This document shows positions 1 to 64,000 of a stretch of 64,000 nt of DNA, piece after piece. Where the stretch lies: assembly GCF_019890935.1 (NCBI RefSeq), contig NZ_CP082333.1, positions 1,080,001 to 1,144,000 on the forward strand, written 5' to 3'. The position numbers and the translations under genes were made by a program. The DNA comes from Exiguobacterium acetylicum. GTDB taxonomy: Bacteria > Bacillota > Bacilli > Exiguobacteriales > Exiguobacteriaceae. How positions within the stretch are numbered: position 1 is the stretch's first letter; each line of letters begins with the position of its first letter. The notes under the pieces were generated by a model, which saw only the letters and a list, made by a program, of their open reading frames with translations, was not told the DNA's origin and made no database searches.

Positions 1-4
1 ATTT

Positions 5-36
5 AGACTGTTCGTCATACCGAACAGTCTTTTCTT
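5..36 (+). terminator. Intrinsic terminator of upstream gene
   Basis: A perfect 10-bp stem (5-14 with 21-30) around a 6-nt loop is followed by a T-rich tract to about 36. It lies just upstream of cinA, so it most likely ends the gene before the window (pgsA in many Bacillales, which is inference). Confidence 0.85.
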
Positions 37-62
37 ATACTTCAAGAAGGTGAGGAATCAAC

Positions 63-1295
63 ATGAAAGCAGAAATCATCGCAGTCGGAAGCGAACTTCT
101 CCTTGGGGAAATCGCGAACACGAATGCACAGTACCTTTCCGAATGGTTAGCAAGTGCCGGAATTGACGTTCATTATCATACAGTCGTTGGTGACAATCGC
201 GAACGGATGCAAGAAACATTCCGTCAGGCACAACAGCGGGCGGATCTCCTTGTCATCACAGGAGGTCTTGGACCAACGGAAGACGATTTGACGAAAGAGG
301 TGCTCGCTGATCTCCTCGGACGTGATCTCGTCCTTGATCAAGCGGCGTACGAGCGAATCGAAGGGTTTTTAAAGACACGTCAACGGGAGATGACGATCAA
401 CGAACGAAAACAAGCTCTCGTCATCGATGGTGCGACGGTTTTACGTAACGATGCCGGGCTTGCACCGGGTATGTCGGTCCAGACGGAGCATCACCAATAT
501 ATCGTCTTACCCGGTGTGCCGCGCGAGATGAAGCAAATCCTCAAAGATCACTTTAGCCATCTATTCGGTCAAGAAACGATTCGTTCTCGGACGTTACGAT
601 TTTTTGGAATCGGGGAATCGGCTTTAAACGACCGTCTAGAAACGTTGATTAAAGAAGCGACAAATCCATCGGTTGCACCGTATGCGGAGCTTGCTGAAGT
701 CCGGTTGCGCCTGACGGCTAAAGCACTCGATCAACAGGAAGCTGATCGTATGCTCGATGAACTCGAACAACACGTCCTTGCTGAAGTCGGCATGTACTTT
801 TATGGATATGGGGAGACGAGTCTGCCGGAAGTCGTCCTAAAACGGTATCAAGAAGCAGGATTGACACTTTCGCTCGCCGAATCACTGACGGGAGGAGCTG
901 TCGCGAGTGGTCTCGTTGATGTCAGCGGTGCGAGTCAAGTGTTGCGCGGGAGCGCAGTCGTCTATGATGATGCAGCGAAGCAAGCCGTGTTATCGGTACC
1001 AGAGGATTTATTACGAGAGCATACTGCTGTCAGTAAAGAGGTCGCGATTGCGATGGCTGAAGGGGCACGAGAACTGTATCAATCCGATATCGCTGTCGCC
1101 TTGACGGGGGAAGCAGGTCCGACGAGCAACAGTGGAAAAGTGGTCGGAACGGTCTATTGTGCTGTTGCGGACGCACATGGAACACGAATCGTCGAATGGC
1201 AATATCCATCGTTCGACAGAGGTATGATTCGACTGCGCGCCGTCAAGGATACCTATTTCCTTCTACTGAAACATCTCGAAAAAGCACCAGAGTGA
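63..1295 (+). CDS. cinA: CinA family protein (competence/damage-inducible)
   Basis: The 410-residue product has the usual CinA length and two domains. The N-terminal molybdopterin-binding-like domain (about 1-170) carries [13 protein letters not shown] and the [10 protein letters not shown] motif. The C-terminal PncC-like amidohydrolase domain (about 255-405) carries SLAESLTGG near residues 269-277 and LTGEAGP. In this family the C-terminal domain deamidates nicotinamide mononucleotide for pyridine nucleotide salvage. The ATG follows AAGAAGGTGAGG at a good distance. It precedes recA, as in many Firmicutes, but recA has its own promoter in the 111-bp gap. Confidence 0.95.
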
Positions 1296-1320
1296 GAAAA
1301 ATGATCAAAGTGTAAGTATG

Positions 1321-1334
1321 CGAATAAATGTTCG
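1321..1334 (+). promoter_or_regulatory. LexA (SOS) box of recA
   Basis: The 14-mer CGAATAAATGTTCG is a near-palindrome matching 12 of 14 positions of the Bacillus LexA consensus CGAACRNRYGTTYC. It sits 8 bp upstream of the recA -35 hexamer, where a repressor could block polymerase. Confidence 0.85.
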
Positions 1335-1342
1335 TAAAATGC

Positions 1343-1371
1343 TTGTCATTCGGTCTCAAAAGAAGTACAAT
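1343..1371 (+). promoter_or_regulatory. Sigma-A promoter of recA
   Basis: TTGTCA at 1343-1348 and TACAAT at 1366-1371 are separated by 17 bp. This gives a start near 1378 and a short leader that holds the recA ribosome site AAAGGAGG at 1391-1398. Confidence 0.85.
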
Positions 1372-1406
1372 AATCTCAGTAAGATAATTAAAAGGAGGCC
1401 TGCTAC

Positions 1407-2450
1407 GTGAGTGATCGTAAAGCAGCACTTGAGATGGCGTTACGCCAGATAGAGAAACAGTTCGGTAAAGGTTCTATCATGAAACTCGGAGAAAATGCGG
1501 ATCAGAAGGTATCAGTAATCTCTTCTGGATCGATTACATTAGATATTGCCCTAGGTGCAGGTGGATACCCACGTGGACGGGTCATCGAAGTATACGGACC
1601 TGAATCGTCAGGTAAAACAACGGTTGCGCTTCATGCAATCGCAGAAGTTCAAAAACAAGGCGGACAAGCAGCATTCATCGATGCGGAGCACGCGCTTGAT
1701 CCAGCATATGCAAACAAACTTGGTGTCAACATCGATGAACTCCTCTTGTCACAACCGGATACTGGGGAACAGGCACTTGAAATCGCGGAAGCACTCGTTC
1801 GTTCTGGTGCGGTCGATATTCTTGTCGTCGACTCTGTTGCGGCACTCGTACCAAAAGCAGAGATCGAGGGTGAGATGGGTGACTCACACGTTGGTCTTCA
1901 AGCACGTTTGATGAGCCAAGCGCTTCGTAAGTTGTCTGGTGCAACGAATAAATCGAAGACGATCGTCATTTTCATCAACCAAATCCGTGAAAAAATCGGT
2001 GTCATGTTCGGTAACCCGGAAACAACTCCAGGTGGTCGCGCACTCAAATTCTACTCGTCTGTACGTTTAGAAGTGCGTCGTGCAGAAGCGTTGAAAAACG
2101 GTACGGACGTCGTCGGTAACAAAACGAAGATTAAAGTCGTCAAAAACAAGATCGCACCTCCGTTCAAACAAGCGGAAGTTGATATCATGTACGGTCAAGG
2201 GATTTCGAAGGTCGGTGAGTTGATCGACATCGGAACAGACCTCGATATCGTTCAAAAGAGTGGTGCATGGTACTCGTACAACTCAGAGCGTCTCGGTCAA
2301 GGACGTGAGAACGCGAAGCAATACATGGTCGAGCATCCGGAAGTTGCAGCAGAGGTCGAACGTTTGATTCGTGAACACCACGGTCTCGTCGATCGCGAAG
2401 AGCCGGTTGATTTCGAAGCAGAACAACCAGAAGATCTATTTGCTGAATAA
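1407..2450 (+). CDS. recA: Recombinase RecA
   Basis: RecA binds single-stranded DNA, drives strand exchange and triggers LexA self-cleavage. The 347-residue product has Walker A GPESSGKT at residues 64-71, a Walker B-like [12 protein letters not shown] stretch, the loop L2 region [14 protein letters not shown], and the acidic C-terminal tail usual for RecA. The start is GTG at 1407, placed by AAAGGAGG at 1391-1398; no ATG lies close upstream in frame. A LexA box and a sigma-A promoter precede it and a perfect terminator follows, so it is probably monocistronic and SOS-inducible. No intein or interruption is seen. Confidence 0.99.
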
Positions 2451-2459
2451 ACCGTTTTA

Positions 2460-2491
2460 GAGAGGATTCGCATGCGAATCCTCTCTTTTTT
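2460..2491 (+). terminator. recA intrinsic terminator
   Basis: A 26-bp perfect palindrome (GAGAGGATTCGCA and its complement) is followed by six T residues, 10 bp after the recA stop codon. Confidence 0.95.
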
Positions 2492-2534
2492 AGTGTAAAA
2501 GAGGAAAACAGTGGAATTCTTTCCCGTCCGTTCG

Positions 2535-2564
2535 TTGACAATGAACGAGTGCTATCCTTACAAT
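2535..2564 (+). promoter_or_regulatory. Probable rny promoter
   Basis: TTGACA at 2535-2540 and TACAAT at 2559-2564 are 18 bp apart. The inferred transcript starts near 2571, about 70 nt before the rny start codon. Confidence 0.7.
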
Positions 2565-2643
2565 ATAGATGTACGTTTTTTAGACAGCTTCGATGAAATA
2601 CCGAAATGAACTAAGAAACACCTTGCAAAGGGGAGGTGAACCC

Positions 2644-4206
2644 ATGAGTACACTGACTTGGATTGTCATACTTCTCCTCACTTTGCTGATCGCATTCATC
2701 GTAGGCTACTTCTTGCGGAAATCGATTGCAGAAGCGAAAATTCAAGGCGCAGAAACGGAAGCGAACAAAATCGTCGAACGTGCGCGTGAATCGGCTGAGG
2801 CAACGAAAAAAGAAGCAGTACTCGAAGCGAAAGATGAAGCATTCAAACTTCGTAACGAAGTGGAAAAAGAATTGCGTGAACGTCGCCAAGAGCTAGCGAA
2901 ACAAGAAGCCCGGTTGCTCCAGAAAGAAGAGACACTCGATCGCCGTGTTGACGCTATCGACCGTAAGGAAGATCAAATCAATACACGTGATGCAGAGATC
3001 GCGAAACGGAAGCATCAAGCTGAAGAACTAGAGCGCAAAGTAGAGGACCTGTATGAACAGGGACGTCAAGAGCTTGTCCGCGTCGCGAATTTATCGCAAG
3101 ACGAGGCAAGAACGATCATCATGGATGAGACGAAACAGGCTGCTTTACATGACGCAGCCATTCTTCAAAAAGAAATCGAACAAAAAGCAAAAGAAGAAGC
3201 CGACAAGAAAGCACGTAACATCTTGTCACTTGCGATTCAACGGTTCGCCGCTGAACATATCGCAGAGACGACTGTATCGGTCGTCAACTTACCGAACGAT
3301 GAGATGAAAGGTCGGATCATCGGACGGGAAGGCCGCAACATCCGTACGCTCGAGACCTTGACTGGGATCGACTTGATCATCGATGATACGCCGGAAGCCG
3401 TCATTTTGTCTGGTTTTGACCCAATTCGTCGCGAAGTCGCTAAAATGGCGCTCGAGAAATTGGTTCAGGATGGTCGGATTCACCCGGCCCGTATTGAAGA
3501 GATGGTCGACAAATCCCGTCGTGAAGTCGACGAGCGGATTCGAGAAATCGGGGAAGAAGCGACGTATGATGTCGGAATCCACGGCATTCATCCGGACCTT
3601 GTCAAAATTCTCGGTCGCTTGAAGTACCGTACGAGTTACGGACAGAACGTCCTGTATCACTCACTTGAGGTTGCCCACCTTGCAGGTATGATGGCAGCTG
3701 AACTTGGAGAAGATGTCACGCTTGCGAAGCGTGCGGGTCTTCTGCATGATATCGGGAAAGCGATCGACCACGAAGTCGAAGGCAGTCACGTTGAGATCGG
3801 AGTCGAGCTGGGTACGAAGTACAAAGAGCATCCAACCGTCATCAATGCGATCGCGTCCCACCACGGGGATACGGAAGCGACATCTGTCATTTCCGTCTTG
3901 GTTGCAGCTGCGGATGCATTATCTGCTGCTCGTCCAGGTGCACGTCAAGAGACACTCGAAAGTTATATCCGCCGTCTCGAACGCCTCGAGGAAATCTCGG
4001 AATCGTTCGACGGTGTCGAAAAATCATTTGCGATCCAAGCGGGTCGTGAAGTCCGTATCATCGTTCGACCTGATGTCGTCGATGATGTACTGGCTCACAA
4101 GATGGCGAGTGACATCCGGAAAAAAATCGAAGAAGAACTCGATTATCCGGGACACATCAAGGTCACGGTCATTCGGGAAACACGAGCAGTCGAATACGCG
4201 AAATAA
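2644..4206 (+). CDS. rny: Ribonuclease Y
   Basis: RNase Y is the membrane-anchored endoribonuclease that starts mRNA decay in Firmicutes and partners the RicA-RicF-RicT complex. The 520-residue protein has one N-terminal transmembrane helix (about 5-25), a long charged coiled coil (about 30-200), a KH domain with [15 protein letters not shown], and an HD domain with [10 protein letters not shown] and SHHGD. The ATG at 2644 follows AAAGGGGAGGTGAACCC. An in-frame ATG at 2593 would add 17 polar residues before the membrane helix and lacks this site, so it was not used. Its partner gene ricA lies 12 kb downstream. Confidence 0.97.
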
Positions 4207-4210
4207 GTGG

Positions 4211-4236
4211 AGTGGCGGGCGACCGCCACTTTTTTT
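4211..4236 (+). terminator. Terminator-like hairpin between rny and ymdB
   Basis: AGTGGCGG pairs with CCGCCACT around GCGA, followed by seven T residues. It is a good intrinsic terminator, yet the next gene starts 20 bp later with no promoter visible between. It may be leaky and set the rny to ymdB ratio. Confidence 0.8.
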
Positions 4237-4255
4237 AATGAACGGAGGAACAGCA

Positions 4256-5050
4256 ATGAAGATTTTATTCATCGGAGACGTCGTCGGTGCACCCGGTCGA
4301 CATATCCTACAACAATTCACAGCACGCTTGAAAGCGAAGTACAACCCGAACGTCATGCTCGTCAACGGCGAAAACGCAGCACACGGACGCGGCATCACGA
4401 AGTCGATCTATCATCAATTCCTTGAACTCGGATTCCATGGGATCACGATGGGGAACCACACGTTTGATAACCGCGACATCTTTGACTGGATCGACGACGC
4501 GGATCGAATCGTCCGTCCGGCGAACTATCCGGAAGGTACGCCAGGTCGTGGGATGATGATCGTCAAAGCAGGTAATAAAAAGATTGCCGTCATCAACGTC
4601 CAAGGAACGGTCTTCTTACCACCACTCGGTGACCCGTTCCGTACCGTCGATGCACTGATTGCGGAAGTCGAAGGGAAAGTCGATGCCATCTTCGTTGATG
4701 TCCATGCGGAAGCAACGAGTGAGAAAATTGCGATGGGCTATCACCTCGACGGTCGAGTACAAGCTGTCGTCGGCACACATACGCACGTCCAGACAGCAGA
4801 TGAGCGTGTCCTTGACGGAGGAACGGCTTACATCACGGATGTCGGGATGACAGGTCCGCTGAACGGCGTGCTCGGAATGCGCCAGGAAGATGTCCTGCGA
4901 AAATTCAAGACACAGCTCCCAACACGGTTTGAAGTTGCCGAAGGACGGGAACAACTTAATGGAGTCTTGATTCATATCGATGACACAACCAAAAAAGCAA
5001 CGAAGATTGAACGGATTCATCTGACGGATCAGTCAGTATTCTTCGACTGA
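4256..5050 (+). CDS. ymdB: YmdB cyclic-nucleotide/metallophosphoesterase
   Basis: The 264-residue protein belongs to the YmdB (TIGR00282) family of calcineurin-like phosphoesterases. In B. subtilis YmdB hydrolyses 2',3'-cyclic nucleotides and affects biofilm and sporulation decisions. Metal-site motifs are visible in order: GDVVGAPGR near the N-terminus, NGENAAHGRG, GNHTFDN and GTHTHVQTAD. The ATG at 4256 follows AACGGAGGAACAGC. The reading frame stays open far upstream inside rny, but that part is an overlap shadow. The rny-ymdB-spoVS order is standard for Bacillales. Confidence 0.95.
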   Translation: MKILFIGDVVGAPGRHILQQFTARLKAKYNPNVMLVNGENAAHGRGITKSIYHQFLELGFHGITMGNHTFDNRDIFDWIDDADRIVRPANYPEGTPGRGMMIVKAGNKKIAVINVQGTVFLPPLGDPFRTVDALIAEVEGKVDAIFVDVHAEATSEKIAMGYHLDGRVQAVVGTHTHVQTADERVLDGGTAYITDVGMTGPLNGVLGMRQEDVLRKFKTQLPTRFEVAEGREQLNGVLIHIDDTTKKATKIERIHLTDQSVFFD

Positions 5051-5079
5051 TTGCCATTTCTGGATGGGGAGGTACACGC

Positions 5080-5340
5080 ATGGACGTCCTGAAAGTATCA
5101 GCTAAGTCGAATCCAAACGCGGTAGCAGGTGCACTCGCGGGTGTCATTCGAGAGAGAGGTTCCGTCGAGATTCAGGCCATTGGTGCGGGAGCGCTCAATC
5201 AGTCTGTCAAAGCCGTCGCCATCGCACGCGGATTCGTGGCGCCTTCTGGCATCGACTTGATTTGTATTCCAGCCTTCACAGACATTTTGATTGATGGGGA
5301 AGAGAGAACCGCCATCAAACTCATCATCGAACCACGATGA
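5080..5340 (+). CDS. spoVS: Stage V sporulation protein S
   Basis: An 86-residue Alba-like protein with the family start MDVLKVSAKSNPNAVAGALA and a GAGALNQSVKAVAIARGF core. The ATG follows GGGGAGGTACACGC and lies 29 bp after ymdB, so the genes probably share a transcript. In Bacillus SpoVS is needed for spore coat and septum steps. Here cotE, its usual neighbour further on, is absent and Exiguobacterium is regarded as non-sporulating, so a wider role in nucleic-acid binding is likely (inference). Confidence 0.95.
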   Translation: MDVLKVSAKSNPNAVAGALAGVIRERGSVEIQAIGAGALNQSVKAVAIARGFVAPSGIDLICIPAFTDILIDGEERTAIKLIIEPR

Positions 5341-5369
5341 CGAATTGGACATAGGTCCTATTTGCAAGT

Positions 5370-5404
5370 AGACCATTTACTCGACTGGAGTAGATGGTCT
5401 TTTT
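5370..5404 (+). terminator. Terminator after spoVS
   Basis: AGACCAT and ATGGTCT arms, extended inward by TACTC and GAGTA with one mismatch, enclose a short loop and are followed by a run of T. It ends the rny-ymdB-spoVS unit. Confidence 0.8.
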
Positions 5405-5446
5405 GCTGCGTCCGTGAAATTTTCTCACCTTTCCACCGAGGGAGCA

Positions 5447-5475
5447 TTGTACTACTTCCGGTAAATCGGTATCAT
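5447..5475 (+). promoter_or_regulatory. Probable korAB promoter
   Basis: TTGTAC at 5447-5452 and TATCAT at 5470-5475 are 17 bp apart, about 50 bp upstream of the korA start codon. Confidence 0.6.
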
Positions 5476-5529
5476 GAGGGAGGATAGAGAGAACTATCAT
5501 TTCAGGGGACAGAGAAGGAGCGAACGTCG

Positions 5530-7278
5530 ATGTATAATCAGTTATCATGGAAAGTTGGCGGTCAGCAGGGAGAAGGGATCGAATCAACAGGCGAAATCTT
5601 TGCGATTGCCTTGAATCGACTCGGCTATTACCTGTATGGTTACCGTCACTTTTCGTCACGTATCAAGGGAGGACATACGAACAATAAGATTCGTGTCGCG
5701 ACACAGGAAGTCCGGACGATTTCCGATGATCTCGATATTTTAGTCGCATTCGATCAAGAGACGATCGATGTTAACTTCCATGAATTGCGTCAAGGTGCCA
5801 TCATCATCGCGGATGCGAAATTCAATCCGACGAATCCAGACGAAGCACGCGCTTCCTTGTATGCGATTCCATTTACGGAGATCGCAGCTGATCTCGGTAC
5901 GGCTTTGATGAAGAACATGGTCGCGATCGGCGCATCGAGCGCGATTCTCGGCATTGCACCGGAGCGTTTCCAAGCCGTCGTCGAACAGATTTTCGGTCGA
6001 AAAGGTCCAGACATGGTCGAGAAAAACTTAGCAGCGATTCGTGAAGGTGCAGCAGCGTTCGAAGCACTCGCAGGAGAGGGCGAACGGTTCGTCTTGGAAC
6101 CGGCGGACGGAAAACAACGGATGTTCATGATCGGAAACGATGCGATCGCGCTTGGTGCGATTGCCGGTGGGGCGCGTCTGATGGCAGCTTACCCGATCAC
6201 ACCATCATCTGAGATCATGGAATACTTAATCAAGAAACTGCCGCAGTTCGGCGGAACGGTCGTCCAGACGGAAGACGAGCTGGCAGCAGTCACGATGGCA
6301 ATCGGGGCGAACTATGCAGGTGTCCGTGCTTTGACAGCATCTGCTGGGCCAGGATTGTCATTGATGGCGGAAGCGATCGGGTTATCCGGGATGACGGAAA
6401 CACCGCTCGTGATCGTCGATACACAACGGGGTGGTCCGTCAACCGGTCTACCGACGAAACAGGAACAGTCTGACTTGATGGCGATGATCTACAGCACGCA
6501 TGGTGAGATTCCGAAAGTCGTACTTGCACCGTCAACGGTCGAAGAAGCGTTCTACGATGCAGCAGAGGCATTCAATATCGCAGAGGAATACCAATGTCCT
6601 GTCATTCTCTTGACGGATTTGATGCTGTCGCTCGGAAAACAATCGGTTGAGCCACCGGATATGTCACGCGTTGAGATCCGTCGCGGGAAGTTGATCCAGG
6701 AAGACTTACCGGAACTTGAAGGAAAAGCGTACTTCAAACGCTACGAAGTGACGGAAGATGGGATCAGCCCACGTGTCATTCCAGGCGTCAAGCACGGGAT
6801 TCATCATGTAACGGGTGTTGAACACAATGAGGAAGGGCGTCCGTCGGAAGCGACGAAGAACCGAGTCGATCAGATGACGAAGCGACTTCGGAAGCTGAAC
6901 ACGTTCCGCTTACAGGATGCCGTTCTCGTAACGGAGCATCATGCAGAACCGGATATCTTATTCGTCGGTTTCAACTCGACACGTGGAACGATCGAAGAGA
7001 TCATGCCACGACTCGAAGCACAAGGAATTAAGGTTGATCACTTGCATATCCGTCAAGTCCATCCGTTCCCAAGTGAGCTCGTCACGCCGCACTTAGAGCG
7101 GGCAAAACGAGTCATCGTCGTTGAATACAACGCAACGGGACAACTGGCGAAGTTGATCCAGATGAACTGTGGACATGCATCGAAGATCGAGCATATCCTG
7201 AAATTCAATGGCGACCCGTTCTATCCAGCAGAGGTCGTCGAGCAGGTCGTAGGAGGGGTATATCATGGCAACCTTTAA
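5530..7278 (+). CDS. korA: 2-oxoacid:ferredoxin oxidoreductase, fused gamma-alpha subunit
   Basis: This 582-residue subunit fuses the gamma domain (about 1-190, with GGQQGEGIESTGEIFA) to the alpha pyrimidine-binding domain (from about 200, with AAYPITPSSEIMEYL and TASAGPGLSLMAEA). With KorB it oxidatively decarboxylates a 2-oxoacid, probably 2-oxoglutarate, to the acyl-CoA while reducing ferredoxin. Substrate choice cannot be read from sequence with certainty. The ATG follows AGAAGGAGCGAACGTCG, and a promoter lies 50 bp upstream. The last 14 bases overlap korB. In B. subtilis homologous genes are next to the same cluster, so the setting is ordinary. Confidence 0.93.
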   Translation: MYNQLSWKVGGQQGEGIESTGEIFAIALNRLGYYLYGYRHFSSRIKGGHTNNKIRVATQEVRTISDDLDILVAFDQETIDVNFHELRQGAIIIADAKFNPTNPDEARASLYAIPFTEIAADLGTALMKNMVAIGASSAILGIAPERFQAVVEQIFGRKGPDMVEKNLAAIREGAAAFEALAGEGERFVLEPADGKQRMFMIGNDAIALGAIAGGARLMAAYPITPSSEIMEYLIKKLPQFGGTVVQTEDELAAVTMAIGANYAGVRALTASAGPGLSLMAEAIGLSGMTETPLVIVDTQRGGPSTGLPTKQEQSDLMAMIYSTHGEIPKVVLAPSTVEEAFYDAAEAFNIAEEYQCPVILLTDLMLSLGKQSVEPPDMSRVEIRRGKLIQEDLPELEGKAYFKRYEVTEDGISPRVIPGVKHGIHHVTGVEHNEEGRPSEATKNRVDQMTKRLRKLNTFRLQDAVLVTEHHAEPDILFVGFNSTRGTIEEIMPRLEAQGIKVDHLHIRQVHPFPSELVTPHLERAKRVIVVEYNATGQLAKLIQMNCGHASKIEHILKFNGDPFYPAEVVEQVVGGVYHGNL

Positions 7279-8131
7279 AGATTTTAGAAATGATGTCAAA
7301 CCAAACTGGTGTCCAGGGTGTGGAGACTTCTCGATTCAAGCAGCAATTCAGCGTGCTGTCGCGAACGTCGGGCTCGAACCAGAAGAGTTGGCATTGATTT
7401 CCGGAATCGGCTGTTCTGGTCGGATTTCCGGTTATATCAATACGTATGGCTTCCACGGCGTTCATGGACGGTCTCTTCCGATTGCCCAAGGTGTTAAGAT
7501 GGCGAACCGCGAATTGACGGTCATCGCGTCTGGTGGCGACGGGGATGGATTTGCAATCGGCATGGGACATACGATTCATGCATTCAAGCGCAATGTCGAC
7601 ATGACGTATATCGTCATGGACAATCAGATTTACGGCTTGACGAAAGGACAGACGTCACCTACTTCTGCACCTGGATTCAAGACGAAATCGACGCCAAAAG
7701 GGTCGATCGAAAAGAGTGTTTCACCGGTTGAACTCGCCTTGACGGCAGGAGCGACGTTCGTTGCCCAAAGCTTCTCGAACGATTTGAAAGGCTTGACACA
7801 ATTGATCGAGCAAGCGACGGCACATAAAGGGTTTGCCTTCATCAACGTCTTCAGTCCGTGTGTTACGTTCAACAAGGTCAATACGTACGATTGGTTCAAA
7901 CAGAACTTGACGAAGCTGTCCGATATCGAAGGGTATGATCCGTCGAACTTGGATCTTGCGAAACAAACTGTTCATGCGCACGACGGACTCGTCATGGGAT
8001 TGATCTATCAGGATGAAACACGTCCTGATTACCAGTCGCAAATCGATGGGTATCAAGAATCGGGTCTTGCGTATGCGGATCTTGAGCTGAACGAAGAAAC
8101 ATTCGGTAAACTGGCAGCAGAATTCATGTAA
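7265..8131 (+). CDS. korB: 2-oxoacid:ferredoxin oxidoreductase beta subunit
   Basis: The 288-residue beta subunit binds thiamine diphosphate and works with KorA. It has NWCPGCGDFSIQ at the N-terminus, the GIGCSGRISGYIN loop, and the cofactor motif SGGDGDGFAIGMGH followed by VMDNQIYGLTKGQ. Its ATG lies inside the end of korA and is served by GTAGGAGGGGTATATC, so translation is probably coupled. No ferredoxin or delta subunit gene is adjacent, so a ferredoxin encoded elsewhere must accept the electrons. Confidence 0.94.
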   Translation: MATFKDFRNDVKPNWCPGCGDFSIQAAIQRAVANVGLEPEELALISGIGCSGRISGYINTYGFHGVHGRSLPIAQGVKMANRELTVIASGGDGDGFAIGMGHTIHAFKRNVDMTYIVMDNQIYGLTKGQTSPTSAPGFKTKSTPKGSIEKSVSPVELALTAGATFVAQSFSNDLKGLTQLIEQATAHKGFAFINVFSPCVTFNKVNTYDWFKQNLTKLSDIEGYDPSNLDLAKQTVHAHDGLVMGLIYQDETRPDYQSQIDGYQESGLAYADLELNEETFGKLAAEFM

Positions 8132-8230
8132 GATAGAGGAAAGATGTGTTTGGTTTTTTGGGGATGCTAAACATTTGGAAGTTCACCACATATAAAAAAA
8201 CGTGAGCTTCCGCGAAGGAGTCGGGGAAAG

Positions 8231-9319
8231 ATGACGAAATTAGTAACGACGGTAGAAGAGACGACAACGACGAAAACGATGCGCGCACTCGTCAAAGAAG
8301 AGCGCGGGTTTGGTGCAACACTGAAAGAAGTACCGGTACCCGTACCGAGTCGTGGGGAAGTCTTGATTCGAGTCGAGGCAACATCGATCTGTGGGACAGA
8401 CGTGCATATCTATGAGTGGGACGCTTGGGCAGCCTCGCGTGTCAATCCACCTTATGTCTTCGGTCACGAGTTCTCAGGCGAAGTCGTCGAACTCGGAGAA
8501 GGCACGAAACGCTTGAAGCTCGGTGATCGTGTCTCGGCGGAGACGCATATCGTTTGTCATCAATGTAAACAATGTCTTCGTGGACAATATCATATCTGTA
8601 AGAACACGAAGATCATCGGTGTCGATACACAAGGGTGTTTTGCGGAATACGTCGTCATGCCGGAAGAAAACCTTTGGGTCAACCCGGAAGATATGCCAGC
8701 AGGGATCGCTTCGATCCAAGAGCCGATGGGCAATGCCGTCCATACGGTACTCGCGAGCGATGTCAGTGCAAAAACGGTCGCAATCGTCGGTTGTGGTCCG
8801 ATTGGTCTGATGGCGGTCTCCGTCGCTAAAGCAGCTGGTGCGGCGGAAGTCGTTGCGATCGACGTCAATCCATATCGTCTTGAACTCGCGCGGACGATGG
8901 GGGCGGATGTCGTCATCGATTCACGTCATGACGATGTCTTGGAGCGGATCGAGCGCATGACGGACGGAGATGGAATTGATGTCGTCTGTGAGATGAGTGG
9001 TCATCCGGTTGCGATTCGTCAAGCCTTCGAGATGGTGACAGCAGGTGGAGACGTCAACATCCTCAGTCTGCCGGTCAAACCGGTTGAAATCGATTTGACG
9101 AACCACGTCGTCTTCAAAGGTGTCCGGGTCCAAGGGATCACCGGTCGGAAGATGTATGAGACATGGAGCCAGGTTTCTGCTTTCTTATCGAGCGGAAAAG
9201 TCGATGTCCGACCGTTAATCACACACACGTTGCCGCTCGAGCGGTTCGAAGAAGGATTTGAATTGATGCGTCAAGGGAAATGCGGGAAAGTCGTATTACA
9301 ACCAAGGGGGACGAATTAA
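8231..9319 (+). CDS. tdh: L-threonine 3-dehydrogenase
   Basis: A zinc-dependent medium-chain dehydrogenase that oxidises L-threonine to 2-amino-3-ketobutyrate with NAD. Visible are the catalytic zinc motif CGTDVHIYEWD and GHEFSGEV, the structural zinc site CHQCKQCLRGQYHIC (four Cys), and the Rossmann motif GCGPIGLMAVSVAKAAGA. At 362 residues it is about 15 longer than most relatives because of a Thr-rich N-terminal segment. A second ATG at 8279 would give the usual length, but AAGGAG and GGGGAAAG lie before 8231. It overlaps kbl by one base (TAATG), indicating coupled expression of both degradation steps. Confidence 0.96.
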   Translation: MTKLVTTVEETTTTKTMRALVKEERGFGATLKEVPVPVPSRGEVLIRVEATSICGTDVHIYEWDAWAASRVNPPYVFGHEFSGEVVELGEGTKRLKLGDRVSAETHIVCHQCKQCLRGQYHICKNTKIIGVDTQGCFAEYVVMPEENLWVNPEDMPAGIASIQEPMGNAVHTVLASDVSAKTVAIVGCGPIGLMAVSVAKAAGAAEVVAIDVNPYRLELARTMGADVVIDSRHDDVLERIERMTDGDGIDVVCEMSGHPVAIRQAFEMVTAGGDVNILSLPVKPVEIDLTNHVVFKGVRVQGITGRKMYETWSQVSAFLSSGKVDVRPLITHTLPLERFEEGFELMRQGKCGKVVLQPRGTN

Positions 9320-10494
9320 TGGGATTTGAACACTTACGGACAGAACTAGAAGAGATGAAACAGGCGGGCACGTTCCGCAACCTCGTAGCACTTGAGAGCG
9401 CGCAACATAACCGCGTGACGATCGATGGTAAGGAACTCATTCAACTGTCGTCGAACAACTACCTTGGACTCGCTGCACATCCGCGTCTCGCTGAACAAGC
9501 AGCGGAAGCAGCGCGCACGTTCGGTGCTGGAACAGGATCCGTTCGGACGATTGCCGGAACACTCGAGATGCACCAAGCATTCGAACGGGAACTTGCGACA
9601 TTCAAACATACGGAAGCAGCACTTGTCTTCCAGTCTGGATTCGCAACGAATTTAGGTGTCTTATCGGCACTGCTCGGTCCGGAAGACGTCGTCATCTCGG
9701 ATGAGTTGAACCACGCTTCGATCATCGATGGGATTCGTCTGACGAAAGCGAAACGCCGGATCTATAAACACGTCGACTTGGCGGATCTTGAAGCAGCCTT
9801 ACAAGAAACACAAGACGCGCGGACGCGCCTTATCGTCACGGACGGTGTCTTCTCGATGGACGGAAACATCGCACCACTTCCAGAAATCGTTGAATTAGCC
9901 GAGCGTTATGACGCACTCGTCATGGTCGATGATGCCCATGCGTCAGGTGTGCTTGGGAAAGCGGGACGCGGTACGGTCAATCACTTCGGTCTTGACGGAC
10001 GTGTTGCTCTTCAAGTTGGTACGCTCTCAAAAGCCATCGGTGTCCTCGGTGGATACGTCGCGTGTGAACAACACGTCAAAGATTATCTGATCCATAAAGG
10101 ACGTCCGTTCTTGTTCTCGACATCACATCCACCAGCAGTCGTCGAAGCGAACCGGGAAGCGCTCCGTGTCATGGAGGAAGAGACGGAACTCTTCGATCGT
10201 CTGTGGGAAAACACGGAATTCTTTAAACAAGGACTCCGTGATCTTGGATTCGACATCGGAACATCGACGACGCCGATCACACCGGTCATCGTCGGGGATG
10301 AAGCACGTTGCCATGAGTTGTCGGACCGCTTACGTCAAGAAGGTGTCTTCGCTCAAGGCATCGCCTTCCCGACGGTCGCAAAAGGAAAAGCACGTGTCCG
10401 GACGATCGTGACGGCGGAACATACGCGTGAAGATTTAACGACGGCACTTGCAGCTTTCGAAAAAGTCGGTCGTGAATTAAACTTGATCGGTTGA
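9319..10494 (+). CDS. kbl: 2-amino-3-ketobutyrate CoA ligase (glycine C-acetyltransferase)
   Basis: This PLP enzyme splits the Tdh product with CoA into glycine and acetyl-CoA. The 391-residue protein is an alpha-oxoamine synthase with SSNNYLGLAAHPRL, GTGSVRTIAGT, the VDDAHASG cofactor motif, and the PLP lysine in GTLSKAIGVLGGY. The ATG at 9319 overlaps the tdh stop and follows AAGGGGGACGAATTA. An earlier in-frame start inside tdh has no support. In B. subtilis miaB follows kbl; here that place is taken by unrelated genes. Confidence 0.97.
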   Translation: MGFEHLRTELEEMKQAGTFRNLVALESAQHNRVTIDGKELIQLSSNNYLGLAAHPRLAEQAAEAARTFGAGTGSVRTIAGTLEMHQAFERELATFKHTEAALVFQSGFATNLGVLSALLGPEDVVISDELNHASIIDGIRLTKAKRRIYKHVDLADLEAALQETQDARTRLIVTDGVFSMDGNIAPLPEIVELAERYDALVMVDDAHASGVLGKAGRGTVNHFGLDGRVALQVGTLSKAIGVLGGYVACEQHVKDYLIHKGRPFLFSTSHPPAVVEANREALRVMEEETELFDRLWENTEFFKQGLRDLGFDIGTSTTPITPVIVGDEARCHELSDRLRQEGVFAQGIAFPTVAKGKARVRTIVTAEHTREDLTTALAAFEKVGRELNLIG

Positions 10495-10526
10495 TATCGA
10501 TCACGGACGAAATGCGTCCGCATACT

Positions 10527-10559
10527 TTCAGGCAGCGGATCAGCGATCCGCTGCCTGAA
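10527..10559 (+). repeat. Perfect 15-bp hairpin downstream of kbl
   Basis: TTCAGGCAGCGGATC at 10527-10541 and its exact complement at 10545-10559 are separated by only AGC. No T tract follows directly. A second smaller hairpin, CGGACG/CGTCCG with a 5-nt loop, lies at 10504-10520. They may stabilise the tdh-kbl 3' end or act as a weak terminator. Confidence 0.7.
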
Positions 10560-10643
10560 GTGCGTCACGGGCGAAAGAATCAACGTCGACCGTTTTTACT
10601 TTTGCGAGATAGGGAATAACAGATGAGGAAAGGATGTGACCTG

Positions 10644-12257
10644 ATGAGTAAGAAAAAGAAAGGGATTTTGCTCTCATTTTTGATGCTGACGCTGCTCCTT
10701 GGGGGTTGTATTCGCATCCAATATGATGCGACGATCCATACCGATCAGAGTGTCACCTTAAAAACGACATATGCCGCAAAGGAACACCCAGTAGCGCGTT
10801 TACTGAACCTAAATCCGAATTGGAATAGTTATGTCAAACAGGCAGAAAAGAACGGCTATGCGGCGAAAACGTTCAAGACGAAGGATGACTATGAAGGGAT
10901 CCGGATGCAGAAGACATTCGCGAACTTCAAGGACATGACGTCGATCAAGGACGAATGGAAGACAGGTATCGGAGGGATTCTCATTCCACCTGATACGAAG
11001 TTCGACATGAAAAAATCGGACGGTTTTTGGTTTGATACGTATCGACTGGATACGAACATCGATCTCAGTATCGATCGTTTGAATATCAAAGGCTATCAAC
11101 CGACAGGACAGGTCAAGAAACTCGCCGATCGGTATATCCGCCAAGCCGATATTGAGATCAAGCTCCACGGTCCGAAAGTGATTGGTCTCCAAAATGGAGA
11201 AAAGATCGACTGGTCGAATTACCATGATGTGTCATGGAAATTATACGGAACGAAAGCCAACCAGCTACAGTTGATTGCGTATGTACCGAATCCGACAGGT
11301 TGGATCATTACCGGTATCGTGTTATTAATCGGTGTCGGATTATTCCTCTACTGGGTCTTTCACCGGGTCCGCCGTTTGCGCCGGCAACAGTTGAAGACGA
11401 TCAGTATCTCGCTCCTCGTCTGTTTGATCGTTGGGGGAGGCGCGTGGTGGGTGTTCGCGGAAGATACGTCAAGTGCCCCGCCACCAACGCGTCAGATCGT
11501 CACACAAGGAAAGAGTGAAATCGTACCGACGTTCCTCGTCCACGGGCTATTCGGGACGGAAAGGACGTTCGTGCCGATGATTCAAAACTTCACGAATAAA
11601 AAAGTCGCCGATGATGGTGGTCGATGTGACGTGACTCGTTCCGGAAAAGCAACCTGTAGCGTCAAACCCTCGCCGACCGGCTACCCGCTTGTCCGAATCG
11701 TCTTCGCCGATGATGAGGCAAGTCTTGCCGATCAGCAAAAGTGGTTGAATGCGGCGATTGCCGCTTACGATGCGAAACAAAAAGCGACATTTGCCGATAT
11801 TCAGCTTGTTGGGCACAGCATGGGTGGTGTCGATGTCGTCGCCTACACAGTCCAAGAGGAGATGCCGTACCACGTCCGGAAAGTCGTGACGCTCGACTCA
11901 CCGATTGCCGGCTCCGATTACGCGAAACTCGGCTTGACGCTCGCACCGCTCGGCACGAATACAAATAGTCCTGCGATACGCGATCTCGCGAAGGGTTCTC
12001 CAGCGATGAACAATCTGACCCAGCGGCTCGAGACGTGGCCACGTGACGTGCTCGTCTATTCGTTTGGTGCCAAAGGAGGCGACTTCAATCTGATTTCGTT
12101 AAATAGTTCGTTTGCACTCGAGAACTACACGGATAACATCCAGACGAAGTCCTATAAGTATGATCACTTCACGATTCATCGCCGGGAGCCGGTCTTCCGC
12201 GAAATCCGCAATTTCCTGTTTAAAGAAAATCGAGTCACGGAGGAGGAACCATCATGA
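10644..12257 (+). CDS. Membrane lipoprotein fused to alpha/beta hydrolase
   Basis: The protein (537 residues from 10644) joins two modules. Residues 1-22 are a lipoprotein signal with a KKKK start and lipobox LGGC (Cys22). Residues about 25-215 resemble the LppM/DUF3153-like lipoprotein domain. Two membrane helices follow (about 220-240 and 252-272) with the basic loop HRVRRLRRQQLK between them. Residues about 290-537 form an alpha/beta hydrolase of DUF915 type with VHGLFG, nucleophile GHSMGG (about 390-395) and a late YDHFTIH histidine. Positive-inside topology puts both large domains outside the cell. An ATG seven codons earlier is possible. It overlaps the next gene by four bases (ATGA). 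The substrate is unknown. Confidence 0.8.
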   Translation: MSKKKKGILLSFLMLTLLLGGCIRIQYDATIHTDQSVTLKTTYAAKEHPVARLLNLNPNWNSYVKQAEKNGYAAKTFKTKDDYEGIRMQKTFANFKDMTSIKDEWKTGIGGILIPPDTKFDMKKSDGFWFDTYRLDTNIDLSIDRLNIKGYQPTGQVKKLADRYIRQADIEIKLHGPKVIGLQNGEKIDWSNYHDVSWKLYGTKANQLQLIAYVPNPTGWIITGIVLLIGVGLFLYWVFHRVRRLRRQQLKTISISLLVCLIVGGGAWWVFAEDTSSAPPPTRQIVTQGKSEIVPTFLVHGLFGTERTFVPMIQNFTNKKVADDGGRCDVTRSGKATCSVKPSPTGYPLVRIVFADDEASLADQQKWLNAAIAAYDAKQKATFADIQLVGHSMGGVDVVAYTVQEEMPYHVRKVVTLDSPIAGSDYAKLGLTLAPLGTNTNSPAIRDLAKGSPAMNNLTQRLETWPRDVLVYSFGAKGGDFNLISLNSSFALENYTDNIQTKSYKYDHFTIHRREPVFREIRNFLFKENRVTEEEPS

Positions 12258-13708
12258 AACAGGTCGTCATCGTCGGCGGAGGAATTGCCGGTCTAACGGC
12301 TGCGGCATTGATCGCACAAGAAGGACATGCTGTCACGGTACTTGAAGGAAGCCGTGAATGGGGAGGATCAGCCGGGAAGTTCACGCGCCGGGACTTGACG
12401 TATCCCGTTGGAGCGACCCTTGGGATGGGATTTGAACCAGGTGGCATTCATGCCCGTGTGCTCGATCATCTCGGAGTGACGCACCAAGTCGAGCCACTCG
12501 ACGTCGTCATGACGATTCGCATCGAAGGACGATTGATTCATTATTATCAACATCGTGATGCGTTTCTAACCGAATTGACCTCACATTTTCCGGAGCAGGC
12601 ATCGTCGATTCGGGCATTCTTTGCTGAAATCGAGCAGATACACGAGGCAATTCGTCCACTGATGGCAGAACTGCCGGCATTGCCACTTCAAGATTTAGCC
12701 GACGTCCGGAGGTTAGTTCGTCACACGAAAAGTGTCGTCCTCTTACCATATTTTCCGCTGACGATTGGTCATCTGTTACGCAAACATCGACTAGCGGATA
12801 CGTTGTTCGCACAAGTGATCGACGGGATCCTACTCGACAGCATGCAGACAGGGCAGGAAGCATCAGCTTTGCTAGGGGCAGTCGCCTTATCGATATATCA
12901 TGAAGGTGCCTATTATGTTCCAGGTGGATTATACCGGCTGGCTGAGCAATTGAAAGAGACAGCCGAGGCGAGCGGGGCGACCTGTCTCCTTGGGCGAAAA
13001 GTCACGTCGATTCGTAAGACACCGGATGGATTTTTGATCGAAGACCGACGCGGGCGCTTGACGCTTGCTGATGCTGTCATCTGTGCGGTTCCGCTTGAAG
13101 GCATCCGGGAAGTCGTCAGCGCGGATATGCGACGAACGCTACGACGGACGTACCAGCGACAGGAAAAGCTACAGCAATGGGCGACCTTTACGTATTATGC
13201 GGCGATACCGGAGTCGATCATTTTGTCTGACGAAGCATTCCGGCAAGTCCATGACCCGTCCCTACCTTCAGGTCATGCCTTCATCTCTCTCTCTCGTCCG
13301 GATGACCGGTTACGTGCACCAGCCGGTCAGCGGACGCTGACGATGTCATGTCATGTTCCAATTGGTACGTTTGATAAGACGGACCGGAAACGCTACGACG
13401 AACAAGTCGAGACGATGTCGGCAATCTTCGAAGCCATTCTTGAACAACAGTTTCCGGGTTTCAGTCAACAGGCAATCGAACGCCATCCGGGTGGACCCGG
13501 TGCGTGGGTTCGCTATACGTTCCGTCCGGACGGTGGAGTCGGGGGATATCCGCAACGTCCGAGTACGAGTCTCTTGTTCGCAGCACCGTTTCGAACAGGC
13601 ATCGATCACTTCTTTGCGATCGGCGACACGATCTTTCCGGGTGCCGGGACGATCGGGGCGACGACGTCTGCGATTCATGCCGCCCGACAGTTTGATGTCA
13701 GATTATGA
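12254..13708 (+). CDS. CrtI/CrtN-type FAD-dependent oxidoreductase
   Basis: The 484-residue protein starts with the FAD dinucleotide-binding motif VVIVGGGIAGLTAAALI, followed by LEGSREWGGSAGKF. It ends with the flavin-binding signature FFAIGDTIFPGAGTIGATTSAIHAARQ, as in phytoene/diapophytoene desaturases and carotenoid isomerases. Exiguobacterium species are orange from C30 carotenoids, but no other carotenoid gene is near, so the true substrate is open; it could be another NAD(P)/FAD amine or lipid oxidoreductase. Its ATG overlaps the stop of the lipoprotein-hydrolase gene, so the two are probably one operon. A terminator follows. Confidence 0.8.
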   Translation: MKQVVIVGGGIAGLTAAALIAQEGHAVTVLEGSREWGGSAGKFTRRDLTYPVGATLGMGFEPGGIHARVLDHLGVTHQVEPLDVVMTIRIEGRLIHYYQHRDAFLTELTSHFPEQASSIRAFFAEIEQIHEAIRPLMAELPALPLQDLADVRRLVRHTKSVVLLPYFPLTIGHLLRKHRLADTLFAQVIDGILLDSMQTGQEASALLGAVALSIYHEGAYYVPGGLYRLAEQLKETAEASGATCLLGRKVTSIRKTPDGFLIEDRRGRLTLADAVICAVPLEGIREVVSADMRRTLRRTYQRQEKLQQWATFTYYAAIPESIILSDEAFRQVHDPSLPSGHAFISLSRPDDRLRAPAGQRTLTMSCHVPIGTFDKTDRKRYDEQVETMSAIFEAILEQQFPGFSQQAIERHPGGPGAWVRYTFRPDGGVGGYPQRPSTSLLFAAPFRTGIDHFFAIGDTIFPGAGTIGATTSAIHAARQFDVRL

Positions 13709-13732
13709 GAAATCATCGTAAAATGATGAAAG

Positions 13733-13756
13733 AAGCGACGCATCTGTCGCTTTTTT
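13733..13756 (+). terminator. Intrinsic terminator
   Basis: AAGCGAC and GTCGCTT arms around a 6-nt loop, with a T run, 24 bp after the CrtI-type gene. Confidence 0.85.
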
Positions 13757-13832
13757 CACATTTGAGGATTATGATGAGGAAGAGTCGGGAACATGATATC
13801 CATGAACAGAAAGAGAGAAGGAGTGAAGAACC

Positions 13833-14120
13833 ATGGAGACATTCGAGCAAAAATGTCAGTCGTTCATTCAGGAACGACGACCTGAAGTCGGTCCGATTCA
13901 ATTCGAGTCGGCGCGTACGTTTCTCAATGCACGCGGTTTAAGCGTTTACGAACGGATTTATCAAGGGAAAGAGGAAGTCCGATTAGCGTTCGTCGAGCAG
14001 ACGAATGGTCAACAACTCGTGTCATTAATGGAAAATACATTCGGCAATGGACTGGTCTATTTTGTCTCAACGGCAACCGCGACATGGGATGGCGACCGTT
14101 TTGGTGAATACACGTTTTAA
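13833..14120 (+). CDS. Small hypothetical protein
   Basis: A 95-residue soluble protein that I do not recognise. It has no signal peptide or membrane helix, and is mixed in charge with an aromatic-rich C-terminal half (GLVYFVSTATATWDGDRFGEYTF region). The ATG is well placed after GAGAAGGAGTGAAGAACC, and terminators lie on both sides (13733-13756 and 14130-14157), so it is a real single-gene unit. Gene reality is well supported; function is not. Confidence 0.75.
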   Translation: METFEQKCQSFIQERRPEVGPIQFESARTFLNARGLSVYERIYQGKEEVRLAFVEQTNGQQLVSLMENTFGNGLVYFVSTATATWDGDRFGEYTF

Positions 14121-14129
14121 GTACATAGG

Positions 14130-14157
14130 GAGTCCCAGTCGATGACTGGGGCTCTTT
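14130..14157 (+). terminator. Intrinsic terminator
   Basis: An 11-bp stem GAGTCCCAGTC/GACTGGGGCTC with one G-U pair, a 3-nt loop and a short T run, just after the small hypothetical gene. Confidence 0.8.
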
Positions 14158-14225
14158 CGTGTCGAAACCTAATCCTTGTCCCTTTCGTAAGGTAGATAAG
14201 TGACTCAGTTGAAGGAGGAAACGAT

Positions 14226-15494
14226 GTGTCATCACTTGAACAACCTAAAACATCGACACGGCGGCTTGCGACCGTCTCGTTGATTTTCATGGCGGTCGGA
14301 TTCGTCGTCTCATTACCATTTAAAGAAAATGCGTGGGTCTTTTGGCTTCAGAGTGGTTTTGAAGCCGGACTCGTCGGTGGGATTGCCGACTGGTTCGCAA
14401 TCACGGCGTTGTTCCGCCATCCGCTTGGCTTAAAGATTCCCCATACGAACCTGTTGCCGAAAAATCGGGAACGGGTCATCGAATCAATCGTTCATATGCT
14501 TGAGACGGACTTGCTTAATAAAGAGAGTATCGTCGCGAAACTCCAACACATGACGCTCGCAGATCGTGTCATCAAAATCTTACGTTCGATTCTCGTTCTG
14601 CCTGCATTTCGAGCGACCGTCACCGAGCTGTTGATTGGTTTAATACGGAAACTACCAAAAGAAGCGATTCTTGAGTTTGCCAATACACGGGTGACAGAGA
14701 CGATCAAAGCGTATCCGTCTAAACGTCTGGCTGTCCGAGCGATGCAATTGAACGAGGAACGTCGCCTCGACGAGTGGCTGATGGACCAGTTACTCGATTA
14801 TGGGCAACGTCTGCTCGAAGACCCCGTCATTCGCGATCAGATTGGGCGCCTTGCCTATACGGCGATGATCGATCAAGAAAAGAATACGTTCTTGCGGGTG
14901 ACGGCGCGAACCGTCCAAAAAGTCTATTCAGAAGAGAAACTCAGTCTGGTCATTCAAGGTGTCTTGCTGACGGTCATTCAAGATATGCGACAAGTCCATC
15001 ACCCGAATCGTTTAGCGATTCTTGATCATCTGCGTCGAAATCTGGCACAGTTGTCGATTGATGAAGAGCGTCTAGCGAAAATCGATGCTTGGAAGGCAAG
15101 CGAAGTCGACCGGTTTGACTTCGTTCCGGTCATTGAACGCGCGTATGATGCTGGTCTGATCGAACTCGAACGCTACTTGACGTCAGATGCCTTTTGGACG
15201 GAACGGGCGATGCCGATGCTTTCGCGCGCTTTGGACGACTGGGAACAGCATCCGACGTTCAAGGATAGCAGTGATCAATGGATGAAGGAGCAACTCGTTC
15301 GTTTCGTCGAACAAAATCACCAAAAAATCGGTGGACTCGTCCGCGAGAACTTAAACCGGTTCGATACGGAGACACTGATTCATATGATTGAGGATAAGGT
15401 CGGCAGTGACTTACAATGGATTCGGGTCAACGGAGCATTGTGTGGATTCATCATCGGTTTGATTCTCGGTGCGATCAAGGTGTTCGTCGGATGA
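14226..15494 (+). CDS. DUF445 family membrane protein
   Basis: The 422-residue protein matches the DUF445 (YheB/YjiN-like) pattern. It has an N-terminal helix (about 15-35), the conserved stretch GFEAGLVGGIADWFAITALFRHPLG, KIPHTNLLPKNRERV, a long helical middle, and a C-terminal helix GFIIGLILGAIKVFVG. The start is GTG at 14226, which fits GAAGGAGGAAACGAT; the overlapping ATG at 14224 is out of frame. The biochemical role of the family is not established. It overlaps alkA by four bases. Confidence 0.85.
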   Translation: MSSLEQPKTSTRRLATVSLIFMAVGFVVSLPFKENAWVFWLQSGFEAGLVGGIADWFAITALFRHPLGLKIPHTNLLPKNRERVIESIVHMLETDLLNKESIVAKLQHMTLADRVIKILRSILVLPAFRATVTELLIGLIRKLPKEAILEFANTRVTETIKAYPSKRLAVRAMQLNEERRLDEWLMDQLLDYGQRLLEDPVIRDQIGRLAYTAMIDQEKNTFLRVTARTVQKVYSEEKLSLVIQGVLLTVIQDMRQVHHPNRLAILDHLRRNLAQLSIDEERLAKIDAWKASEVDRFDFVPVIERAYDAGLIELERYLTSDAFWTERAMPMLSRALDDWEQHPTFKDSSDQWMKEQLVRFVEQNHQKIGGLVRENLNRFDTETLIHMIEDKVGSDLQWIRVNGALCGFIIGLILGAIKVFVG

Positions 15495-16318
15495 GCCGGT
15501 GGACATATGATGTGACGTTGTCGGAAGCATTGGATTTTAAAGGGATCGTGTCTCGTTTGACGGAAGACCCGTTACAAATCGAACAGGATGGGCGACTCGT
15601 CGTTCCAGTCTTCGTCAACGATCAGGCGTACATCACGACGATGGAAGCCATCGACGGTTACACGTTACGGATTGACGGTTCAGGACCGCAAACAGCAGTG
15701 TTGACGCAACTCAATCGGCGCTTTCGACTCAATGAGCCGAATCCTGCGCAGCGTCTCAAGGCGACGTCGTTACATGCGATCGTCGAACGATTCGGTGACG
15801 AACGACTCGTGCTTGATCATTCACCGTTCACGGCCTTGATTCGCTCGATCATTCATCAACAAATCAATCTGTCGTTTGCGCATACGTTGACGGAACGTGT
15901 CTTTCGAACATTCGGAACGGTCAAGGACGGAATCATTCTTCCGCCGACACCGCGTCAATTAGCGGCAGCGCGTCGCGAGGACTTGCTTGCTCTGCAACTT
16001 TCAGGACGTAAAGTCGATTATCTGCTTGGCGTAGCGACAGCAACGATTGATTATGATGCATTGATGTCAGCCGACGATGCAGAAATCGCTGAGACGTTGA
16101 TTGCACTGAAAGGCGTCGGACCATGGACGGTCCAAAATGTCCTGATGTTCGGATACGGTCGTCCAGATTTGTTTCCGGCATCAGACATTGGGATATTACG
16201 GGCTTTCGAACGGTTGCTCGGTTACCGACCGACGGTGGAAGAAGCGACGCGACTGGCAGAGGAATTTGCCCCTGTCCGCAGTCACGCCGCCTATCTATTA
16301 TGGCGTTCGATTGAATAA
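15491..16318 (+). CDS. alkA: DNA-3-methyladenine glycosylase II (AlkA family)
   Basis: This base-excision glycosylase removes alkylated purines. The 275-residue protein has the helix-hairpin-helix motif LKGVGPWTVQNVLMFGYG and the catalytic aspartate in PASDIGI (about Asp232), with SIIHQQINLSFA earlier. The ATG at 15491 overlaps the DUF445 stop as ATGA and follows AAGGTG, so it is translationally coupled. The frame is open further upstream, but that is a shadow of the neighbour. No Ada regulator or AlkB is adjacent. Confidence 0.92.
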   Translation: MSRWTYDVTLSEALDFKGIVSRLTEDPLQIEQDGRLVVPVFVNDQAYITTMEAIDGYTLRIDGSGPQTAVLTQLNRRFRLNEPNPAQRLKATSLHAIVERFGDERLVLDHSPFTALIRSIIHQQINLSFAHTLTERVFRTFGTVKDGIILPPTPRQLAAARREDLLALQLSGRKVDYLLGVATATIDYDALMSADDAEIAETLIALKGVGPWTVQNVLMFGYGRPDLFPASDIGILRAFERLLGYRPTVEEATRLAEEFAPVRSHAAYLLWRSIE

Positions 16319-16328
16319 GGAACTATTC

Positions 16329-16357
16329 TTGTCACTCTATCGCGAGAACGGTATAAT
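16329..16357 (+). promoter_or_regulatory. Sigma-A promoter of ricA
   Basis: TTGTCA at 16329-16334 and TATAAT at 16352-16357 are 17 bp apart. The leader of about 66 nt contains a perfect hairpin GAACGA-GGAA-TCGTTC with a GNRA loop. Confidence 0.85.
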
Positions 16358-16429
16358 GAATGCGACAGAACGAGGAATCGTTCAGAATGCTAAGGGAAGC
16401 GACGTGTTCGCTAACGATAGAGGGGACGA

Positions 16430-16867
16430 ATGTGGATGTATACAGATGAACAAATCATCGAAAAAGCCAATGAAATCGCCAAAATGATTTCAGAAACACC
16501 GGAAGTAGAACGATTTAAAGCGGCAGAAGCCAACATTAATGGAAATGAAAAAGTCCAAAAGATGATGAAACAAATCAAGTTCCTTCAAAAAGAGGCAGTC
16601 AACTGCCAACATTACGGCAAAACAGAAGCACTCGCACGTGTCGAAGCGAAGCTCGATAAATTGTTCACTGAGCTCGATGAGATGCCTGTCGTCCAACAGT
16701 TCCAAGAAACACAAGAAGAAGTCAACGGACTTCTCCAATACATCACGGTGACGATCTCGAACGGGATTACGGATCAAATCATCGAAGCGACGGACGGAGA
16801 TGTTCTCGCTGGTAAGACAGGTAGCGGCATGGAAGCAGAAAACAAAAGCGGCGGTTGCGGCTACTAA
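16430..16867 (+). CDS. ricA: RicA (YmcA), RNase Y regulator
   Basis: RicA joins RicF (YlbF) and RicT (YaaT) in an iron-sulfur containing complex that steers RNase Y cleavage, competence and biofilm genes. The 145-residue helical protein has AKMISETPEVERFKAAEA, the QKEAVNCQHY stretch and a Cys near its C-terminus (GGCGY), as in B. subtilis YmcA. The start may be 16430 or the ATG at 16436; GAGGGG lies 4 nt from the first and 10 nt from the second. It has its own promoter and terminator. In B. subtilis miaB precedes and cotE follows; both are absent here. Confidence 0.92.
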   Translation: MWMYTDEQIIEKANEIAKMISETPEVERFKAAEANINGNEKVQKMMKQIKFLQKEAVNCQHYGKTEALARVEAKLDKLFTELDEMPVVQQFQETQEEVNGLLQYITVTISNGITDQIIEATDGDVLAGKTGSGMEAENKSGGCGY

Positions 16868-16882
16868 TCACGAAATGAACGA

Positions 16883-16910
16883 AAAGCCGACGGACATCCG
16901 TCGGCTTTTT
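16883..16910 (+). terminator. Terminator between ricA and mutS
   Basis: A perfect 12-bp stem AAAGCCGACGGA/TCCGTCGGCTTT with a 2-nt gap (effectively a tetraloop) ends in T residues. mutS starts 20 bp later, so read-through or an internal promoter must feed it. Confidence 0.85.
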
Positions 16911-16929
16911 CTACGAATGAGGTGGAAGA

Positions 16930-19461
16930 ATGGAAGCAGTACACAACACTCCGATGATGAAACAATACTTCTCGATCAAGGCGGACTATCCGGATGCCTT
17001 CTTGTTTTATCGGCTCGGAGATTTTTACGAATTATTCTTTGAGGATGCCAAAAAGGTCGCCCATGAGCTGGAGTTGACGCTGACGGCGAAAAACGGCAAG
17101 AACGCGGAACATCCGATTCCGATGTGCGGCGTGCCCCATCACGCAGCGAACGGCTACATCGAACAGTTGATCGAGCGTGGTTATAAAGTGGCACTTTGCG
17201 ATCAAGTCGAGGATCCGAAGTTGACGAAAGGACTCGTCAAACGCGAAGTCATCCAAGTCATCACGCCGGGAACGTTGATGTCTGCCTTGACGGAAAAAGA
17301 GAATCGGTACTTAGTCGCGGTCGTCGAACAGGACGGTCGCTTTGGGATTGCTCGCGGAGATGTCTCGACCGGTGAGAGTGCCTTGACTAGCGTTGCGACA
17401 CTCGACGGTGTGGTCAAGGAACTGAGCATCATCCTGCCACGGGAAATCATCGTCACGACAGAAGAACATGAGACAGCACTCGCACACTTACGGATTCCAC
17501 TGACGCGTAGTTCACGGCGCGAGACGCATCCGCACGGCGACCGTGCGATTGATACAGCCCAAGCGGAAGCCTTTGCGGTCCTCTATGCCTACATGCACGA
17601 TACACAAAAACGAGCGTTGACACATCTACAACCGGCTGTCGTCTATGAAGCGAGCGACTTCATGCAACTCGAGCCGAATACTGTCAAGAACCTCGAGCTC
17701 GTTCGCTCGGCACGGACAGGAGATAAAAAAGGTTCGTTGCTTGGTCTGCTTGACGTGACAGGTACAGCGATGGGCGGACGGATGCTGAAACGCTGGTTAG
17801 AAAAACCGTTGTTATCGGAACGTGTCATCACGGAACGGCTCGACGCCGTCGAGGAATTGTTGCAACACTATTTCGAGCGTCAACAACTAAAAGATACGTT
17901 ACGCGAAGTCTATGATCTCGAGCGACTCGTCGCGAAAGTCGGGTATGGAACAGCGTCTGCGCGCGACCTCGTTCAATTGAAGTCGACGTTGCGATTGATT
18001 CCCCGCATTCAATCAGCGCTTGAAGAGATGATGAGTGAACGTCTCGGTCAACTCAGTCTTGGACTTGATCCGCACGATGAGTTGAGCGATCTACTCGATC
18101 GTGCGTTCGTTGAAGCCCCACCGATCTCAACGAAAGAGGGCGGAATGATTAAGGCTGGTTATTCAGCAGACCTCGACGAGTTACTCGTCGCTTCAAAAGA
18201 CGGCAAGACATGGCTTGCGACACTTGAAGCCAGTGAACGGGCAGCAACCGGTATCAAGACGTTGAAGATCGGCTACAACCGCGTCTTCGGTTATTACATC
18301 GAGGTCTCACGTGCGAATGCCAAGCTGTTGCCGGAAGGACGGTATGAACGGAAGCAGACACTTGCCAATGCCGAACGTTATATCACACCGGAACTGAAGG
18401 AAAAAGAAGCGTTGATCCTTGGTGCGGAAGAGAAGAGTGTCACACTCGAGTACGATCTCTTCTGCGGGGTGCGCGATGAAGTCAAAGGACACATCGAAAG
18501 CTTACAACGGGTCAGTCGCCGGATCGCGGAACTCGACGTCCTCGTCGCACTGGCTGAGATTGCTGAGACGCATGACTACGTCCGACCAATCACGACGACA
18601 GGACGAACGGTTGATATTCAGCAAGGACGTCATCCGGTCATCGAGACAGTCTTACCGCGCGGTGAATATGTCGCGAACGGGATCACCTTAAACGAAGGAC
18701 GCGAGATGCTCTTGATCACTGGACCGAACATGTCCGGTAAATCGACCTATATGCGACAATTCGCTTTGATTGCTCTATTGCACCAAATCGGCTCGTTCGT
18801 ACCAGCTGCTCAAGCGGAACTGCCGATTTTCGATCAAATCTTCACCCGGATCGGGGCGGCAGACGACCTCGTCAGTGGACAGTCGACATTCATGGTCGAG
18901 ATGGTCGAGACACAAGAAGCGTTGACGCGTGCAACGGACCGGTCGTTGATCCTGCTAGATGAAATCGGTCGCGGGACCTCGACGTACGACGGGATGGCAC
19001 TCGCACAAGCGATCGTTGAACACATTGCCCGGCATGTCGGAGCGAAGACGCTATTTTCGACCCATTATCATGAATTGACGGTGCTCGAAGAATCGATTGA
19101 TCGATTAGCGAATGTTCATGTCCGTGCCGTTGAACAAGATGGGCGTGTCGTCTTCTTGCATGAAGTACGCGACGGAAAAGCCGATCAATCGTACGGAATC
19201 CATGTCGCGCGGTTAGCTGATTTACCGGACAGCTTGATTGAGCGGGCGCAAGTCCTCTTGTCTGAGTTCGAGCAGGCTGAGCCTGTTCCGGTCGCAGCAC
19301 CTGTCAAAGCTCCTGTTCAGGAGGAGCCGGTTGATCAACTCAGTCTGTTCTCAGAAGCGGATCCGCTACGCGAGACGATGGCGAGTCTTGATTTGATCAA
19401 CATGACGCCACTCGAGGCATTGAATACGCTGTACCGTCTACAAGCCGAAGCAAGAAAGTGA
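16930..19461 (+). CDS. mutS: DNA mismatch repair protein MutS
   Basis: MutS recognises mispairs and recruits MutL. The 843-residue protein has the mispair-binding motif [15 protein letters not shown] near residues 26-40, the Walker [10 protein letters not shown] at about 598-606, [14 protein letters not shown] at about 673-686, and FSTHYHEL. The C-terminal tail holds [14 protein letters not shown], which resembles a beta-clamp binding motif (QLSLF). The length is normal. The ATG follows GAGGTGGAAGA. It lies 10 bp before mutL, so both are cotranscribed. Confidence 0.98.
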
Positions 19462-19471
19462 GGAGAATGCA

Positions 19472-21304
19472 GTGGGAATCATTCGTGAATTATCCGATAG
19501 TTTAGCGAACCGGATCGCGGCGGGAGAAGTCGTCGAACGACCAGCATCGGTCGTCAAGGAACTGGTCGAGAACGCACTTGATGCCGGTGCGACCCAAATC
19601 GATGTCGAACTCGAAGAAGCCGGGATGAAACGGATGACGATCCGCGACAACGGACACGGGTTTTACCCGGATGACGCTGAACTGGCTTTCGTCCGTCACG
19701 CGACGAGTAAGATTAAGGATGAGCATGACTTGTTCCGAATCAAGACACTTGGTTTTCGCGGAGAGGCACTTGCCTCGATCGCGTCCGTCAGTAAAGTGAC
19801 ATTGAAGACGAAACGTGAGGACGCGGAAGGAATTCAAGTGACGCTTGAGTACGGGACGGTCGTTGAACGGACACCAGCAGCAATGAACCGGGGAACGGAA
19901 TTGACGGTCGAGCATCTCTTCTTCAATACACCGGCACGGCTGAAGTATTTGAAGACGACGCATACAGAACTTGCGGCGATCACAGACGTGCTGAACCGAA
20001 TGGCGTTCGCTCATCCAGACGTCAAGCTTCGGGCTACCCATGAAGGGAAGACATTGATCCAGACGAACGGATCAGGAGACGTCCGGCAAGCACTGGCAAG
20101 TGTCTACGGTCATCAAACGATCCAAGGAACGTTGGTCGCCAAGGGCGCGAATGCCGATTATCAATTGACGTGTCATCTCGTCAAACCGGAAGTGACCCGT
20201 GCCTCGAAGAATTACATCACGTTGATTCTCAATGGACGTTCGGTCAAAAACTTCGCTCTGACGCAAGCGGTCTTGAACGGTTACCATACGCTCTTACCGA
20301 TCGGGCGGTATCCGATTGCGGTCATCGAGGTGACGATGGATCCACTCCTGATCGACGTCAACGTCCATCCGGCGAAACGGGAAGTCCGTCTTTCAAAAGA
20401 GATGGAGCTGTGCCAGTTGATCCAGGAGACGATCAAGATGACGCTCAGCCGAGAGACGCTGATTCCGAAAGTGACGCCACCGAAACCAAAAAAAGATCCG
20501 AGTAGCCAGGAAAAACTCGATTTTTCTTATGTCGCTGAACCGGTCGAAGAAACGTCATCGCGAGCGGTCTGGAATTATCCGATTCCGAAAAAGCCGCAAG
20601 AAGACGATCGACCACCTGTCGAGAAATCATTACCTTTTAGCAACGAGGATGATCTATTCGAGCCCATCGAGCCGGTCAAGCAGGAGTTTACTGAACCGAT
20701 TGAGGAACCAGTCGCGCGTCCGCGCTTTCCGCATCTCGACGTCATCGGTCAACTCCATTCGTCTTATATCGTCTGTGCCGGGGAAGACGGGATGTATATG
20801 ATTGATCAACATGCAGCACAGGAACGAATCAAATACGAGACGTATAAGGTCATGTTCGGTCGACCACCGGAACAACGACAGCAATTGCTCTTACCGTATA
20901 CGTTTGAAATCTCGTCGGATGACATGAAACGGATGGAGGAAGTCCTTCCGTTGTTAAAAGACGTCGGTATCGAGTTCGAAGCATTTGGTCCACAAAGCTT
21001 CATCGTCCGAGAAGTTCCGACGTGGTTCCCGTCCCATCGACAGGAAGAGACGATTCAGGAATTACTCGATGAAGCCTTGATGAAGCGAAAAATCGATCTC
21101 GAGACGTATCGGGAAGATGCCGCCATCATGATGGCATGTAAAAAATCCATCAAGGCAAATCATCCGTTGAACGATGAGATGATGCGCCGGTTGATTGACG
21201 ATCTAGCGAAAACGGAAATGCCGTTCACGTGTCCACACGGACGTCCGGTCATCATCGAATGGACGACGTATGAACTTGAGAAGTTATTCAAACGGGTCAT
21301 GTGA
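19472..21304 (+). CDS. mutL: DNA mismatch repair endonuclease MutL
   Basis: The 610-residue MutL has the N-terminal GHKL ATPase motifs VKELVENALDAGAT, IRDNGHGF and TLGFRGEAL, a proline and acidic-rich linker (about 330-420), and a C-terminal endonuclease domain. The nicking motif DQHA-x2-E-x4-E is intact (DQHAAQERIKYE), with ACKKSIKANHPL and CPHGRP, so it should be an active nickase, as usual where MutH is absent. The start is GTG at 19472 after GTGAGGAGAATGCA. A palindromic element follows the stop by 44 bp. Confidence 0.98.
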   Translation: MGIIRELSDSLANRIAAGEVVERPASVVKELVENALDAGATQIDVELEEAGMKRMTIRDNGHGFYPDDAELAFVRHATSKIKDEHDLFRIKTLGFRGEALASIASVSKVTLKTKREDAEGIQVTLEYGTVVERTPAAMNRGTELTVEHLFFNTPARLKYLKTTHTELAAITDVLNRMAFAHPDVKLRATHEGKTLIQTNGSGDVRQALASVYGHQTIQGTLVAKGANADYQLTCHLVKPEVTRASKNYITLILNGRSVKNFALTQAVLNGYHTLLPIGRYPIAVIEVTMDPLLIDVNVHPAKREVRLSKEMELCQLIQETIKMTLSRETLIPKVTPPKPKKDPSSQEKLDFSYVAEPVEETSSRAVWNYPIPKKPQEDDRPPVEKSLPFSNEDDLFEPIEPVKQEFTEPIEEPVARPRFPHLDVIGQLHSSYIVCAGEDGMYMIDQHAAQERIKYETYKVMFGRPPEQRQQLLLPYTFEISSDDMKRMEEVLPLLKDVGIEFEAFGPQSFIVREVPTWFPSHRQEETIQELLDEALMKRKIDLETYREDAAIMMACKKSIKANHPLNDEMMRRLIDDLAKTEMPFTCPHGRPVIIEWTTYELEKLFKRVM

Positions 21305-21348
21305 TGAAGAAGAGGAGACGATTCCACTAAGGAGTCATCTTTCAGATT

Positions 21349-21560
21349 AAAAAGGGAGCTGACTCAAAACTTAAAAGTCAGTTTCTGCAAAGAATGACGT
21401 GTCACACGCAACTCCTACAGGAAAAAGCGCATTTATGCGCTGTCAGAGACAAACAAGACCCGCTTTCCTGCTTGAATGAAGCAGGAAAACTGGCTTGTGT
21501 CTCGCCTGAGGAAAGGGCGTGAACAGACGCGTCATTCTTTTTTGGAGTCAGCCCCTTTTT
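21349..21560 (+). repeat. Palindromic multi-branched repeat, copy 1
   Basis: This 212-bp element is nested inverted repeats. The outer arms are 21349-21369 and 21541-21560 (core GCTGACTC/GAGTCAGC). The second arms are 21389-21402 and 21527-21540 (AAAGAATGACG...). Inside are a hairpin AGCGCA-TTTA-TGCGCT at 21426-21441 and a 10-bp hairpin TTTCCTGCTT/AAGCAGGAAA at 21464-21488, flanked by GAGACAAACAAG and CTTGTGTCTC. The fold is cloverleaf-like. The right end carries T tracts, so it may also terminate mutL transcripts. A second copy lies at 46578-46822. The rest of the gap 21305-21742 holds no gene of size; see the 8-codon candidate in the findings. Confidence 0.85.
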
Positions 21561-21742
21561 GTTCGTCTCGAATCATTTATTGTACTGATACACGACTGAC
21601 TGGTTTTTGTTTGTGCTAATACAAAAAAAGGTGAGGATATTCATGAGAACGGTTACTTCAGTTGATTAACTAGATTTCATTGATTGTTGAAGGAAAGAGG
21701 CGGATAATAAGACCCGAAACTGTTAACAAGGGGACCTTTATC

Positions 21743-22132
21743 ATGCTTTCACGCGTTATGCGTATCATTCAAATTATTGCTCAAATTGCACTTATTTTTT
21801 GTTTTTCACTCAGTGGGGACTGGGTGAGCGAAACTTTCCAGTTACCGTTACCCGGTAATATCATCGGCTTGATTCTGCTGTACGTGACGTTAAAAAGTCG
21901 ACTGCTTCCTCTCGTCGCTGTTGAACGGGGCGGAACCTTTCTACTGTTCGTCATGCCGTTATTCTTCGTTCCAGCACTGTCCGGAATCATGGATTATACG
22001 GCATTCCTTCGAACATCTGGTCTTCAAGTCGTGTTGATCGTCGTCGTCAGCAGCCTGCTGACGTTAGTCGGATCAGCGTATATCGTCGATCGCTTGGCAC
22101 ACCGGAAAGAGGCGGTGACCCCACATGAGTGA
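21743..22132 (+). CDS. cidA: CidA/LrgA family holin-like protein
   Basis: The 129-residue protein has four predicted membrane helices and the family pattern LPLPGNIIGLILLYVTL and ERGGTFLLFVMPLFFVPALSGIMDY. CidA/LrgA proteins act with CidB/LrgB in cell-death, holin-like or pyruvate-transport roles. The ATG at 21743 follows AAGGGGACC; the 21-residue upstream in-frame extension is charged and was rejected. The coding frame overlaps cidB by eight bases. No LytTR or LysR regulator is adjacent, so CidA versus LrgA cannot be decided. Confidence 0.85.
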   Translation: MLSRVMRIIQIIAQIALIFCFSLSGDWVSETFQLPLPGNIIGLILLYVTLKSRLLPLVAVERGGTFLLFVMPLFFVPALSGIMDYTAFLRTSGLQVVLIVVVSSLLTLVGSAYIVDRLAHRKEAVTPHE

Positions 22133-22808
22133 GACACTGTTCTGGATCATCCTGACCGTTCTATTATTCAGTGGTGCAATGTTTCTTTACCAACGTCATC
22201 CCCGTGTCTGGACGTTACCGATCCTGACGGTGACCGCTGTCCTGATCGTAATTCTCGTCTATAGCGGCGTCTCACATGCAGAATACATGCAAGGGGGACA
22301 ATACTTGTCGAAGATGCTCGGTCCAGCGATCACGGCGTTTGCGATTCCACTTTACCGCGTCCGGCATCACGTCCGCCGTTTCTTACCGGAAATCGGACTT
22401 GGTGTGTTGCTTGGAACCTGTATTGCAATGAGTTCAGATCTGTTACTCGGTCTGTTGCTTCATCTCGAGCGGACGACGAACCTTGCCTTGTTACCGAAAT
22501 CGGTCACGTTACCCGTTGCCTTAGCGATCTCACAAAAAGCGGGCGGGACGACGACGCTGACGGCAGCCTTCGTTTTATTGACCGGATTGACAGGATCCAT
22601 CGTCGGACCAAAATTAATGACGGGCTTGAAGATTCGGCATTTCGTCAGCCGTGGAGTAGGCTTAGCATCGATTGCCCACGTCATGGGTGCGACAAAATCG
22701 ATGAGTCTTGACCAACGCGAAGGGGCGGTCGGTCTGTTGACGATGGTCTTGACGGCCGTCTGTGCCAGCGTCATCGCACCGTTTTTAATCACATGGTTAT
22801 ATGGCTAA
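22125..22808 (+). CDS. cidB: CidB/LrgB family membrane protein
   Basis: The 227-residue partner of the CidA homologue has about six membrane helices and the LrgB-type motifs TTNLALLPKSVTLPVALAIS and RGVGLASIAHVMGATK. It begins inside the 3' end of cidA, so the pair is translated together. A terminator overlaps its stop codon. Confidence 0.88.
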   Translation: MSETLFWIILTVLLFSGAMFLYQRHPRVWTLPILTVTAVLIVILVYSGVSHAEYMQGGQYLSKMLGPAITAFAIPLYRVRHHVRRFLPEIGLGVLLGTCIAMSSDLLLGLLLHLERTTNLALLPKSVTLPVALAISQKAGGTTTLTAAFVLLTGLTGSIVGPKLMTGLKIRHFVSRGVGLASIAHVMGATKSMSLDQREGAVGLLTMVLTAVCASVIAPFLITWLYG

Positions 22809-22838
22809 ACACTCTGTTTTTTCAACGGAGTGTTTTTT
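22808..22838 (+). terminator. Terminator of cidAB
   Basis: A 9-bp stem AACACTCTG/CGGAGTGTT with one G-U pair and a T run starts at the last base of the cidB stop codon. Confidence 0.85.
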
Positions 22839-22909
22839 TGTAACCGATTGAAACTTGTCGACTACTTTTGCAGTATAGTACAACAGAAAACAGGGTGGAG
22901 GAGAAGAAG

Positions 22910-23434
22910 ATGATCATTTGGATTAACGGTACGTTTGGCGTCGGAAAGACGACAGCAGCAAAAGGATTACAAAAGCGTTGGAGCAGATCATACATTTTTG
23001 ACCCGGAAGAGACAGGCTATTTCTTACGGGCACAACTGCCGGAAAACAAGGACGATTTTCAGGATGAGCCGTTGTGGCGCACGTTTAATCGACAGCTCCT
23101 CGAACAGCTCGATACGGAAGATGCGCGAATCATCGTGCCGATGACCTTGACGAATCCAGCGTACTTTCAGGAAATCATCGGGATGTTACGAGCGAACGGT
23201 CATGACGTCCGTCATATCGCCCTGATGGCGAAGGAGACGACTGTCAAACGCCGCCTGATCAGCCGCTTTGAGCGTCCAAACTCGTGGGGAGGTCAACAAG
23301 CGGAACAACGACTACGGCAATTATCCGATCCGCTGTTCAGTCAACAGATCGAGACGGATGATCTGACGAAAAGGCAAGTCATTGATGCGATTGCTCTCGT
23401 GACCGGGATTGGACTCTCGCCTGCCCGATCGTAA
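22910..23434 (+). CDS. TmrB-like P-loop ATPase
   Basis: The 174-residue protein begins MIIWINGTFGVGKTT with a Walker A at residues 7-15, followed by FDPEETGYFLR, DDFQDEPLWRTFN, IIVPMTLTNPAYFQEIIG and RRLISRFERPNSWGGQQ. This order matches B. subtilis TmrB, an ATP-binding membrane-associated protein giving tunicamycin resistance. Resistance here is inference. The ATG at 22910 follows GGTGGAGGAGAAGA; the 14-residue upstream extension has no site. It stands alone after a terminator. Confidence 0.83.
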   Translation: MIIWINGTFGVGKTTAAKGLQKRWSRSYIFDPEETGYFLRAQLPENKDDFQDEPLWRTFNRQLLEQLDTEDARIIVPMTLTNPAYFQEIIGMLRANGHDVRHIALMAKETTVKRRLISRFERPNSWGGQQAEQRLRQLSDPLFSQQIETDDLTKRQVIDAIALVTGIGLSPARS

Positions 23435-23495
23435 AGGATTCAAGAGGGATGTTTCCGGGAATCATTAGATGATAATAGATGAGGAGGAAACGATC

Positions 23496-23555
23496 TTGAA
23501 CGAAGGGCAACTTATTGCTAGGAGGATTTATGAACATGAAACACTGGATGACTGA
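23496..23555 (+). CDS. Possible 19-codon leader peptide
   Basis: A TTG at 23496 follows GAGGAGG at 8-nt spacing and opens a 19-codon frame (NEGQLIARRIYEHETLDD after the start) ending at 23555. It covers the ribosome site and start of the histidine kinase gene, so it could couple or gate its translation. This is only a candidate; the strong ribosome site with no longer frame is the reason for listing it. Confidence 0.3.
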   Translation: MNEGQLIARRIYEHETLDD

Positions 23556-25575
23556 GAAATTGGGCAGACAGTTGATGGCGATTTTTTATAGTGTCTTTGC
23601 ACTAAGTGTCATCACATCGGTTGCCAGTTATTTATACGTGGATAATGCAGACGGTCGGACGAAGGAGCAAGTACTTGACCAGTTACAAAAGACACAATGG
23701 TTCTGGTTCTTGAACTTGATGATTTTTTTATTTTGTCTATTGTTCATCGTCCGTCCCTTAATTCATCGGGTGACGTCACAACTCCGCGAATTGAACGTCA
23801 AGAGTCGTCGCCTTGCAGAAGGCAAGTCGATTTCGCTCGAACATGATGTCGACAGCCATAATGAAGTCGGTCAATTGACGGCATCGTTTTACCAGATGGC
23901 ACGGTCGATCTCATCACAACATGCGGAATTGTCAACAAAGAATCAAGAAATGGAACACAATCAGGAAGTATTGAAGCAAAAACAGAATGAGCTTGAGCGT
24001 GCTCTTGAAGTGACGCGGACGAATGAACTCCATTTGCAGGATCGGAATGAACTGATCGAAACGCTTGCTTCAAAGGAGAGTTTATTCGATTACTCGTCTG
24101 TCATCAGTACGATCGTTCGGTTGACGAAGACAGAGTTCGGGGCATTGTTATTGATCAAGAATAATGAAATCGCGCAAGTCGTTCCAAAAGAAATGACAGA
24201 AGAACAACAAGAGAGTTTAAAGACGGAGTCGTTACTACTAAAGCGAGTCATGATTTCAAAGGAAACCGCACATTCCTCAAAAAAGGTTGCGAACGACGAT
24301 CTGATCAAGTATCCGTATCACGTCTATGAAGGTGTTATTCCGATCATGGATCCGGCAAAAGAAGAATTGATTGCCTGTCTTTATCTAGCACGGTTTGACG
24401 CACCATTCAACCAACAGGATTTAGCGGAACTGGAATCGTTCTCAAAACAGATTGCGATCTCATTGATGCGAATGTCACTCTACGAACAGATGGAATACGA
24501 ACGAAAAGAGACGGCACAACTGCTGAATTCCGTTCGGGAAGCGATTCTCTACATCAAACACGAAGAGAAGACGATCTTAGGAAATCAGGCGTTATTCGAT
24601 ATCTTCCAGTCGTTACAAGTCGAAGAAGACAACGATTCGATGACCTTCCTCGAAGTCCGACCGGAAACGATGTTCGAGCAGATGGATCAGAAGGAAGCGT
24701 TTGAAGCATACTTTGAAGAAGTCTTATCGGGTGAGATTCCGGAGGGCATGTTCTCCTTGTCGATCGACCAAGGGGAATATTTCATTCAAGTCTATGCCGA
24801 AGCCATTGCGCACGGAGGACATTCAAAAGGAACGATTCTCGTCTTCCGTGACGTCACGGCTGAGACAGAAGTCGACCGCGTGAAGTCGGAACTCGTCTCA
24901 ACGGTCTCGCATGAACTTCGAACACCGCTCTCTTCGATTTATGGCTTTACGGAGCTCATGTTGAAACGGGATTTGGATCCCGAGCGAAATAAGCGATACT
25001 TGCAGACGATCCACGATGAATCGAAGCGTCTGACCGATCTCGTCAGCGACTTCTTGAACGTTCAGCGGATGGAGTCAGGAAAACAAGAGTATGACAAACA
25101 AATCTTTGACCTGAAAGAAATCGTCAAGGAACAAATTCAGTTTTATCAAGCAGCGACGGAGCAACACAGTCTGCAGCTTGATTTGAATGATGAACAGGAC
25201 TTCATGGTCGAGGCAGATGCGAACAGCATGAAACAGTTACTCGGTAATCTCTTGAATAACGCGGTGAAGTACTCACCGGACGGCGGGGATGTCGTCGTGA
25301 CGATGACCCACCAGCATAATCAAATCGAACTCAGCGTTCGCGATTTCGGGATCGGGATTCCGAGTCACTCGATGCCGCATCTATTCAGTAAGTTTTACCG
25401 GGTCGACAACTCAGACAGCCGAAAGATTGGCGGGACGGGTCTGGGATTATCGATCTGTAAGGAAATCGTTCGCGCACATGATGGCAATATCGAAGTCGAA
25501 TCGATCCTTGGAGAAGGAACGGTCTTCCGGGTCAAGTTGCCGAGTGCGACAGACGCGTTACTCGAAGCAGAATGA
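23530..25575 (+). CDS. Membrane sensor histidine kinase (HAMP-GAF-PAS-HisKA)
   Basis: A hybrid-free sensor kinase of about 681 residues. In order it has two membrane helices (about 15-35 and 57-78), a HAMP domain, a coiled coil with many Gln and Glu residues (about 125-180), a GAF-like domain (about 185-320), a PAS-like domain (about 335-460), HisKA with the phospho-His in STVSHELRTPLSS, and HATPase_c with NLLNNAVKYS, DFGIGIP and GGTGLGLSI. No response regulator is adjacent, so it is an orphan kinase. The start may be ATG 23530 or 23536; AGGAGG lies 4 or 10 nt before them. A terminator follows. Confidence 0.9.
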   Translation: MNMKHWMTEKLGRQLMAIFYSVFALSVITSVASYLYVDNADGRTKEQVLDQLQKTQWFWFLNLMIFLFCLLFIVRPLIHRVTSQLRELNVKSRRLAEGKSISLEHDVDSHNEVGQLTASFYQMARSISSQHAELSTKNQEMEHNQEVLKQKQNELERALEVTRTNELHLQDRNELIETLASKESLFDYSSVISTIVRLTKTEFGALLLIKNNEIAQVVPKEMTEEQQESLKTESLLLKRVMISKETAHSSKKVANDDLIKYPYHVYEGVIPIMDPAKEELIACLYLARFDAPFNQQDLAELESFSKQIAISLMRMSLYEQMEYERKETAQLLNSVREAILYIKHEEKTILGNQALFDIFQSLQVEEDNDSMTFLEVRPETMFEQMDQKEAFEAYFEEVLSGEIPEGMFSLSIDQGEYFIQVYAEAIAHGGHSKGTILVFRDVTAETEVDRVKSELVSTVSHELRTPLSSIYGFTELMLKRDLDPERNKRYLQTIHDESKRLTDLVSDFLNVQRMESGKQEYDKQIFDLKEIVKEQIQFYQAATEQHSLQLDLNDEQDFMVEADANSMKQLLGNLLNNAVKYSPDGGDVVVTMTHQHNQIELSVRDFGIGIPSHSMPHLFSKFYRVDNSDSRKIGGTGLGLSICKEIVRAHDGNIEVESILGEGTVFRVKLPSATDALLEAE

Positions 25576-25584
25576 AGAGACGAA

Positions 25585-25616
25585 GAAGAGGTGATATCAT
25601 GCGCCTCTTCTTTTTT
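25585..25616 (+). terminator. Terminator of histidine kinase gene
   Basis: GAAGAGG and CCTCTTC arms with a 12-nt loop and six T residues, 10 bp after the stop codon. Confidence 0.85.
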
Positions 25617-25753
25617 GTCGTGCCTCGTGTGAGATTCGTCCAAATTCCTGCGATTGGCTAAAACGAGTAAGATGCAGACATTTGAACGATAAATCGAACA
25701 GATTGATGACAGAACGAATGAAACAGTTGAAAAAATCGTAAATTGTGCAGGGA

Positions 25754-25783
25754 TTGCGAACGTTTCTGAACTCTCGCTATAGT
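25754..25783 (+). promoter_or_regulatory. Probable nrdDG promoter
   Basis: TTGCGA at 25754-25759 and TATAGT at 25778-25783 are 18 bp apart, 32 bp before the nrdD start. No clear NrdR or FNR box was seen. Confidence 0.55.
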
Positions 25784-25814
25784 GATTACAAAAAACGTGG
25801 GAGGAAAAAGAATC

Positions 25815-27644
25815 ATGGAGAGCTTAGAAGCGTTACTCACACCACCGCAAGATATCGAACAAGAGAATGCAAACATTGATGGCAAAACACCGCTAGCGAA
25901 ATTACAGCGGATTGCTGGGGAAGCAGCGCGGCAGATGATGCGACAACATCTCGAAGCGGATGTCTTGCAGGCGCTTGACGACAACATCTTATATATCCAC
26001 GACGCCGATTATTACGTGACGGGTACGACGACTTGTGCCCAGATTCCGCTCGGTCAGCTACTCTCAAATGGATTTCAGACGACACACGGTTCAATCCGAC
26101 CAGCACAAGACATCCGTTCGGCCCTTGCTCTTGCAGCAATCATCGTCCAAGCGAATCAAAACATGCAGCATGGCGGACAAGCCTTTGCGACCTTTGACGA
26201 TGATCTAGCACCATTCGTCGAAAAGACCTACCAACGCGAATGGACCAAACTACATGACCTTGTACCGCATTGGAAGCGACGCAAGCGGGAACGGCGCGCA
26301 TGGCAGGAGACGTATGAAAAGACGTTTCAGGCATGTGAAGCGTTCATCCATAATACGAATTCAATGCATTCACGCGGAGGGGGACAAGTGCCGTTTTTAT
26401 CCGTCAATTATGGAACGAATACGACGCAGGCAGGGCGACTTTTCCAGCGCGCCTTACTGACAGCGACGGAACGTGGGTTAGGAAGAGGGGAGACGCCGAT
26501 CTTTCCAATTCAAATCTTTAAAGTCAAACAAGGCGTCAACCTGTCACCGACAGACCCGAACTACGATTTGTTTCAACTTGCTACCCGCGTGACAGGAAAA
26601 CGACTGTTTCCGAACTTTGCGTTTCTTGATGCACCATTCAACCGTCAGGAGCAACCAGGGGGAGCCGAAGTCGCGTACATGGGATGCCGGACCCGTGTGT
26701 TTGAAGATCGTGGAGACATCCCGTCCGTTACAGGGCGAGGGAACTTATCGTTTACGAGCATCAATCTCGTCCGTTTGGCGCTTCAATGTCAAACCGTCGA
26801 TCAAATGTTCGAAGCCGTCCAAGAGACGACAAGACTTGCATGCCGGCAACTCATCATGCGTTATGAGTTCCAGGCAAGCCAAACAGCTGACGCGTTTCCA
26901 TTTTTATATCAGCATGTCTGGAAAGACGGTGAGAGGTTAAAAAGTACGGATCCTGTGGGTTCGGTCCTCAAGCACGGGACGTTAGCGGTCGGCTTCATCG
27001 GTCTCGCGGAATGTTTGACCGTCCTGACGGGGAATCATCATGGTTATTCCGAACTGGCGCACCGGATTGGTCTTGCGTTGATTCAAGCGATGCGAACGGT
27101 CGTCGACAACTATGGTGAGATGACGGGATTGAATTTTAGTTTGCTGGCAACTCCAGCTGAAGGGTTGTCGGGTAAGTTCACACGTCGTGATGCCAGTGAC
27201 TTCGGTGAAATCAAAGGAGTGACCGATCAACCGTATTACACGAATTCCTTTCATATCCCCGTCGACGCACCAGTGACGATCCGTGAGAAGATTCAACTCG
27301 AAGCTCCGTTTCACGCATTATGTAATGGTGGACATATCACTTATGTTGAGACAGATGGGGCCCTGGCTGGAAATCCGCAAGCGATCGAAGACATCGTTCG
27401 TTTGATGGCAGAGGCTGGAATCGGCTATGGATCAATCAATCATCCTGTCGATCGTTGTCTTGATTGCCGAACGGAGCAGACGATTGAGGATCAGTGTCCG
27501 GTTTGCGGGAGTAAGTCGATCGAACGGATTCGACGGATTACAGGATATCTCGTCGGTACGCTGGACCGCTGGAATGAAGCCAAACGGGCTGAAGAGCAGA
27601 ATCGGGTGAAGCACGATGCTACGCGTTCTTTCCCTTCTTCCTGA
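25815..27644 (+). CDS. nrdD: Anaerobic ribonucleoside-triphosphate reductase
   Basis: The class III reductase makes dNTPs without oxygen using a glycyl radical. The 609-residue protein shows GGGQVPFLSVNYGTNTT, FPNFAFLDAPFN, GRGNLSFTSINLVRLAL and GLAECLTVLTG. The C-terminal zinc ribbon is CLDC...CPVC, followed by the radical-loop region RRITGYLVGTLDRWNEAK. It seems to lack the long N-terminal ATP-cone (about 100 residues) found in many relatives, which explains the short length. ATG 25815 follows GGGAGGAAAAAGAATC. It overlaps nrdG by 29 bases. Confidence 0.94.
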   Translation: MESLEALLTPPQDIEQENANIDGKTPLAKLQRIAGEAARQMMRQHLEADVLQALDDNILYIHDADYYVTGTTTCAQIPLGQLLSNGFQTTHGSIRPAQDIRSALALAAIIVQANQNMQHGGQAFATFDDDLAPFVEKTYQREWTKLHDLVPHWKRRKRERRAWQETYEKTFQACEAFIHNTNSMHSRGGGQVPFLSVNYGTNTTQAGRLFQRALLTATERGLGRGETPIFPIQIFKVKQGVNLSPTDPNYDLFQLATRVTGKRLFPNFAFLDAPFNRQEQPGGAEVAYMGCRTRVFEDRGDIPSVTGRGNLSFTSINLVRLALQCQTVDQMFEAVQETTRLACRQLIMRYEFQASQTADAFPFLYQHVWKDGERLKSTDPVGSVLKHGTLAVGFIGLAECLTVLTGNHHGYSELAHRIGLALIQAMRTVVDNYGEMTGLNFSLLATPAEGLSGKFTRRDASDFGEIKGVTDQPYYTNSFHIPVDAPVTIREKIQLEAPFHALCNGGHITYVETDGALAGNPQAIEDIVRLMAEAGIGYGSINHPVDRCLDCRTEQTIEDQCPVCGSKSIERIRRITGYLVGTLDRWNEAKRAEEQNRVKHDATRSFPSS

Positions 27645-28104
27645 TTCTGTCGTCGACGGTCCCGGTCTGCGAACGGTTCTGTTTCTTGCCGGTTGTCCAC
27701 ACCACTGTATCGGCTGTCATAATCCATCCTCCTGGGATCCGGCAGGTGGAGTGGAGTGGACGATTGAAGAAACAGTAGAACGGATTCAGGAAATCGGAAA
27801 TCGTCGTTTGACATTGTCCGGTGGGGAGCCGATGCTTCAAGCAACAGCACTGGCGCAATTGCTTGAACGACTTGGACCAGACTATGACGTCATTTTATAT
27901 ACTGGCTATGTACTAGAGGAAATCTTAAGACGTCAACGATGGTATCCACTAATACTGCGACTAGATGGACTCATCGATGGTCCGTTCATCCTGTCGAAAC
28001 TCGACCGAACGACACGTTTTCGGGGCAGCACGAATCAACGAATTTATGATCGACAGCAGTTGCAAAAAAGAGTGTTACACAAAAACAAAAACTCCCCCGT
28101 CTGA
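27616..28104 (+). CDS. nrdG: Anaerobic ribonucleotide reductase activating protein
   Basis: NrdG is the radical-SAM enzyme that installs the glycyl radical on NrdD. The 162-residue protein has the iron-sulfur motif CPHHCIGC (CxxxCxxC at residues 27-34), DGPGLRTVLFLAGC and LSGGEPMLQ. It begins inside nrdD, with GGGTGAAGCACG before the ATG, so translation is coupled. Its stop codon lies inside the hairpin that terminates the opposing MFS gene. Confidence 0.94.
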   Translation: MLRVLSLLPDSVVDGPGLRTVLFLAGCPHHCIGCHNPSSWDPAGGVEWTIEETVERIQEIGNRRLTLSGGEPMLQATALAQLLERLGPDYDVILYTGYVLEEILRRQRWYPLILRLDGLIDGPFILSKLDRTTRFRGSTNQRIYDRQQLQKRVLHKNKNSPV

Positions 28105-28117
28105 ATAGACAGGGGAG
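28092..28117 (-). terminator. Terminator of MFS gene, overlapping nrdG end
   Basis: CTCCCC and GGGGAG arms plus inner GTCT/AGAC enclose GAAT. On the minus strand the hairpin is followed by a T-rich stretch, so it ends the MFS transcript. It also folds in the nrdG mRNA and includes the nrdG stop codon. Confidence 0.8.
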
Positions 28118-28124
28118 AAGCAAA

Positions 28125-29597
28125 TCATGCATATTTTTGTTCTTGATCGACGGATTCGACGACTGCAAGTGTCGTCGTCCGTCGTTTTTTGATGAAGAAC
28201 GATAAAATCAGTGCCGCGAGTGCAAGTAACGTTGCGATGAAGAACGTATCGTTGATTCCTTCGATCATCGCCTGCATTTGCAACCATTCCGGATTAGCGG
28301 CTTCAGGTTGTGAAGCGAGTTCCGGAACGTGATGTTTCGTCCGCGACGTCATGATCGTCACGAGCAGACCTGAACCGATCGCACCCGATACTTGTGACAA
28401 CGTATTGTTCAATGCCGTACCGTGTGGCGTCAAGTGTTGCGGAATATGGTTCAACCCGTTCGTCATGACGGGCATCATGACCATCGAGATTCCAAGGAAA
28501 CGTAGCGTATACATGATGACGAGGAACGCGTATGACGTATCCGCAGCTAGCTGACTAAACGAGAACGTCGTTAAGACCGTCAGTGATAAGCCGATGATCG
28601 CAAGGATCCGAGCACCGAATCGGTCGAACAGACGACCTGTGATCGGTGACATGATCGCCATGACGATCGCACCTGGTAACATCAAGAGACCAGAATGAAA
28701 CGGTGAGATACCGCGAATCGTTTGGATGTAAATCGGCATCAAGATCATTGCGGAGAACATCGACATGTTCAAGACCATCGAAATTCCTTGCGATAAGGCG
28801 AACATCGGATAACGGAAAATCCCGAACTCAAGCATCGGTTCTTCGAGCATGAATTGGCGTATAATGAAGGAAGTCAGACTGATCACACCGATGATCAATG
28901 ATCCGATGACCGTCCAAGATCCCCATCCGGCAGAACCAGCGGAACTAAATCCATACAACAAACCACCGAAACCAAAGCTTGAGAGAACGAGTGAAAATAA
29001 ATCGAGTTTGAGTGTGCTACGAACCGTCTCTTTCTTCAATAAGAAGGCACCCGTGAACAGTACGAGTAATGCGATCGGTGTAACGAGATGGAACAACATC
29101 CGCCATTCATAATGTTCAAGAATCCAGCCGGACAATGTAGGTCCGATGGCTGGGGCGAACGTGATGACAAGTCCGAAGATCCCCATTGCTTGTCCGCGTT
29201 TCTCGATTGGGAAACCGGTCAAAAGAACATTCATTAATAGTGGCATCATGATTGCAGAACCTGATGCCTGCATCATCCGCGCACCGAGTAGAAGCGGGAA
29301 GACGTGTGCTTGTCCAGCGATGATCGTACCGAGTGAGAACAGCGTCATCGCCGTCAAGAACAGTTGACGTGTCGAGAATTTCTGGACAAGGAAGGCCGAC
29401 GTCGGAATCATGATTCCGTTGACGAGCATATAGCCCGTCGTCAACCACTGGGCGGTGCTTGCCTGAATACCGAAGGACCCCATGATCGACGGTAAGGCGA
29501 TATTAAGTAACGTTGAGTTCAGGACCGCAACGAACGCACCTGCCATGAGGACAGTTAAAATTAAATAAAGTCGTGATGATTGCTTGCTTGATTGCAT
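28125..29597 (-). CDS. MFS multidrug exporter (DHA2/EmrB-QacA type)
   Basis: The 490-residue protein has about 14 membrane helices and drug:proton antiporter motifs: LNSTLLNIALPSIMGSFG in helix 1, TTGYMLVNGIMIPTSAFLVQKF (motif A region) and GPTLSGWILEHYEWRMLF (motif C). It should expel drugs or other lipophilic compounds. It is transcribed away from a TetR-type regulator across a 169-bp region with a 7-bp inverted repeat, which suggests local repression. The ligand is unknown. Confidence 0.9.
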   Translation of the reverse strand: MQSSKQSSRLYLILTVLMAGAFVAVLNSTLLNIALPSIMGSFGIQASTAQWLTTGYMLVNGIMIPTSAFLVQKFSTRQLFLTAMTLFSLGTIIAGQAHVFPLLLGARMMQASGSAIMMPLLMNVLLTGFPIEKRGQAMGIFGLVITFAPAIGPTLSGWILEHYEWRMLFHLVTPIALLVLFTGAFLLKKETVRSTLKLDLFSLVLSSFGFGGLLYGFSSAGSAGWGSWTVIGSLIIGVISLTSFIIRQFMLEEPMLEFGIFRYPMFALSQGISMVLNMSMFSAMILMPIYIQTIRGISPFHSGLLMLPGAIVMAIMSPITGRLFDRFGARILAIIGLSLTVLTTFSFSQLAADTSYAFLVIMYTLRFLGISMVMMPVMTNGLNHIPQHLTPHGTALNNTLSQVSGAIGSGLLVTIMTSRTKHHVPELASQPEAANPEWLQMQAMIEGINDTFFIATLLALAALILSFFIKKRRTTTLAVVESVDQEQKYA

Positions 29598-29622
29598 TTC
29601 GTTATGCTCCTTTTGTACTACG

Positions 29623-29640
29623 AGTCTAAAATGTTAGACT
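29623..29640. promoter_or_regulatory. Candidate TetR operator
   Basis: AGTCTAA-AATG-TTAGACT is a perfect 7-bp inverted repeat in the divergent region, 26 bp upstream of the MFS start. A related half-site GACTAA lies about 10 bp further. This is the usual place for a TetR-family operator. Confidence 0.5.
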
Positions 29641-29766
29641 TGAATTCTATGACTAACTTGGCTATCTTACCAGGCTAAGTCGAATGAATTCAAATTATTT
29701 GCTTCATACACTAAAATAAGTGATTGTTAAACCATTGCAATCATTTGAACAGAAAAGGACAAGACC

Positions 29767-30675
29767 ATGAATCCAAAAAAGAAACAACTTCTAGATGCCG
29801 CCTATCAGCTATTCGTCGAAAAAGGTTATCAATCGACGTCCATCCAGGACATTCTTGAGCACAGTAACGTTTCCAAAGGAACGTTCTATAACTACTTCTC
29901 CTCTAAAAATGAATTATTCATCGATGTATTCAATACCGTCTTTGAAAAGATGCGAACAGCGCGCAAGGAAATTCTCGTCGGACGAGATGTCTCGGATTAT
30001 GAGACGTTCATTCAACAAGGGAACTGTTACTTGGAACTGATGCAAAAATATAAATTGTATACGTTGTTCGAAGAGGCGATTGCTTCAAATGAAAAAGAAC
30101 TGAAGACGTTCATGGAGAATAATCGTCTTCTCGAGATCGAATGGACGTTTGAACGATTACGTGATTTATTCGGTCAGACGAAAGAACCATATCTTCTAGA
30201 TTTAGCGGTCATTTATACAGGGATGTTGCAATATGCGATGTACTTCTTCCGTCAATCCGAACCGAACACACAGCCGGAACGAGTTGTCCGTTATGTATTC
30301 AATCGATTGACGCATCTCGTCGAAGACGTCAGTCGGACAGAAGAACAATTGATTCCGCCGCGTTTCCTATCCGTTTGGCTCGATCGTCCACAAGATGAAG
30401 TCGTCATTCGGAAGGATTTGTTCGAGAAGACGAGTGCGCACATGAAACGCTTGATTACCCTGTCTTCGATTTCCGAAGAATCAAAGGAAGCCCATGAAGA
30501 GGTTCTTGATTTCATCTATGAAGAACTACTCGAACGGAAGAAACCAAAAATTCATCTTCTGCGTCGTGCACTCGAGACGATGGACGAAGATCCGGTCTTT
30601 GCGGGTCAGGAAATCATGGCGACTTATAAAGCGATGGTCGATGAGATTGCCCGCATTCGGACCAAAACTTCCTAA
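29767..30675 (+). CDS. TetR/AcrR family regulator
   Basis: The N-terminal helix-turn-helix is typical: [22 protein letters not shown] and [19 protein letters not shown] (about 8-52). At 302 residues it is about 100 longer than most family members; the extra C-terminal helical part may be an added ligand or dimer domain. It faces the MFS exporter, its probable target. The ATG follows AGAAAAGGACAAGACC. No clear terminator lies before the SulP gene 71 bp downstream. Confidence 0.9.
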
Positions 30676-30746
30676 AAAGGTTGCTTTTTGAAACTAACCG
30701 GATTACACTGAGACCATTCATGTTAGAAAAGGGGTCTCATCATCAT

Positions 30747-32189
30747 ATGTTTACTCAATGGAAAAAAGAGTGGTTCTTGCAACCAAAAGCGGATTTGCTG
30801 TCCGGAATCGTTGTTGCCTTGGCACTCGTTCCGGAAGCAATCGCGTTTTCGCTGATCGCCGGCGTTAACCCGATGGTCGGGTTATACGCTTCCGTCATCA
30901 TTGCGATCGTCATCTCGATTGCCGGCGGTCGTCCCGGAATGATTTCAGCTGCGACCGGTGCGATGGCACTCGTCGTCGTCCAGCTCGTCAAGGACCATGG
31001 TGTTGATTATTTACTAGCTGCCGGTATCCTTGCCGGAATTCTACAAATCGCGTTCGGATTTTTAGGAATTGCTAAGTTATTACGGTTCATTCCTCGATCC
31101 GTCATGGTCGGATTCGTCAATGCGTTAGCGATTTTGATTTTCTCGGCACAACTGCCGCAATTCGAAGGACAGAACTGGATCATGTACGCAATGGTCGCCG
31201 CATCACTCGCCATCATCTTGTTATTCCCACGCGTGACGAAAGCGATCCCGGCACCACTCGTTGCGATCACGATCATGACAGTGTTGACGGTCGTCTTCTC
31301 ACTCGATACACGAGTCATCGGGGACATGGGACAAATCGAAGCGGCGTTACCAAGCTTCTTCTTGCCGGATGTTCCGTTCTCGCTTGAGACGCTCCAAATC
31401 ATCTTCCCGTATGCTTTGTCACTTGCGTTCGTCGGTTTGATCGAATCGTTGCTGACGGCACGAATCGTTGATGAGATGACGGATACGACGTCGAACAAAG
31501 CGATGGAATCACGCGGACAAGGAATTGCGAATATCATCGCAGGTATGTTCGGTGGCATGCCGGGCTGTGCAATGATCGGTCAATCGGTCATCAATGTCAC
31601 ATCGGGTGGACGCGGTCGATTGTCGACGTTGACAGCAGGTGTGTTTTTAATGCTGTTGATGTTCACGATGAACGATCTATTGATGACGATTCCGATGGGA
31701 GCACTCGTCGGTGTCATGTTCTTCGTCTCGTATGCGACGTTTGACTGGGGCTCATTCAAGATGCTCAAGACGTCACCGAAGAGTGATTCTGCTGTCATGC
31801 TCGCAACCGTTCTCGTCACCGTATTGACGAACGATTTATCAATGGGTGTTCTTGTCGGGATCTTGCTTGCTGCGTTATTATTCGCGTCAAAAATTTCTCG
31901 TATTCAAGTCGAGCGCAAGGAGCAAACAGATCGAGTCCATTATACGATTCGTGGACCGTTGTTCTTCGCATCGACGACGGCATTTGCAGAACAGTTCCAG
32001 CTCGAGGCTGATCCATCGTCTGTCATCACGCTTGATTTCTCAGCGTGTCACTTGTTTGATGATTCTGCTATCGAAGCGATTGAAAACGTCGTCTTGAAAT
32101 ACGAACGACTTGGCAAAAAAGTCGAACTCGTTGGATTGAATGAAGAGTCGCAAGCGCTCGTCGATCGATTAGCGCAGCGAATCGCATAA
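30747..32189 (+). CDS. SulP family anion transporter with STAS domain
   Basis: The 480-residue protein has 10-12 membrane helices with the SulP start [30 protein letters not shown], and a C-terminal STAS domain (about 395-480, containing [12 protein letters not shown]). SulP proteins move sulfate, bicarbonate or related anions; specificity cannot be read here. The start at 30747 fits the family. In-frame ATGs at 30720 and before add residues without a better ribosome site; the AAAAGGGG site is 12 nt away, which is long. Confidence 0.9.
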
Positions 32190-32212
32190 GGGAACAGGAA
32201 GAAGCTATGAGG

Positions 32213-32243
32213 AAGTGGTCGACACTATGTCGACCACTTTTTT
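32213..32243 (+). terminator. Terminator of SulP gene
   Basis: An 11-bp perfect stem AAGTGGTCGAC/GTCGACCACTT with a 5-nt loop and a T run. Confidence 0.9.
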
Positions 32244-32320
32244 GTTTCCTTCTGATTGACGATGAGAAGTGCGTCCATTGATTGGTTTCGCTATACTAAA
32301 AACAAAAGGGGGCAGTTAAG

Positions 32321-33145
32321 ATGAAATGGTTTCGATTTGAGCAAGAAGGAAAAGTAGGGATCGGGGTTGAACGGGATGGCTCTACATATGATGTGACGGC
32401 ACAAGTCTATACGGATTCATTGTTTGAAGTGATTTCACGTGAGTTCGATGTTGATCTTGATTTAGATATCGCGCCACTACTTAAAAGAGATGTTCGAAAA
32501 CTGGCACCGTATGTTCCGGCACGAAACGTCATCTGTGTCGGCAAGAACTACGCCGATCACATCAAGGAGATGGATACGGCGGGAGCGGGGAAATTCGTCT
32601 TGTTCACGAAAGCACCGACATCGATCGTTGGTCCGTTCGAATCGATTGAGCGGCATGAGGATTTGACGCAGCAACTCGATTATGAAGGAGAACTCGCCAT
32701 CATCATCGGTACGACGGGGCGTGATCTGACACCTGAGAATGCACTTGATCATGTATTTGGCTACAGTATCGTCAACGACGTGACAGCGCGGGATCTACAA
32801 AAAGAACACGTCCAGTTCTTCCGTGGTAAATCACTCGATGGGTTCTGTCCGTTCGGACCGGTCATCGTCTCAGCGGACAGCTTTGATCCGCGTGACGTCC
32901 TCGTCGAGACGCGTGTGAACGGGGAACTCCGTCAATCGGGATCAACCGCCTTGATGTTGCGCGATGTCGTAACGATTTTAGTCGAAGTGTCACGCGGGAT
33001 GACGCTTGAAGCAGGTGACATCATTGCGACAGGCACTCCGGCTGGTGTGGGGCACGGTATGAAACCACCGGTCTACCTTCAGACAGGGGATGTCGTTGAA
33101 GTATCGATTGAAGGAATCGGTCGCTTGCAAAATGAAGTCCAGTGA
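32321..33145 (+). CDS. Fumarylacetoacetate hydrolase family protein
   Basis: The 274-residue protein has the FAH-fold C-terminal domain: VICVGKNYADHIKEM, DYEGELAIIIG (metal-binding Glu residues), GYSIVNDVTARDLQ, KSLDGFCPFGPVI and GDIIATGTPAGVGHGMKP. Such enzymes hydrolyse or decarboxylate oxo-acids, for example acylpyruvates, or oxaloacetate. No aromatic catabolic genes sit next to it, though phenylalanine hydroxylase lies 5.5 kb away. The ATG follows AAAGGGGGCAGTTAAG. Terminators lie on both sides. Confidence 0.9.
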   Translation: MKWFRFEQEGKVGIGVERDGSTYDVTAQVYTDSLFEVISREFDVDLDLDIAPLLKRDVRKLAPYVPARNVICVGKNYADHIKEMDTAGAGKFVLFTKAPTSIVGPFESIERHEDLTQQLDYEGELAIIIGTTGRDLTPENALDHVFGYSIVNDVTARDLQKEHVQFFRGKSLDGFCPFGPVIVSADSFDPRDVLVETRVNGELRQSGSTALMLRDVVTILVEVSRGMTLEAGDIIATGTPAGVGHGMKPPVYLQTGDVVEVSIEGIGRLQNEVQ

Positions 33146-33177
33146 ACGAAGTTGACTGAAATACTTGAATTTCATTC

Positions 33178-33212
33178 ACCACTTTCCAAATTGCTTCGGA
33201 AAGTGGTTTTTT
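33178..33212 (+). terminator. Terminator of FAH gene
   Basis: A 10-bp stem ACCACTTTCC/GGAAAGTGGT with a 10-nt loop and six T residues. Confidence 0.88.
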
Positions 33213-33335
33213 ATTTTGTGAAAATCGTCAAAAATTTAAAAAATGATTGATTCTAAACAATAAAACAGTCATAAAATGACCGTTTTTGATGTATAATGAA
33301 ACTATAAGAACGGTTTCATGTCGAAAAAAGTCGTA

Positions 33336-33411
33336 TTTTGAACGTTTTATAAAGAATTTATATAATTTTTGAACGTTTTTGATTGATTTTTAGATGTAAA
33401 CGCTTTATATT
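33336..33411 (+). promoter_or_regulatory. fru operon control region
   Basis: TTGATT at 33383-33388 and TATATT at 33406-33411 are 17 bp apart. TGTAAACGCTTTA at 33395-33407 resembles a CcpA cre site and lies across the spacer and the start of the -10, so CcpA would block the promoter. Direct repeats TGAACGTTTT occur near 33339 and 33370, with a variant TGACCGTTTT near 33278; they are candidate FruR operators. A further TATAAT lies at 33292-33297. Confidence 0.65.
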
Positions 33412-33432
33412 AAAGATGCGGAGGGAAACCTT

Positions 33433-34179
33433 ATGTTAACCAAAAAACGCCATCAACTCATCCTCGAGCTTTTAGCCCGAGAAGAAGTCGTCAAAATGCA
33501 AAAGATCGTCGAACAAACCGGTGCGAGTGAATCCACGATTCGTCGGGATTTATCACAACTTGAGACAGCAGGTCATCTGCGTCGGGTGCACGGGGGAGCA
33601 ACAGCGAACCATTTGCAAATTGAAGAACCGAGTTATTTCGAGAAGAGTGATCAACACGTCGAAGAGAAGGAACGGATCGCGCGAGCGGCTGCCGACCTGA
33701 TTGAAGACGGGATGTATGTCTATCTCGATGCTGGAACGACGACGCTTGCCATCGTTCCGTATCTCGAAGAGAAGGCGATTACGGTCGTAACGAACAGTCT
33801 TCCTCTAGCGAACACGTTACTCTATCACCGTATCCCGACGTTCGTCGTCGGAGGGCAACTCAAGCATTCAACGCAGGCACTCGTCGGTTACAACGCACGT
33901 GAAGGAATGTTGATTTACCATTTTGATGTCGCGTTCCTTGGGATGAACGGAGTTCATCCGGCACAAGGATTCACGACACCAGATCCGGAAGAGGCACTCG
34001 TAAAGAAGACAGCGATCGAATTAGCAAAACAATCGTATGTACTCGTCGATGAGACGAAGCTGGATGCAATCAGTTTCAGTCGGGTGGCGTCCTTGCAAGC
34101 GGCGACGATCATCACGACGACATCCAGTGAGCAAGAAGCGAAATACAGTCAATACACAGAGGTGGTGAACGCGAAATGA
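33433..34179 (+). CDS. fruR: DeoR-family repressor of the fru operon
   Basis: The 248-residue regulator has a DeoR helix-turn-helix at the N-terminus (KKRHQLILELLAREEVVKM, ESTIRRDLSQLE) and a DeoR sugar-phosphate sensor domain with YLDAGTTTLAIVPYL and GMNGVHPAQGFTTPDPEEA. It heads fruR-fruK-fruA and probably responds to fructose 1-phosphate. The ATG follows GCGGAGGGAAACCTT. It overlaps fruK by four bases. Confidence 0.94.
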   Translation: MLTKKRHQLILELLAREEVVKMQKIVEQTGASESTIRRDLSQLETAGHLRRVHGGATANHLQIEEPSYFEKSDQHVEEKERIARAAADLIEDGMYVYLDAGTTTLAIVPYLEEKAITVVTNSLPLANTLLYHRIPTFVVGGQLKHSTQALVGYNAREGMLIYHFDVAFLGMNGVHPAQGFTTPDPEEALVKKTAIELAKQSYVLVDETKLDAISFSRVASLQAATIITTTSSEQEAKYSQYTEVVNAK

Positions 34180-35096
34180 TTTATACACTGACACTCAACC
34201 CATCAATCGACTATTATGTCACGTTACCGGTATTTGAGGCAGGACAAGTCAATCGTGTCGAACAGGCGGAAAAAGTGGCCGGAGGGAAAGGGATCAACGT
34301 CTCTCTCGTCCTAAAAAACTATGAGGTGGAAACACAAGCACTCGGATTCCTTGGAGGAAGTACCGGACAATTCATTCGGACTGAACTCGAGAAACGAGGC
34401 GTGTTGACGGACTTCACACCGATTCAAGATGAGACGCGGATCAACGTAAAGATTCGTGCTGATCAAGAATCCGAGCTGAATGCAGCGGGACCGAAGATTC
34501 AACCGGAAGAGCTGGAGCATTTATTATCCCGATTCAAGACGATGCAAGCCGGTGACATCGTCGTCTTCGCAGGTAGTATCCCAAGCAGTCTGCCGCATGA
34601 TCTCTATCGTCATATCGCGACGATCCTGAATGAACGGAACGTTCGCTTCGCTGTCGATACGACGAAGGAAGCGATGCTTGAAGTCTTACCGCTCGGTCCA
34701 TTTTTAATCAAGCCGAATCACCATGAACTCGGTGAAATCTTTGACGTCGAGATTACGTCGAAGGAGATGGCCGTTCCATACGCCCAGCAGCTCGTCGAGC
34801 GTGGTGCCGAGAACGTTGTCATCTCATTTGCAGGAGACGGAGCACTGCTCGTCAATCGTCAAGGTGCCTATACGGCAAACACACCGGCAGGGAAGCTCGT
34901 CAATTCCGTCGGTGCCGGAGACTCACTCGTCGCTGGATTCGTCGCCAGCCACGCGCTCGGTAAATCACCAGAAGAAGCGTTCCGCTATGCGGTGACGACT
35001 GGTAGCGCGTCTGCTTATTCCTTTGGCCTTTGTACGAAGGAAGATATCGATCGTCTCATCAAAGACGTCAACGTCGTTGAACTCATTCAATCCTAA
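34176..35096 (+). CDS. fruK: 1-phosphofructokinase
   Basis: This PfkB-family kinase phosphorylates fructose 1-phosphate to fructose 1,6-bisphosphate. The 306-residue protein has TLNPSIDYYVTLP, VAGGKGINVS, FAGSIPSSLP and the catalytic motif NSVGAGDSLVAGF. The GCGAAATGA junction places its ATG over the fruR stop. It lies 17 bp before fruA. Confidence 0.96.
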   Translation: MIYTLTLNPSIDYYVTLPVFEAGQVNRVEQAEKVAGGKGINVSLVLKNYEVETQALGFLGGSTGQFIRTELEKRGVLTDFTPIQDETRINVKIRADQESELNAAGPKIQPEELEHLLSRFKTMQAGDIVVFAGSIPSSLPHDLYRHIATILNERNVRFAVDTTKEAMLEVLPLGPFLIKPNHHELGEIFDVEITSKEMAVPYAQQLVERGAENVVISFAGDGALLVNRQGAYTANTPAGKLVNSVGAGDSLVAGFVASHALGKSPEEAFRYAVTTGSASAYSFGLCTKEDIDRLIKDVNVVELIQS

Positions 35097-35113
35097 AAGG
35101 AGTGTGACTACTC

Positions 35114-37048
35114 ATGAAAATTACTGATCTCTTGACACGTGATACGATTCAGCTCGATTTACAAGCGTCATCTAAAGCCGCTGTCATCGACGAACTCGTC
35201 AACGTCCTCGATCGGGCAGGAAAACTGAACGATCGCTCGGCATATAAAGAAGCGATTCTCGCACGGGAAGCGCAAAGCACGACAGGTTTAGGGGAAGGCA
35301 TTGCCATCCCGCACGCAAAAACAGCAGCAGTCAAAACACCAGCGATCGCTTTTGGTCGTTCGGCAGGTGTTGACTACGAAGCACTCGACGGTCAACCAAG
35401 TCGGTTGTTCTTCATGATCGCTGCGGGTGAGAACGCAGATAATGCGCACCTTGAAACACTTTCGAAACTATCCGTTTATCTGATGGATATGAACTTCCGC
35501 GATACGATTCTTGCGGCTAAAACGAAAGACGAAGTCATCGCAGCAATCGAAGCGAAGGAACGCGAAGAAGAAGGTCCAGTTGACGTCTCAAGCGACAACG
35601 TCGACCAAGACGCACCGTATATCCTTGCTGTCACAGCTTGTCCGACAGGGATTGCACACACGTATATGGCAGCTGATGCCCTTCGTCAAAAAGCAGAAGA
35701 GATGGGTGTCCGCATCAAAGTCGAGACGAACGGATCGACAGGCGTCAAGAATGGTTTGACACAACAAGACATCAACGATGCGACAGCGATCATCGTCGCA
35801 GCGGATAAAGCGGTTGAGATGGATCGTTTCAACGGCAAACACGTCGTCGAAGTACCGGTCGCACAAGGAATTCGTAAACCACAAGAATTAATCAACCGTG
35901 CCGTCAAACAGGACGCACCTGTTTACAAAGCAAGCGGTTCAAGCGAAAGTTCAAAACCAGCTCGTGGTGGATTCTACAAACACTTGATGAGTGGGGTATC
36001 TGCGATGTTACCACTCGTCGTCGCTGGTGGTCTCTTGATCGCAATCAGCTTCTTCTGGGGGATCAACTCTGCGAACCCGGATGATCCATCTTACAATGAA
36101 TTCGCTGCACAATTGATGACGATCGGGAAAGCCGCATTCGGTCTCTTGATTCCGATCCTCGCTGGATTCATCGCGATGTCGATCGCTGATAAACCAGGTC
36201 TTGCTCCTGGTCTGATCGCTGGTTTCCTTGCAAGCAACGGTAGCGCTGGTTTCCTCGGCGGATTGATTGCCGGTTTCCTTGCTGGTTACGTCGTTCTTCT
36301 GCTCGTCAAAGTCTTCAAAGGTCTTCCGGCAGCACTTGAAGGAATCAAACCAGTCTTGCTTTATCCATTGTTTGGTTCATTCATCACAGGGATGATCATG
36401 TTACTCGTCATCAATGAGCCGATTGCACAATTCATGAAATGGCTCACGGATTCATTGAACGGGCTCAGCGGTGGGAACGCAATCCTCCTCGGTATGCTCG
36501 TCGCAGGTATGATGGCAATCGACATGGGTGGTCCAATCAACAAAACAGCATATGTTTTCGGTACAGCTGCTCTTACAGCAGGTAACACGGAAGTCATGGC
36601 AGCCGTCATGGCAGGTGGGATGGTTCCACCACTCATCGTGGCTTTCTCATCAACATTGTTCGCACGTAAGAAATTCACACCGCAAGAACGTGAAGCAGGT
36701 ATCGCTGCTTACGCAATGGGTGCATCGTTCGTCACAGAAGGTGCGATTCCGTTCGCAGCAGCCGATCCACTCCGCGTCATTCCGTCAAGTGTCATTGGTT
36801 CAGCGATCGCTGGTGCGTTGACGATCGTCTTCGGCGTCTTGCTCCCGGCACCACACGGCGGTATCTTCGTCTTCCCGTTACTTGATGGTCCATCAGGTAC
36901 GGTCATGGCGATCGTCGGTTACGCGGGTGCGATCCTCATCGGTTCACTCGTCGGTGCGGCAATCCTATCCTTCCTCAAAAAACCGCTCGTTGACCAATCG
37001 GTCGCGAAAGCAGAAATGACAGAAGGAACAGGTACGAAAGCATCATAA
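35114..37048 (+). CDS. fruA: PTS fructose transporter EIIABC
   Basis: The single 644-residue protein carries all three PTS units. EIIA (about 1-150) has the phospho-His in GEGIAIPHAKT. EIIB (about 170-265) has the phospho-Cys in VTACPTGIAHTYMAADAL. EIIC (about 290-640) has about nine membrane helices with GLAPGLIAGFLASNGSAGFLGG and MGGPINKTAYVFG. It imports fructose as fructose 1-phosphate. The ATG follows AAAAGGAGTGTGACTACTC. A terminator follows. Confidence 0.97.
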   Translation: MKITDLLTRDTIQLDLQASSKAAVIDELVNVLDRAGKLNDRSAYKEAILAREAQSTTGLGEGIAIPHAKTAAVKTPAIAFGRSAGVDYEALDGQPSRLFFMIAAGENADNAHLETLSKLSVYLMDMNFRDTILAAKTKDEVIAAIEAKEREEEGPVDVSSDNVDQDAPYILAVTACPTGIAHTYMAADALRQKAEEMGVRIKVETNGSTGVKNGLTQQDINDATAIIVAADKAVEMDRFNGKHVVEVPVAQGIRKPQELINRAVKQDAPVYKASGSSESSKPARGGFYKHLMSGVSAMLPLVVAGGLLIAISFFWGINSANPDDPSYNEFAAQLMTIGKAAFGLLIPILAGFIAMSIADKPGLAPGLIAGFLASNGSAGFLGGLIAGFLAGYVVLLLVKVFKGLPAALEGIKPVLLYPLFGSFITGMIMLLVINEPIAQFMKWLTDSLNGLSGGNAILLGMLVAGMMAIDMGGPINKTAYVFGTAALTAGNTEVMAAVMAGGMVPPLIVAFSSTLFARKKFTPQEREAGIAAYAMGASFVTEGAIPFAAADPLRVIPSSVIGSAIAGALTIVFGVLLPAPHGGIFVFPLLDGPSGTVMAIVGYAGAILIGSLVGAAILSFLKKPLVDQSVAKAEMTEGTGTKAS

Positions 37049-37056
37049 TTCATCTA

Positions 37057-37090
37057 AATCCTCTCCGTTTTCAAGCGGAGGGGATTTTTT
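37057..37090 (+). terminator. Terminator of fru operon
   Basis: An 11-bp stem AATCCTCTCCG/CGGAGGGGATT with one G-U pair and a T run. Confidence 0.9.
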
Positions 37091-37153
37091 GTTGAATTTT
37101 GACGGCTAACGGTGAAGAATAGAGGGCATACTGAATAAGAAGGAGGGATGGAC

Positions 37154-38299
37154 ATGGGTGGACAATCCTTACAAATCGGACCACGGACCATCAAGACAGG
37201 TCTTGCGGTCATCTTGGCGCTGTTGATCAGTAATCTGTTCAACCTCAGCCCGATCCTGCCTGCAATCTCGGCAGCGACGACACTCCTGCCTTCGGTCTAT
37301 CAGACATGGAAACAATTTCTCGAGGAAGCAGAGGCCAACTTGATTGGTGCCTTTTTGACGTTACTTGCACTTTGGATTTTAGGGGATAATCCAGCTAATC
37401 CGCTCGCGATCGGAATCGTCATCATGGCAGCAATCTCGATTTTGCTAGCCTTTGGTTTCGGGCGGACGATTCCACACGTCGTCTTGATGATCATCGTCAT
37501 TCTCGAAAGTGTGGCGACAGCAACGGAACCACTTTGGCAAGTCGTCTTGATCCGTTACTTGCTCGTCATGCTCGGGATCGGCTGTGCGCTCGGCATCAAT
37601 GCGTTGATCTTCCCGCCGCGCTACGGCAATGTCTATTACCAGAAAGCGACGAAACTCTTCGAGAAGTTGCTCGTCGTCACGCGAGCGATTGCCTTTGAAG
37701 GCAAGGTCGCCCCGTATCGGGCGGCAATCGATAAAATGTCAAATTCGATCCTTGAGACACAAAATCTGTTCAACCTACACAAGGAAGAGATTCGAGGAAC
37801 GCGTCAGAAGCACGCCTCGCTCTTACGGAACCTGTTGATTCTCAAACATATGCAATCGTGCCTCGAACGTGGTGTTGCGACAGCAGAGCGCTTCAGAGAG
37901 CGAGAGAAGGCCCTTGATTCGATCGCGGACGATCTTAGAAGTGAATTGTTTTATCACTTGATGCATATCGCCCAGCGACAAGAGAAGGTCTTACTGACAT
38001 ATGATCTCTTGTTGACGGAAGAACCACTTGCGATGGAGGATCTCGTCAAAGAGAACATCGCCTTCGTTAAGCACTCTTTCCTTGACCGCGACGAACTCGA
38101 GGAAGAAGTCATCATGGAAATCTTACCGATCGTCGTTTCGATGAACGAGTGGATCCAAGAGCTTGAAGCATTCGAAAAACGGCTCAATGGTGCGCTTCGT
38201 CGTCACATCACCTCACTGACGATCGAACAAAAATCAGTCCGTGATAAAACATTTAATCGATTTAAACGTAAAAAAGCCATTGACGAAAGTAAAAAGTAA
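37154..38299 (+). CDS. Aromatic acid exporter family (ArAE-1/FUSC-like) protein
   Basis: The 381-residue protein has four to six N-terminal membrane helices with GPRTIKTGLAVILALLI and PILPAISAATTLLPSVYQTW, then a helical cytosolic part rich in charged residues (about 165-381). This matches the ArAE-1 family (PF06081). Transport of aromatic acids is inferred from the family. ATG 37154 lies 7 nt after GGAGG; ATG 37148 is too close. Its 3' end contains the promoter of the T-box leader of phhA. Confidence 0.8.
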   Translation: MGGQSLQIGPRTIKTGLAVILALLISNLFNLSPILPAISAATTLLPSVYQTWKQFLEEAEANLIGAFLTLLALWILGDNPANPLAIGIVIMAAISILLAFGFGRTIPHVVLMIIVILESVATATEPLWQVVLIRYLLVMLGIGCALGINALIFPPRYGNVYYQKATKLFEKLLVVTRAIAFEGKVAPYRAAIDKMSNSILETQNLFNLHKEEIRGTRQKHASLLRNLLILKHMQSCLERGVATAERFREREKALDSIADDLRSELFYHLMHIAQRQEKVLLTYDLLLTEEPLAMEDLVKENIAFVKHSFLDRDELEEEVIMEILPIVVSMNEWIQELEAFEKRLNGALRRHITSLTIEQKSVRDKTFNRFKRKKAIDESKK

Positions 38300-38308
38300 G
38301 CGTATAGT
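38280..38308 (+). promoter_or_regulatory. Promoter of T-box/phhA transcript
   Basis: TTGACG at 38280-38285 and TATAGT at 38303-38308 are 17 bp apart. The -35 lies inside the 3' end of the preceding gene. Confidence 0.7.
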
Positions 38309-38365
38309 CCTCCTTAACGATACTTTACTTGCTAAAAGCATAACAGTATAACAGCATAACAGAAC

Positions 38366-38600
38366 GAAAGATTAAGCGATGATGAAACCGAAGTAAAGAC
38401 CATTTCCCTGTTTCAGAGAGCACGTGGCGCTGCGAACGTGTACACAGATGGTGTTGAATTACAGTTTCTGAGCTTCTTGCGTAAGCGAGCGGAGCACACC
38501 GTTATCCCAATCATAAGTGACTCAGTCGATGACTGGGTAATCAGGGTGGTACCGCGGCTTTCGTCGCCCCTGTCGAACAATATGTTCGGCAGGGGCTTTT
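38366..38600 (+). promoter_or_regulatory. T-box riboswitch, probably tRNA-Tyr
   Basis: The T-box sequence AGGGTGGTACCGCGG lies at 38543-38557, followed by the terminator stem GCCCCTGTCGAAC/GTTCGGCAGGGGC (38566-38596) and a T run. Stem I is seen as GAAAC/GTTTC and ACCAT/ATGGT helices flanking a specifier loop with AGTA (38392-38395) on one side and GAA (38456-38458) on the other. By the usual GAA-N-codon-A layout the specifier is UAC (38460-38462), a Tyr codon. This fits control of an enzyme that makes tyrosine. The leader fills the 38300-38634 gap. Confidence 0.92.
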
Positions 38601-38634
38601 TTGTTATCTCACATTCATTCAAGGGGGAACTCAT

Positions 38635-40284
38635 ATGTCTACACCAATCATTCCAAGTCATTTACGTCCACACGTCGCACCACAGCACTACGAAGACTAC
38701 ACACCAACGGATCATGCCGTTTGGAGATACGTCATGCGACTGAATTTAAATACGTTACAAGATACAGCACATCCGGCATACCTCGAAGGGCTTGCTGCAT
38801 CGGGTATCAGCCCGGAACGGATTCCGGACGTGCGTGAGATGACAGCGAACCTAAGCCGTGGAGGCTGGGGAACAGTCGCTGTTGATGGTCTCATTCCTGG
38901 CGTCGCCTTCTTCGATTTCCAAGGGCACGGTCTCTTGCCGATCGCGACTGACATCCGGAAGGTCGATAACATTCTTTACACACCAGCGCCAGATATCTTG
39001 CATGAAGCAGCGGGGCACGCGCCAATCTTGATGAATCCGGTCTACGCGGAATTCGTTCGACGCTTCGGTGAGATCGGGGCACATGCCTTTAACCATAAAG
39101 CCGAGCATGATGTATTCAAGGCACTAAAGAAATTGACGATCGTCAAAGAGAGCCCGTTCTCGACGCCAGCCGACATCGAGCAAGCTGAAGTTGAACTCGC
39201 GGAGACACGGACACACGTCAAAGGGATTTCGGAAGCGAACGAAATCTCACGTCTGTTCTGGTGGACGGTTGAATTCGGTCTGATTGGTGATATCGACAAC
39301 CCACAAATCTACGGGGCAGGTCTTCTATCATCCGTCGGTGAAAGTCGCCACTGTTTGACGGACGCGGTCGTTAAACATCCATTCTCACTCGAGAAGGCAC
39401 TTGCGACGAAACATGACGTGACGAGCATGCAAAAAGAACTCTTCGTTTGTGAATCGTTCGAACAGCTCCGCGATGCTCTCGAAGAATTCGCACAGTCGAT
39501 GTCGTACATCCGCGGTGGTATCCACGGTCTGACGAAAGCGGTCGAATCAGGTAACCTATCGACGCTCGTTTTCGACAGTGGTCTCTCGCTCGTCGGTGTT
39601 CCTGAAACGCAAGAGATTCACGATTCGCTGCATCTCGTCAAACTAACAGGTCCAACAGCGCTTGCTGCGAACGGTGAAGTGTTGACAGGTCAAGGACTGG
39701 CAGATCATCCAGAAGGCTTTACACTCCTTCACGGTAAGGAATTGAACGAAGTATTGATGCAAGTCAAAGTCGGTGAACGTCTCGACTGGGCGGAAGGAAA
39801 TGTTCACGTCACAGGGGAGATCACAGCGATTCAAAACGTCAATGGAAACCGGGCACTCGTCGTCTTAGAAGCAGCGACGCTTGCAAACGACGGGAAAACG
39901 ATGACGATGGAGCGGATGGAATTGATCGTCGGTGACATCACGTCAGCATTCCCGGGAACGGAAGTTGAAGCACTGAAGCCGATTCCGGAAACGGTCGAGT
40001 TCGAACGAATCGAACGTCCGTTGACAGCGGCTGATCCGATCTTCGAAGTCGTCCGCGAGATTCGTGAAGGACGTGCCGGTCGGGAACGGTTACCGCAACT
40101 GATCGACCAGACACTCGTCCAGTTACCGGACGCTTGGTTACTCCGTCTTGAATTACTCGAGTTAGCGGATGAAGTCGATCAACCACGTCTGATTGCAGAT
40201 CTCGAGCGCTTAAAAGCGACGTCTGAGCAGCGAAATGAATTGATCACGCGTGGGATGGCCTTACTCGACGTCGTTCATCAATGA
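38635..40284 (+). CDS. phhA: Phenylalanine 4-monooxygenase (long form)
   Basis: This non-heme iron, pterin-dependent enzyme hydroxylates phenylalanine to tyrosine. The 549-residue protein has an N-terminal hydroxylase domain (about 1-270) with the iron ligands in LHEAAGHAPILMNP and FWWTVEFGLIG with YGAGLLSSVGE. The C-terminal half (about 280-549) is an extra region found in the long Bacillus-type enzymes, of unclear role. The ATG follows AAGGGGGAACTCAT, just after the T-box terminator, so expression should rise when tRNA-Tyr is uncharged. No PhhB dehydratase is adjacent. Confidence 0.93.
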   Translation: MSTPIIPSHLRPHVAPQHYEDYTPTDHAVWRYVMRLNLNTLQDTAHPAYLEGLAASGISPERIPDVREMTANLSRGGWGTVAVDGLIPGVAFFDFQGHGLLPIATDIRKVDNILYTPAPDILHEAAGHAPILMNPVYAEFVRRFGEIGAHAFNHKAEHDVFKALKKLTIVKESPFSTPADIEQAEVELAETRTHVKGISEANEISRLFWWTVEFGLIGDIDNPQIYGAGLLSSVGESRHCLTDAVVKHPFSLEKALATKHDVTSMQKELFVCESFEQLRDALEEFAQSMSYIRGGIHGLTKAVESGNLSTLVFDSGLSLVGVPETQEIHDSLHLVKLTGPTALAANGEVLTGQGLADHPEGFTLLHGKELNEVLMQVKVGERLDWAEGNVHVTGEITAIQNVNGNRALVVLEAATLANDGKTMTMERMELIVGDITSAFPGTEVEALKPIPETVEFERIERPLTAADPIFEVVREIREGRAGRERLPQLIDQTLVQLPDAWLLRLELLELADEVDQPRLIADLERLKATSEQRNELITRGMALLDVVHQ

Positions 40285-40345
40285 GTCGAACTCCGGTTCT
40301 GAACCTGTTAGAATGGAGACATTCGGTAAAAGGGGATGATCGGTT

Positions 40346-40867
40346 ATGACAAATTATTATCAAGACGTAAAGGAATTCCACCGTGTGTTTTCACACCCTG
40401 GTGCAACGACGCCAACACCTATGACGGTCGATCGTGGAATCAAACGCTCGACCTGGACGGCGGAAGAAGCGGTCGTTGAGTTTCTGCATCAATCAGCGAC
40501 GAGTGAAGCGGAATTTCTCGAAGCAATCGAACGTTTCAAGTCAGGACTTGATACAGCGGTCGAAAAATCGCTCCAGATGAAACAACCCGAAACAGATGTC
40601 GAACGGCTCGTCGGACAAGGGGATGCCTTGACGGACGCTCTCTACTTCATCATGGGAAGCTTCGTTGAGATTGGGCTTGATCCGGCTCCATTGTTTGAGA
40701 TCGTCCAGCGTGCGAACATGGCGAAGCTTGGACCGGACGGAAAACCAATCTTCCGGGAATCGGACCAAAAGGTCATGAAACCGGAAGGCTGGCAACCACC
40801 AGAACCACAACTGGAAGCAGAAGTACGTCGACAAATCGCTGTAGCTTCGAGTACGTCGAAGGCTTGA
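40346..40867 (+). CDS. All-alpha NTP pyrophosphohydrolase (MazG/PRA-PH-like)
   Basis: The 173-residue helical protein has TAEEAVVEFLHQS near residue 38 and GDALTDALYFIMGSFVEIG plus VQRANMAKLGPDGKPIF. These match the all-alpha NTP pyrophosphatase fold, as in MazG and the Deinococcus DR2231 dUTPase group; some databases label such proteins Cof-like hydrolases. It may clean abnormal nucleotides; the substrate is inferred. The ATG follows AAAAGGGGATGATCGGTT. It ends at a strong bidirectional terminator. Confidence 0.78.
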   Translation: MTNYYQDVKEFHRVFSHPGATTPTPMTVDRGIKRSTWTAEEAVVEFLHQSATSEAEFLEAIERFKSGLDTAVEKSLQMKQPETDVERLVGQGDALTDALYFIMGSFVEIGLDPAPLFEIVQRANMAKLGPDGKPIFRESDQKVMKPEGWQPPEPQLEAEVRRQIAVASSTSKA

Positions 40868-40881
40868 TTCATGACGATAAA

Positions 40882-40923
40882 AAGAGAGGGATGACTGGTC
40901 TGCGAACCGGTCATCCCTCTCTT
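40882..40923. terminator. Bidirectional terminator
   Basis: An 18-bp stem AAGAGAGGGATGACTGGT with its complement (one G-U) and a 6-nt loop separates the plus-strand NTPase gene from the minus-strand alkyltransferase-like gene. Confidence 0.92.
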
Positions 40924-40930
40924 GTTGTAT

Positions 40931-41227
40931 CTATTCACTTTTGACTTGATAACGCGATAAATCGAGTTGACGGGCGGTGAGGAACTCGACCCCTTCTGCT
41001 TCAAGCGCCAGTCGCTGTTCATCGCCTTCAAGCGATAGTTTTCCACCAGCAGCAAGCACGCGGTGCCATGGTAGACGTTCCGTCTTACTCATACTGTGAA
41101 GAATCCGCGCTACTTGTCGGGCGCTACGCGGATGACCGGCGAGTCGAGCGACCTGCCCGTACGTCATGACCCGACCAGCAGGAATCGAACGGATGATGGT
41201 CAGGACATCTTGCGTGAACGGTGTCAT
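40931..41227 (-). CDS. Alkyltransferase-like protein (ATL)
   Basis: The 98-residue protein matches the C-terminal DNA-binding domain of O6-methylguanine methyltransferase (RVMTYGQVARLAGHPRSARQVA), but the active-site PCHRV is PWHRV (Trp54). ATL proteins cannot accept alkyl groups; they bind O6-alkylguanine, flip it out and pass it to nucleotide excision repair. The ATG overlaps the upstream CDF gene stop by four bases, so they are one operon. Confidence 0.92.
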   Translation of the reverse strand: MTPFTQDVLTIIRSIPAGRVMTYGQVARLAGHPRSARQVARILHSMSKTERLPWHRVLAAGGKLSLEGDEQRLALEAEGVEFLTARQLDLSRYQVKSE

Positions 41228-42192
41228 GACTCGTCAGAAGCGACGACATACTGTTGAATCTTATCGTCTTCATCAAAGCCGATCGTCACATCGATGATGC
41301 CTTGCTGCAGGCGAATCTGGAGTTCGAGACGGTCCTTGATGTCGTCCGCTTGTGCGATCGTCAACGCCGGATCGACTTCAATCTCGACTTCGACGTGGAA
41401 ATGATCGCCTTCCTTAATGACTTCGAGCTTACTGATGTCCTTGACGTCAGGGTCCTTCATGATCAGTCCGCCGAGACGTGCTGCCATCGTCTCATCGGCT
41501 TCACCCAGTGCACCAGCTGCGTTTTGCAGGAAGACATTTCCGACGACGTAAAACATCATCAGTCCGATTAGGATCGAAGCAATTCCTTCTGCTTGATGGA
41601 ACGGTGTCACATGCGAGATGATGACGGCGATCATCGCGACGACGCCACCAGCCGTTGCGACCAAATCTTCCAGAAACACAAGGCGAGTTGCGGGTTTTGC
41701 TTGCTTGAGTGAGCGGAAGCTGTCAAGAATCAAGCGTGGTCCTTTCGAGTCTAACTTCGCATCGTGTGCGATCTCTTGCATCGCTTTCACGAAAACGCCA
41801 CTCTCCAAAACGACACCTGCGAATAAAACGGATAAGGTGATCCAAAAGCCAGTTGATTCCGTCGGTTCGATGATGTGGGCGATCCCTTCATGAATCGTCT
41901 CGTACGCCATGATGCCGACGAAGAGGATGGCGCCCAGCAAGACGAGATTGACGAGACGACCGAAGCCGTTCGGGAATCGTTTCGTCGGTGCCTTTTTACT
42001 GAGGGCAGAACCGATGAAGACGAAAAATTGGTTGGCAGCGTCCCCGAGCGTATGCATCATCTCCGCGAACATCGCGACATTTCCCGTCAGGACGTAGGCA
42101 ATTGCCTTGATGATGGCGATGACGGAGTTAACGATGCCTGCCGTCAGCGCCGACCGGTTTCCCCGGCGTAATAATGTAAAAAATTCTCCCAT
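41224..42192 (-). CDS. Cation diffusion facilitator transporter
   Basis: The 322-residue protein has six membrane helices and the metal-site motif HTLGD (His47, Asp51) of helix 2. The C-terminal cytosolic domain (about 225-322) is of metal-sensing type. CDF proteins export Zn, Mn, Fe or similar divalent ions; which one is not clear here. The minus-strand ATG follows AAAAGGAGTACAATC. It is transcribed with the ATL gene. Confidence 0.9.
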   Translation of the reverse strand: MGEFFTLLRRGNRSALTAGIVNSVIAIIKAIAYVLTGNVAMFAEMMHTLGDAANQFFVFIGSALSKKAPTKRFPNGFGRLVNLVLLGAILFVGIMAYETIHEGIAHIIEPTESTGFWITLSVLFAGVVLESGVFVKAMQEIAHDAKLDSKGPRLILDSFRSLKQAKPATRLVFLEDLVATAGGVVAMIAVIISHVTPFHQAEGIASILIGLMMFYVVGNVFLQNAAGALGEADETMAARLGGLIMKDPDVKDISKLEVIKEGDHFHVEVEIEVDPALTIAQADDIKDRLELQIRLQQGIIDVTIGFDEDDKIQQYVVASDES

Positions 42193-42275
42193 GATTGTAC
42201 TCCTTTTAGTTAAGTTACGTATTAGTTCATTTTATTATGTTACATCATTTTGAGAAAAACGACTATCTTCACATG

Positions 42276-42303
42276 AAAAAACCCACGCAAGTAGCGCGGG
42301 TTT
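42276..42303 (-). terminator. Terminator of pyridoxamine-oxidase-like gene
   Basis: AAACCCACGC and GCGCGGGTTT arms with one mismatch; on the minus strand the hairpin is followed by T residues. Confidence 0.8.
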
Positions 42304-42309
42304 AACTCG

Positions 42310-42795
42310 TCAAGACAAGTCGACTGTTTTATTGATTTCGTTCTCATCGTCTTTGCCGACGACTTTCTTCAATACTTGTTTGACGGACTTCGTCGTGTTT
42401 CCCGTTTCCCAGTATTCAGCAGCTTCCGTGTTGACCTTGATTAAGACAACTTTCGGATCTTCGTATGTCGTTCCAAGATATGCTTCATAGCGTGGACTCC
42501 AAAGCTCTTTCTTTCGTTCGATGTCTTCGACGAGTTCTGCTGTCCCACGAATCGAGACGTATGATTTGTCGACGTACGCGACGTTGACACTCGGATTCTT
42601 AAGTAGTTCTTGGTACTTGTCTGTTTCTTTTGAAGTGAGGAACCAGAGGTCGCCATCAAATTCGATATCCTGTGTCTGCATTGGACGCGATACGAGTCCT
42701 TCTGCTGAAACCGTTGTCAGCATCGCTGTTTCGATTTTATCAATCAGTTTCTTGACCGTTTCGACTGCTTCTTGATTCGTAGTATGGGTTGACAT
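42310..42795 (-). CDS. General stress protein 26-like flavin-binding protein
   Basis: The 161-residue protein belongs to the pyridoxamine 5'-phosphate oxidase-like split-barrel group: ETAMLTTVSAEGLVSRPMQTQDIEFDGDLWFLTS segment (about 18-52), SVNVAYVDKSYVSIRGTAE and EAYLGTTYEDPKVVLIKV. B. subtilis YdaG (GSP26) is similar. It probably binds FMN or a related cofactor. The ATG at 42795 follows GAGGTGGAGTCAC; five residues upstream are not needed. Divergent from the flavin monooxygenase gene. Confidence 0.82.
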   Translation of the reverse strand: MSTHTTNQEAVETVKKLIDKIETAMLTTVSAEGLVSRPMQTQDIEFDGDLWFLTSKETDKYQELLKNPSVNVAYVDKSYVSIRGTAELVEDIERKKELWSPRYEAYLGTTYEDPKVVLIKVNTEAAEYWETGNTTKSVKQVLKKVVGKDDENEINKTVDLS

Positions 42796-42958
42796 GTGAC
42801 TCCACCTCATTCGTTAGATTTTTATGCTCACTTAGGCATTGTTCCCTGAATTTCAAAATGAAAACGTCCCCATGACGGAAAGAAGCAGTTTCGTTGCACC
42901 GTACAACGAGGAGGCGTACAGTGTAGGTACGCATTCGAAAGAAAAAGGAGAGACATAC

Positions 42959-43969
42959 ATGAAACTTAGTATTTTAGACCAATCCCCGGTCTCTAAAGGA
43001 CAATCCCCATCTGATGCCTTACACGAAACAGTCGAGCTCGCAAAAATCGCGGACGAACTCGGCTACCATCGCCTGTGGGTATCCGAGCACCACTTCGCGA
43101 AAACACTGGCTGGTTCAAGCCCGGAAGTCTTGATTGCTTACATGGCGGCTGTGACGAAACAGATTCGTCTCGGTTCAGGCGGTGTCATGTTGCCGCATTA
43201 CAGTGCCTATAAAGTCGCAGAGAACTTCCGTGTCCTTGAAGGTCTTGCACCGAACCGGATTGACCTTGGACTCGGTCGGGCACCGGGCGGTATGCCGCTT
43301 GCGACACGTGCGTTGCAAGAAGGATCGTCGCCACGTTTTGGTGGAGCCGATTACGGCGAACAACTCGATGATCTCGTCGATTACTTGAAAGACGGGGCAC
43401 CTGCCGGACACCGGTTCGCGGGGCTCGTCGCAACACCAGAAGTCGATACGACACCAGAAGGCTGGTTGCTTGGATCAAGTGGTGGTAGTGCCTTGAACGC
43501 CGCGCAACGCGGATTCGGCTTTGCCTTTGCTCACTTCATCAATGGACAAGGTGGACAAGAAGTGATGGACTACTATCGTCATAACTTCATGGCGACGTCA
43601 TTCAATGAGACACCACAAACGCTCGTCTCGATTTTCGTGACGTGTGCTGAAACGACGGAAGAAGCAGAACGGTTAGCTTCAAGCCTGGATCTGTCACTAC
43701 TCTTACTGGAAAAAGGGGTCTCGTCGACAGGAACGCCAACTCCAGAAGAGGCAGCAGCGTATAAGTATACGTTCCAAGACCAATTCCGGATCGCTGAAAA
43801 CCGGAAGCGGATGATCGTTGGTAACCCGGAATCCGTTGCCAAACAATTGCAAGAGCTCGCTGATTCCTACGGCACAGACGAAGTAATGATCGCTTCGATG
43901 ATCGCTGACAAGGAAGCAAAACAACAATCATTAAAATTAATCATGGATGCCGTCAAAGCGACGGTCTGA
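42959..43969 (+). CDS. LLM-class flavin-dependent oxidoreductase
   Basis: The 337-residue protein has the bacterial luciferase-like start LSILDQSPVSKG, GYHRLWVSEHHF, IRLGSGGVMLPHYSAYKVAENFRVLE and RIDLGLGRAPGG. It should use FMNH2 or F420-like cofactor chemistry on an unknown substrate. The ATG at 42959 lies after AAAAAGGAGAGACATAC; the longer upstream frame runs through the divergent promoter and was rejected. A terminator follows. Confidence 0.9.
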   Translation: MKLSILDQSPVSKGQSPSDALHETVELAKIADELGYHRLWVSEHHFAKTLAGSSPEVLIAYMAAVTKQIRLGSGGVMLPHYSAYKVAENFRVLEGLAPNRIDLGLGRAPGGMPLATRALQEGSSPRFGGADYGEQLDDLVDYLKDGAPAGHRFAGLVATPEVDTTPEGWLLGSSGGSALNAAQRGFGFAFAHFINGQGGQEVMDYYRHNFMATSFNETPQTLVSIFVTCAETTEEAERLASSLDLSLLLLEKGVSSTGTPTPEEAAAYKYTFQDQFRIAENRKRMIVGNPESVAKQLQELADSYGTDEVMIASMIADKEAKQQSLKLIMDAVKATV

Positions 43970-43977
43970 CCGATACG

Positions 43978-44016
43978 CACGTCCTTTCTCACGAAGTGAG
44001 GGAGGACGTGTTTTTT
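43978..44016 (+). terminator. Terminator of LLM gene
   Basis: CACGTCCT/AGGACGTG and CTCAC/GTGAG arms around GAA, then six T residues. It overlaps the 3' end of the minus-strand MFS gene. Confidence 0.88.
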
Positions 44017-45266
44017 GCGTCTGCTACAGGAATGCTCTCGGATAAGATGTCTTTACGAAGGCGAAGGAATCCGAATGATGCAGCACCGAATAAGCCGACT
44101 GTACCGACTCCAAGTAGTACGATGATAGATACATGATCACTGAGTAAACCAAACAATAAGGTACCAATCGGCATCATCGCCATCGCGATCGATTCCAGCA
44201 CACCGATGACACGTCCGAGGTAAGCCGGATCGGTCTGTTTTTGAACGATGAGCTGTAGTGGAATGTTCATCCGTAAGACGAGCATGCCGTCGATGAACAA
44301 TAGAATCATGAAAAAAGGTAGTAGTAGAGCAGATGGAACGTAGCCGAGTAGGGCAAGTGCAGGAAGTGCGTAACAAGAGGCGATTAAAAAGAGCGACTCG
44401 AATATCGTGCGTAACGGACGTTTCACCGTAAAGCGAGGTAAGGCAAGAAGCAACGAAGCGACAAGAAGACCGGCACCTAGTGCGGACTCGACCAGTCCAA
44501 ACCGAAATGGTGTGAATTGCAGTCGATCGAGCAAAATGATTGGTAACAAGATTTCGAAAGCGACAAAAAAGAAGTTCAGGACGATCGCCATCAGGACGAG
44601 TGTCGTCAAGACCGGTTGACGGAACAGATAGCGGTAGCCTTCTTTAAACTCCGAGACGAAAGACGGCGTATCGGTAGTAGCCAGAGGAGAAGTATCCACT
44701 GCAAGAAAGCGGAGGCGGCTATTCCACCAGGCAGCAGAAGCAAACAAGAGAAACGGTAAAACCAAGAATTGCGTGATGGAGACAGCGGCGATAAGCAATC
44801 CCGCAACGAGTGGCGCAGTGATCGTTGAGGTCGATTGAATCGTTGAGAAGAGCGCGTTCCCGCGTTGTAACTCCTCTTCTGCTACAAGTCGCGGTAACGA
44901 GCTTGATAAGGTGACGGACAGGAACGTCGACAGGCTCGTCAAGAGGACACTCGCGACGATGTAATGAACGGTATGTAGAGGGGCTTGTAGCGAATAGAGC
45001 AAAAGTCCAAACAAGACGAGTGCACTTAAGCTTTCGGTCATGACGATGATTCGTTTCCGGTTCCAACGATCGGCGAGGACACCAGCGACCGGTGAGAGCA
45101 AAATCCGTGGCACTGATCCTGCAAGCAGGACGAGCGCAAACTGAAAACCAGACGATGTTTCCCGTAAGACGGTCAGTCCGGCGACGAACGTAAAGAGACT
45201 AGCTGCGAACAACGAACAAAACTTTCCGAATAAAACACGCTTTAAATTAAATGACATCATGTTCAC
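43989..45266 (-). CDS. MFS transporter (12 helices)
   Basis: The 425-residue protein has about 12 membrane helices, with SPVAGVLADRWNRKRIIV as the motif A loop between helices 2 and 3. It resembles the enterobactin exporter/macrolide efflux (MefA-like) group. Substrate unknown. The ATG at 45266 (or 45260) follows AAAGGAGTGAACATG. It is divergent from an XRE-TPR regulator across a 22-bp inverted repeat, so that regulator probably controls it. Confidence 0.88.
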   Translation of the reverse strand: MNMMSFNLKRVLFGKFCSLFAASLFTFVAGLTVLRETSSGFQFALVLLAGSVPRILLSPVAGVLADRWNRKRIIVMTESLSALVLFGLLLYSLQAPLHTVHYIVASVLLTSLSTFLSVTLSSSLPRLVAEEELQRGNALFSTIQSTSTITAPLVAGLLIAAVSITQFLVLPFLLFASAAWWNSRLRFLAVDTSPLATTDTPSFVSEFKEGYRYLFRQPVLTTLVLMAIVLNFFFVAFEILLPIILLDRLQFTPFRFGLVESALGAGLLVASLLLALPRFTVKRPLRTIFESLFLIASCYALPALALLGYVPSALLLPFFMILLFIDGMLVLRMNIPLQLIVQKQTDPAYLGRVIGVLESIAMAMMPIGTLLFGLLSDHVSIIVLLGVGTVGLFGAASFGFLRLRKDILSESIPVADAKNTSSLTS

Positions 45267-45274
45267 TCCTTTAG

Positions 45275-45353
45275 AGTTAAATTTTATTGAACTTTAGTGT
45301 AGAATAAAGGAGTGGAAGAAAAATGTAAAGATAAAGTTCAATATAATTTAACT
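45275..45353. promoter_or_regulatory. Long inverted-repeat operator pair
   Basis: Arm 45275-45296 and arm 45332-45353 are 22-bp inverted repeats with one mismatch, 35 bp apart. Each arm is itself a partial palindrome (AAAGTT...AACTTT ends around an AT-rich centre). They flank both divergent starts and are strong candidate binding sites for the XRE regulator. Confidence 0.7.
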
Positions 45354-45377
45354 TTTATGATAAAAGGAGTGACCAGT

Positions 45378-46568
45378 GTGCTAGGGGAACGTATCAAACA
45401 GATCCGAAAACAGAAAAAAATGACGCAAACGGATGTTGCGACCGGTATCATCACGAAGTCGATGCTCAGTATGGTCGAGAACGGGAAAGCGACACCGTCA
45501 GTGCCCGCACTACAGGCGATTGCTAGGCGATTACAGGTGACAGTCGAAGAATTAATGCTCGATCCGCGGGATGTTCAGATGCGGGAACTCATCGAAACAA
45601 TCCGTTCACGGCGTACCCCATATTTTTCAGACGAAAAAATTCAGGAACTTCTAGAACCTTACTTGGTTCCGGAAACGACTTCCTATTGGCAGGGGCAGGT
45701 CTACCATAAATACGGCGATGCCCTCCGAGCGTCTAACCCGGAGCTTGGTTTGATTTATTACGAGAAAGCAGAGCGAATTTTTCAACAGCTCGGTCGCCAA
45801 GATGAGCAGTTGCTCGTTCAGATCTCGACAGTCTATTTTTTGTTCAATCTTAAACGGACGAAGGAAGCGTACGAGCTGATCGAAGCAATGGATGTACCAC
45901 GTGAGATTCCACTTGCGCCAAAAACCTATTTAAATTTCCAAATCTTGCGTGCACTTCGAGCAAGTTTGTTCGATGATCACTATACAGAAGCAATCGCCTT
46001 ATTGCGTGAAGGAGTTCAGTATATGCGGGAGCAAGATGTCTATTATCATGTCATTTCGTTTCAACGTTTCCTCGGATTGTTTTTATATCTAGAAGGGGAA
46101 ATCGAACAATCACGGCAAGAGTTTGATCGATTGGAGCAGTTTTTTGCATTTAGTGAAACGACTGCCGTCGGACGAATCGAAGTCGATTTGACGAAAGGAC
46201 TCATCGCGATTTTTGAAAACGATACGGACGGCATGCAGATGGCATGGGAAAAACTCGTCACTGTGGCGATCGACGACGCGAAACATTACATCGGACAACT
46301 CGAAGTCCACCTCCTTGTGAACGGCATCGAATTACCGAATCAGACGCTTCAGCAGAGCGTCGATAAGATATGGGAGATGCAAGATGCGTGGCTTGCCGCG
46401 AGTGGATTTGACCAAGCGATGATGTTACAGACGCTCGTACTAGCGATGCAACGAGGGATTGGTCAGGAACGGCTGGAGGATGTCATTCGATTGAAGGATG
46501 ATCTTCAAAGCGAACGCCTCAAAGGCGATCTTGAGCGAGAGATACAAGCATTGGTTAAGGTTCAATGA
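45378..46568 (+). CDS. XRE-family regulator with TPR domain
   Basis: The 396-residue protein has an N-terminal helix-turn-helix (about 1-60: RIKQIRKQKKMTQTDVATGI, SMLSMVENGKATPSVPAL) and a long all-helical region with TPR-like units (about 80-390), as in the RNPP/Rgg-like regulators PlcR and NprR. Those bind short signalling peptides, but no peptide gene was recognised nearby. GTG 45378 follows AAAAGGAGTGACCAGT; earlier in-frame codons cross the operator. A palindromic repeat begins 9 bp after the stop. Confidence 0.87.
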   Translation: MLGERIKQIRKQKKMTQTDVATGIITKSMLSMVENGKATPSVPALQAIARRLQVTVEELMLDPRDVQMRELIETIRSRRTPYFSDEKIQELLEPYLVPETTSYWQGQVYHKYGDALRASNPELGLIYYEKAERIFQQLGRQDEQLLVQISTVYFLFNLKRTKEAYELIEAMDVPREIPLAPKTYLNFQILRALRASLFDDHYTEAIALLREGVQYMREQDVYYHVISFQRFLGLFLYLEGEIEQSRQEFDRLEQFFAFSETTAVGRIEVDLTKGLIAIFENDTDGMQMAWEKLVTVAIDDAKHYIGQLEVHLLVNGIELPNQTLQQSVDKIWEMQDAWLAASGFDQAMMLQTLVLAMQRGIGQERLEDVIRLKDDLQSERLKGDLEREIQALVKVQ

Positions 46569-46577
46569 CAAAAAAAC

Positions 46578-46822
46578 GAGGCTGACTCAAAAGTCAGTCT
46601 CTACAAAGATAAGGGGAACAGATCATCAATCCGTCCCCCTTACCTCGTAATAAAAAGAATGACGCGTCACACGCTACTCCTACAGGAAAAACGCATTTAT
46701 GCGTTGTCAGAGACGAACAAGACCCGCTTTCCTGCTTCATCAATAAAGCAGGAAAACTGGCTTGTGTCTCGCCTGAGGAAAGGGCGTGAAAAGACGCGTC
46801 ATTCTTTTTTTGAGTCAGCCCT
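46578..46822 (+). repeat. Palindromic multi-branched repeat, copy 2
   Basis: The same element as at 21349-21560, in the same orientation, 245 bp long. Outer arms GAGGCTGACTCAAAA and TTTTGAGTCAGCCCT close it. Copy 2 has an extra segment of about 45 bp (about 46609-46653) that forms its own hairpin. The inner hairpin is AACGCA-TTTA-TGCGTT where copy 1 has AGCGCA-TTTA-TGCGCT, a compensated pair change. The 10-bp central stem is unchanged while its loop differs. The right end overlaps the 3' end of a small minus-strand gene. Confidence 0.85.
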
Positions 46823-46994
46823 GTTCGTGTGAGGATGTCGTTCTTCTGAAAATCAATAAGACGCATGCAAGGATGGAAACGATCAAGTGACCGATATAGA
46901 CGTCTCCCGTCTGGATATAATGCAAGAGCATCGAGCCACCAAAAATCAATAAGGCAAGAAAGAGTAAACGGACATACAGTGTTTTATAAGACAT
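46815..46994 (-). CDS. Small two-helix membrane protein
   Basis: A 59-codon frame starting MSYKTLYVRLLFLALLIFGG has two hydrophobic helices (about 8-24 and 32-49) and a basic RR after the second. The ATG follows GGAAAGGATGTGTCTGC, a normal ribosome site. The last codons and stop lie in the outer arm of repeat copy 2. I do not recognise the family. The good ribosome site and clean membrane pattern support it; its size makes it easy to miss. Confidence 0.6.
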   Translation of the reverse strand: MSYKTLYVRLLFLALLIFGGSMLLHYIQTGDVYIGHLIVSILACVLLIFRRTTSSHEQG

Positions 46995-47044
46995 GCAGAC
47001 ACATCCTTTCCATATCCAGTATATCCCAAAGAAGGGTGGTCAGA

Positions 47045-47074
47045 CAAAAAAATATCCACCCCGAGGGGTGGATA
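47045..47074 (-). terminator. Terminator of SH3/NlpC gene
   Basis: A perfect 10-bp stem TATCCACCCC/GGGGTGGATA with GA between; on the minus strand it is followed by seven T residues. Confidence 0.9.
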
Positions 47075-47082
47075 AGAAAAGT

Positions 47083-48516
47083 TTAAAGTGATTTAAAGCC
47101 TAATAGTTTTTGCGTCCAGTAGCGTTCCGATACACGGCTGATGCCGAGTGCCGGTGTGTTGGCATGGATGAACTGATCGTTGTTCAGCATGATCCCGATA
47201 TGCGTTGGACCAGCGGCATATGTGTTTTCAAAGAAGATGATATCGCCACGCTTCGGTTGACGTAATTTTGATAACTTCGCTCCGAGATACCGATCATCGT
47301 TCCAGTAGCCGTTGACGTTCGTTCGTCCGACTGCATAGCCAGCGGCATTCAACGTGTAGTTAACGAATCCAGAGCAGTCGAATCCACCATTAACGGGGCT
47401 GCTTGATCCCCAGACGTATGGTGTACCGAGATATTGTTGACCAATCGAGATCGCACGTTCCATCAATGTTGAACCAGGAACGGTCGTCACAGGAGGTGTC
47501 GTTGGAGTGACCGGAGGCGTCGTCGTGACGGATCCCGTCGTGATGTAACTCTTCGCAACATAGTAGAGACCTGTTCCAATCTTGATCTGGTACCAGCCGC
47601 TATCTTTTCCTGTCGTTTCACCCGTGACATTGACTGTCGAACCGTGTCCGACTTGTGTGAAGACTTTAGACGACGTCGAAGGCAACGTACGGACGTTCAG
47701 TCCGGTTGGGGCATTGACGCGATACGTCTTCGAGGCATCAACCGGCGTCAAAGAGACTCCGGGAGTCGTTGGTGTTGTTGGTGGTGATGCTTTTGTTGAA
47801 GCTTTGACATAGGTCGAAGCGACATATGCTTCTTTTCCGTCAAGCTTGACTTGGTACCACGAATCAACGGCACCTGTGACATCGAGAACCGTCTGATGCG
47901 GTAATGTCTTGTAGATTTTTGCGTTCGTCGCTGCAGCAGTCCGTGCGTTCAAGCCTTCCTTCGCATTGACCGTGTAGACTTTCGAGCGATCAACCGCTTT
48001 AACGACTTTTTTGACGGGAGTCGTCGCGGGTGGTTTTGAATCCGTCGTGACGTTCGACGTCTTTTTGCTGACTAACGTCGCATGGACATAGGCTGTTTGC
48101 TTTTTATACGTGATTTGGTACCAATCTCCTGTTTTTTTCTTAACAGATAAGATTGTATTCTTTGCTAGTTTTCCGAGTGATTTCGAACTTGTCGTTGCTT
48201 TTTGGCGAATATTGACGGCATCGGTATTCGTTATGTAAGTCGTAGTTGTTGGAGCCTTTTCCGTCGTCGCTTTGACATATGCTGAAGTGATGAAGGCTGG
48301 TTTCGACTGATAGCGGATTTCATACCAGCTGTTGACTTTCTTGACAGCTGTCAGCTTCGTACCTTTTTTTAGCGTCGTGATGACCTTCGCGGAAGTCGAG
48401 GCAGCCGTGCGAATGTTGACGTTATCCGTCAAAGTCAGTGTCGTTGACGCGGCTGAAACCGGAACCGTGGTACCGATCAAAGCGAGCGTCGTGAGGGCGA
48501 GAACAGTCTTTTTCAC
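47083..48516 (-). CDS. Secreted SH3b-NlpC/P60 cell-wall hydrolase
   Basis: A 477-residue secreted protein. A signal peptide (about 1-24, KKTVLALTTLALIGTTVPVSA) is followed by four bacterial SH3 domains joined by Thr/Pro-rich linkers, each with an NIRTAAST-like or NVRTLPST-like motif. The C-terminal NlpC/P60 domain (about 365-477) has the catalytic Cys in DCSGF (about 380), His in THIGIML, and FIHAN. It should cut peptidoglycan peptides. The GTG at 48516 follows AAGGAGCTATGTCAC; an in-frame ATG 15 codons earlier would spoil the signal peptide. Confidence 0.92.
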   Translation of the reverse strand: MKKTVLALTTLALIGTTVPVSAASTTLTLTDNVNIRTAASTSAKVITTLKKGTKLTAVKKVNSWYEIRYQSKPAFITSAYVKATTEKAPTTTTYITNTDAVNIRQKATTSSKSLGKLAKNTILSVKKKTGDWYQITYKKQTAYVHATLVSKKTSNVTTDSKPPATTPVKKVVKAVDRSKVYTVNAKEGLNARTAAATNAKIYKTLPHQTVLDVTGAVDSWYQVKLDGKEAYVASTYVKASTKASPPTTPTTPGVSLTPVDASKTYRVNAPTGLNVRTLPSTSSKVFTQVGHGSTVNVTGETTGKDSGWYQIKIGTGLYYVAKSYITTGSVTTTPPVTPTTPPVTTVPGSTLMERAISIGQQYLGTPYVWGSSSPVNGGFDCSGFVNYTLNAAGYAVGRTNVNGYWNDDRYLGAKLSKLRQPKRGDIIFFENTYAAGPTHIGIMLNNDQFIHANTPALGISRVSERYWTQKLLGFKSL

Positions 48517-48709
48517 GTGACATAGCTCCTTCCAATAGATAGGTAAAATCGTTGTTACCATTTTGTCATAAAAAGCGCTGATTTCCCTAATTTAAAAATA
48601 TAATTTTTGTCTGGAAAACTGTAATACCGTTTTTCAAAAAACGAATAGGTAGAATGAGTATTTTCAAAAAAGTTCAAGTACACTAGAAGTACTCGGAAGG
48701 AGGCTACAC

Positions 48710-50422
48710 ATGTTACGCCGTTTTTATCAGTATTATATCCCGCACAAACGATTATTCTGGCTCGATTTCATATCTGCCTTATTCGTCGGGGTTTTAGAAC
48801 TTGCTTTTCCACTCGCTGTCCAGTGGTTCATCGACTCCTTGTTGCCAAACGGTGAGATGAACTGGATCATCCTCGTCAGCGTCGGACTATTAGCACTCTA
48901 CATCATCAGTACGTTGATGCAGTTCGTCGTCAATTATTTCGGACATAAGCTTGGGATTAATATCGAGACCGATATGCGTCGCCAATTGTTTAGTCATGTG
49001 CAGAAACAGTCGTTCCGTTTCTTCGACAATACGAAGACGGGGCATATCATGAGTCGGATCACGAACGATTTGTTTGATATCGGGGAACTTGCCCATCACG
49101 GTCCGGAAGATGCCTTTATTGCCGTCATGACGTTGCTTGGTGCGTTCTCGATCATGTTGACAATCAATGTGCCACTTGCACTCGTGACAATCATCGCCGT
49201 ACCATTCCTGATCTGGCTGATCAGCTATGCGAACGTTCGGATGAATAAATCGTGGGACCAGATGTATGGTAACATCGCGGAAGTCAATTCACGTGTCGAG
49301 GACAGTGTCTCTGGTGTCCGTGTCGTTCAGTCATTCACGAACGAAGCTTACGAAATCGAGCGTTTTGAAAAAGACAACGCGACGTTCCGGCAGTCGAAAA
49401 TCAATGCCTACAAGGTCATGAGTAAGAGTCTATCCGGCATTTACTTGACGACCCGTTTGATGACGCTTGCCGTCTTAGTCGTCGGTGCCTACTTGACGTA
49501 TCGTGGCACTTTAACGGCCGGAGAGCTCGTTGGATTCATTCTTTATATGAACATCTTGCTGAAGCCGATCGACAAAATCACCGCATTACTTGAGATGTAT
49601 CCAAAAGGGATGGCTGGCTTCAAACGTTTCCTCTCGATGATTGATGAGGATGCATCGATTCCAGATGCGTCAGACGCACTCGTCGTTGATCGGTTGAACG
49701 GTGGCATCACATTCAAGGATGTCGCGTTCGGTTATGAAGCCGATCGTCTCATTCTAGAGAATATCAATCTGACAGTCGTACCGGGTCAGACCGTCGCGTT
49801 CGTCGGAACATCGGGAGCAGGGAAGACGACGATCTGTTCGTTGATTCCACGTTTTTACGATGTTCTGGATGGCGCAATCACGATTGACGGAATCGATATC
49901 CGGCAGATGACGAAGGAGTCTCTGAGACAACAAATCGGGATCGTTCAGCAGGATGTCTTTTTGTTCTCAGGAACGATCGCTGAAAACATCGCCTACGGTG
50001 ATCTGAATGCGACGCACGAAGACATCGTGCAAGCGGCAGAACGTGCCCATCTCGGCCCGATGATCGCGGATCTACCTGATGGGTATGCGACACAAATCGG
50101 CGAACGGGGACTCAAATTGTCGGGTGGACAAAAGCAACGACTCGCGATTGCGCGGATGTTCCTTAAGAACCCGCCGATTCTGATTCTTGATGAAGCGACG
50201 TCTGCGCTTGATACGGAAACGGAAGCACTGATTCAAGAATCGCTTGCCGAACTGTCTGAGAACCGGACGACGCTCGTTATCGCCCACCGTTTAGCAACGA
50301 TTCGAAATGCCGATAAGATTTTTGTCGTCACGAAGGACGGCATCGTCGAAGAAGGCTCGCATGATGAACTAATGGATCAAGGTGGTTACTTCTCCCGTCT
50401 GTTAGAGAGACAACGAGTTTGA
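48710..50422 (+). CDS. ABC exporter half-transporter (MsbA/LmrA-like)
   Basis: The 570-residue protein fuses six membrane helices (about 1-310) with one ATPase domain (about 335-570). Visible are the Walker A GTSGAGKTT at about 366, signature LSGGQKQRL, Walker B ILILDEATSALD and the H-loop VIAHRLATI. It should work as a homodimer exporting lipids, peptides or drugs. The ATG follows GGAAGGAGGCTACAC. Terminator downstream; no partner half-transporter nearby. Confidence 0.92.
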   Translation: MLRRFYQYYIPHKRLFWLDFISALFVGVLELAFPLAVQWFIDSLLPNGEMNWIILVSVGLLALYIISTLMQFVVNYFGHKLGINIETDMRRQLFSHVQKQSFRFFDNTKTGHIMSRITNDLFDIGELAHHGPEDAFIAVMTLLGAFSIMLTINVPLALVTIIAVPFLIWLISYANVRMNKSWDQMYGNIAEVNSRVEDSVSGVRVVQSFTNEAYEIERFEKDNATFRQSKINAYKVMSKSLSGIYLTTRLMTLAVLVVGAYLTYRGTLTAGELVGFILYMNILLKPIDKITALLEMYPKGMAGFKRFLSMIDEDASIPDASDALVVDRLNGGITFKDVAFGYEADRLILENINLTVVPGQTVAFVGTSGAGKTTICSLIPRFYDVLDGAITIDGIDIRQMTKESLRQQIGIVQQDVFLFSGTIAENIAYGDLNATHEDIVQAAERAHLGPMIADLPDGYATQIGERGLKLSGGQKQRLAIARMFLKNPPILILDEATSALDTETEALIQESLAELSENRTTLVIAHRLATIRNADKIFVVTKDGIVEEGSHDELMDQGGYFSRLLERQRV

Positions 50423-50441
50423 ATCGAATTGAAAGAATGAG

Positions 50442-50472
50442 AGGCGACGGACATGTTCTGTCGCCTTTTTTT
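50442..50472 (+). terminator. Terminator of ABC exporter gene
   Basis: A 10-bp stem AGGCGACGGA/TCTGTCGCCT with one G-U pair and a T run. Confidence 0.88.
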
Positions 50473-50546
50473 GTTCGTCTAAAAATAAGGTTGTACAAGC
50501 CAATTTTAGGGAAAACGATTTATAGAAAAGAAGGCGAGGTGGAAGG

Positions 50547-51407
50547 ATGTACGGTCAATTCTGTGAGAATTATGATGAGAGTTATCCCGTCTTGCGGGAG
50601 GAATCGTCACATGATTTCCATCGTTTTTTTGCACTGTCCTACACGATTCATGATACCGTTTTTGAACAAACTGTCTACGAACGGCTGATGCGGACGATCA
50701 AACATAAGACGTCGCGTTTTTCAGCACTTCGGAGTCGTTATACACCGTTGCTTGTTGCCCATGTTCAATTGAATAGCACAGATCCCGATGTTCTCATCGA
50801 AGAAATCATCGTTGCGGAAAAGAAGATTAAACATCGCTTGATTCGTGATAAAGGAGTTCGCCCATTTTTTGCACTCAACGAAGTGCTGAACCGTCGACAA
50901 GGAATTGATGCGTTCCCTTATATGGAACGATTACATGCGACACGACCTCATTTGAATGCCGCGAAACAGTACGTCGTGACATCGACCTTGCTTGAACAGC
51001 AGCCATTACCAGAGGAATTTTTAGAGTGTGTCGATACATCGGAAGAATGGCTCGCGCAATATATGGAACGGACGAGTGAACGTGTCATTACGGCGCAAAT
51101 CTTAGCGGCGCATCCAGATCCTTCAGCGCAACAGGAACGAATCATTGCGTGGCGGGAACTGTTAGAGCGAAGAGAAATCATCATCTGGGATCGTTTAATG
51201 CCGATTCTTGCGTTGTTACCTTCGGTGGAACGTGTCGACTGGATTTACGTGACCCGGATCGTCGACCGGGAGCGGGCACGGAATCGATTTTCAGACGAGG
51301 TCAACTGGTTGATTGCCTTTCATTTGTTGCTCGCTAAAACAGGTGTGACACGCGTTCAAGCCACGTTGTTATTGCTGGCTGCATTAGAGTTGACGAAAAA
51401 ACCGTAA
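50547..51407 (+). CDS. DUF4003-like protein
   Basis: The 286-residue soluble, helix-rich protein resembles DUF4003 proteins: YERLMRTIKHKTSRFSALRS, LVAHVQLNSTDPD, and the C-terminal VNWLIAFHLLLAK. The family function is unknown. The ATG follows GCGAGGTGGAAGG. It is bounded by terminators on both sides, so it forms its own unit. The family call is moderate. Confidence 0.7.
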   Translation: MYGQFCENYDESYPVLREESSHDFHRFFALSYTIHDTVFEQTVYERLMRTIKHKTSRFSALRSRYTPLLVAHVQLNSTDPDVLIEEIIVAEKKIKHRLIRDKGVRPFFALNEVLNRRQGIDAFPYMERLHATRPHLNAAKQYVVTSTLLEQQPLPEEFLECVDTSEEWLAQYMERTSERVITAQILAAHPDPSAQQERIIAWRELLERREIIIWDRLMPILALLPSVERVDWIYVTRIVDRERARNRFSDEVNWLIAFHLLLAKTGVTRVQATLLLLAALELTKKP

Positions 51408-51413
51408 AACGAA

Positions 51414-51453
51414 AAACGAACGAGGAGTGGCGCGCGCCATTCCTCGTTCGTTT
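51414..51453. terminator. Bidirectional terminator
   Basis: AAACGAACGAGGA and its exact complement enclose a further TGGCGC/GCGCCA stem. It separates convergent genes. Confidence 0.92.
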
Positions 51454-51464
51454 GGTTTAGTGAC

Positions 51465-52712
51465 TTAATCGAACGTCGTAAACGTCGCATGTCGCTCGAC
51501 CGGATACAGTTCCGTACCAGCGACCGCATTTAAGATCAACTGGTTCCGCGAGACGGACATACCAAGATTATCCGCAGCCGGACCGTGTGATAATTCTAAA
51601 TTAGCGGTTGCATACAGATGATGGGCTGTCTCGACCGAACGCACGATTTGGTAGTCGGCATCGACTTTCCAGGCATTCGGTGCTTCGAACACGATATCAA
51701 GTCGGTCGATGAAGCTCGGAAGGGATGGCGAAAAACCAGTTGCCGCAATGACGGCATCTGTTTCAGACGAGCGCTCGTCCTCAAGTTCTTGATGTTGCAT
51801 CGCAATCGTGAACCGCTCATCATACGTAATCTCTTTTACTTCGAGATTTGCGCGGATCGCGACCTGTCGTTGTTCCTCTTCCGTCAAATCATAGAGATGG
51901 GCGTAGATTGATTGAAGCGTCTCCGGACTGATACCGTTCTGAGAGCGAGCAAACTTCTTGACCGACTCTTGTCGTACTTCGAGTGGAAGTTGGTTGAAGT
52001 ACGTGACGTAGCTCGGTGAAAAAATTTCTTCTCCGAGTTTGCCGGTCTCAAGTGTCTCAAACAGTGTCGAACGCGCGATCCACTCGAGTTCAGGACGCTC
52101 TGGAGCAGGCGTCGTCAAGAGATCAAGGAAAATCTCGGCGGCACTTTGACCGGAGCCGACGATGCTGATTTTGTTGCGCTGAAGTAAATCTGCCTTGTTC
52201 ATGACATATTGCGTATTGTGGATGACGCGTTCGTCAAACGTATCCGGGATGGCGGGTTTTGACCCAGTGCCGATGACGACGTTTCGTGCTTCGAACGTTT
52301 CGCGTTTACCGGTCGAGACATCTTCGACGAGGACTTCAAAACTATCACCGGTGTCTTGCACGTCGATGACGCGCGTCGAAAAGCGGAGATCTTCAAGTTG
52401 TGTCGCGACCCAGCGTAAGTAATCGTTGTAACCTTGTCTTGAGATCAGAAGTTTTTCATAGAAGTAAAACGTGTGGAGACGGTGAATCGATCGTAAGTAA
52501 TTGAGGTAGGAAAACGAACTTGTCGGATCGGCGAGTGTGACGAGATCGGAGATGAAGCTCGTCTGCATCATCGAGTCCTGAATCATCATGCCGGGATGCC
52601 AGGAAAATTGTTCGCTTTCGTCAAAAAATAACGTCTTTAAATCTGTCGGATGCGCAAGTGCACTCAATCCTAAATTCATCGGACCAATGCCAATGCCGAT
52701 TAAATCATACAT
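51465..52712 (-). CDS. IucD/SidA-type lysine/ornithine N-monooxygenase
   Basis: The 415-residue flavoenzyme has the FAD motif GIGIGPMNLGLSALA, FSWHPGMMIQDSMMQ, SFSYLNYL, the NADPH motif VGSGQSAAEIFLDLL and the late VIAATGFSPSLP. Relatives N-hydroxylate lysine or ornithine as the first step of hydroxamate siderophores. No NIS synthetase, NRPS, acetyltransferase or siderophore exporter is adjacent, so it is an orphan here. The ATG on the minus strand follows GGGAGGCTTTTTCT. Confidence 0.9.
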   Translation of the reverse strand: MYDLIGIGIGPMNLGLSALAHPTDLKTLFFDESEQFSWHPGMMIQDSMMQTSFISDLVTLADPTSSFSYLNYLRSIHRLHTFYFYEKLLISRQGYNDYLRWVATQLEDLRFSTRVIDVQDTGDSFEVLVEDVSTGKRETFEARNVVIGTGSKPAIPDTFDERVIHNTQYVMNKADLLQRNKISIVGSGQSAAEIFLDLLTTPAPERPELEWIARSTLFETLETGKLGEEIFSPSYVTYFNQLPLEVRQESVKKFARSQNGISPETLQSIYAHLYDLTEEEQRQVAIRANLEVKEITYDERFTIAMQHQELEDERSSETDAVIAATGFSPSLPSFIDRLDIVFEAPNAWKVDADYQIVRSVETAHHLYATANLELSHGPAADNLGMSVSRNQLILNAVAGTELYPVERHATFTTFD

Positions 52713-52789
52713 AGAAAAAGCCTCCCAATTCGATATTGTTCTAAAACAATACCCGAAAAGGAAGGCGGACGAAACGTCAGGCTGAAGCT

Positions 52790-53920
52790 TTACAGCTGGT
52801 CGGTCGTCGTTGTTTTGGTTTCGACCGTCATCGTTTTCCCATCACGGATGATCGTCAAAGAAAGCGGTCCATCTGATTTGATCAGTGCCGTTTTGATGTC
52901 AACGAATGCTTTGATTTCGGAGTCATTGATTTTCGTGATGACATCACCTGTTTTCAGTTTAGCCGCAGCAGCTGGACTGTTCGGTTCGACCGACATGACG
53001 ACGACACCTGTTTTTTGACTGTCTGGTAGTTTGACTTGGTCTTTTAGATAGCCAGCAGGGAACGCCGCGACGTCTTGTAAGGATACACCGAGCGTCGGAT
53101 GCTCGACTTTACCGTTTGTTTCAAGCTGTTTGAGGATTGGTAATGCATCATCGATCGGGATACTGAAGCCGACGCCTTCAACACCAGACTCAGCGATTTT
53201 CATCGAGTTGATTCCGACGAGTTGTCCTTGTTCATTGATCAAAGCACCCCCTGAGTTACCAGGGTTGATGGCAGCATCCGTTTGAATGACTGTCGTATTG
53301 AAGTCGTCTTGTCCGTCACTGTTCGTATCGACCGGTACGGTCCGGTCTTTCGAACTGACGATTCCGCGTGTGACGGAGTTTTGGAACTCACCGAGCGGGT
53401 TACCGATTGCGAGGACGGTTTGTCCGGCTTTTAAGTCCGCTGATTTTCCGAGTGTGATGACACCCGGAACATCGCTTGCGTCCACTTCAAGCACAGCTAA
53501 GTCATAGGTTTCGTCGCTACCAAGCAGTTTAGCCGAGAGCGTCTTGCCGTCATTCAACGTTACATCGAGTTTTGATGCCCCGTCGACGACGTGATGGTTC
53601 GTAATGATGTATGCTTTGCCGTCCTCTTTCTTATAGATGACACCGGACCCTGAACCAGCTGCTGCTTCTTGTTGCGACATCGAGTTGCCCGCTTGATAGT
53701 TCGTTACGGTCACGACAGATTTTTGAGCCGTGGCGACTGCGTTCGTCACCGGATCATTCGTCGTCGTTGAGACTTGTTTTGGCATACCATTTGAAAGTGG
53801 GGTATCAGCGACCTGTTGTTCTTGATCGAGTAGGATCGGAAAGGCAACCGTAGCCGTCAAGACCGCGCCGATGATGCCTCCAGTCAATCCAGGTAAAAGT
53901 ACTTTCGTTTTTCCAGCCAT
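52790..53920 (-). CDS. htrA: HtrA/DegP-like serine protease
   Basis: The 376-residue protein has one N-terminal membrane helix (about 8-30), an S1C protease domain with the triad His in ITNHHVVDG (about 110), Asp in YDLAVL (about 138) and Ser in GNSGGAL (about 220), and a C-terminal PDZ domain (about 285-370). HtrA proteases clear misfolded proteins outside the membrane. No CssRS two-component genes are near. The ATG follows AGAGGAATGATGACTT. Confidence 0.93.
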   Translation of the reverse strand: MAGKTKVLLPGLTGGIIGAVLTATVAFPILLDQEQQVADTPLSNGMPKQVSTTTNDPVTNAVATAQKSVVTVTNYQAGNSMSQQEAAAGSGSGVIYKKEDGKAYIITNHHVVDGASKLDVTLNDGKTLSAKLLGSDETYDLAVLEVDASDVPGVITLGKSADLKAGQTVLAIGNPLGEFQNSVTRGIVSSKDRTVPVDTNSDGQDDFNTTVIQTDAAINPGNSGGALINEQGQLVGINSMKIAESGVEGVGFSIPIDDALPILKQLETNGKVEHPTLGVSLQDVAAFPAGYLKDQVKLPDSQKTGVVVMSVEPNSPAAAAKLKTGDVITKINDSEIKAFVDIKTALIKSDGPLSLTIIRDGKTMTVETKTTTTDQL

Positions 53921-54047
53921 AAGTCATCATTCCTCTCTGTATGATTTCTGATTTCATCATAGCAAATGAAACAACCTCTTCACTGATTACGGGAGACATT
54001 CCGAAATGACTCATCATTCCCCATAATTCGACGACAATTTCTAAAAG

Positions 54048-54076
54048 TTGAGATAATCAGGTCAGTTCGATACACT
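54048..54076 (+). promoter_or_regulatory. Probable doxX promoter
   Basis: TTGAGA at 54048-54053 and TACACT at 54071-54076 are 17 bp apart. A LexA-like 14-mer (54087-54100) overlaps the start region. Confidence 0.6.
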
Positions 54077-54086
54077 GAAGCTGTCT

Positions 54087-54100
54087 CGAACATATATTTC
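54087..54100 (+). promoter_or_regulatory. LexA-like box
   Basis: CGAACATATATTTC matches 13 of 14 positions of CGAACRNRYGTTYC. It lies just downstream of the -10 of the doxX promoter. The consensus G at position 10, usually important, is A, so binding may be weak. Confidence 0.35.
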
Positions 54101-54127
54101 ATTAACAGAAAGAGAGTGTGAAACATA

Positions 54128-54478
54128 ATGCTATTGCGTCTAGTCTATGGAGCAGGATTACTGTTTGCGGGAGTTGGTCATTTCCGCAATGAAAAGGGAT
54201 TCGTCAGCATCATGCCGTCGTTCATTCCGTTCAAGCGCTTTTTCGTTCAAGTGACAGGTGTCATCGAAATCGCTTACGGTGTCATGTTGTTGACAGGAAA
54301 AGGGGTGCACCTCGTCCGTAAGACGCTTCCTGCCTTCTTATATGCAGTCTTACCCGCAAACGTCAACATGGCAGTCAATCCGAAGCCGATTAATGGAAAA
54401 CGTCTTCCGTCTTGGTTGCTTTGGACACGGTTGCCGCTCCAATGGGGACTCGTCTCTCTTGCGAAACGCCTGAAATGA
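54128..54478 (+). CDS. DoxX-like membrane protein
   Basis: The 116-residue protein has three or four membrane helices and the DoxX-type start LRLVYGAGLLFAGVGHFRNEKGFVSIMP. DoxX proteins are linked to redox balance and respiratory functions in several bacteria; the role here is not clear. The ATG follows AGAGAGTGTGAAACATA. A possible LexA-like site precedes it. Confidence 0.78.
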   Translation: MLLRLVYGAGLLFAGVGHFRNEKGFVSIMPSFIPFKRFFVQVTGVIEIAYGVMLLTGKGVHLVRKTLPAFLYAVLPANVNMAVNPKPINGKRLPSWLLWTRLPLQWGLVSLAKRLK

Positions 54479-54487
54479 ATCGGAACA

Positions 54488-54512
54488 AAAAGCCGCCTAA
54501 ATGGCGGCTTTT
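54488..54512. terminator. Bidirectional terminator
   Basis: A 10-bp perfect stem AAAAGCCGCC/GGCGGCTTTT with a 5-nt loop between convergent doxX and GDSL genes. Confidence 0.92.
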
Positions 54513-54516
54513 ATTG

Positions 54517-55281
54517 TTAGAAACGTTTGTTGACAGCAAGTAAGGAAGCTTTTGCGATCTCTTCGTAGGTAGAATCATTCGGGTGGAATTGATCACTCGA
54601 TAAATCACGTTTGACGTCACGCACGAGATTGAATGTGTCGATGATCTCGACATCGTACTCGATACCGAGCGTCCGCGATTTTGCATTCCAATCTTGAACG
54701 ATGGCATCGAATGCTTCACCGTTTTCCGTCGCGCGGAAAGGATTATAGAGCCCGACGTAGAAAATGACAGCATCCGGATTTTGTTCTCGTAGGATACTGA
54801 ACGTCTTTTTCAAGTTCGTTTGGGCCGTCGTGACGGTTTCGGCTGTCTTCTTCGCATTGAAGTTTGCGACGCCTTCACCACGGTTGAATAAGTCATTTCC
54901 GCCAATCGTCACCGAGATGACTTTTGCTTGTTCGATTGAGCGTAGGACTTCTTTTTGTTTGAGTTGTTTCAGTAAATCTTCCGTCCGGGCACCACTGACG
55001 GCAAGATTCTGGAAGCGCTCGACTGTGTTATCTTTGACAAGATCGCGACCGACGATTGCTGCGTAACTATTGCCGTTTGATGCTCCGACACCACGTGTCA
55101 AGGAATCACCAAGCGCGACGTACGTCCCGCCTTTTTTGACAGGTTCTTCCTTCGTAGGTGTCAGGACGGCACGTTTTGGTGGGTTGACGACGTCACTATA
55201 GGCACTGACGAAGCCGTATCCAAAGATTGCCGTCAAAACGAGTGAGACGGTTAAAAACAGGGGCCAGCGTAATCGCTTCAT
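54517..55281 (-). CDS. SGNH/GDSL-family hydrolase
   Basis: The 254-residue protein has an N-terminal membrane helix or signal anchor (about 5-28), then the SGNH blocks: GDSLTRGVG (nucleophile Ser), the NLAVSGARTEDLL Gly block, VTIGGNDLF (Asn block) and SSDQFHPND (Asp and His). It is an extracellular esterase or lipase-like enzyme similar to B. subtilis YpmR. The minus-strand ATG follows AGAAGGAGGAACGTTC. Confidence 0.9.
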   Translation of the reverse strand: MKRLRWPLFLTVSLVLTAIFGYGFVSAYSDVVNPPKRAVLTPTKEEPVKKGGTYVALGDSLTRGVGASNGNSYAAIVGRDLVKDNTVERFQNLAVSGARTEDLLKQLKQKEVLRSIEQAKVISVTIGGNDLFNRGEGVANFNAKKTAETVTTAQTNLKKTFSILREQNPDAVIFYVGLYNPFRATENGEAFDAIVQDWNAKSRTLGIEYDVEIIDTFNLVRDVKRDLSSDQFHPNDSTYEEIAKASLLAVNKRF

Positions 55282-55407
55282 GAACGTTCCTCCTTCTAGG
55301 TTCTAACATGATTGTAGCAAAAGTTGAAAGAATGTGCGGAAATGAAGTGTTCTGACAAGTCAAATGATTCATTATTCCGCTAGAATAGACAATAAGAGGT
55401 GAGAGAC

Positions 55408-56328
55408 GTGAAACCAACAGTGAAATTAGAAGGTGTAACAAAGGTGATCGGAAAAAAGACGATCATCGATAATATCTCGTTTGAGATTCAACCAGGTGAA
55501 GTCTTTGGCTTCCTTGGACCGAACGGGGCTGGGAAAACGACGACAATCCGGATGCTCGTCGGCTTGATTAAACCGACGTCCGGTAAAATCACGGTCTGTG
55601 ACTTCGACGTTCGCAAACAGTTCGTCCAAGCGATGGAGCGAATCGGCTCAATTGTCGAAAATCCGGAGTTGTATAAGTATTTGACAGGGCGCGAAAATCT
55701 ACAAGTCTTTGCCCGGATGTTACCGAATGTCGATGAGGCACGGATTCAGGAAGTCATTGATCTCGTCGATTTGACGGCGCGTGTTGACGATCAAGTCCGG
55801 ACATACTCGCTCGGGATGCGGCAGCGTCTCGGAATCGCACAAGCGTTACTCGGACGACCAAGCGTCTTGATTCTCGACGAACCGACGAATGGTCTCGATC
55901 CAATGGGAATTCGGGATTTACGTCAATTCATCCGCCGGCTCGTCGAGGAAACGGGACTGTCGGTCCTCGTCTCGAGTCATATCTTGGCTGAGATCGAAAT
56001 GCTTGCCGATCGAGTTGCGATTATGAGTTATGGCAAAATCGTTCAAGTCGGAACGGTCAAGGAACTAGTCGAGTCGCTCGCACCAGGAGTTGATTGGCGT
56101 GTTGACGATGCCTTTAAGGCGAATGAGATTTTATCGGCATCTGACTTAGTCCAAGTGTCCGAAGTCGTCGATGCGAATACAGTTCATACTTTGATGGATG
56201 CAAGCAAGACACCAGCGCTCAACAAGCAGCTGCTCGAAGCAGGTGTCGAAGTCTGGACGATTGAACGAAAAGTCCAAACGCTCGAAGATCTGTTTATCAC
56301 GTTAACGGGAGGCGATCACATTGCGTAA
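55408..56328 (+). CDS. ABC transporter ATP-binding protein
   Basis: The 306-residue ATPase has Walker A GPNGAGKTTTIRML, signature YSLGMRQRLGIAQ, Walker B LILDEPTNGLDP and an H-loop SSHILAEIE. A C-terminal extension (about 220-306) is typical for BcrA/YxlF-type two-gene exporters. GTG 55408 follows AGAGGTGAGAGAC; a GTG three codons earlier overlaps that site. It overlaps the permease gene by eight bases. Confidence 0.92.
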   Translation: MKPTVKLEGVTKVIGKKTIIDNISFEIQPGEVFGFLGPNGAGKTTTIRMLVGLIKPTSGKITVCDFDVRKQFVQAMERIGSIVENPELYKYLTGRENLQVFARMLPNVDEARIQEVIDLVDLTARVDDQVRTYSLGMRQRLGIAQALLGRPSVLILDEPTNGLDPMGIRDLRQFIRRLVEETGLSVLVSSHILAEIEMLADRVAIMSYGKIVQVGTVKELVESLAPGVDWRVDDAFKANEILSASDLVQVSEVVDANTVHTLMDASKTPALNKQLLEAGVEVWTIERKVQTLEDLFITLTGGDHIA

Positions 56329-57319
56329 TCCGAACATGATCGGTCTCGTACGAAATGAAGTGACGAAAATTGCTTCAAAACGTCGTTTTGCTGTCGTTGC
56401 GATCATTCTCGTCGTCCTCGTCTCGATGTTTACGTACGCACAGTACCGAGACATCCAAGAACAGATCAAAAAGCAGGGAACACTTGATTGGCGGGTTGAG
56501 TTACAACAAGACATCGTCGACACGCAGAACCGTCTTGCTTCCAGCAGTATTCAAGATGAGTTCCGTCAGTTCCTTGAGTTCGATCTGAAACAAAATCAGT
56601 ATTATCTCGATAACGACATCAACCCGAACTATCCGGGAGCCCCGACGTTCATCCGGATATTCTTCTCGCAAGGATTGACGCTGATCTTACCGCTGTTCAT
56701 CATCGTCATTATGGCGGATATCGTCAGTGGGGAGCAAAATGATGGAACGATCAAGACGCTCCTGTCGCGACCAGTCCGGCGCTGGAAGATCCTGATGGCG
56801 AAATGGTTGACGGTGTTACTCTATACGTCGATGCTGATGGCATTGACCGTTGCCGTCTGTTACGCGATATCCGGGATCGTCCTCGGCTATGACGGCTGGA
56901 CCGCACCGATCTTGACCGGTTTCCAAGCCTCACCGAGCGGTACGTTCTCGACCGAGTTCGTGCATACATTACCGATGTGGGAGTACCTCTTGATGGCAGT
57001 CGGTCTAGCGTGGATCGTCACAGCTGTCGTCGGAACGATCGCCTTGATGGTCTCTGTTCTCGTCAAAAACACAGCGACAGGGATCGGAATCATGATGGCA
57101 GTCTTGATTTCCGGTACGTTACTGACGACACTCGGTTCAAGTTGGACGAGCTCGAAATATCTCGTCAACGTCAATTTCGGACTGATCAACTATCTCGATG
57201 GACAAGCGCCACCAATCGAAGGGATGACGCTTCCGTTCTCCCTTGCCGTCCTCGGTTGTTGGACGGTCGCGGCGCTAATCGTTGCGTTCTGGAACTTCAC
57301 ACAAAAAGATATGTATTAA
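56321..57319 (+). CDS. ABC transporter permease (ABC-2 type)
   Basis: The 332-residue permease has six membrane helices, a large external loop after helix 1 (about 40-115), and the ABC-2 motif IVSGEQNDGTIKTLLSRPVRRWKILMAKW. The start is TTG at 56321, 8 nt after GGGAGG; ATG 56336 is the alternative. It works with the preceding ATPase, perhaps in bacteriocin or antibiotic resistance as for BcrAB-like systems (inference). No two-component regulator is adjacent. Confidence 0.88.
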   Translation: MRNPNMIGLVRNEVTKIASKRRFAVVAIILVVLVSMFTYAQYRDIQEQIKKQGTLDWRVELQQDIVDTQNRLASSSIQDEFRQFLEFDLKQNQYYLDNDINPNYPGAPTFIRIFFSQGLTLILPLFIIVIMADIVSGEQNDGTIKTLLSRPVRRWKILMAKWLTVLLYTSMLMALTVAVCYAISGIVLGYDGWTAPILTGFQASPSGTFSTEFVHTLPMWEYLLMAVGLAWIVTAVVGTIALMVSVLVKNTATGIGIMMAVLISGTLLTTLGSSWTSSKYLVNVNFGLINYLDGQAPPIEGMTLPFSLAVLGCWTVAALIVAFWNFTQKDMY

Positions 57320-57326
57320 AACGAAC

Positions 57327-57356
57327 GGGTCCACCTATAGAGGGGGACCCATTTTT
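57327..57356 (+). terminator. Terminator of ABC operon
   Basis: GGGTCC and GGACCC arms with a 12-nt loop and five T residues, ending at the stop of the convergent gene. Confidence 0.75.
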
Positions 57357-57883
57357 CATGGCTGAAGCGACAAACGATCGTATGTCTCGATTATTTTTTG
57401 ATACTGAAGTTGTGTCGATAACGAAGCATCTACTATCAGAATCGGGGAAATCGACTGGTCCATCTGATACTGGTGTTCTGCGAACGTACCGATCATCGAT
57501 GGATCCGTCGCCGTGTGATACGTCCGGCACCAGTCAAGGAATTCATTGGAGCCTGTAAAATCTGGGTATCGTGCTTTTTCGCGCGCGATGAGACGTTCCA
57601 TCCGAACCGATTCGTCGAGCGACAGGAAGACAAGCAAGTCTCGATCGATGAAACCATCCGGATGCCAAGCGAAGACAGAGCCGGAGACGATGTAATCGTT
57701 GTAAGACAAAATATCTGCTTCATACATAGAAAATCGCTCGGAGACGTCTCGCTTTTCAGTGAACGTCGTATCTGTCCAAAGGTAATGGTCGGTATCAATC
57801 CAGGGAATCTGTTCAGCTTGTCCGATGAAGGCGCCCAGTGTACTTTTTCCGGTACCTGATCCACCAATGATTTGAATACGCAA
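57356..57883 (-). CDS. Small P-loop kinase-like ATPase
   Basis: The 175-residue protein starts LRIQIIGGSGTGKST (Walker A near residues 7-14), then IPWIDTDHYLWTD, YIVSGSVFAWHPDGFIDRDLLVFLSL and RMERLIAREKARY. It resembles the adenylate-kinase-like FlaR/topology-modulation group. Substrate unknown. The start is TTG at 57883, 9 nt after AAGGAGCC; a longer frame starting 18 codons upstream lacks a site and covers the leader. A strong promoter and a roughly 186-nt structured leader precede it. Confidence 0.82.
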   Translation of the reverse strand: MRIQIIGGSGTGKSTLGAFIGQAEQIPWIDTDHYLWTDTTFTEKRDVSERFSMYEADILSYNDYIVSGSVFAWHPDGFIDRDLLVFLSLDESVRMERLIAREKARYPDFTGSNEFLDWCRTYHTATDPSMIGTFAEHQYQMDQSISPILIVDASLSTQLQYQKIIETYDRLSLQP

Positions 57884-58070
57884 GACAATCGGCTCCTTTC
57901 GAAATAATGTACCGGCACGCAGAACAGGCCCGGGCATGATGCCGGACCTGTCGCTTGGAAGAACGAATTCTCCCTATGTCGCCTCGTGCAAGCACAAGAC
58001 ATGGAATCGAGAGGCAGTGCCTCTAATAGGAAGCCGATGCAGGTCAGCCTCCGCGCTACGTACCAATCGT
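57884..58070 (-). ncRNA. Structured 5' leader RNA, class unknown
   Basis: From the inferred start near 58070 to the TTG start the minus-strand transcript has at least five hairpins in order: GGAGGCT/GGCTTCC, AGAGG/CCTCT, ATGTC-TTGTGC/GCACGA-GACAT, GGGAGAA-TTCG-TTCTTCC, and a long ACAGGTCC-GGCAT stem. No T-rich terminator is seen, so any control may act on translation; the last bases hold the AAGGAG site. It does not match T-box, M-box, TPP, SAM, FMN, glycine or 6S patterns that I can recall. Confidence 0.5.
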
Positions 58071-58076
58071 ACTTTT

Positions 58077-58105
58077 ATCATACTGATTCCAAGAATTGGT
58101 GTCAA
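58077..58105 (-). promoter_or_regulatory. Sigma-A promoter for leader RNA
   Basis: On the minus strand TTGACA (58100-58105) and TATGAT (58077-58082) are 17 bp apart, a near-consensus promoter directed at the leader and the P-loop ATPase gene. Confidence 0.85.
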
Positions 58106-58118
58106 ACCTGCTCGAAAG

Positions 58119-58139
58119 GGTTTACATTCTGTGTAAACC
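58119..58139. promoter_or_regulatory. 8-bp inverted repeat, operator candidate
   Basis: GGTTTACA-TTCTG-TGTAAACC is a perfect inverted repeat between the leader promoter (minus) and a small plus-strand gene. It could bind a regulator of either. Confidence 0.4.
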
Positions 58140-58179
58140 GTCAAAAGAGAGAATAACGATGATTAGAGGAGGAACGACC

Positions 58180-58272
58180 ATGGCAGATTGGGGCATCATG
58201 CTGACAGGTGTCGTCATTTGTGGGTGGTGCATCTTTAGTGCCATTTATGACGATTTCATCCGTCGCGTATAA
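58180..58272 (+). CDS. 30-residue membrane miniprotein
   Basis: A 30-codon frame MADWGIMLTGVVICGWCIFS plus AIYDDFIRRV has one hydrophobic helix with two Cys and a charged end. The ATG follows TTAGAGGAGGAACGACC, one of the best ribosome sites in the window, and a terminator begins 15 bp after the stop. Together these make a complete tiny gene. Family not recognised. Confidence 0.65.
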   Translation: MADWGIMLTGVVICGWCIFSAIYDDFIRRV

Positions 58273-58287
58273 GAGGAGCAAACGTGG

Positions 58288-58313
58288 ACCGTCCAGAATG
58301 GGCGGTTTTTTTG
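58288..58313 (+). terminator. Terminator of miniprotein gene
   Basis: ACCGTCC/GGGCGGT arms with one G-U pair, a 5-nt loop and eight T residues. Confidence 0.88.
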
Positions 58314-58389
58314 TTGATTTTTTTAATCCGAGTAATTGGCTGTGGTACACTCGAATCAGAATGAAAAGATAGAGAATGGGTGAAGAAAA

Positions 58390-59316
58390 ATGAAGAAACA
58401 ACCAGTCATCGTCATTGTCGGACCGACGGCAGTCGGAAAAACGAAGACGGGCATTGAACTAGCCAAACGATTAAACGGCGAAGTCTTATCGGGAGACTCC
58501 GTCCAAGTCTATCAAGGGATGGACATCGGATCAGCAAAAGTGACGACCGAAGAGATGGAGGGGGTGCCGCACCATCTGCTGGATCTCGTGACACCGGATG
58601 ATGAGATGAGTGTAGCGCGTTTTCAGACGGTTGCCCGAGCGACGATTGATGAGATTGCAAGTCGGGGTAAGTTACCGATCATCGTTGGTGGAACAGGGCT
58701 ATATATCCGTTCGATTTTATATGATTACCAGTTCACCGAGCAGGCGGAAGATCCAGCCTTACGGGCTGAACTCGAAGCGTACGCGGCGACGCACGGAGCG
58801 AATGCATTGCATGACCAGTTGAAGGAACTCGATCCGGTTCGTGCGGAAGCGATTCATCCGAATAATATCCAGCGGGTCGTACGAGCGATCGAGGTCGCGC
58901 GGACCGGTCAGACACAAACGACCGGTAGTAAGCCGGCACTTTATGAGAGTCTACTGTTCGTCCTACACATGGAAGACCGGGATCGCTTATATGACCGAAT
59001 CGATCAACGAGTAGATATGATGGTCGAAAGTGGGCTTCTTGAAGAAGTGGCGCGTCTTGACGCTGCCGGGTATCGACACACGAAGGCGCTACAAGCGATT
59101 GGTTATAAAGAGATGCTACCAGTCCTCGACGGGGCACCACTCGATCCTGCCGTTGATATGTTGAAACGAAACACACGACGCTTCGCTAAACGTCAATTGA
59201 CGTGGTTCCGTCATCAATTTGATGGCGTTTGGGTAGATATGGGAAAGTTTTCATTTGAAGAAACGTTCAAAATTATCTATGATAGAACTGTAGAGTTTCT
59301 GAAAGCGGTTAAATAA
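58390..59316 (+). CDS. miaA: tRNA dimethylallyltransferase
   Basis: MiaA adds the isopentenyl group to A37 of tRNAs reading UNN codons. The 308-residue protein has the P-loop IVGPTAVGKTKTGIELA, SGDSVQVYQGMDIGSAK, VGGTGLYIRSILYDY and ALQAIGYKEM, all standard. The ATG follows GGGTGAAGAAAA. hfq follows 48 bp later, the usual Bacillales pair. The next enzyme in the pathway, MiaB, is absent from its usual place before ricA. Confidence 0.97.
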   Translation: MKKQPVIVIVGPTAVGKTKTGIELAKRLNGEVLSGDSVQVYQGMDIGSAKVTTEEMEGVPHHLLDLVTPDDEMSVARFQTVARATIDEIASRGKLPIIVGGTGLYIRSILYDYQFTEQAEDPALRAELEAYAATHGANALHDQLKELDPVRAEAIHPNNIQRVVRAIEVARTGQTQTTGSKPALYESLLFVLHMEDRDRLYDRIDQRVDMMVESGLLEEVARLDAAGYRHTKALQAIGYKEMLPVLDGAPLDPAVDMLKRNTRRFAKRQLTWFRHQFDGVWVDMGKFSFEETFKIIYDRTVEFLKAVK

Positions 59317-59364
59317 GAGTTGCCCGAAGACAGAAACAGATAAAAAGAGGGGGCACGGGGAATC

Positions 59365-59613
59365 ATGAAAGCGACATACAATATTCAGGACGTCTTTTTA
59401 AATCAATTACGGAAAGATGCAGTCCCGACAACGGTTTTCTTAATCAGTGGGTATCAATTACGGGGGCTAATCAAGTCATTCGATAACTTCACAGTCATTT
59501 TGGAGTCGGAAGGCAAACAGCAATTGATCTACAAACATGCGATCTCGACGTTCGCACCAGCGCGCAACGTGACGTTATATGAACAAGAAGAGACGCAAGA
59601 AGTCTCTCGCTAA
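59365..59613 (+). CDS. hfq: RNA chaperone Hfq
   Basis: The 82-residue Sm-like protein has [21 protein letters not shown], the [18 protein letters not shown] Sm1 motif and the YKHAISTF Sm2 motif. It forms hexameric rings that bind small RNAs. The ATG follows AGAGGGGGCACGGGGAATC. A strong terminator lies just after the stop. Confidence 0.97.
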
Positions 59614-59615
59614 TG

Positions 59616-59643
59616 AAAAAGACGACCGGGGGGTCGTCTTTTT
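59616..59643. terminator. Terminator after hfq
   Basis: A 12-bp perfect stem AAAAAGACGACC/GGTCGTCTTTTT with a GGGG loop. It works in both directions, between hfq and a convergent DUF2283 gene. Confidence 0.93.
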
Positions 59644-59655
59644 TTGTTCACTACA

Positions 59656-60060
59656 TTATTTATAAGCTGGCTGAGCAAGCGTACGAAGAATATCGACAGG
59701 ATATCGTTCTAAGTCGAGGATATCAAATCCGATGAATCCGGTATGATTGGTTTCGGCAAAGTAGAACGTAACACCGTGGAGGTGACACGAGCTTTTCGGA
59801 ACCGTGTTTTGCAATCGGAGTGAGAAACGATCTGCTTGTTCCTCGTAAAGGAATGCATTGGCAAGACCGTCACGGATCACGTTTGCCTCTTCATCAAAAA
59901 ATTCGATTCCGACGATGCGTCCCTCTTGATCAACGTCTACACTAAGGAATGCATTTTCTTCTAGCTCGTCCGTGTCTTCAATTACGGGAGTAAATGTCTC
60001 TGGGAAGAGATATAGATATCCCATTTCTGCTTCTTGATCATAAGTCATTCGAATTGTCAT
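59656..60060 (-). CDS. DUF2283-like protein
   Basis: The 134-residue protein begins TIRMTYDQEAEMGYLYLFPE and has FLSVDVDQEGRIVGIEFFDE, the DUF2283 signature (about 1-60). The C-terminal part is unrecognised. Function of the family is not known. It lies 29 bp downstream of the recombinase-like gene on the same strand, with GGAAGTGACATGA before its ATG, so it may belong to the same SOS-linked transcript. Confidence 0.75.
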   Translation of the reverse strand: MTIRMTYDQEAEMGYLYLFPETFTPVIEDTDELEENAFLSVDVDQEGRIVGIEFFDEEANVIRDGLANAFLYEEQADRFSLRLQNTVPKSSCHLHGVTFYFAETNHTGFIGFDILDLERYPVDILRTLAQPAYK

Positions 60061-60089
60061 TCATGTCACTTCCAAGTCTAATGGATTTT

Positions 60090-61061
60090 TTACAATAACG
60101 GCGTTAGCTCCTCAACCGCCTCTTCATAACGTCGGAGCGAGACATCCTTATAGAGGCATGTCTTCTGTAGGCGTTCTTCCTTCGTCATCTCGTCCTGATA
60201 TGTTTTCAGGATAAAACTGTTGCGTAACATCGACGGCGTCAAGACCCGTTTATTATCCGACCGTTCATTCAGCTGACGCATCATCTTCGTGATCATGACG
60301 ATCGACAGTTGCTTCGGTGCATTTTTGCTGTAGACCCAGCGGAACGTCATCCGAGCAAAGTCGAAGGCGACGAAAAAGGGGTCGGTGCTGTGATAACGGG
60401 GACGGACCGGTTCCGGAATCGTCTTCAAGTAACGCAACATGATGTCTTGATCTTCCCGCTCGAGGTGAAGCAGGTAACGATTGCCAAGCCGATCATGGAC
60501 GGTCATCTCTTGCTGGGCGAAATTGAGGTCATGCATCTTCAAACCAATGATGTGATGGACACGTAGACCGTAGCGATAAAACAATCGAAGGATCAGTTCG
60601 TTTCGATCGATTAAAAACGGACGTGCCTTCAATTGATGTTCCGTCAAGCCACGATCAGATTGATTCGTCCGCACCAATTGCTCGTATTCCTTGAAGGAAG
60701 CGACGTGTTTTGCCGTTAATTCGTGCGTCGGTTGTGCGTATTCGATCAGCTTCGCTTTCGTTTGTCGAATCTGGTAATTGACTTGATTGATGACGGTGAC
60801 GATTCGAGCGACCGTCGCTTGCTGGTAGAGTTTCTCTTCGATCAAGTACTCATTGATGAACGTCTTCCACGTCTCGATTGAAATCGCCTTAAAATCGTCG
60901 ATCGTCTCGAGTGGTTGGTCGACATCCGTCATATAACGATGGACTTCGATGAGATCATAGCGATAGCGTCGGACGGTCGAAAGTTGCCGTCCACTTGTCG
61001 TTAGATAAAACAGGTAGCGTTCAATGAACTCTGGAAGCGTATACGACTGTTCGCGTGCCAT
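60090..61061 (-). CDS. Degenerate tyrosine recombinase-like protein
   Basis: The 323-residue protein has an N-terminal SAM-like domain (about 5-100) and a C-terminal recombinase fold. Arg167 in YGLRVHHIIGL, Arg280 in TPSMLRNSF and Tyr312 in SLRRYEE correspond to the two catalytic Arg and the Tyr. The His of the HxxR motif is Ser277, the following His is Asn281, and the LGH block is missing. It may be inactive or only bind DNA. ATG 61061 follows AAAGGGAGGAAAACG; the longer frame has no site. A perfect LexA box lies in its promoter. Confidence 0.8.
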   Translation of the reverse strand: MAREQSYTLPEFIERYLFYLTTSGRQLSTVRRYRYDLIEVHRYMTDVDQPLETIDDFKAISIETWKTFINEYLIEEKLYQQATVARIVTVINQVNYQIRQTKAKLIEYAQPTHELTAKHVASFKEYEQLVRTNQSDRGLTEHQLKARPFLIDRNELILRLFYRYGLRVHHIIGLKMHDLNFAQQEMTVHDRLGNRYLLHLEREDQDIMLRYLKTIPEPVRPRYHSTDPFFVAFDFARMTFRWVYSKNAPKQLSIVMITKMMRQLNERSDNKRVLTPSMLRNSFILKTYQDEMTKEERLQKTCLYKDVSLRRYEEAVEELTPLL

Positions 61062-61094
61062 CGTTTTCCTCCCTTTCCTCATGGTGTTTCTTCC

Positions 61095-61124
61095 ATCATA
61101 AACCGAACGAATGTTTCCTGTCCA
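61095..61124 (-). promoter_or_regulatory. LexA-controlled promoter of recombinase-like gene
   Basis: On the minus strand TGGACA (61119-61124) and TATGAT (61095-61100) are 18 bp apart. The spacer holds CGAACGAATGTTTC (61104-61117, plus strand), an exact match to the LexA consensus CGAACRNRYGTTYC. Confidence 0.75.
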
Positions 61125-61200
61125 AAAAAGTTCAGACGAACCGGTGCCTGTGGTATGATAAAGGGCGCAGTACGTCTTTACTCGTGAAAGGAATGATATT

Positions 61201-62442
61201 ATGTCAGAACGCGTCATCGTCGTTGGTTGCCAGCTCCCCGATGTCCCGGACCATGTCTATGAAGAATCGGTCGCGGAGCTCGAAGCACTCGTCACGACTG
61301 CGCATGGTGTCGTCGTCGGTCGTTTGGATCAAAAACGACAAGCGATTGACCGCCGTACGTTCATCGGAAAAGGAAAGGTTGAAGAACTCGTTGCTTTAGC
61401 GGACGAACTTGAACCTGATTTAATCATATTCAATGCTGAAGTCACGCCCGGTCAGATGAAAAATATTCGGATCGCCTTATCGGATCCGGAAGCGATCAAA
61501 TTGATCGACCGGACGCAGTTGATCCTCGATATCTTTGCTGGTCGTGCCCAGTCGCGCGAAGGGAAGTTACAGGTCGAACTGGCACAGATGAGTTATCTGT
61601 TACCACGCCTAGCCGGGCAGGGTACACAACTGTCACGTCTTGGTGGCGGAATCGGGACACGTGGACCAGGTGAGTCGAAACTTGAGACGGATCGTCGTCA
61701 TATTCGGCGTCGCGTTGATGAGATCTCGAAACAACTCGAGACATCCGTCGCGCACCGTGCTCGTTACCGGGAACGTCGTAAAGAGAATCAGACGTTCCAA
61801 ATCGCGCTCGTCGGTTATACGAATGCCGGCAAATCAACGATCTTCAACCGGTTGACTCAAGCCGACACATACGAGAAGGATGAGTTGTTCGCGACGCTTG
61901 ATCCGTTGACACGTCAAGTTGATTTGCCGGAAGGCGGACAAGTCTTGCTGACGGATACGGTTGGTTTCATCCAAGATCTTCCGACGAAGTTGATTGCAGC
62001 ATTCCGCTCGACCCTTGAGGAAGTGCTGGAAGCCGACTTGATCCTCCACGTCGTTGATGCGTCGAGTGAGCATTACTTGAATCAGATGCAGACGACGAAC
62101 GATGTTCTCGATGAACTCGGTGCCGGTGATATACCACAGCTCGAAGTCTACAACAAAAAGGATCAACTGAACCGCTTGTTCACAGGTGGGAAGCTGTTGA
62201 TTTCTGCGCTAGATCCGCAGGACATCGAGCGCTTGATTGAAGAAATCGAACGTTCGATCAGTGAAATCCTCGAGTATCTCGAGATCCGCATTCCGGTTAA
62301 TGCCTTTGCTCACTATAATCCAGCGAAGGAAGTCATGATGAACTTGAAGGAATCATTCGAAGAAGATGGTTCCGTCATTCTTAAAGGTTACTTGCGGAAA
62401 GATACGCGTCTATACGCGACATTGAAACAATACGAGGTGTAA
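61201..62442 (+). CDS. hflX: GTPase HflX
   Basis: HflX is a ribosome-splitting/rescue GTPase. The 413-residue protein has the N-terminal HflX domain (GVVVGRLDQKRQAIDRRTFIG region), the Gly-rich GGGIGTRGPGESKLETD linker, and the G domain with GYTNAGKST, DTVGFIQDLP and NKKD. The ATG follows AAAGGAATGATATT. A TATGAT at about 61154 may be its -10. It lies two bases before ynbB, as in B. subtilis. Confidence 0.96.
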   Translation: MSERVIVVGCQLPDVPDHVYEESVAELEALVTTAHGVVVGRLDQKRQAIDRRTFIGKGKVEELVALADELEPDLIIFNAEVTPGQMKNIRIALSDPEAIKLIDRTQLILDIFAGRAQSREGKLQVELAQMSYLLPRLAGQGTQLSRLGGGIGTRGPGESKLETDRRHIRRRVDEISKQLETSVAHRARYRERRKENQTFQIALVGYTNAGKSTIFNRLTQADTYEKDELFATLDPLTRQVDLPEGGQVLLTDTVGFIQDLPTKLIAAFRSTLEEVLEADLILHVVDASSEHYLNQMQTTNDVLDELGAGDIPQLEVYNKKDQLNRLFTGGKLLISALDPQDIERLIEEIERSISEILEYLEIRIPVNAFAHYNPAKEVMMNLKESFEEDGSVILKGYLRKDTRLYATLKQYEV

Positions 62443-62444
62443 AC

Positions 62445-63722
62445 ATGTTTTCAGAATTAACCCATTACGAAACGCTCCGTCCGCTCATTGATCGGGCGGA
62501 GGAACAGATTGCCCCGTACGTTAAGAAAGCGCAAGAGGTCGCGGAATATAATCAATTCCGTGTCCTTGATGCGTTCCGACGTCACAAGGTCAGTGATTTT
62601 CACTTCATGCCGTCAACAGGTTACGGCTATAACGATGAAGGACGCGATACGCTCGAACGGATCTATGCCGATGTCTTCGGTGCGGAAGCCGGTCTTTGTC
62701 GTCCGCAAATCATCAGCGGAACCCACGCGATCGGTATCGCGTTGTTCGGTTTACTGTTGCCTGGCGATGAATTGCTTTATATCACAGGAAAACCGTACGA
62801 TACGCTTGAAGAGATCGTCGGAATTCGTGGTGACGGACGCGGTTCATTAAAGGAACTGGGCGTCCAGTATGATGTCGTCGAGATGAAAAATGCCGAGACG
62901 ATCGACGTACCGGCCGTTCTCGAACGGATCACACCACAGACGAAGGTCGTCGGGATTCAGCGTTCAAAAGGCTATGCGACACGACGCAGTCTGCCGGTCA
63001 ACGAGATCGGAGAAGCGATTGCTGCCATCAAAGCCGTTCATCCGCACGTACTGATCTTCGTCGATAACTGCTACGGTGAATTCGTCGAGATGATCGAGCC
63101 GACTCACGTCGGGGCAGACTTGATGGCAGGATCGTTGATTAAGAACCCGGGTGGTGGTCTTGCGAAGACTGGTGGTTATCTCGTCGGTCGAACGGACTTG
63201 ATTGAACGGGCATCGTTCCGGATGACGACACCAGGGATTGGCGCCGAAGCCGGCCCGTCGTTATCCGCACTTCCGGATATGTACCAAGGCTTCTACATGG
63301 CACCACATACGGTGAGCCAAGCGTTGATGGGCGCGATGTTCACGTCGAGTATGCTTGGTCAGTTCGGTTTTGACACGGCACCTCATCATACGGCAGAACG
63401 GACGGATTTGATTCAATCGGTCTCGTTTCATGAGCCGGAGCCGATGATTGCCTTCTGTCAGGCGATTCAAGCAGCTTCACCCGTCAATGCACATGCGTTA
63501 CCGATTCCGGATTATATGCCGGGCTATGCGGACGATGTCATCATGGCAGCAGGAACGTTCGTGCAAGGCTCATCGATCGAGTTGTCAGCGGATGGTCCGA
63601 TCCGTGCGCCCTATACCGCATACGTCCAAGGTGGTTTGACGTATAGCCACGTCAAGATTGCCATCATCTCAGCCGTCAATCACTTGATGGAAAAACAATT
63701 AATTCCAGAAAAAAACGTTTAA
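62445..63722 (+). CDS. ynbB: YnbB, methionine gamma-lyase/aluminium-resistance family
   Basis: The 425-residue PLP protein has FHFMPSTGYGYNDEGRDTLERIYADVFGAE, RPQIISGTHAIGIALFG, FVDNCYGEFVE and the PLP lysine in SLIKNPGGG. It belongs to the fold-type I group annotated as aluminium resistance or methionine gamma-lyase family. The true reaction is not settled. The hflX-ynbB-glnR order matches B. subtilis. Confidence 0.93.
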   Translation: MFSELTHYETLRPLIDRAEEQIAPYVKKAQEVAEYNQFRVLDAFRRHKVSDFHFMPSTGYGYNDEGRDTLERIYADVFGAEAGLCRPQIISGTHAIGIALFGLLLPGDELLYITGKPYDTLEEIVGIRGDGRGSLKELGVQYDVVEMKNAETIDVPAVLERITPQTKVVGIQRSKGYATRRSLPVNEIGEAIAAIKAVHPHVLIFVDNCYGEFVEMIEPTHVGADLMAGSLIKNPGGGLAKTGGYLVGRTDLIERASFRMTTPGIGAEAGPSLSALPDMYQGFYMAPHTVSQALMGAMFTSSMLGQFGFDTAPHHTAERTDLIQSVSFHEPEPMIAFCQAIQAASPVNAHALPIPDYMPGYADDVIMAAGTFVQGSSIELSADGPIRAPYTAYVQGGLTYSHVKIAIISAVNHLMEKQLIPEKNV

Positions 63723-63783
63723 TACTAGAATATCTCGTGAAAAGACCTCTGAACGACTTCATGTAAAGCGATTAAAAAAGTTG

Positions 63784-63833
63784 TGTTAACTTTTCTTACA
63801 TCGCTTGACAAGTTGCCTGACAGAGGTTTATTC
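63784..63833 (+). promoter_or_regulatory. glnR promoter with GlnR/TnrA box
   Basis: TGTTAACTTTTCTTACA at 63784-63800 matches the GlnR/TnrA consensus TGTNA-N7-TNACA exactly. It lies directly upstream of TTGACA (63805-63810) and a TTATTC -10 (63828-63833), as in autoregulated glnRA operons. Confidence 0.9.
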
Positions 63834-63862
63834 TCATGGAGTAAGGAAAAAGGAGGAACCAC

Positions 63863-64000
63863 ATGGCAGACTCATCACGCCAGTCCAAGCCACTATTTCC
63901 CATCGGAGTCGTTCAAGAGTTGACCGCGTTATCTGCCCGCCAGATCCGATACTACGAAGAACAAGGACTGATCAAACCGGAGCGGACAGAGACGAAGCGT
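63863..64000 (+). CDS. glnR: GlnR, MerR-family nitrogen regulator (partial)
   Basis: Only the first 46 codons are in the window. They encode a MerR-type helix-turn-helix: [30 protein letters not shown], as in GlnR. GlnR represses glnRA in nitrogen excess together with feedback-inhibited glutamine synthetase. The ATG follows AAAAGGAGGAACCAC. The gene runs off the right end; glnA is expected next. Confidence 0.95.

Follow-up and report, generated by a model that had tools for sequence, protein, structure and literature searches.

The window, that is, the whole stretch of 64,000 nucleotides of Exiguobacterium acetylicum DNA that was analyzed, contains two related elements, both in plus orientation and each located behind a plus-strand gene, as a preliminary description made from the sequence alone had stated: copy 1 follows mutL (19472-21304) and copy 2 follows the gene of an HTH protein (45312-46568). 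Taking their terminal repeats as limits, copy 1 extends from 21354 to 21555 and copy 2 from 46578 to 46821, all their features being given here on the plus strand; the A-runs and T-runs beyond these repeats may originate from the target. In copy 1, the left terminal repeat GGGAGCTGACTC (21354-21365) is preceded by an A-run, and the right one, GAGTCAGCCCC (21545-21555, one mismatch relative to the 12-letter end), is followed by TTTTT. The corresponding repeats of copy 2 are GAGGCTGACTC (46578-46588) and GAGTCAGCCC (46812-46821). Copy 2 sits between convergent reading frames, and a minus-strand ORF of 59 aa (46815-46994) ends at 46815, its stop codon being supplied by the right terminal repeat of the element.

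Parts and Folds of the Two Copies

Both elements consist of a shell, bounded by the terminal inverted repeats, and of a branched core, which comprises P1, P2a, the P2 hairpin, P3, and P4 in copy 1 (21405-21521) and occupies 46670-46788 in copy 2. Folding adds to copy 1 an extension of P1, whose 5' arm (21390-21403) pairs with a 3' arm (21526-21539) that is followed by a T-run and overlapped by a terminator-like match (21516-21533, plus strand), and to copy 2 a second shell hairpin (46608-46646) not present in copy 1. The central 10-bp stem P4 (21464-21488 in the fold of copy 1) is identical in both copies (TTTCCTGCTT/AAGCAGGAAA) and closes loops of 5 and 8 nt, exactly as first described. The P2 hairpin, which fold and alignment place at 21426-21441 in copy 1 (AGCGCA-TTTA-TGCGCT), has arms AACGCA/TGCGTT in copy 2, a difference initially taken for a G-C to A-T swap that keeps pairing. 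Pairing is kept, but the swap is not what the alignment shows: one G was deleted and a C changed to T, so that pairing was preserved through an indel plus a substitution.

The claim of a structured fold was borne out when folding was compared with shuffles (z of -9.1 for copy 1 and -11.2 for copy 2, none of 200 shuffles equaling either). A search of the whole window with Rfam 15 at the gathering threshold returned a single match, a T-box elsewhere, and none at either element, while a loose-threshold scan of copy 1 gave two matches, both at chance level. The T-box leader (RF00230, 123 bits) lies at 38370-38574 (plus strand), upstream of an ORF at 38635.

BLAST searches that used copy 1 as the query, together with a covariance model, R1, built from 29 of 64 same-genus cores (117 positions, 41 pairs), located copies on contig C1. 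R1 yielded 45 full matches in the 3.39 Mb genome (at least 34.6 bits, one strand), the two in the window scoring 140.4 bits (copy 1) and 123.5 bits (copy 2), so that the suspected dispersed family, with copies well beyond the window, does exist. Duplicates were removed before counting, namely L039, which is the L010 copy, L057, which is L056, and one identical row of the core set. The shell is whole or partial in 34 of the 45 copies, the core standing alone in 11. The remaining 29 R1 rows are antisense or low-scoring matches overlapping known copies, or a remnant at C1:1004009. At least two further members, absent from the R1 list, were detected with R2, a model built outside the genus and presented below; they lie at C1:2522947 and at L036:2249-2340 (73.4 bits). 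Across genomes, R1 found copies in each of the 19 genomes searched within the genus, this one included, in 7 of 19 sister-genus genomes and in two genomes outside the family, that is, in 28 of 151 overall with 24 candidates scored per genome. By position, the copy 1 site is also occupied in six relatives (G001, G002, G004, G005, G016, and G018).

Some copies show additional arrangements. The core at L036:2249-2340 and another at L056:1702-1794, both of Bacillales type with R2 (73 and 78 bits, respectively), face in the opposite direction beside other copies, a terminator-like hairpin lying between the two at L036. A third subfamily, antisense and core-like (TTCCTAGGGAAAAACAAGC...), adjoins the core in the composite copies L010, L014, L025, L027, L030, and L033, as well as upstream of L006, and L010 also holds a terminator segment resembling the hairpin that G015 and G012 have at the copy 1 site. 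L324, in G015, is a shell copy lacking the core, which looks to have been deleted across the palindrome at the P1 stem (AATGACGCGTCATTC).

In a MAFFT alignment of the 29 cores, 96.8% of the pair cells are paired, so stems are kept far more often than broken, and 16 of the 41 pairs changed on both sides. Shuffles of these cores never reached any of five measures (0/500), and slid partners were only 30-55% paired. The preliminary description had suggested selection on a folded structure, which these values uphold. Sequence identity, counted in 25 of the 34 shell copies (one over-long row added gap columns only), amounts to 0.96-0.99 in the core blocks versus 0.90-0.94 in shell or P1-extension parts. 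Both the sequence and the fold of the core look maintained by selection.

Element-Free Sites and the Shell

The shell has the inverted ends GRGGCTGACTC...GAGTCAGCCYC. Among 35 exact occurrences of GCTGACTCAAAA in the genome, 33 are element ends. Of the two that belong to no known copy, one (L106) is in what looks like coding sequence and the other (L105) in a lone hairpin, GGAGCTGACTCAAAAGTCAACTCC, which resembles the left end of the shell and has no core by R2. The empty sites that the preliminary description had proposed to look for in relatives were found for 27 of the 34 shell copies, the others being copies not queried (L006, L014, L027, L030, and L033) or without a usable element-free allele (L007 and L029). 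In 25 of these 27 sites, a terminator-like hairpin occupies the place of the element. At the copy 2 site, a hairpin, mostly CAGGCATGA...TCATGCCTG, is present in all eight relatives examined. At the copy 1 site, the element is absent from G015 and G012, where another hairpin is found; because the latter resembles a segment inside composite copies, the ancestral state of copy 1 is ambiguous. L001 and L022 are ambiguous for replacement, the element-free hairpin of L022 looking like joined element ends.

The junctions were compared with windows drawn at random from the same loci. Stems of at least 9 bp, one mismatch being allowed, were found at the junction in 83 of 87 element-free alleles from 26 sites (85 alleles plus two of L010, L025 being the 27th site and outside this count), versus 78 of 435 random windows. 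The junction table excludes occupied, inverted, IS-bearing, or unresolved alleles (L270, L271, L274, L286-L289, L291, L313, L318, L320, L324, L326, L327, L329, L342, L343, L352, L354, L358, and L362-L366). The four alleles failing the 9-bp test are three of L009 and that of L023, in which the hairpin is interrupted. At L009 and L025, the exceptions to replacement, the element is inserted next to a kept terminator, an arrangement expected if the element simply inserted near terminators and the redundant old hairpin was lost later. We regard this scenario as quite improbable, since no remnant of the upper hairpin was seen at 25 of the 27 sites and both breakpoints are located within the hairpin or close to it.

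Depending on the site, the tip of the hairpin or the whole of it is lost, and both lower stem halves are retained at several sites. For instance, the stem base AAAAATGAC/GTCATTTT persists on both sides of the element at L020, which together with L015 and L024 provides the clear cases of kept stem halves that are not A/T. The stem halves kept on the two sides correlate (rho 0.64, p = 4e-4, 26 sites), an apparent symmetry that is inflated because element and target have similar A-runs and T-runs. At L008, the entire 37-nt hairpin is gone, along with the A-run and T-run of the target, and the copy itself has neither run. No target duplication was noticed at the junctions read, where shared A/T-runs blur the edges. 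In other genomes, the element is inverted at the same site at L002, L008, L031, and L032, and the core-only sites L037, L038, and L097 are inverted in G001. Replacement in place, edges that are often common, and insertion in either orientation are also compatible with gene conversion or template switching between terminators sharing A-run/GC/GC/T-run edges, by which the element would spread without a transposase. Such a process appears improbable, given that both runs of the target were lost at L008 and that an autonomous IS1182-family IS enters the same sites.

This IS was detected in the relative G016 at L008, L019, and L029, three sites holding the element in the present genome; it was sought only at sites already known to carry the element. 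It is 1.83 kb long, has the ends AAGAGGCTGGGACATAACT, and encodes a 527-aa transposase, which belongs to the IS1182 family in the copy tested (L418; NF033551, 413 bits, E-value 1.8e-123), the other two being 100% and 98% identical. At L008 in G016, the IS likewise replaces the tip of the hairpin, the stem base being kept. When anchored at the tip, the element end and the end of the G016 IS have 11 of 15 letters alike (p = 1.2e-4), a similarity that varies with the end variant chosen (10 of 15 for the GGGG end form). Among five records of plasmid relatives, similar outer ends are seen in four, from Mesobacillus, Cytobacillus, and Kurthia, two of them being the same Kurthia IS, and the Terribacillus record has none. 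We found no IS with exactly GGCTGACTCAAAA ends. The part of the element's own genome that was searched, 408 distinct kb out of 3.39 Mb, contained no IS1182 transposase. BLAST searches of plasmids and phages with copy 1 gave no match, and in 17 viral contigs containing GGCTGACTCAAAAGTC there was neither a partner end within 3.5 kb nor a related transposase.

Other enzymes were considered. A route through a reverse transcriptase (group II intron or retron) was rejected, as the genome has no PF00078 match at an E-value of 0.001. The copies are intergenic, hairpin-rich, and dispersed, with opposite-facing neighbors at L036 and L056, features which recall REP/RAYT-like systems, where a Y1 tyrosine transposase acting on single-stranded hairpins moves palindromic copies. 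We nevertheless hold this to be very improbable: the only PF01797 match of the genome is a tnpA that forms an IS605-type pair with tnpB, and an IS1182 model better fits hairpin replacement. This pair, the only one in the genome, lies at L104, 1.8 kb from copy L029, a nearness that looks accidental.

With respect to their neighbors, as judged from the orientation of the longest ORFs alone, 23 of the 34 shell copies are flanked by convergent genes, 11 by tandem genes, and none by divergent genes. The outer arms often rebuild an A-run, stem, and T-run in both directions, and simple scans gave four and six terminator-like matches around the two window copies, versus 0.3 and 0.5, respectively, in shuffles. 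The element would be expected to terminate transcription. The initial view that it is not just a terminator holds only in part: the element occupies, in 25 of 27 sites, the place of terminator-like hairpins, which its outer arms often resemble in having an A-run, stem, and T-run.

Because the published IS1272, a member of the IS1182 family, transposes by replacing stem-loops, we read the shell as an IS1182-type MITE. Altogether, the elements are likely to be non-autonomous MITEs, in which an IS1182-type shell surrounds a conserved folded core, and to have spread by replacing terminator-like hairpins; the preliminary description noted neither a mobile shell nor that target hairpins are replaced. 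As proposed for IS1272, an IS1182-family transposase would recognize its target as a hairpin, either as a cruciform or as a single strand, the element would be joined at the target hairpin, and the hairpin would be lost. The copies in this genome would be mobilized in trans. Once inserted, the element, often with its own A-run, stem, and T-run, may assume the role of terminator for the genes on either side, most of them convergent, and this would explain why the insertions are tolerated.

The Core Family across Bacillales

The preliminary description had mentioned, as an unverified link, CTCCTGCGGGAAAAGC-like dispersed repeats of Bacillaceae. The link was recovered in both directions: R1, built within the genus, matches these repeats (best E-value 3.4e-8), and R2, built outside it, matches both copies of the window (27.7 bits and E-value 1.3e-5 for copy 1, 31.9 bits and E-value 8e-7 for copy 2) and no third place at E-values up to 1. 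A scan of genome contigs with the repeat core CGACTCCTGCGGGANNAGC gave at least 118 stretches; among the 80 listed, nearly all are Bacillales by title and four (L131, L145, L160, and L173) are plainly unrelated. R1 produced 55 matches at E-values up to 1 in the 80 listed loci, the best again at 3.4e-8, a count partly biased because the loci were picked by the 5' core pattern. One of them, L136, on a contig labeled Arthrobacter, holds a typical Bacillales repeat (R1 18.8 bits), the result of either contamination or transfer.

R2 derives from 33 aligned sequences, none of them from the genus, and is not fully independent of R1, because the initial detection of all 33 relied on R1 or on the core pattern. 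In this alignment, RNAalifold recovered P1 and P2a unaided and missed P3; the named P1, P2a, and P3 pairs are kept in 92.6% of cells, with 62 double-change cells. Shuffles of the 33 sequences never reached the observed values on four of five measures (0/500) and did so in 252 of 500 cases on the fifth. With R2, ten candidates scored per genome, and strict filters, the core family was found in 121 of 398 genomes, representing 35 of the 145 genera of the class, and the core also occurs without the shell. In a Kurthia plasmid, a Bacillales core copy (L442:287-384, minus strand; R2 33.9 bits, E-value 5.8e-8) lies between the end and the transposase of an IS1182-family IS. The Bacillales repeat, with the core GACTCCTGCGGGA...GAGACCC...GGCTC...CCGCGGAAAGCG, resembles the element in its core blocks and in the P1, P2a, and P3 pairs, whereas the P2 hairpin is absent from the 33 aligned sequences and many repeats have other outer ends (GTTGATT...AATCAAC). 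The reciprocal model matches and the covarying P1, P2a, and P3 place the core of the element in the Bacillales repeat family. This repeat may be the Bhal-1 repeat described in PMC2267715. We found no description of it in the literature covered, which left out most subscription journals, and Rfam 15 at the curated threshold gave no match to the core family in five loci.

We propose that the core is distinct from the shell that transports it and represents an older structured element of Bacillales. Its presence in 35 genera, its greater constancy compared with the shell, and the covariation of its stems also raise the question of whether the element acts primarily as a functional regulatory RNA or as a processed terminator, its dispersal being a by-product of selection at gene ends. 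We consider this unlikely, as 27 of the 34 shell sites are element-free in at least one relative, gene context having been compared by orientation alone. Returning to a core carried by a mobile shell, a bolder version, which we consider less probable than not, is that the core represents a new class of Bacillales structured replicator or RNA, with a branched fold, the nearly fixed letters GACUCCU, AGACCC, and GGAAAG, and many copies in 35 of 145 sampled genera. It would be read by a dedicated protein and, in this genus, would hitch-hike in an IS1182-type shell swapped for terminators, rewiring the 3' ends of dozens of operons.

Comparison with Known Systems

The EFAR repeats of enterococci (De Gregorio et al. 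2009) reportedly have empty sites consisting of unrelated stem-loops that are mostly deleted, part of the stems being kept at the ends. By this description, they would resemble the present element in the replaced hairpin and in the stem parts at the element ends. IS1272, of the IS1182 family, is reported to replace stem-loops, which are deleted, and to make no target duplication (PMC5678879). IS1272 and TnSha1 use hairpin targets that include terminators, with several insertions in both orientations at one terminator (PMC4923244), and these targets share no sequence (PMC5678879, PMC4923244). On that basis, hairpin replacement at the element sites looks the same, and the IS of G016 belongs to the IS1182 family; in contrast with IS1272 and TnSha1, the element has no transposase gene, measures about 200-245 bp, contains a structured core, and is present in dozens of copies. 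The bcr1 repeat, for which a tie to a TTTAT motif and a restriction to the Bacillus cereus group are reported (PMC6542083), is also a dispersed repeat in a Bacillus relative and is set beside the element by description only.

In the reading we favor, a short non-coding element would be moved by hairpin-replacing transposition to the ends of dozens of genes in a single genus. Element-free alleles are available for 27 sites, and in a relative three sites of the element hold a member of the candidate transposase family. A covarying and highly conserved core connects the copies with a repeat widespread in Bacillales, which would be either a highly successful parasite or a functional RNA not described so far. 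The mode of spread proposed here, stem-loop replacement as in IS1182/IS1272, is already known; the MITE and the core family are new variants.
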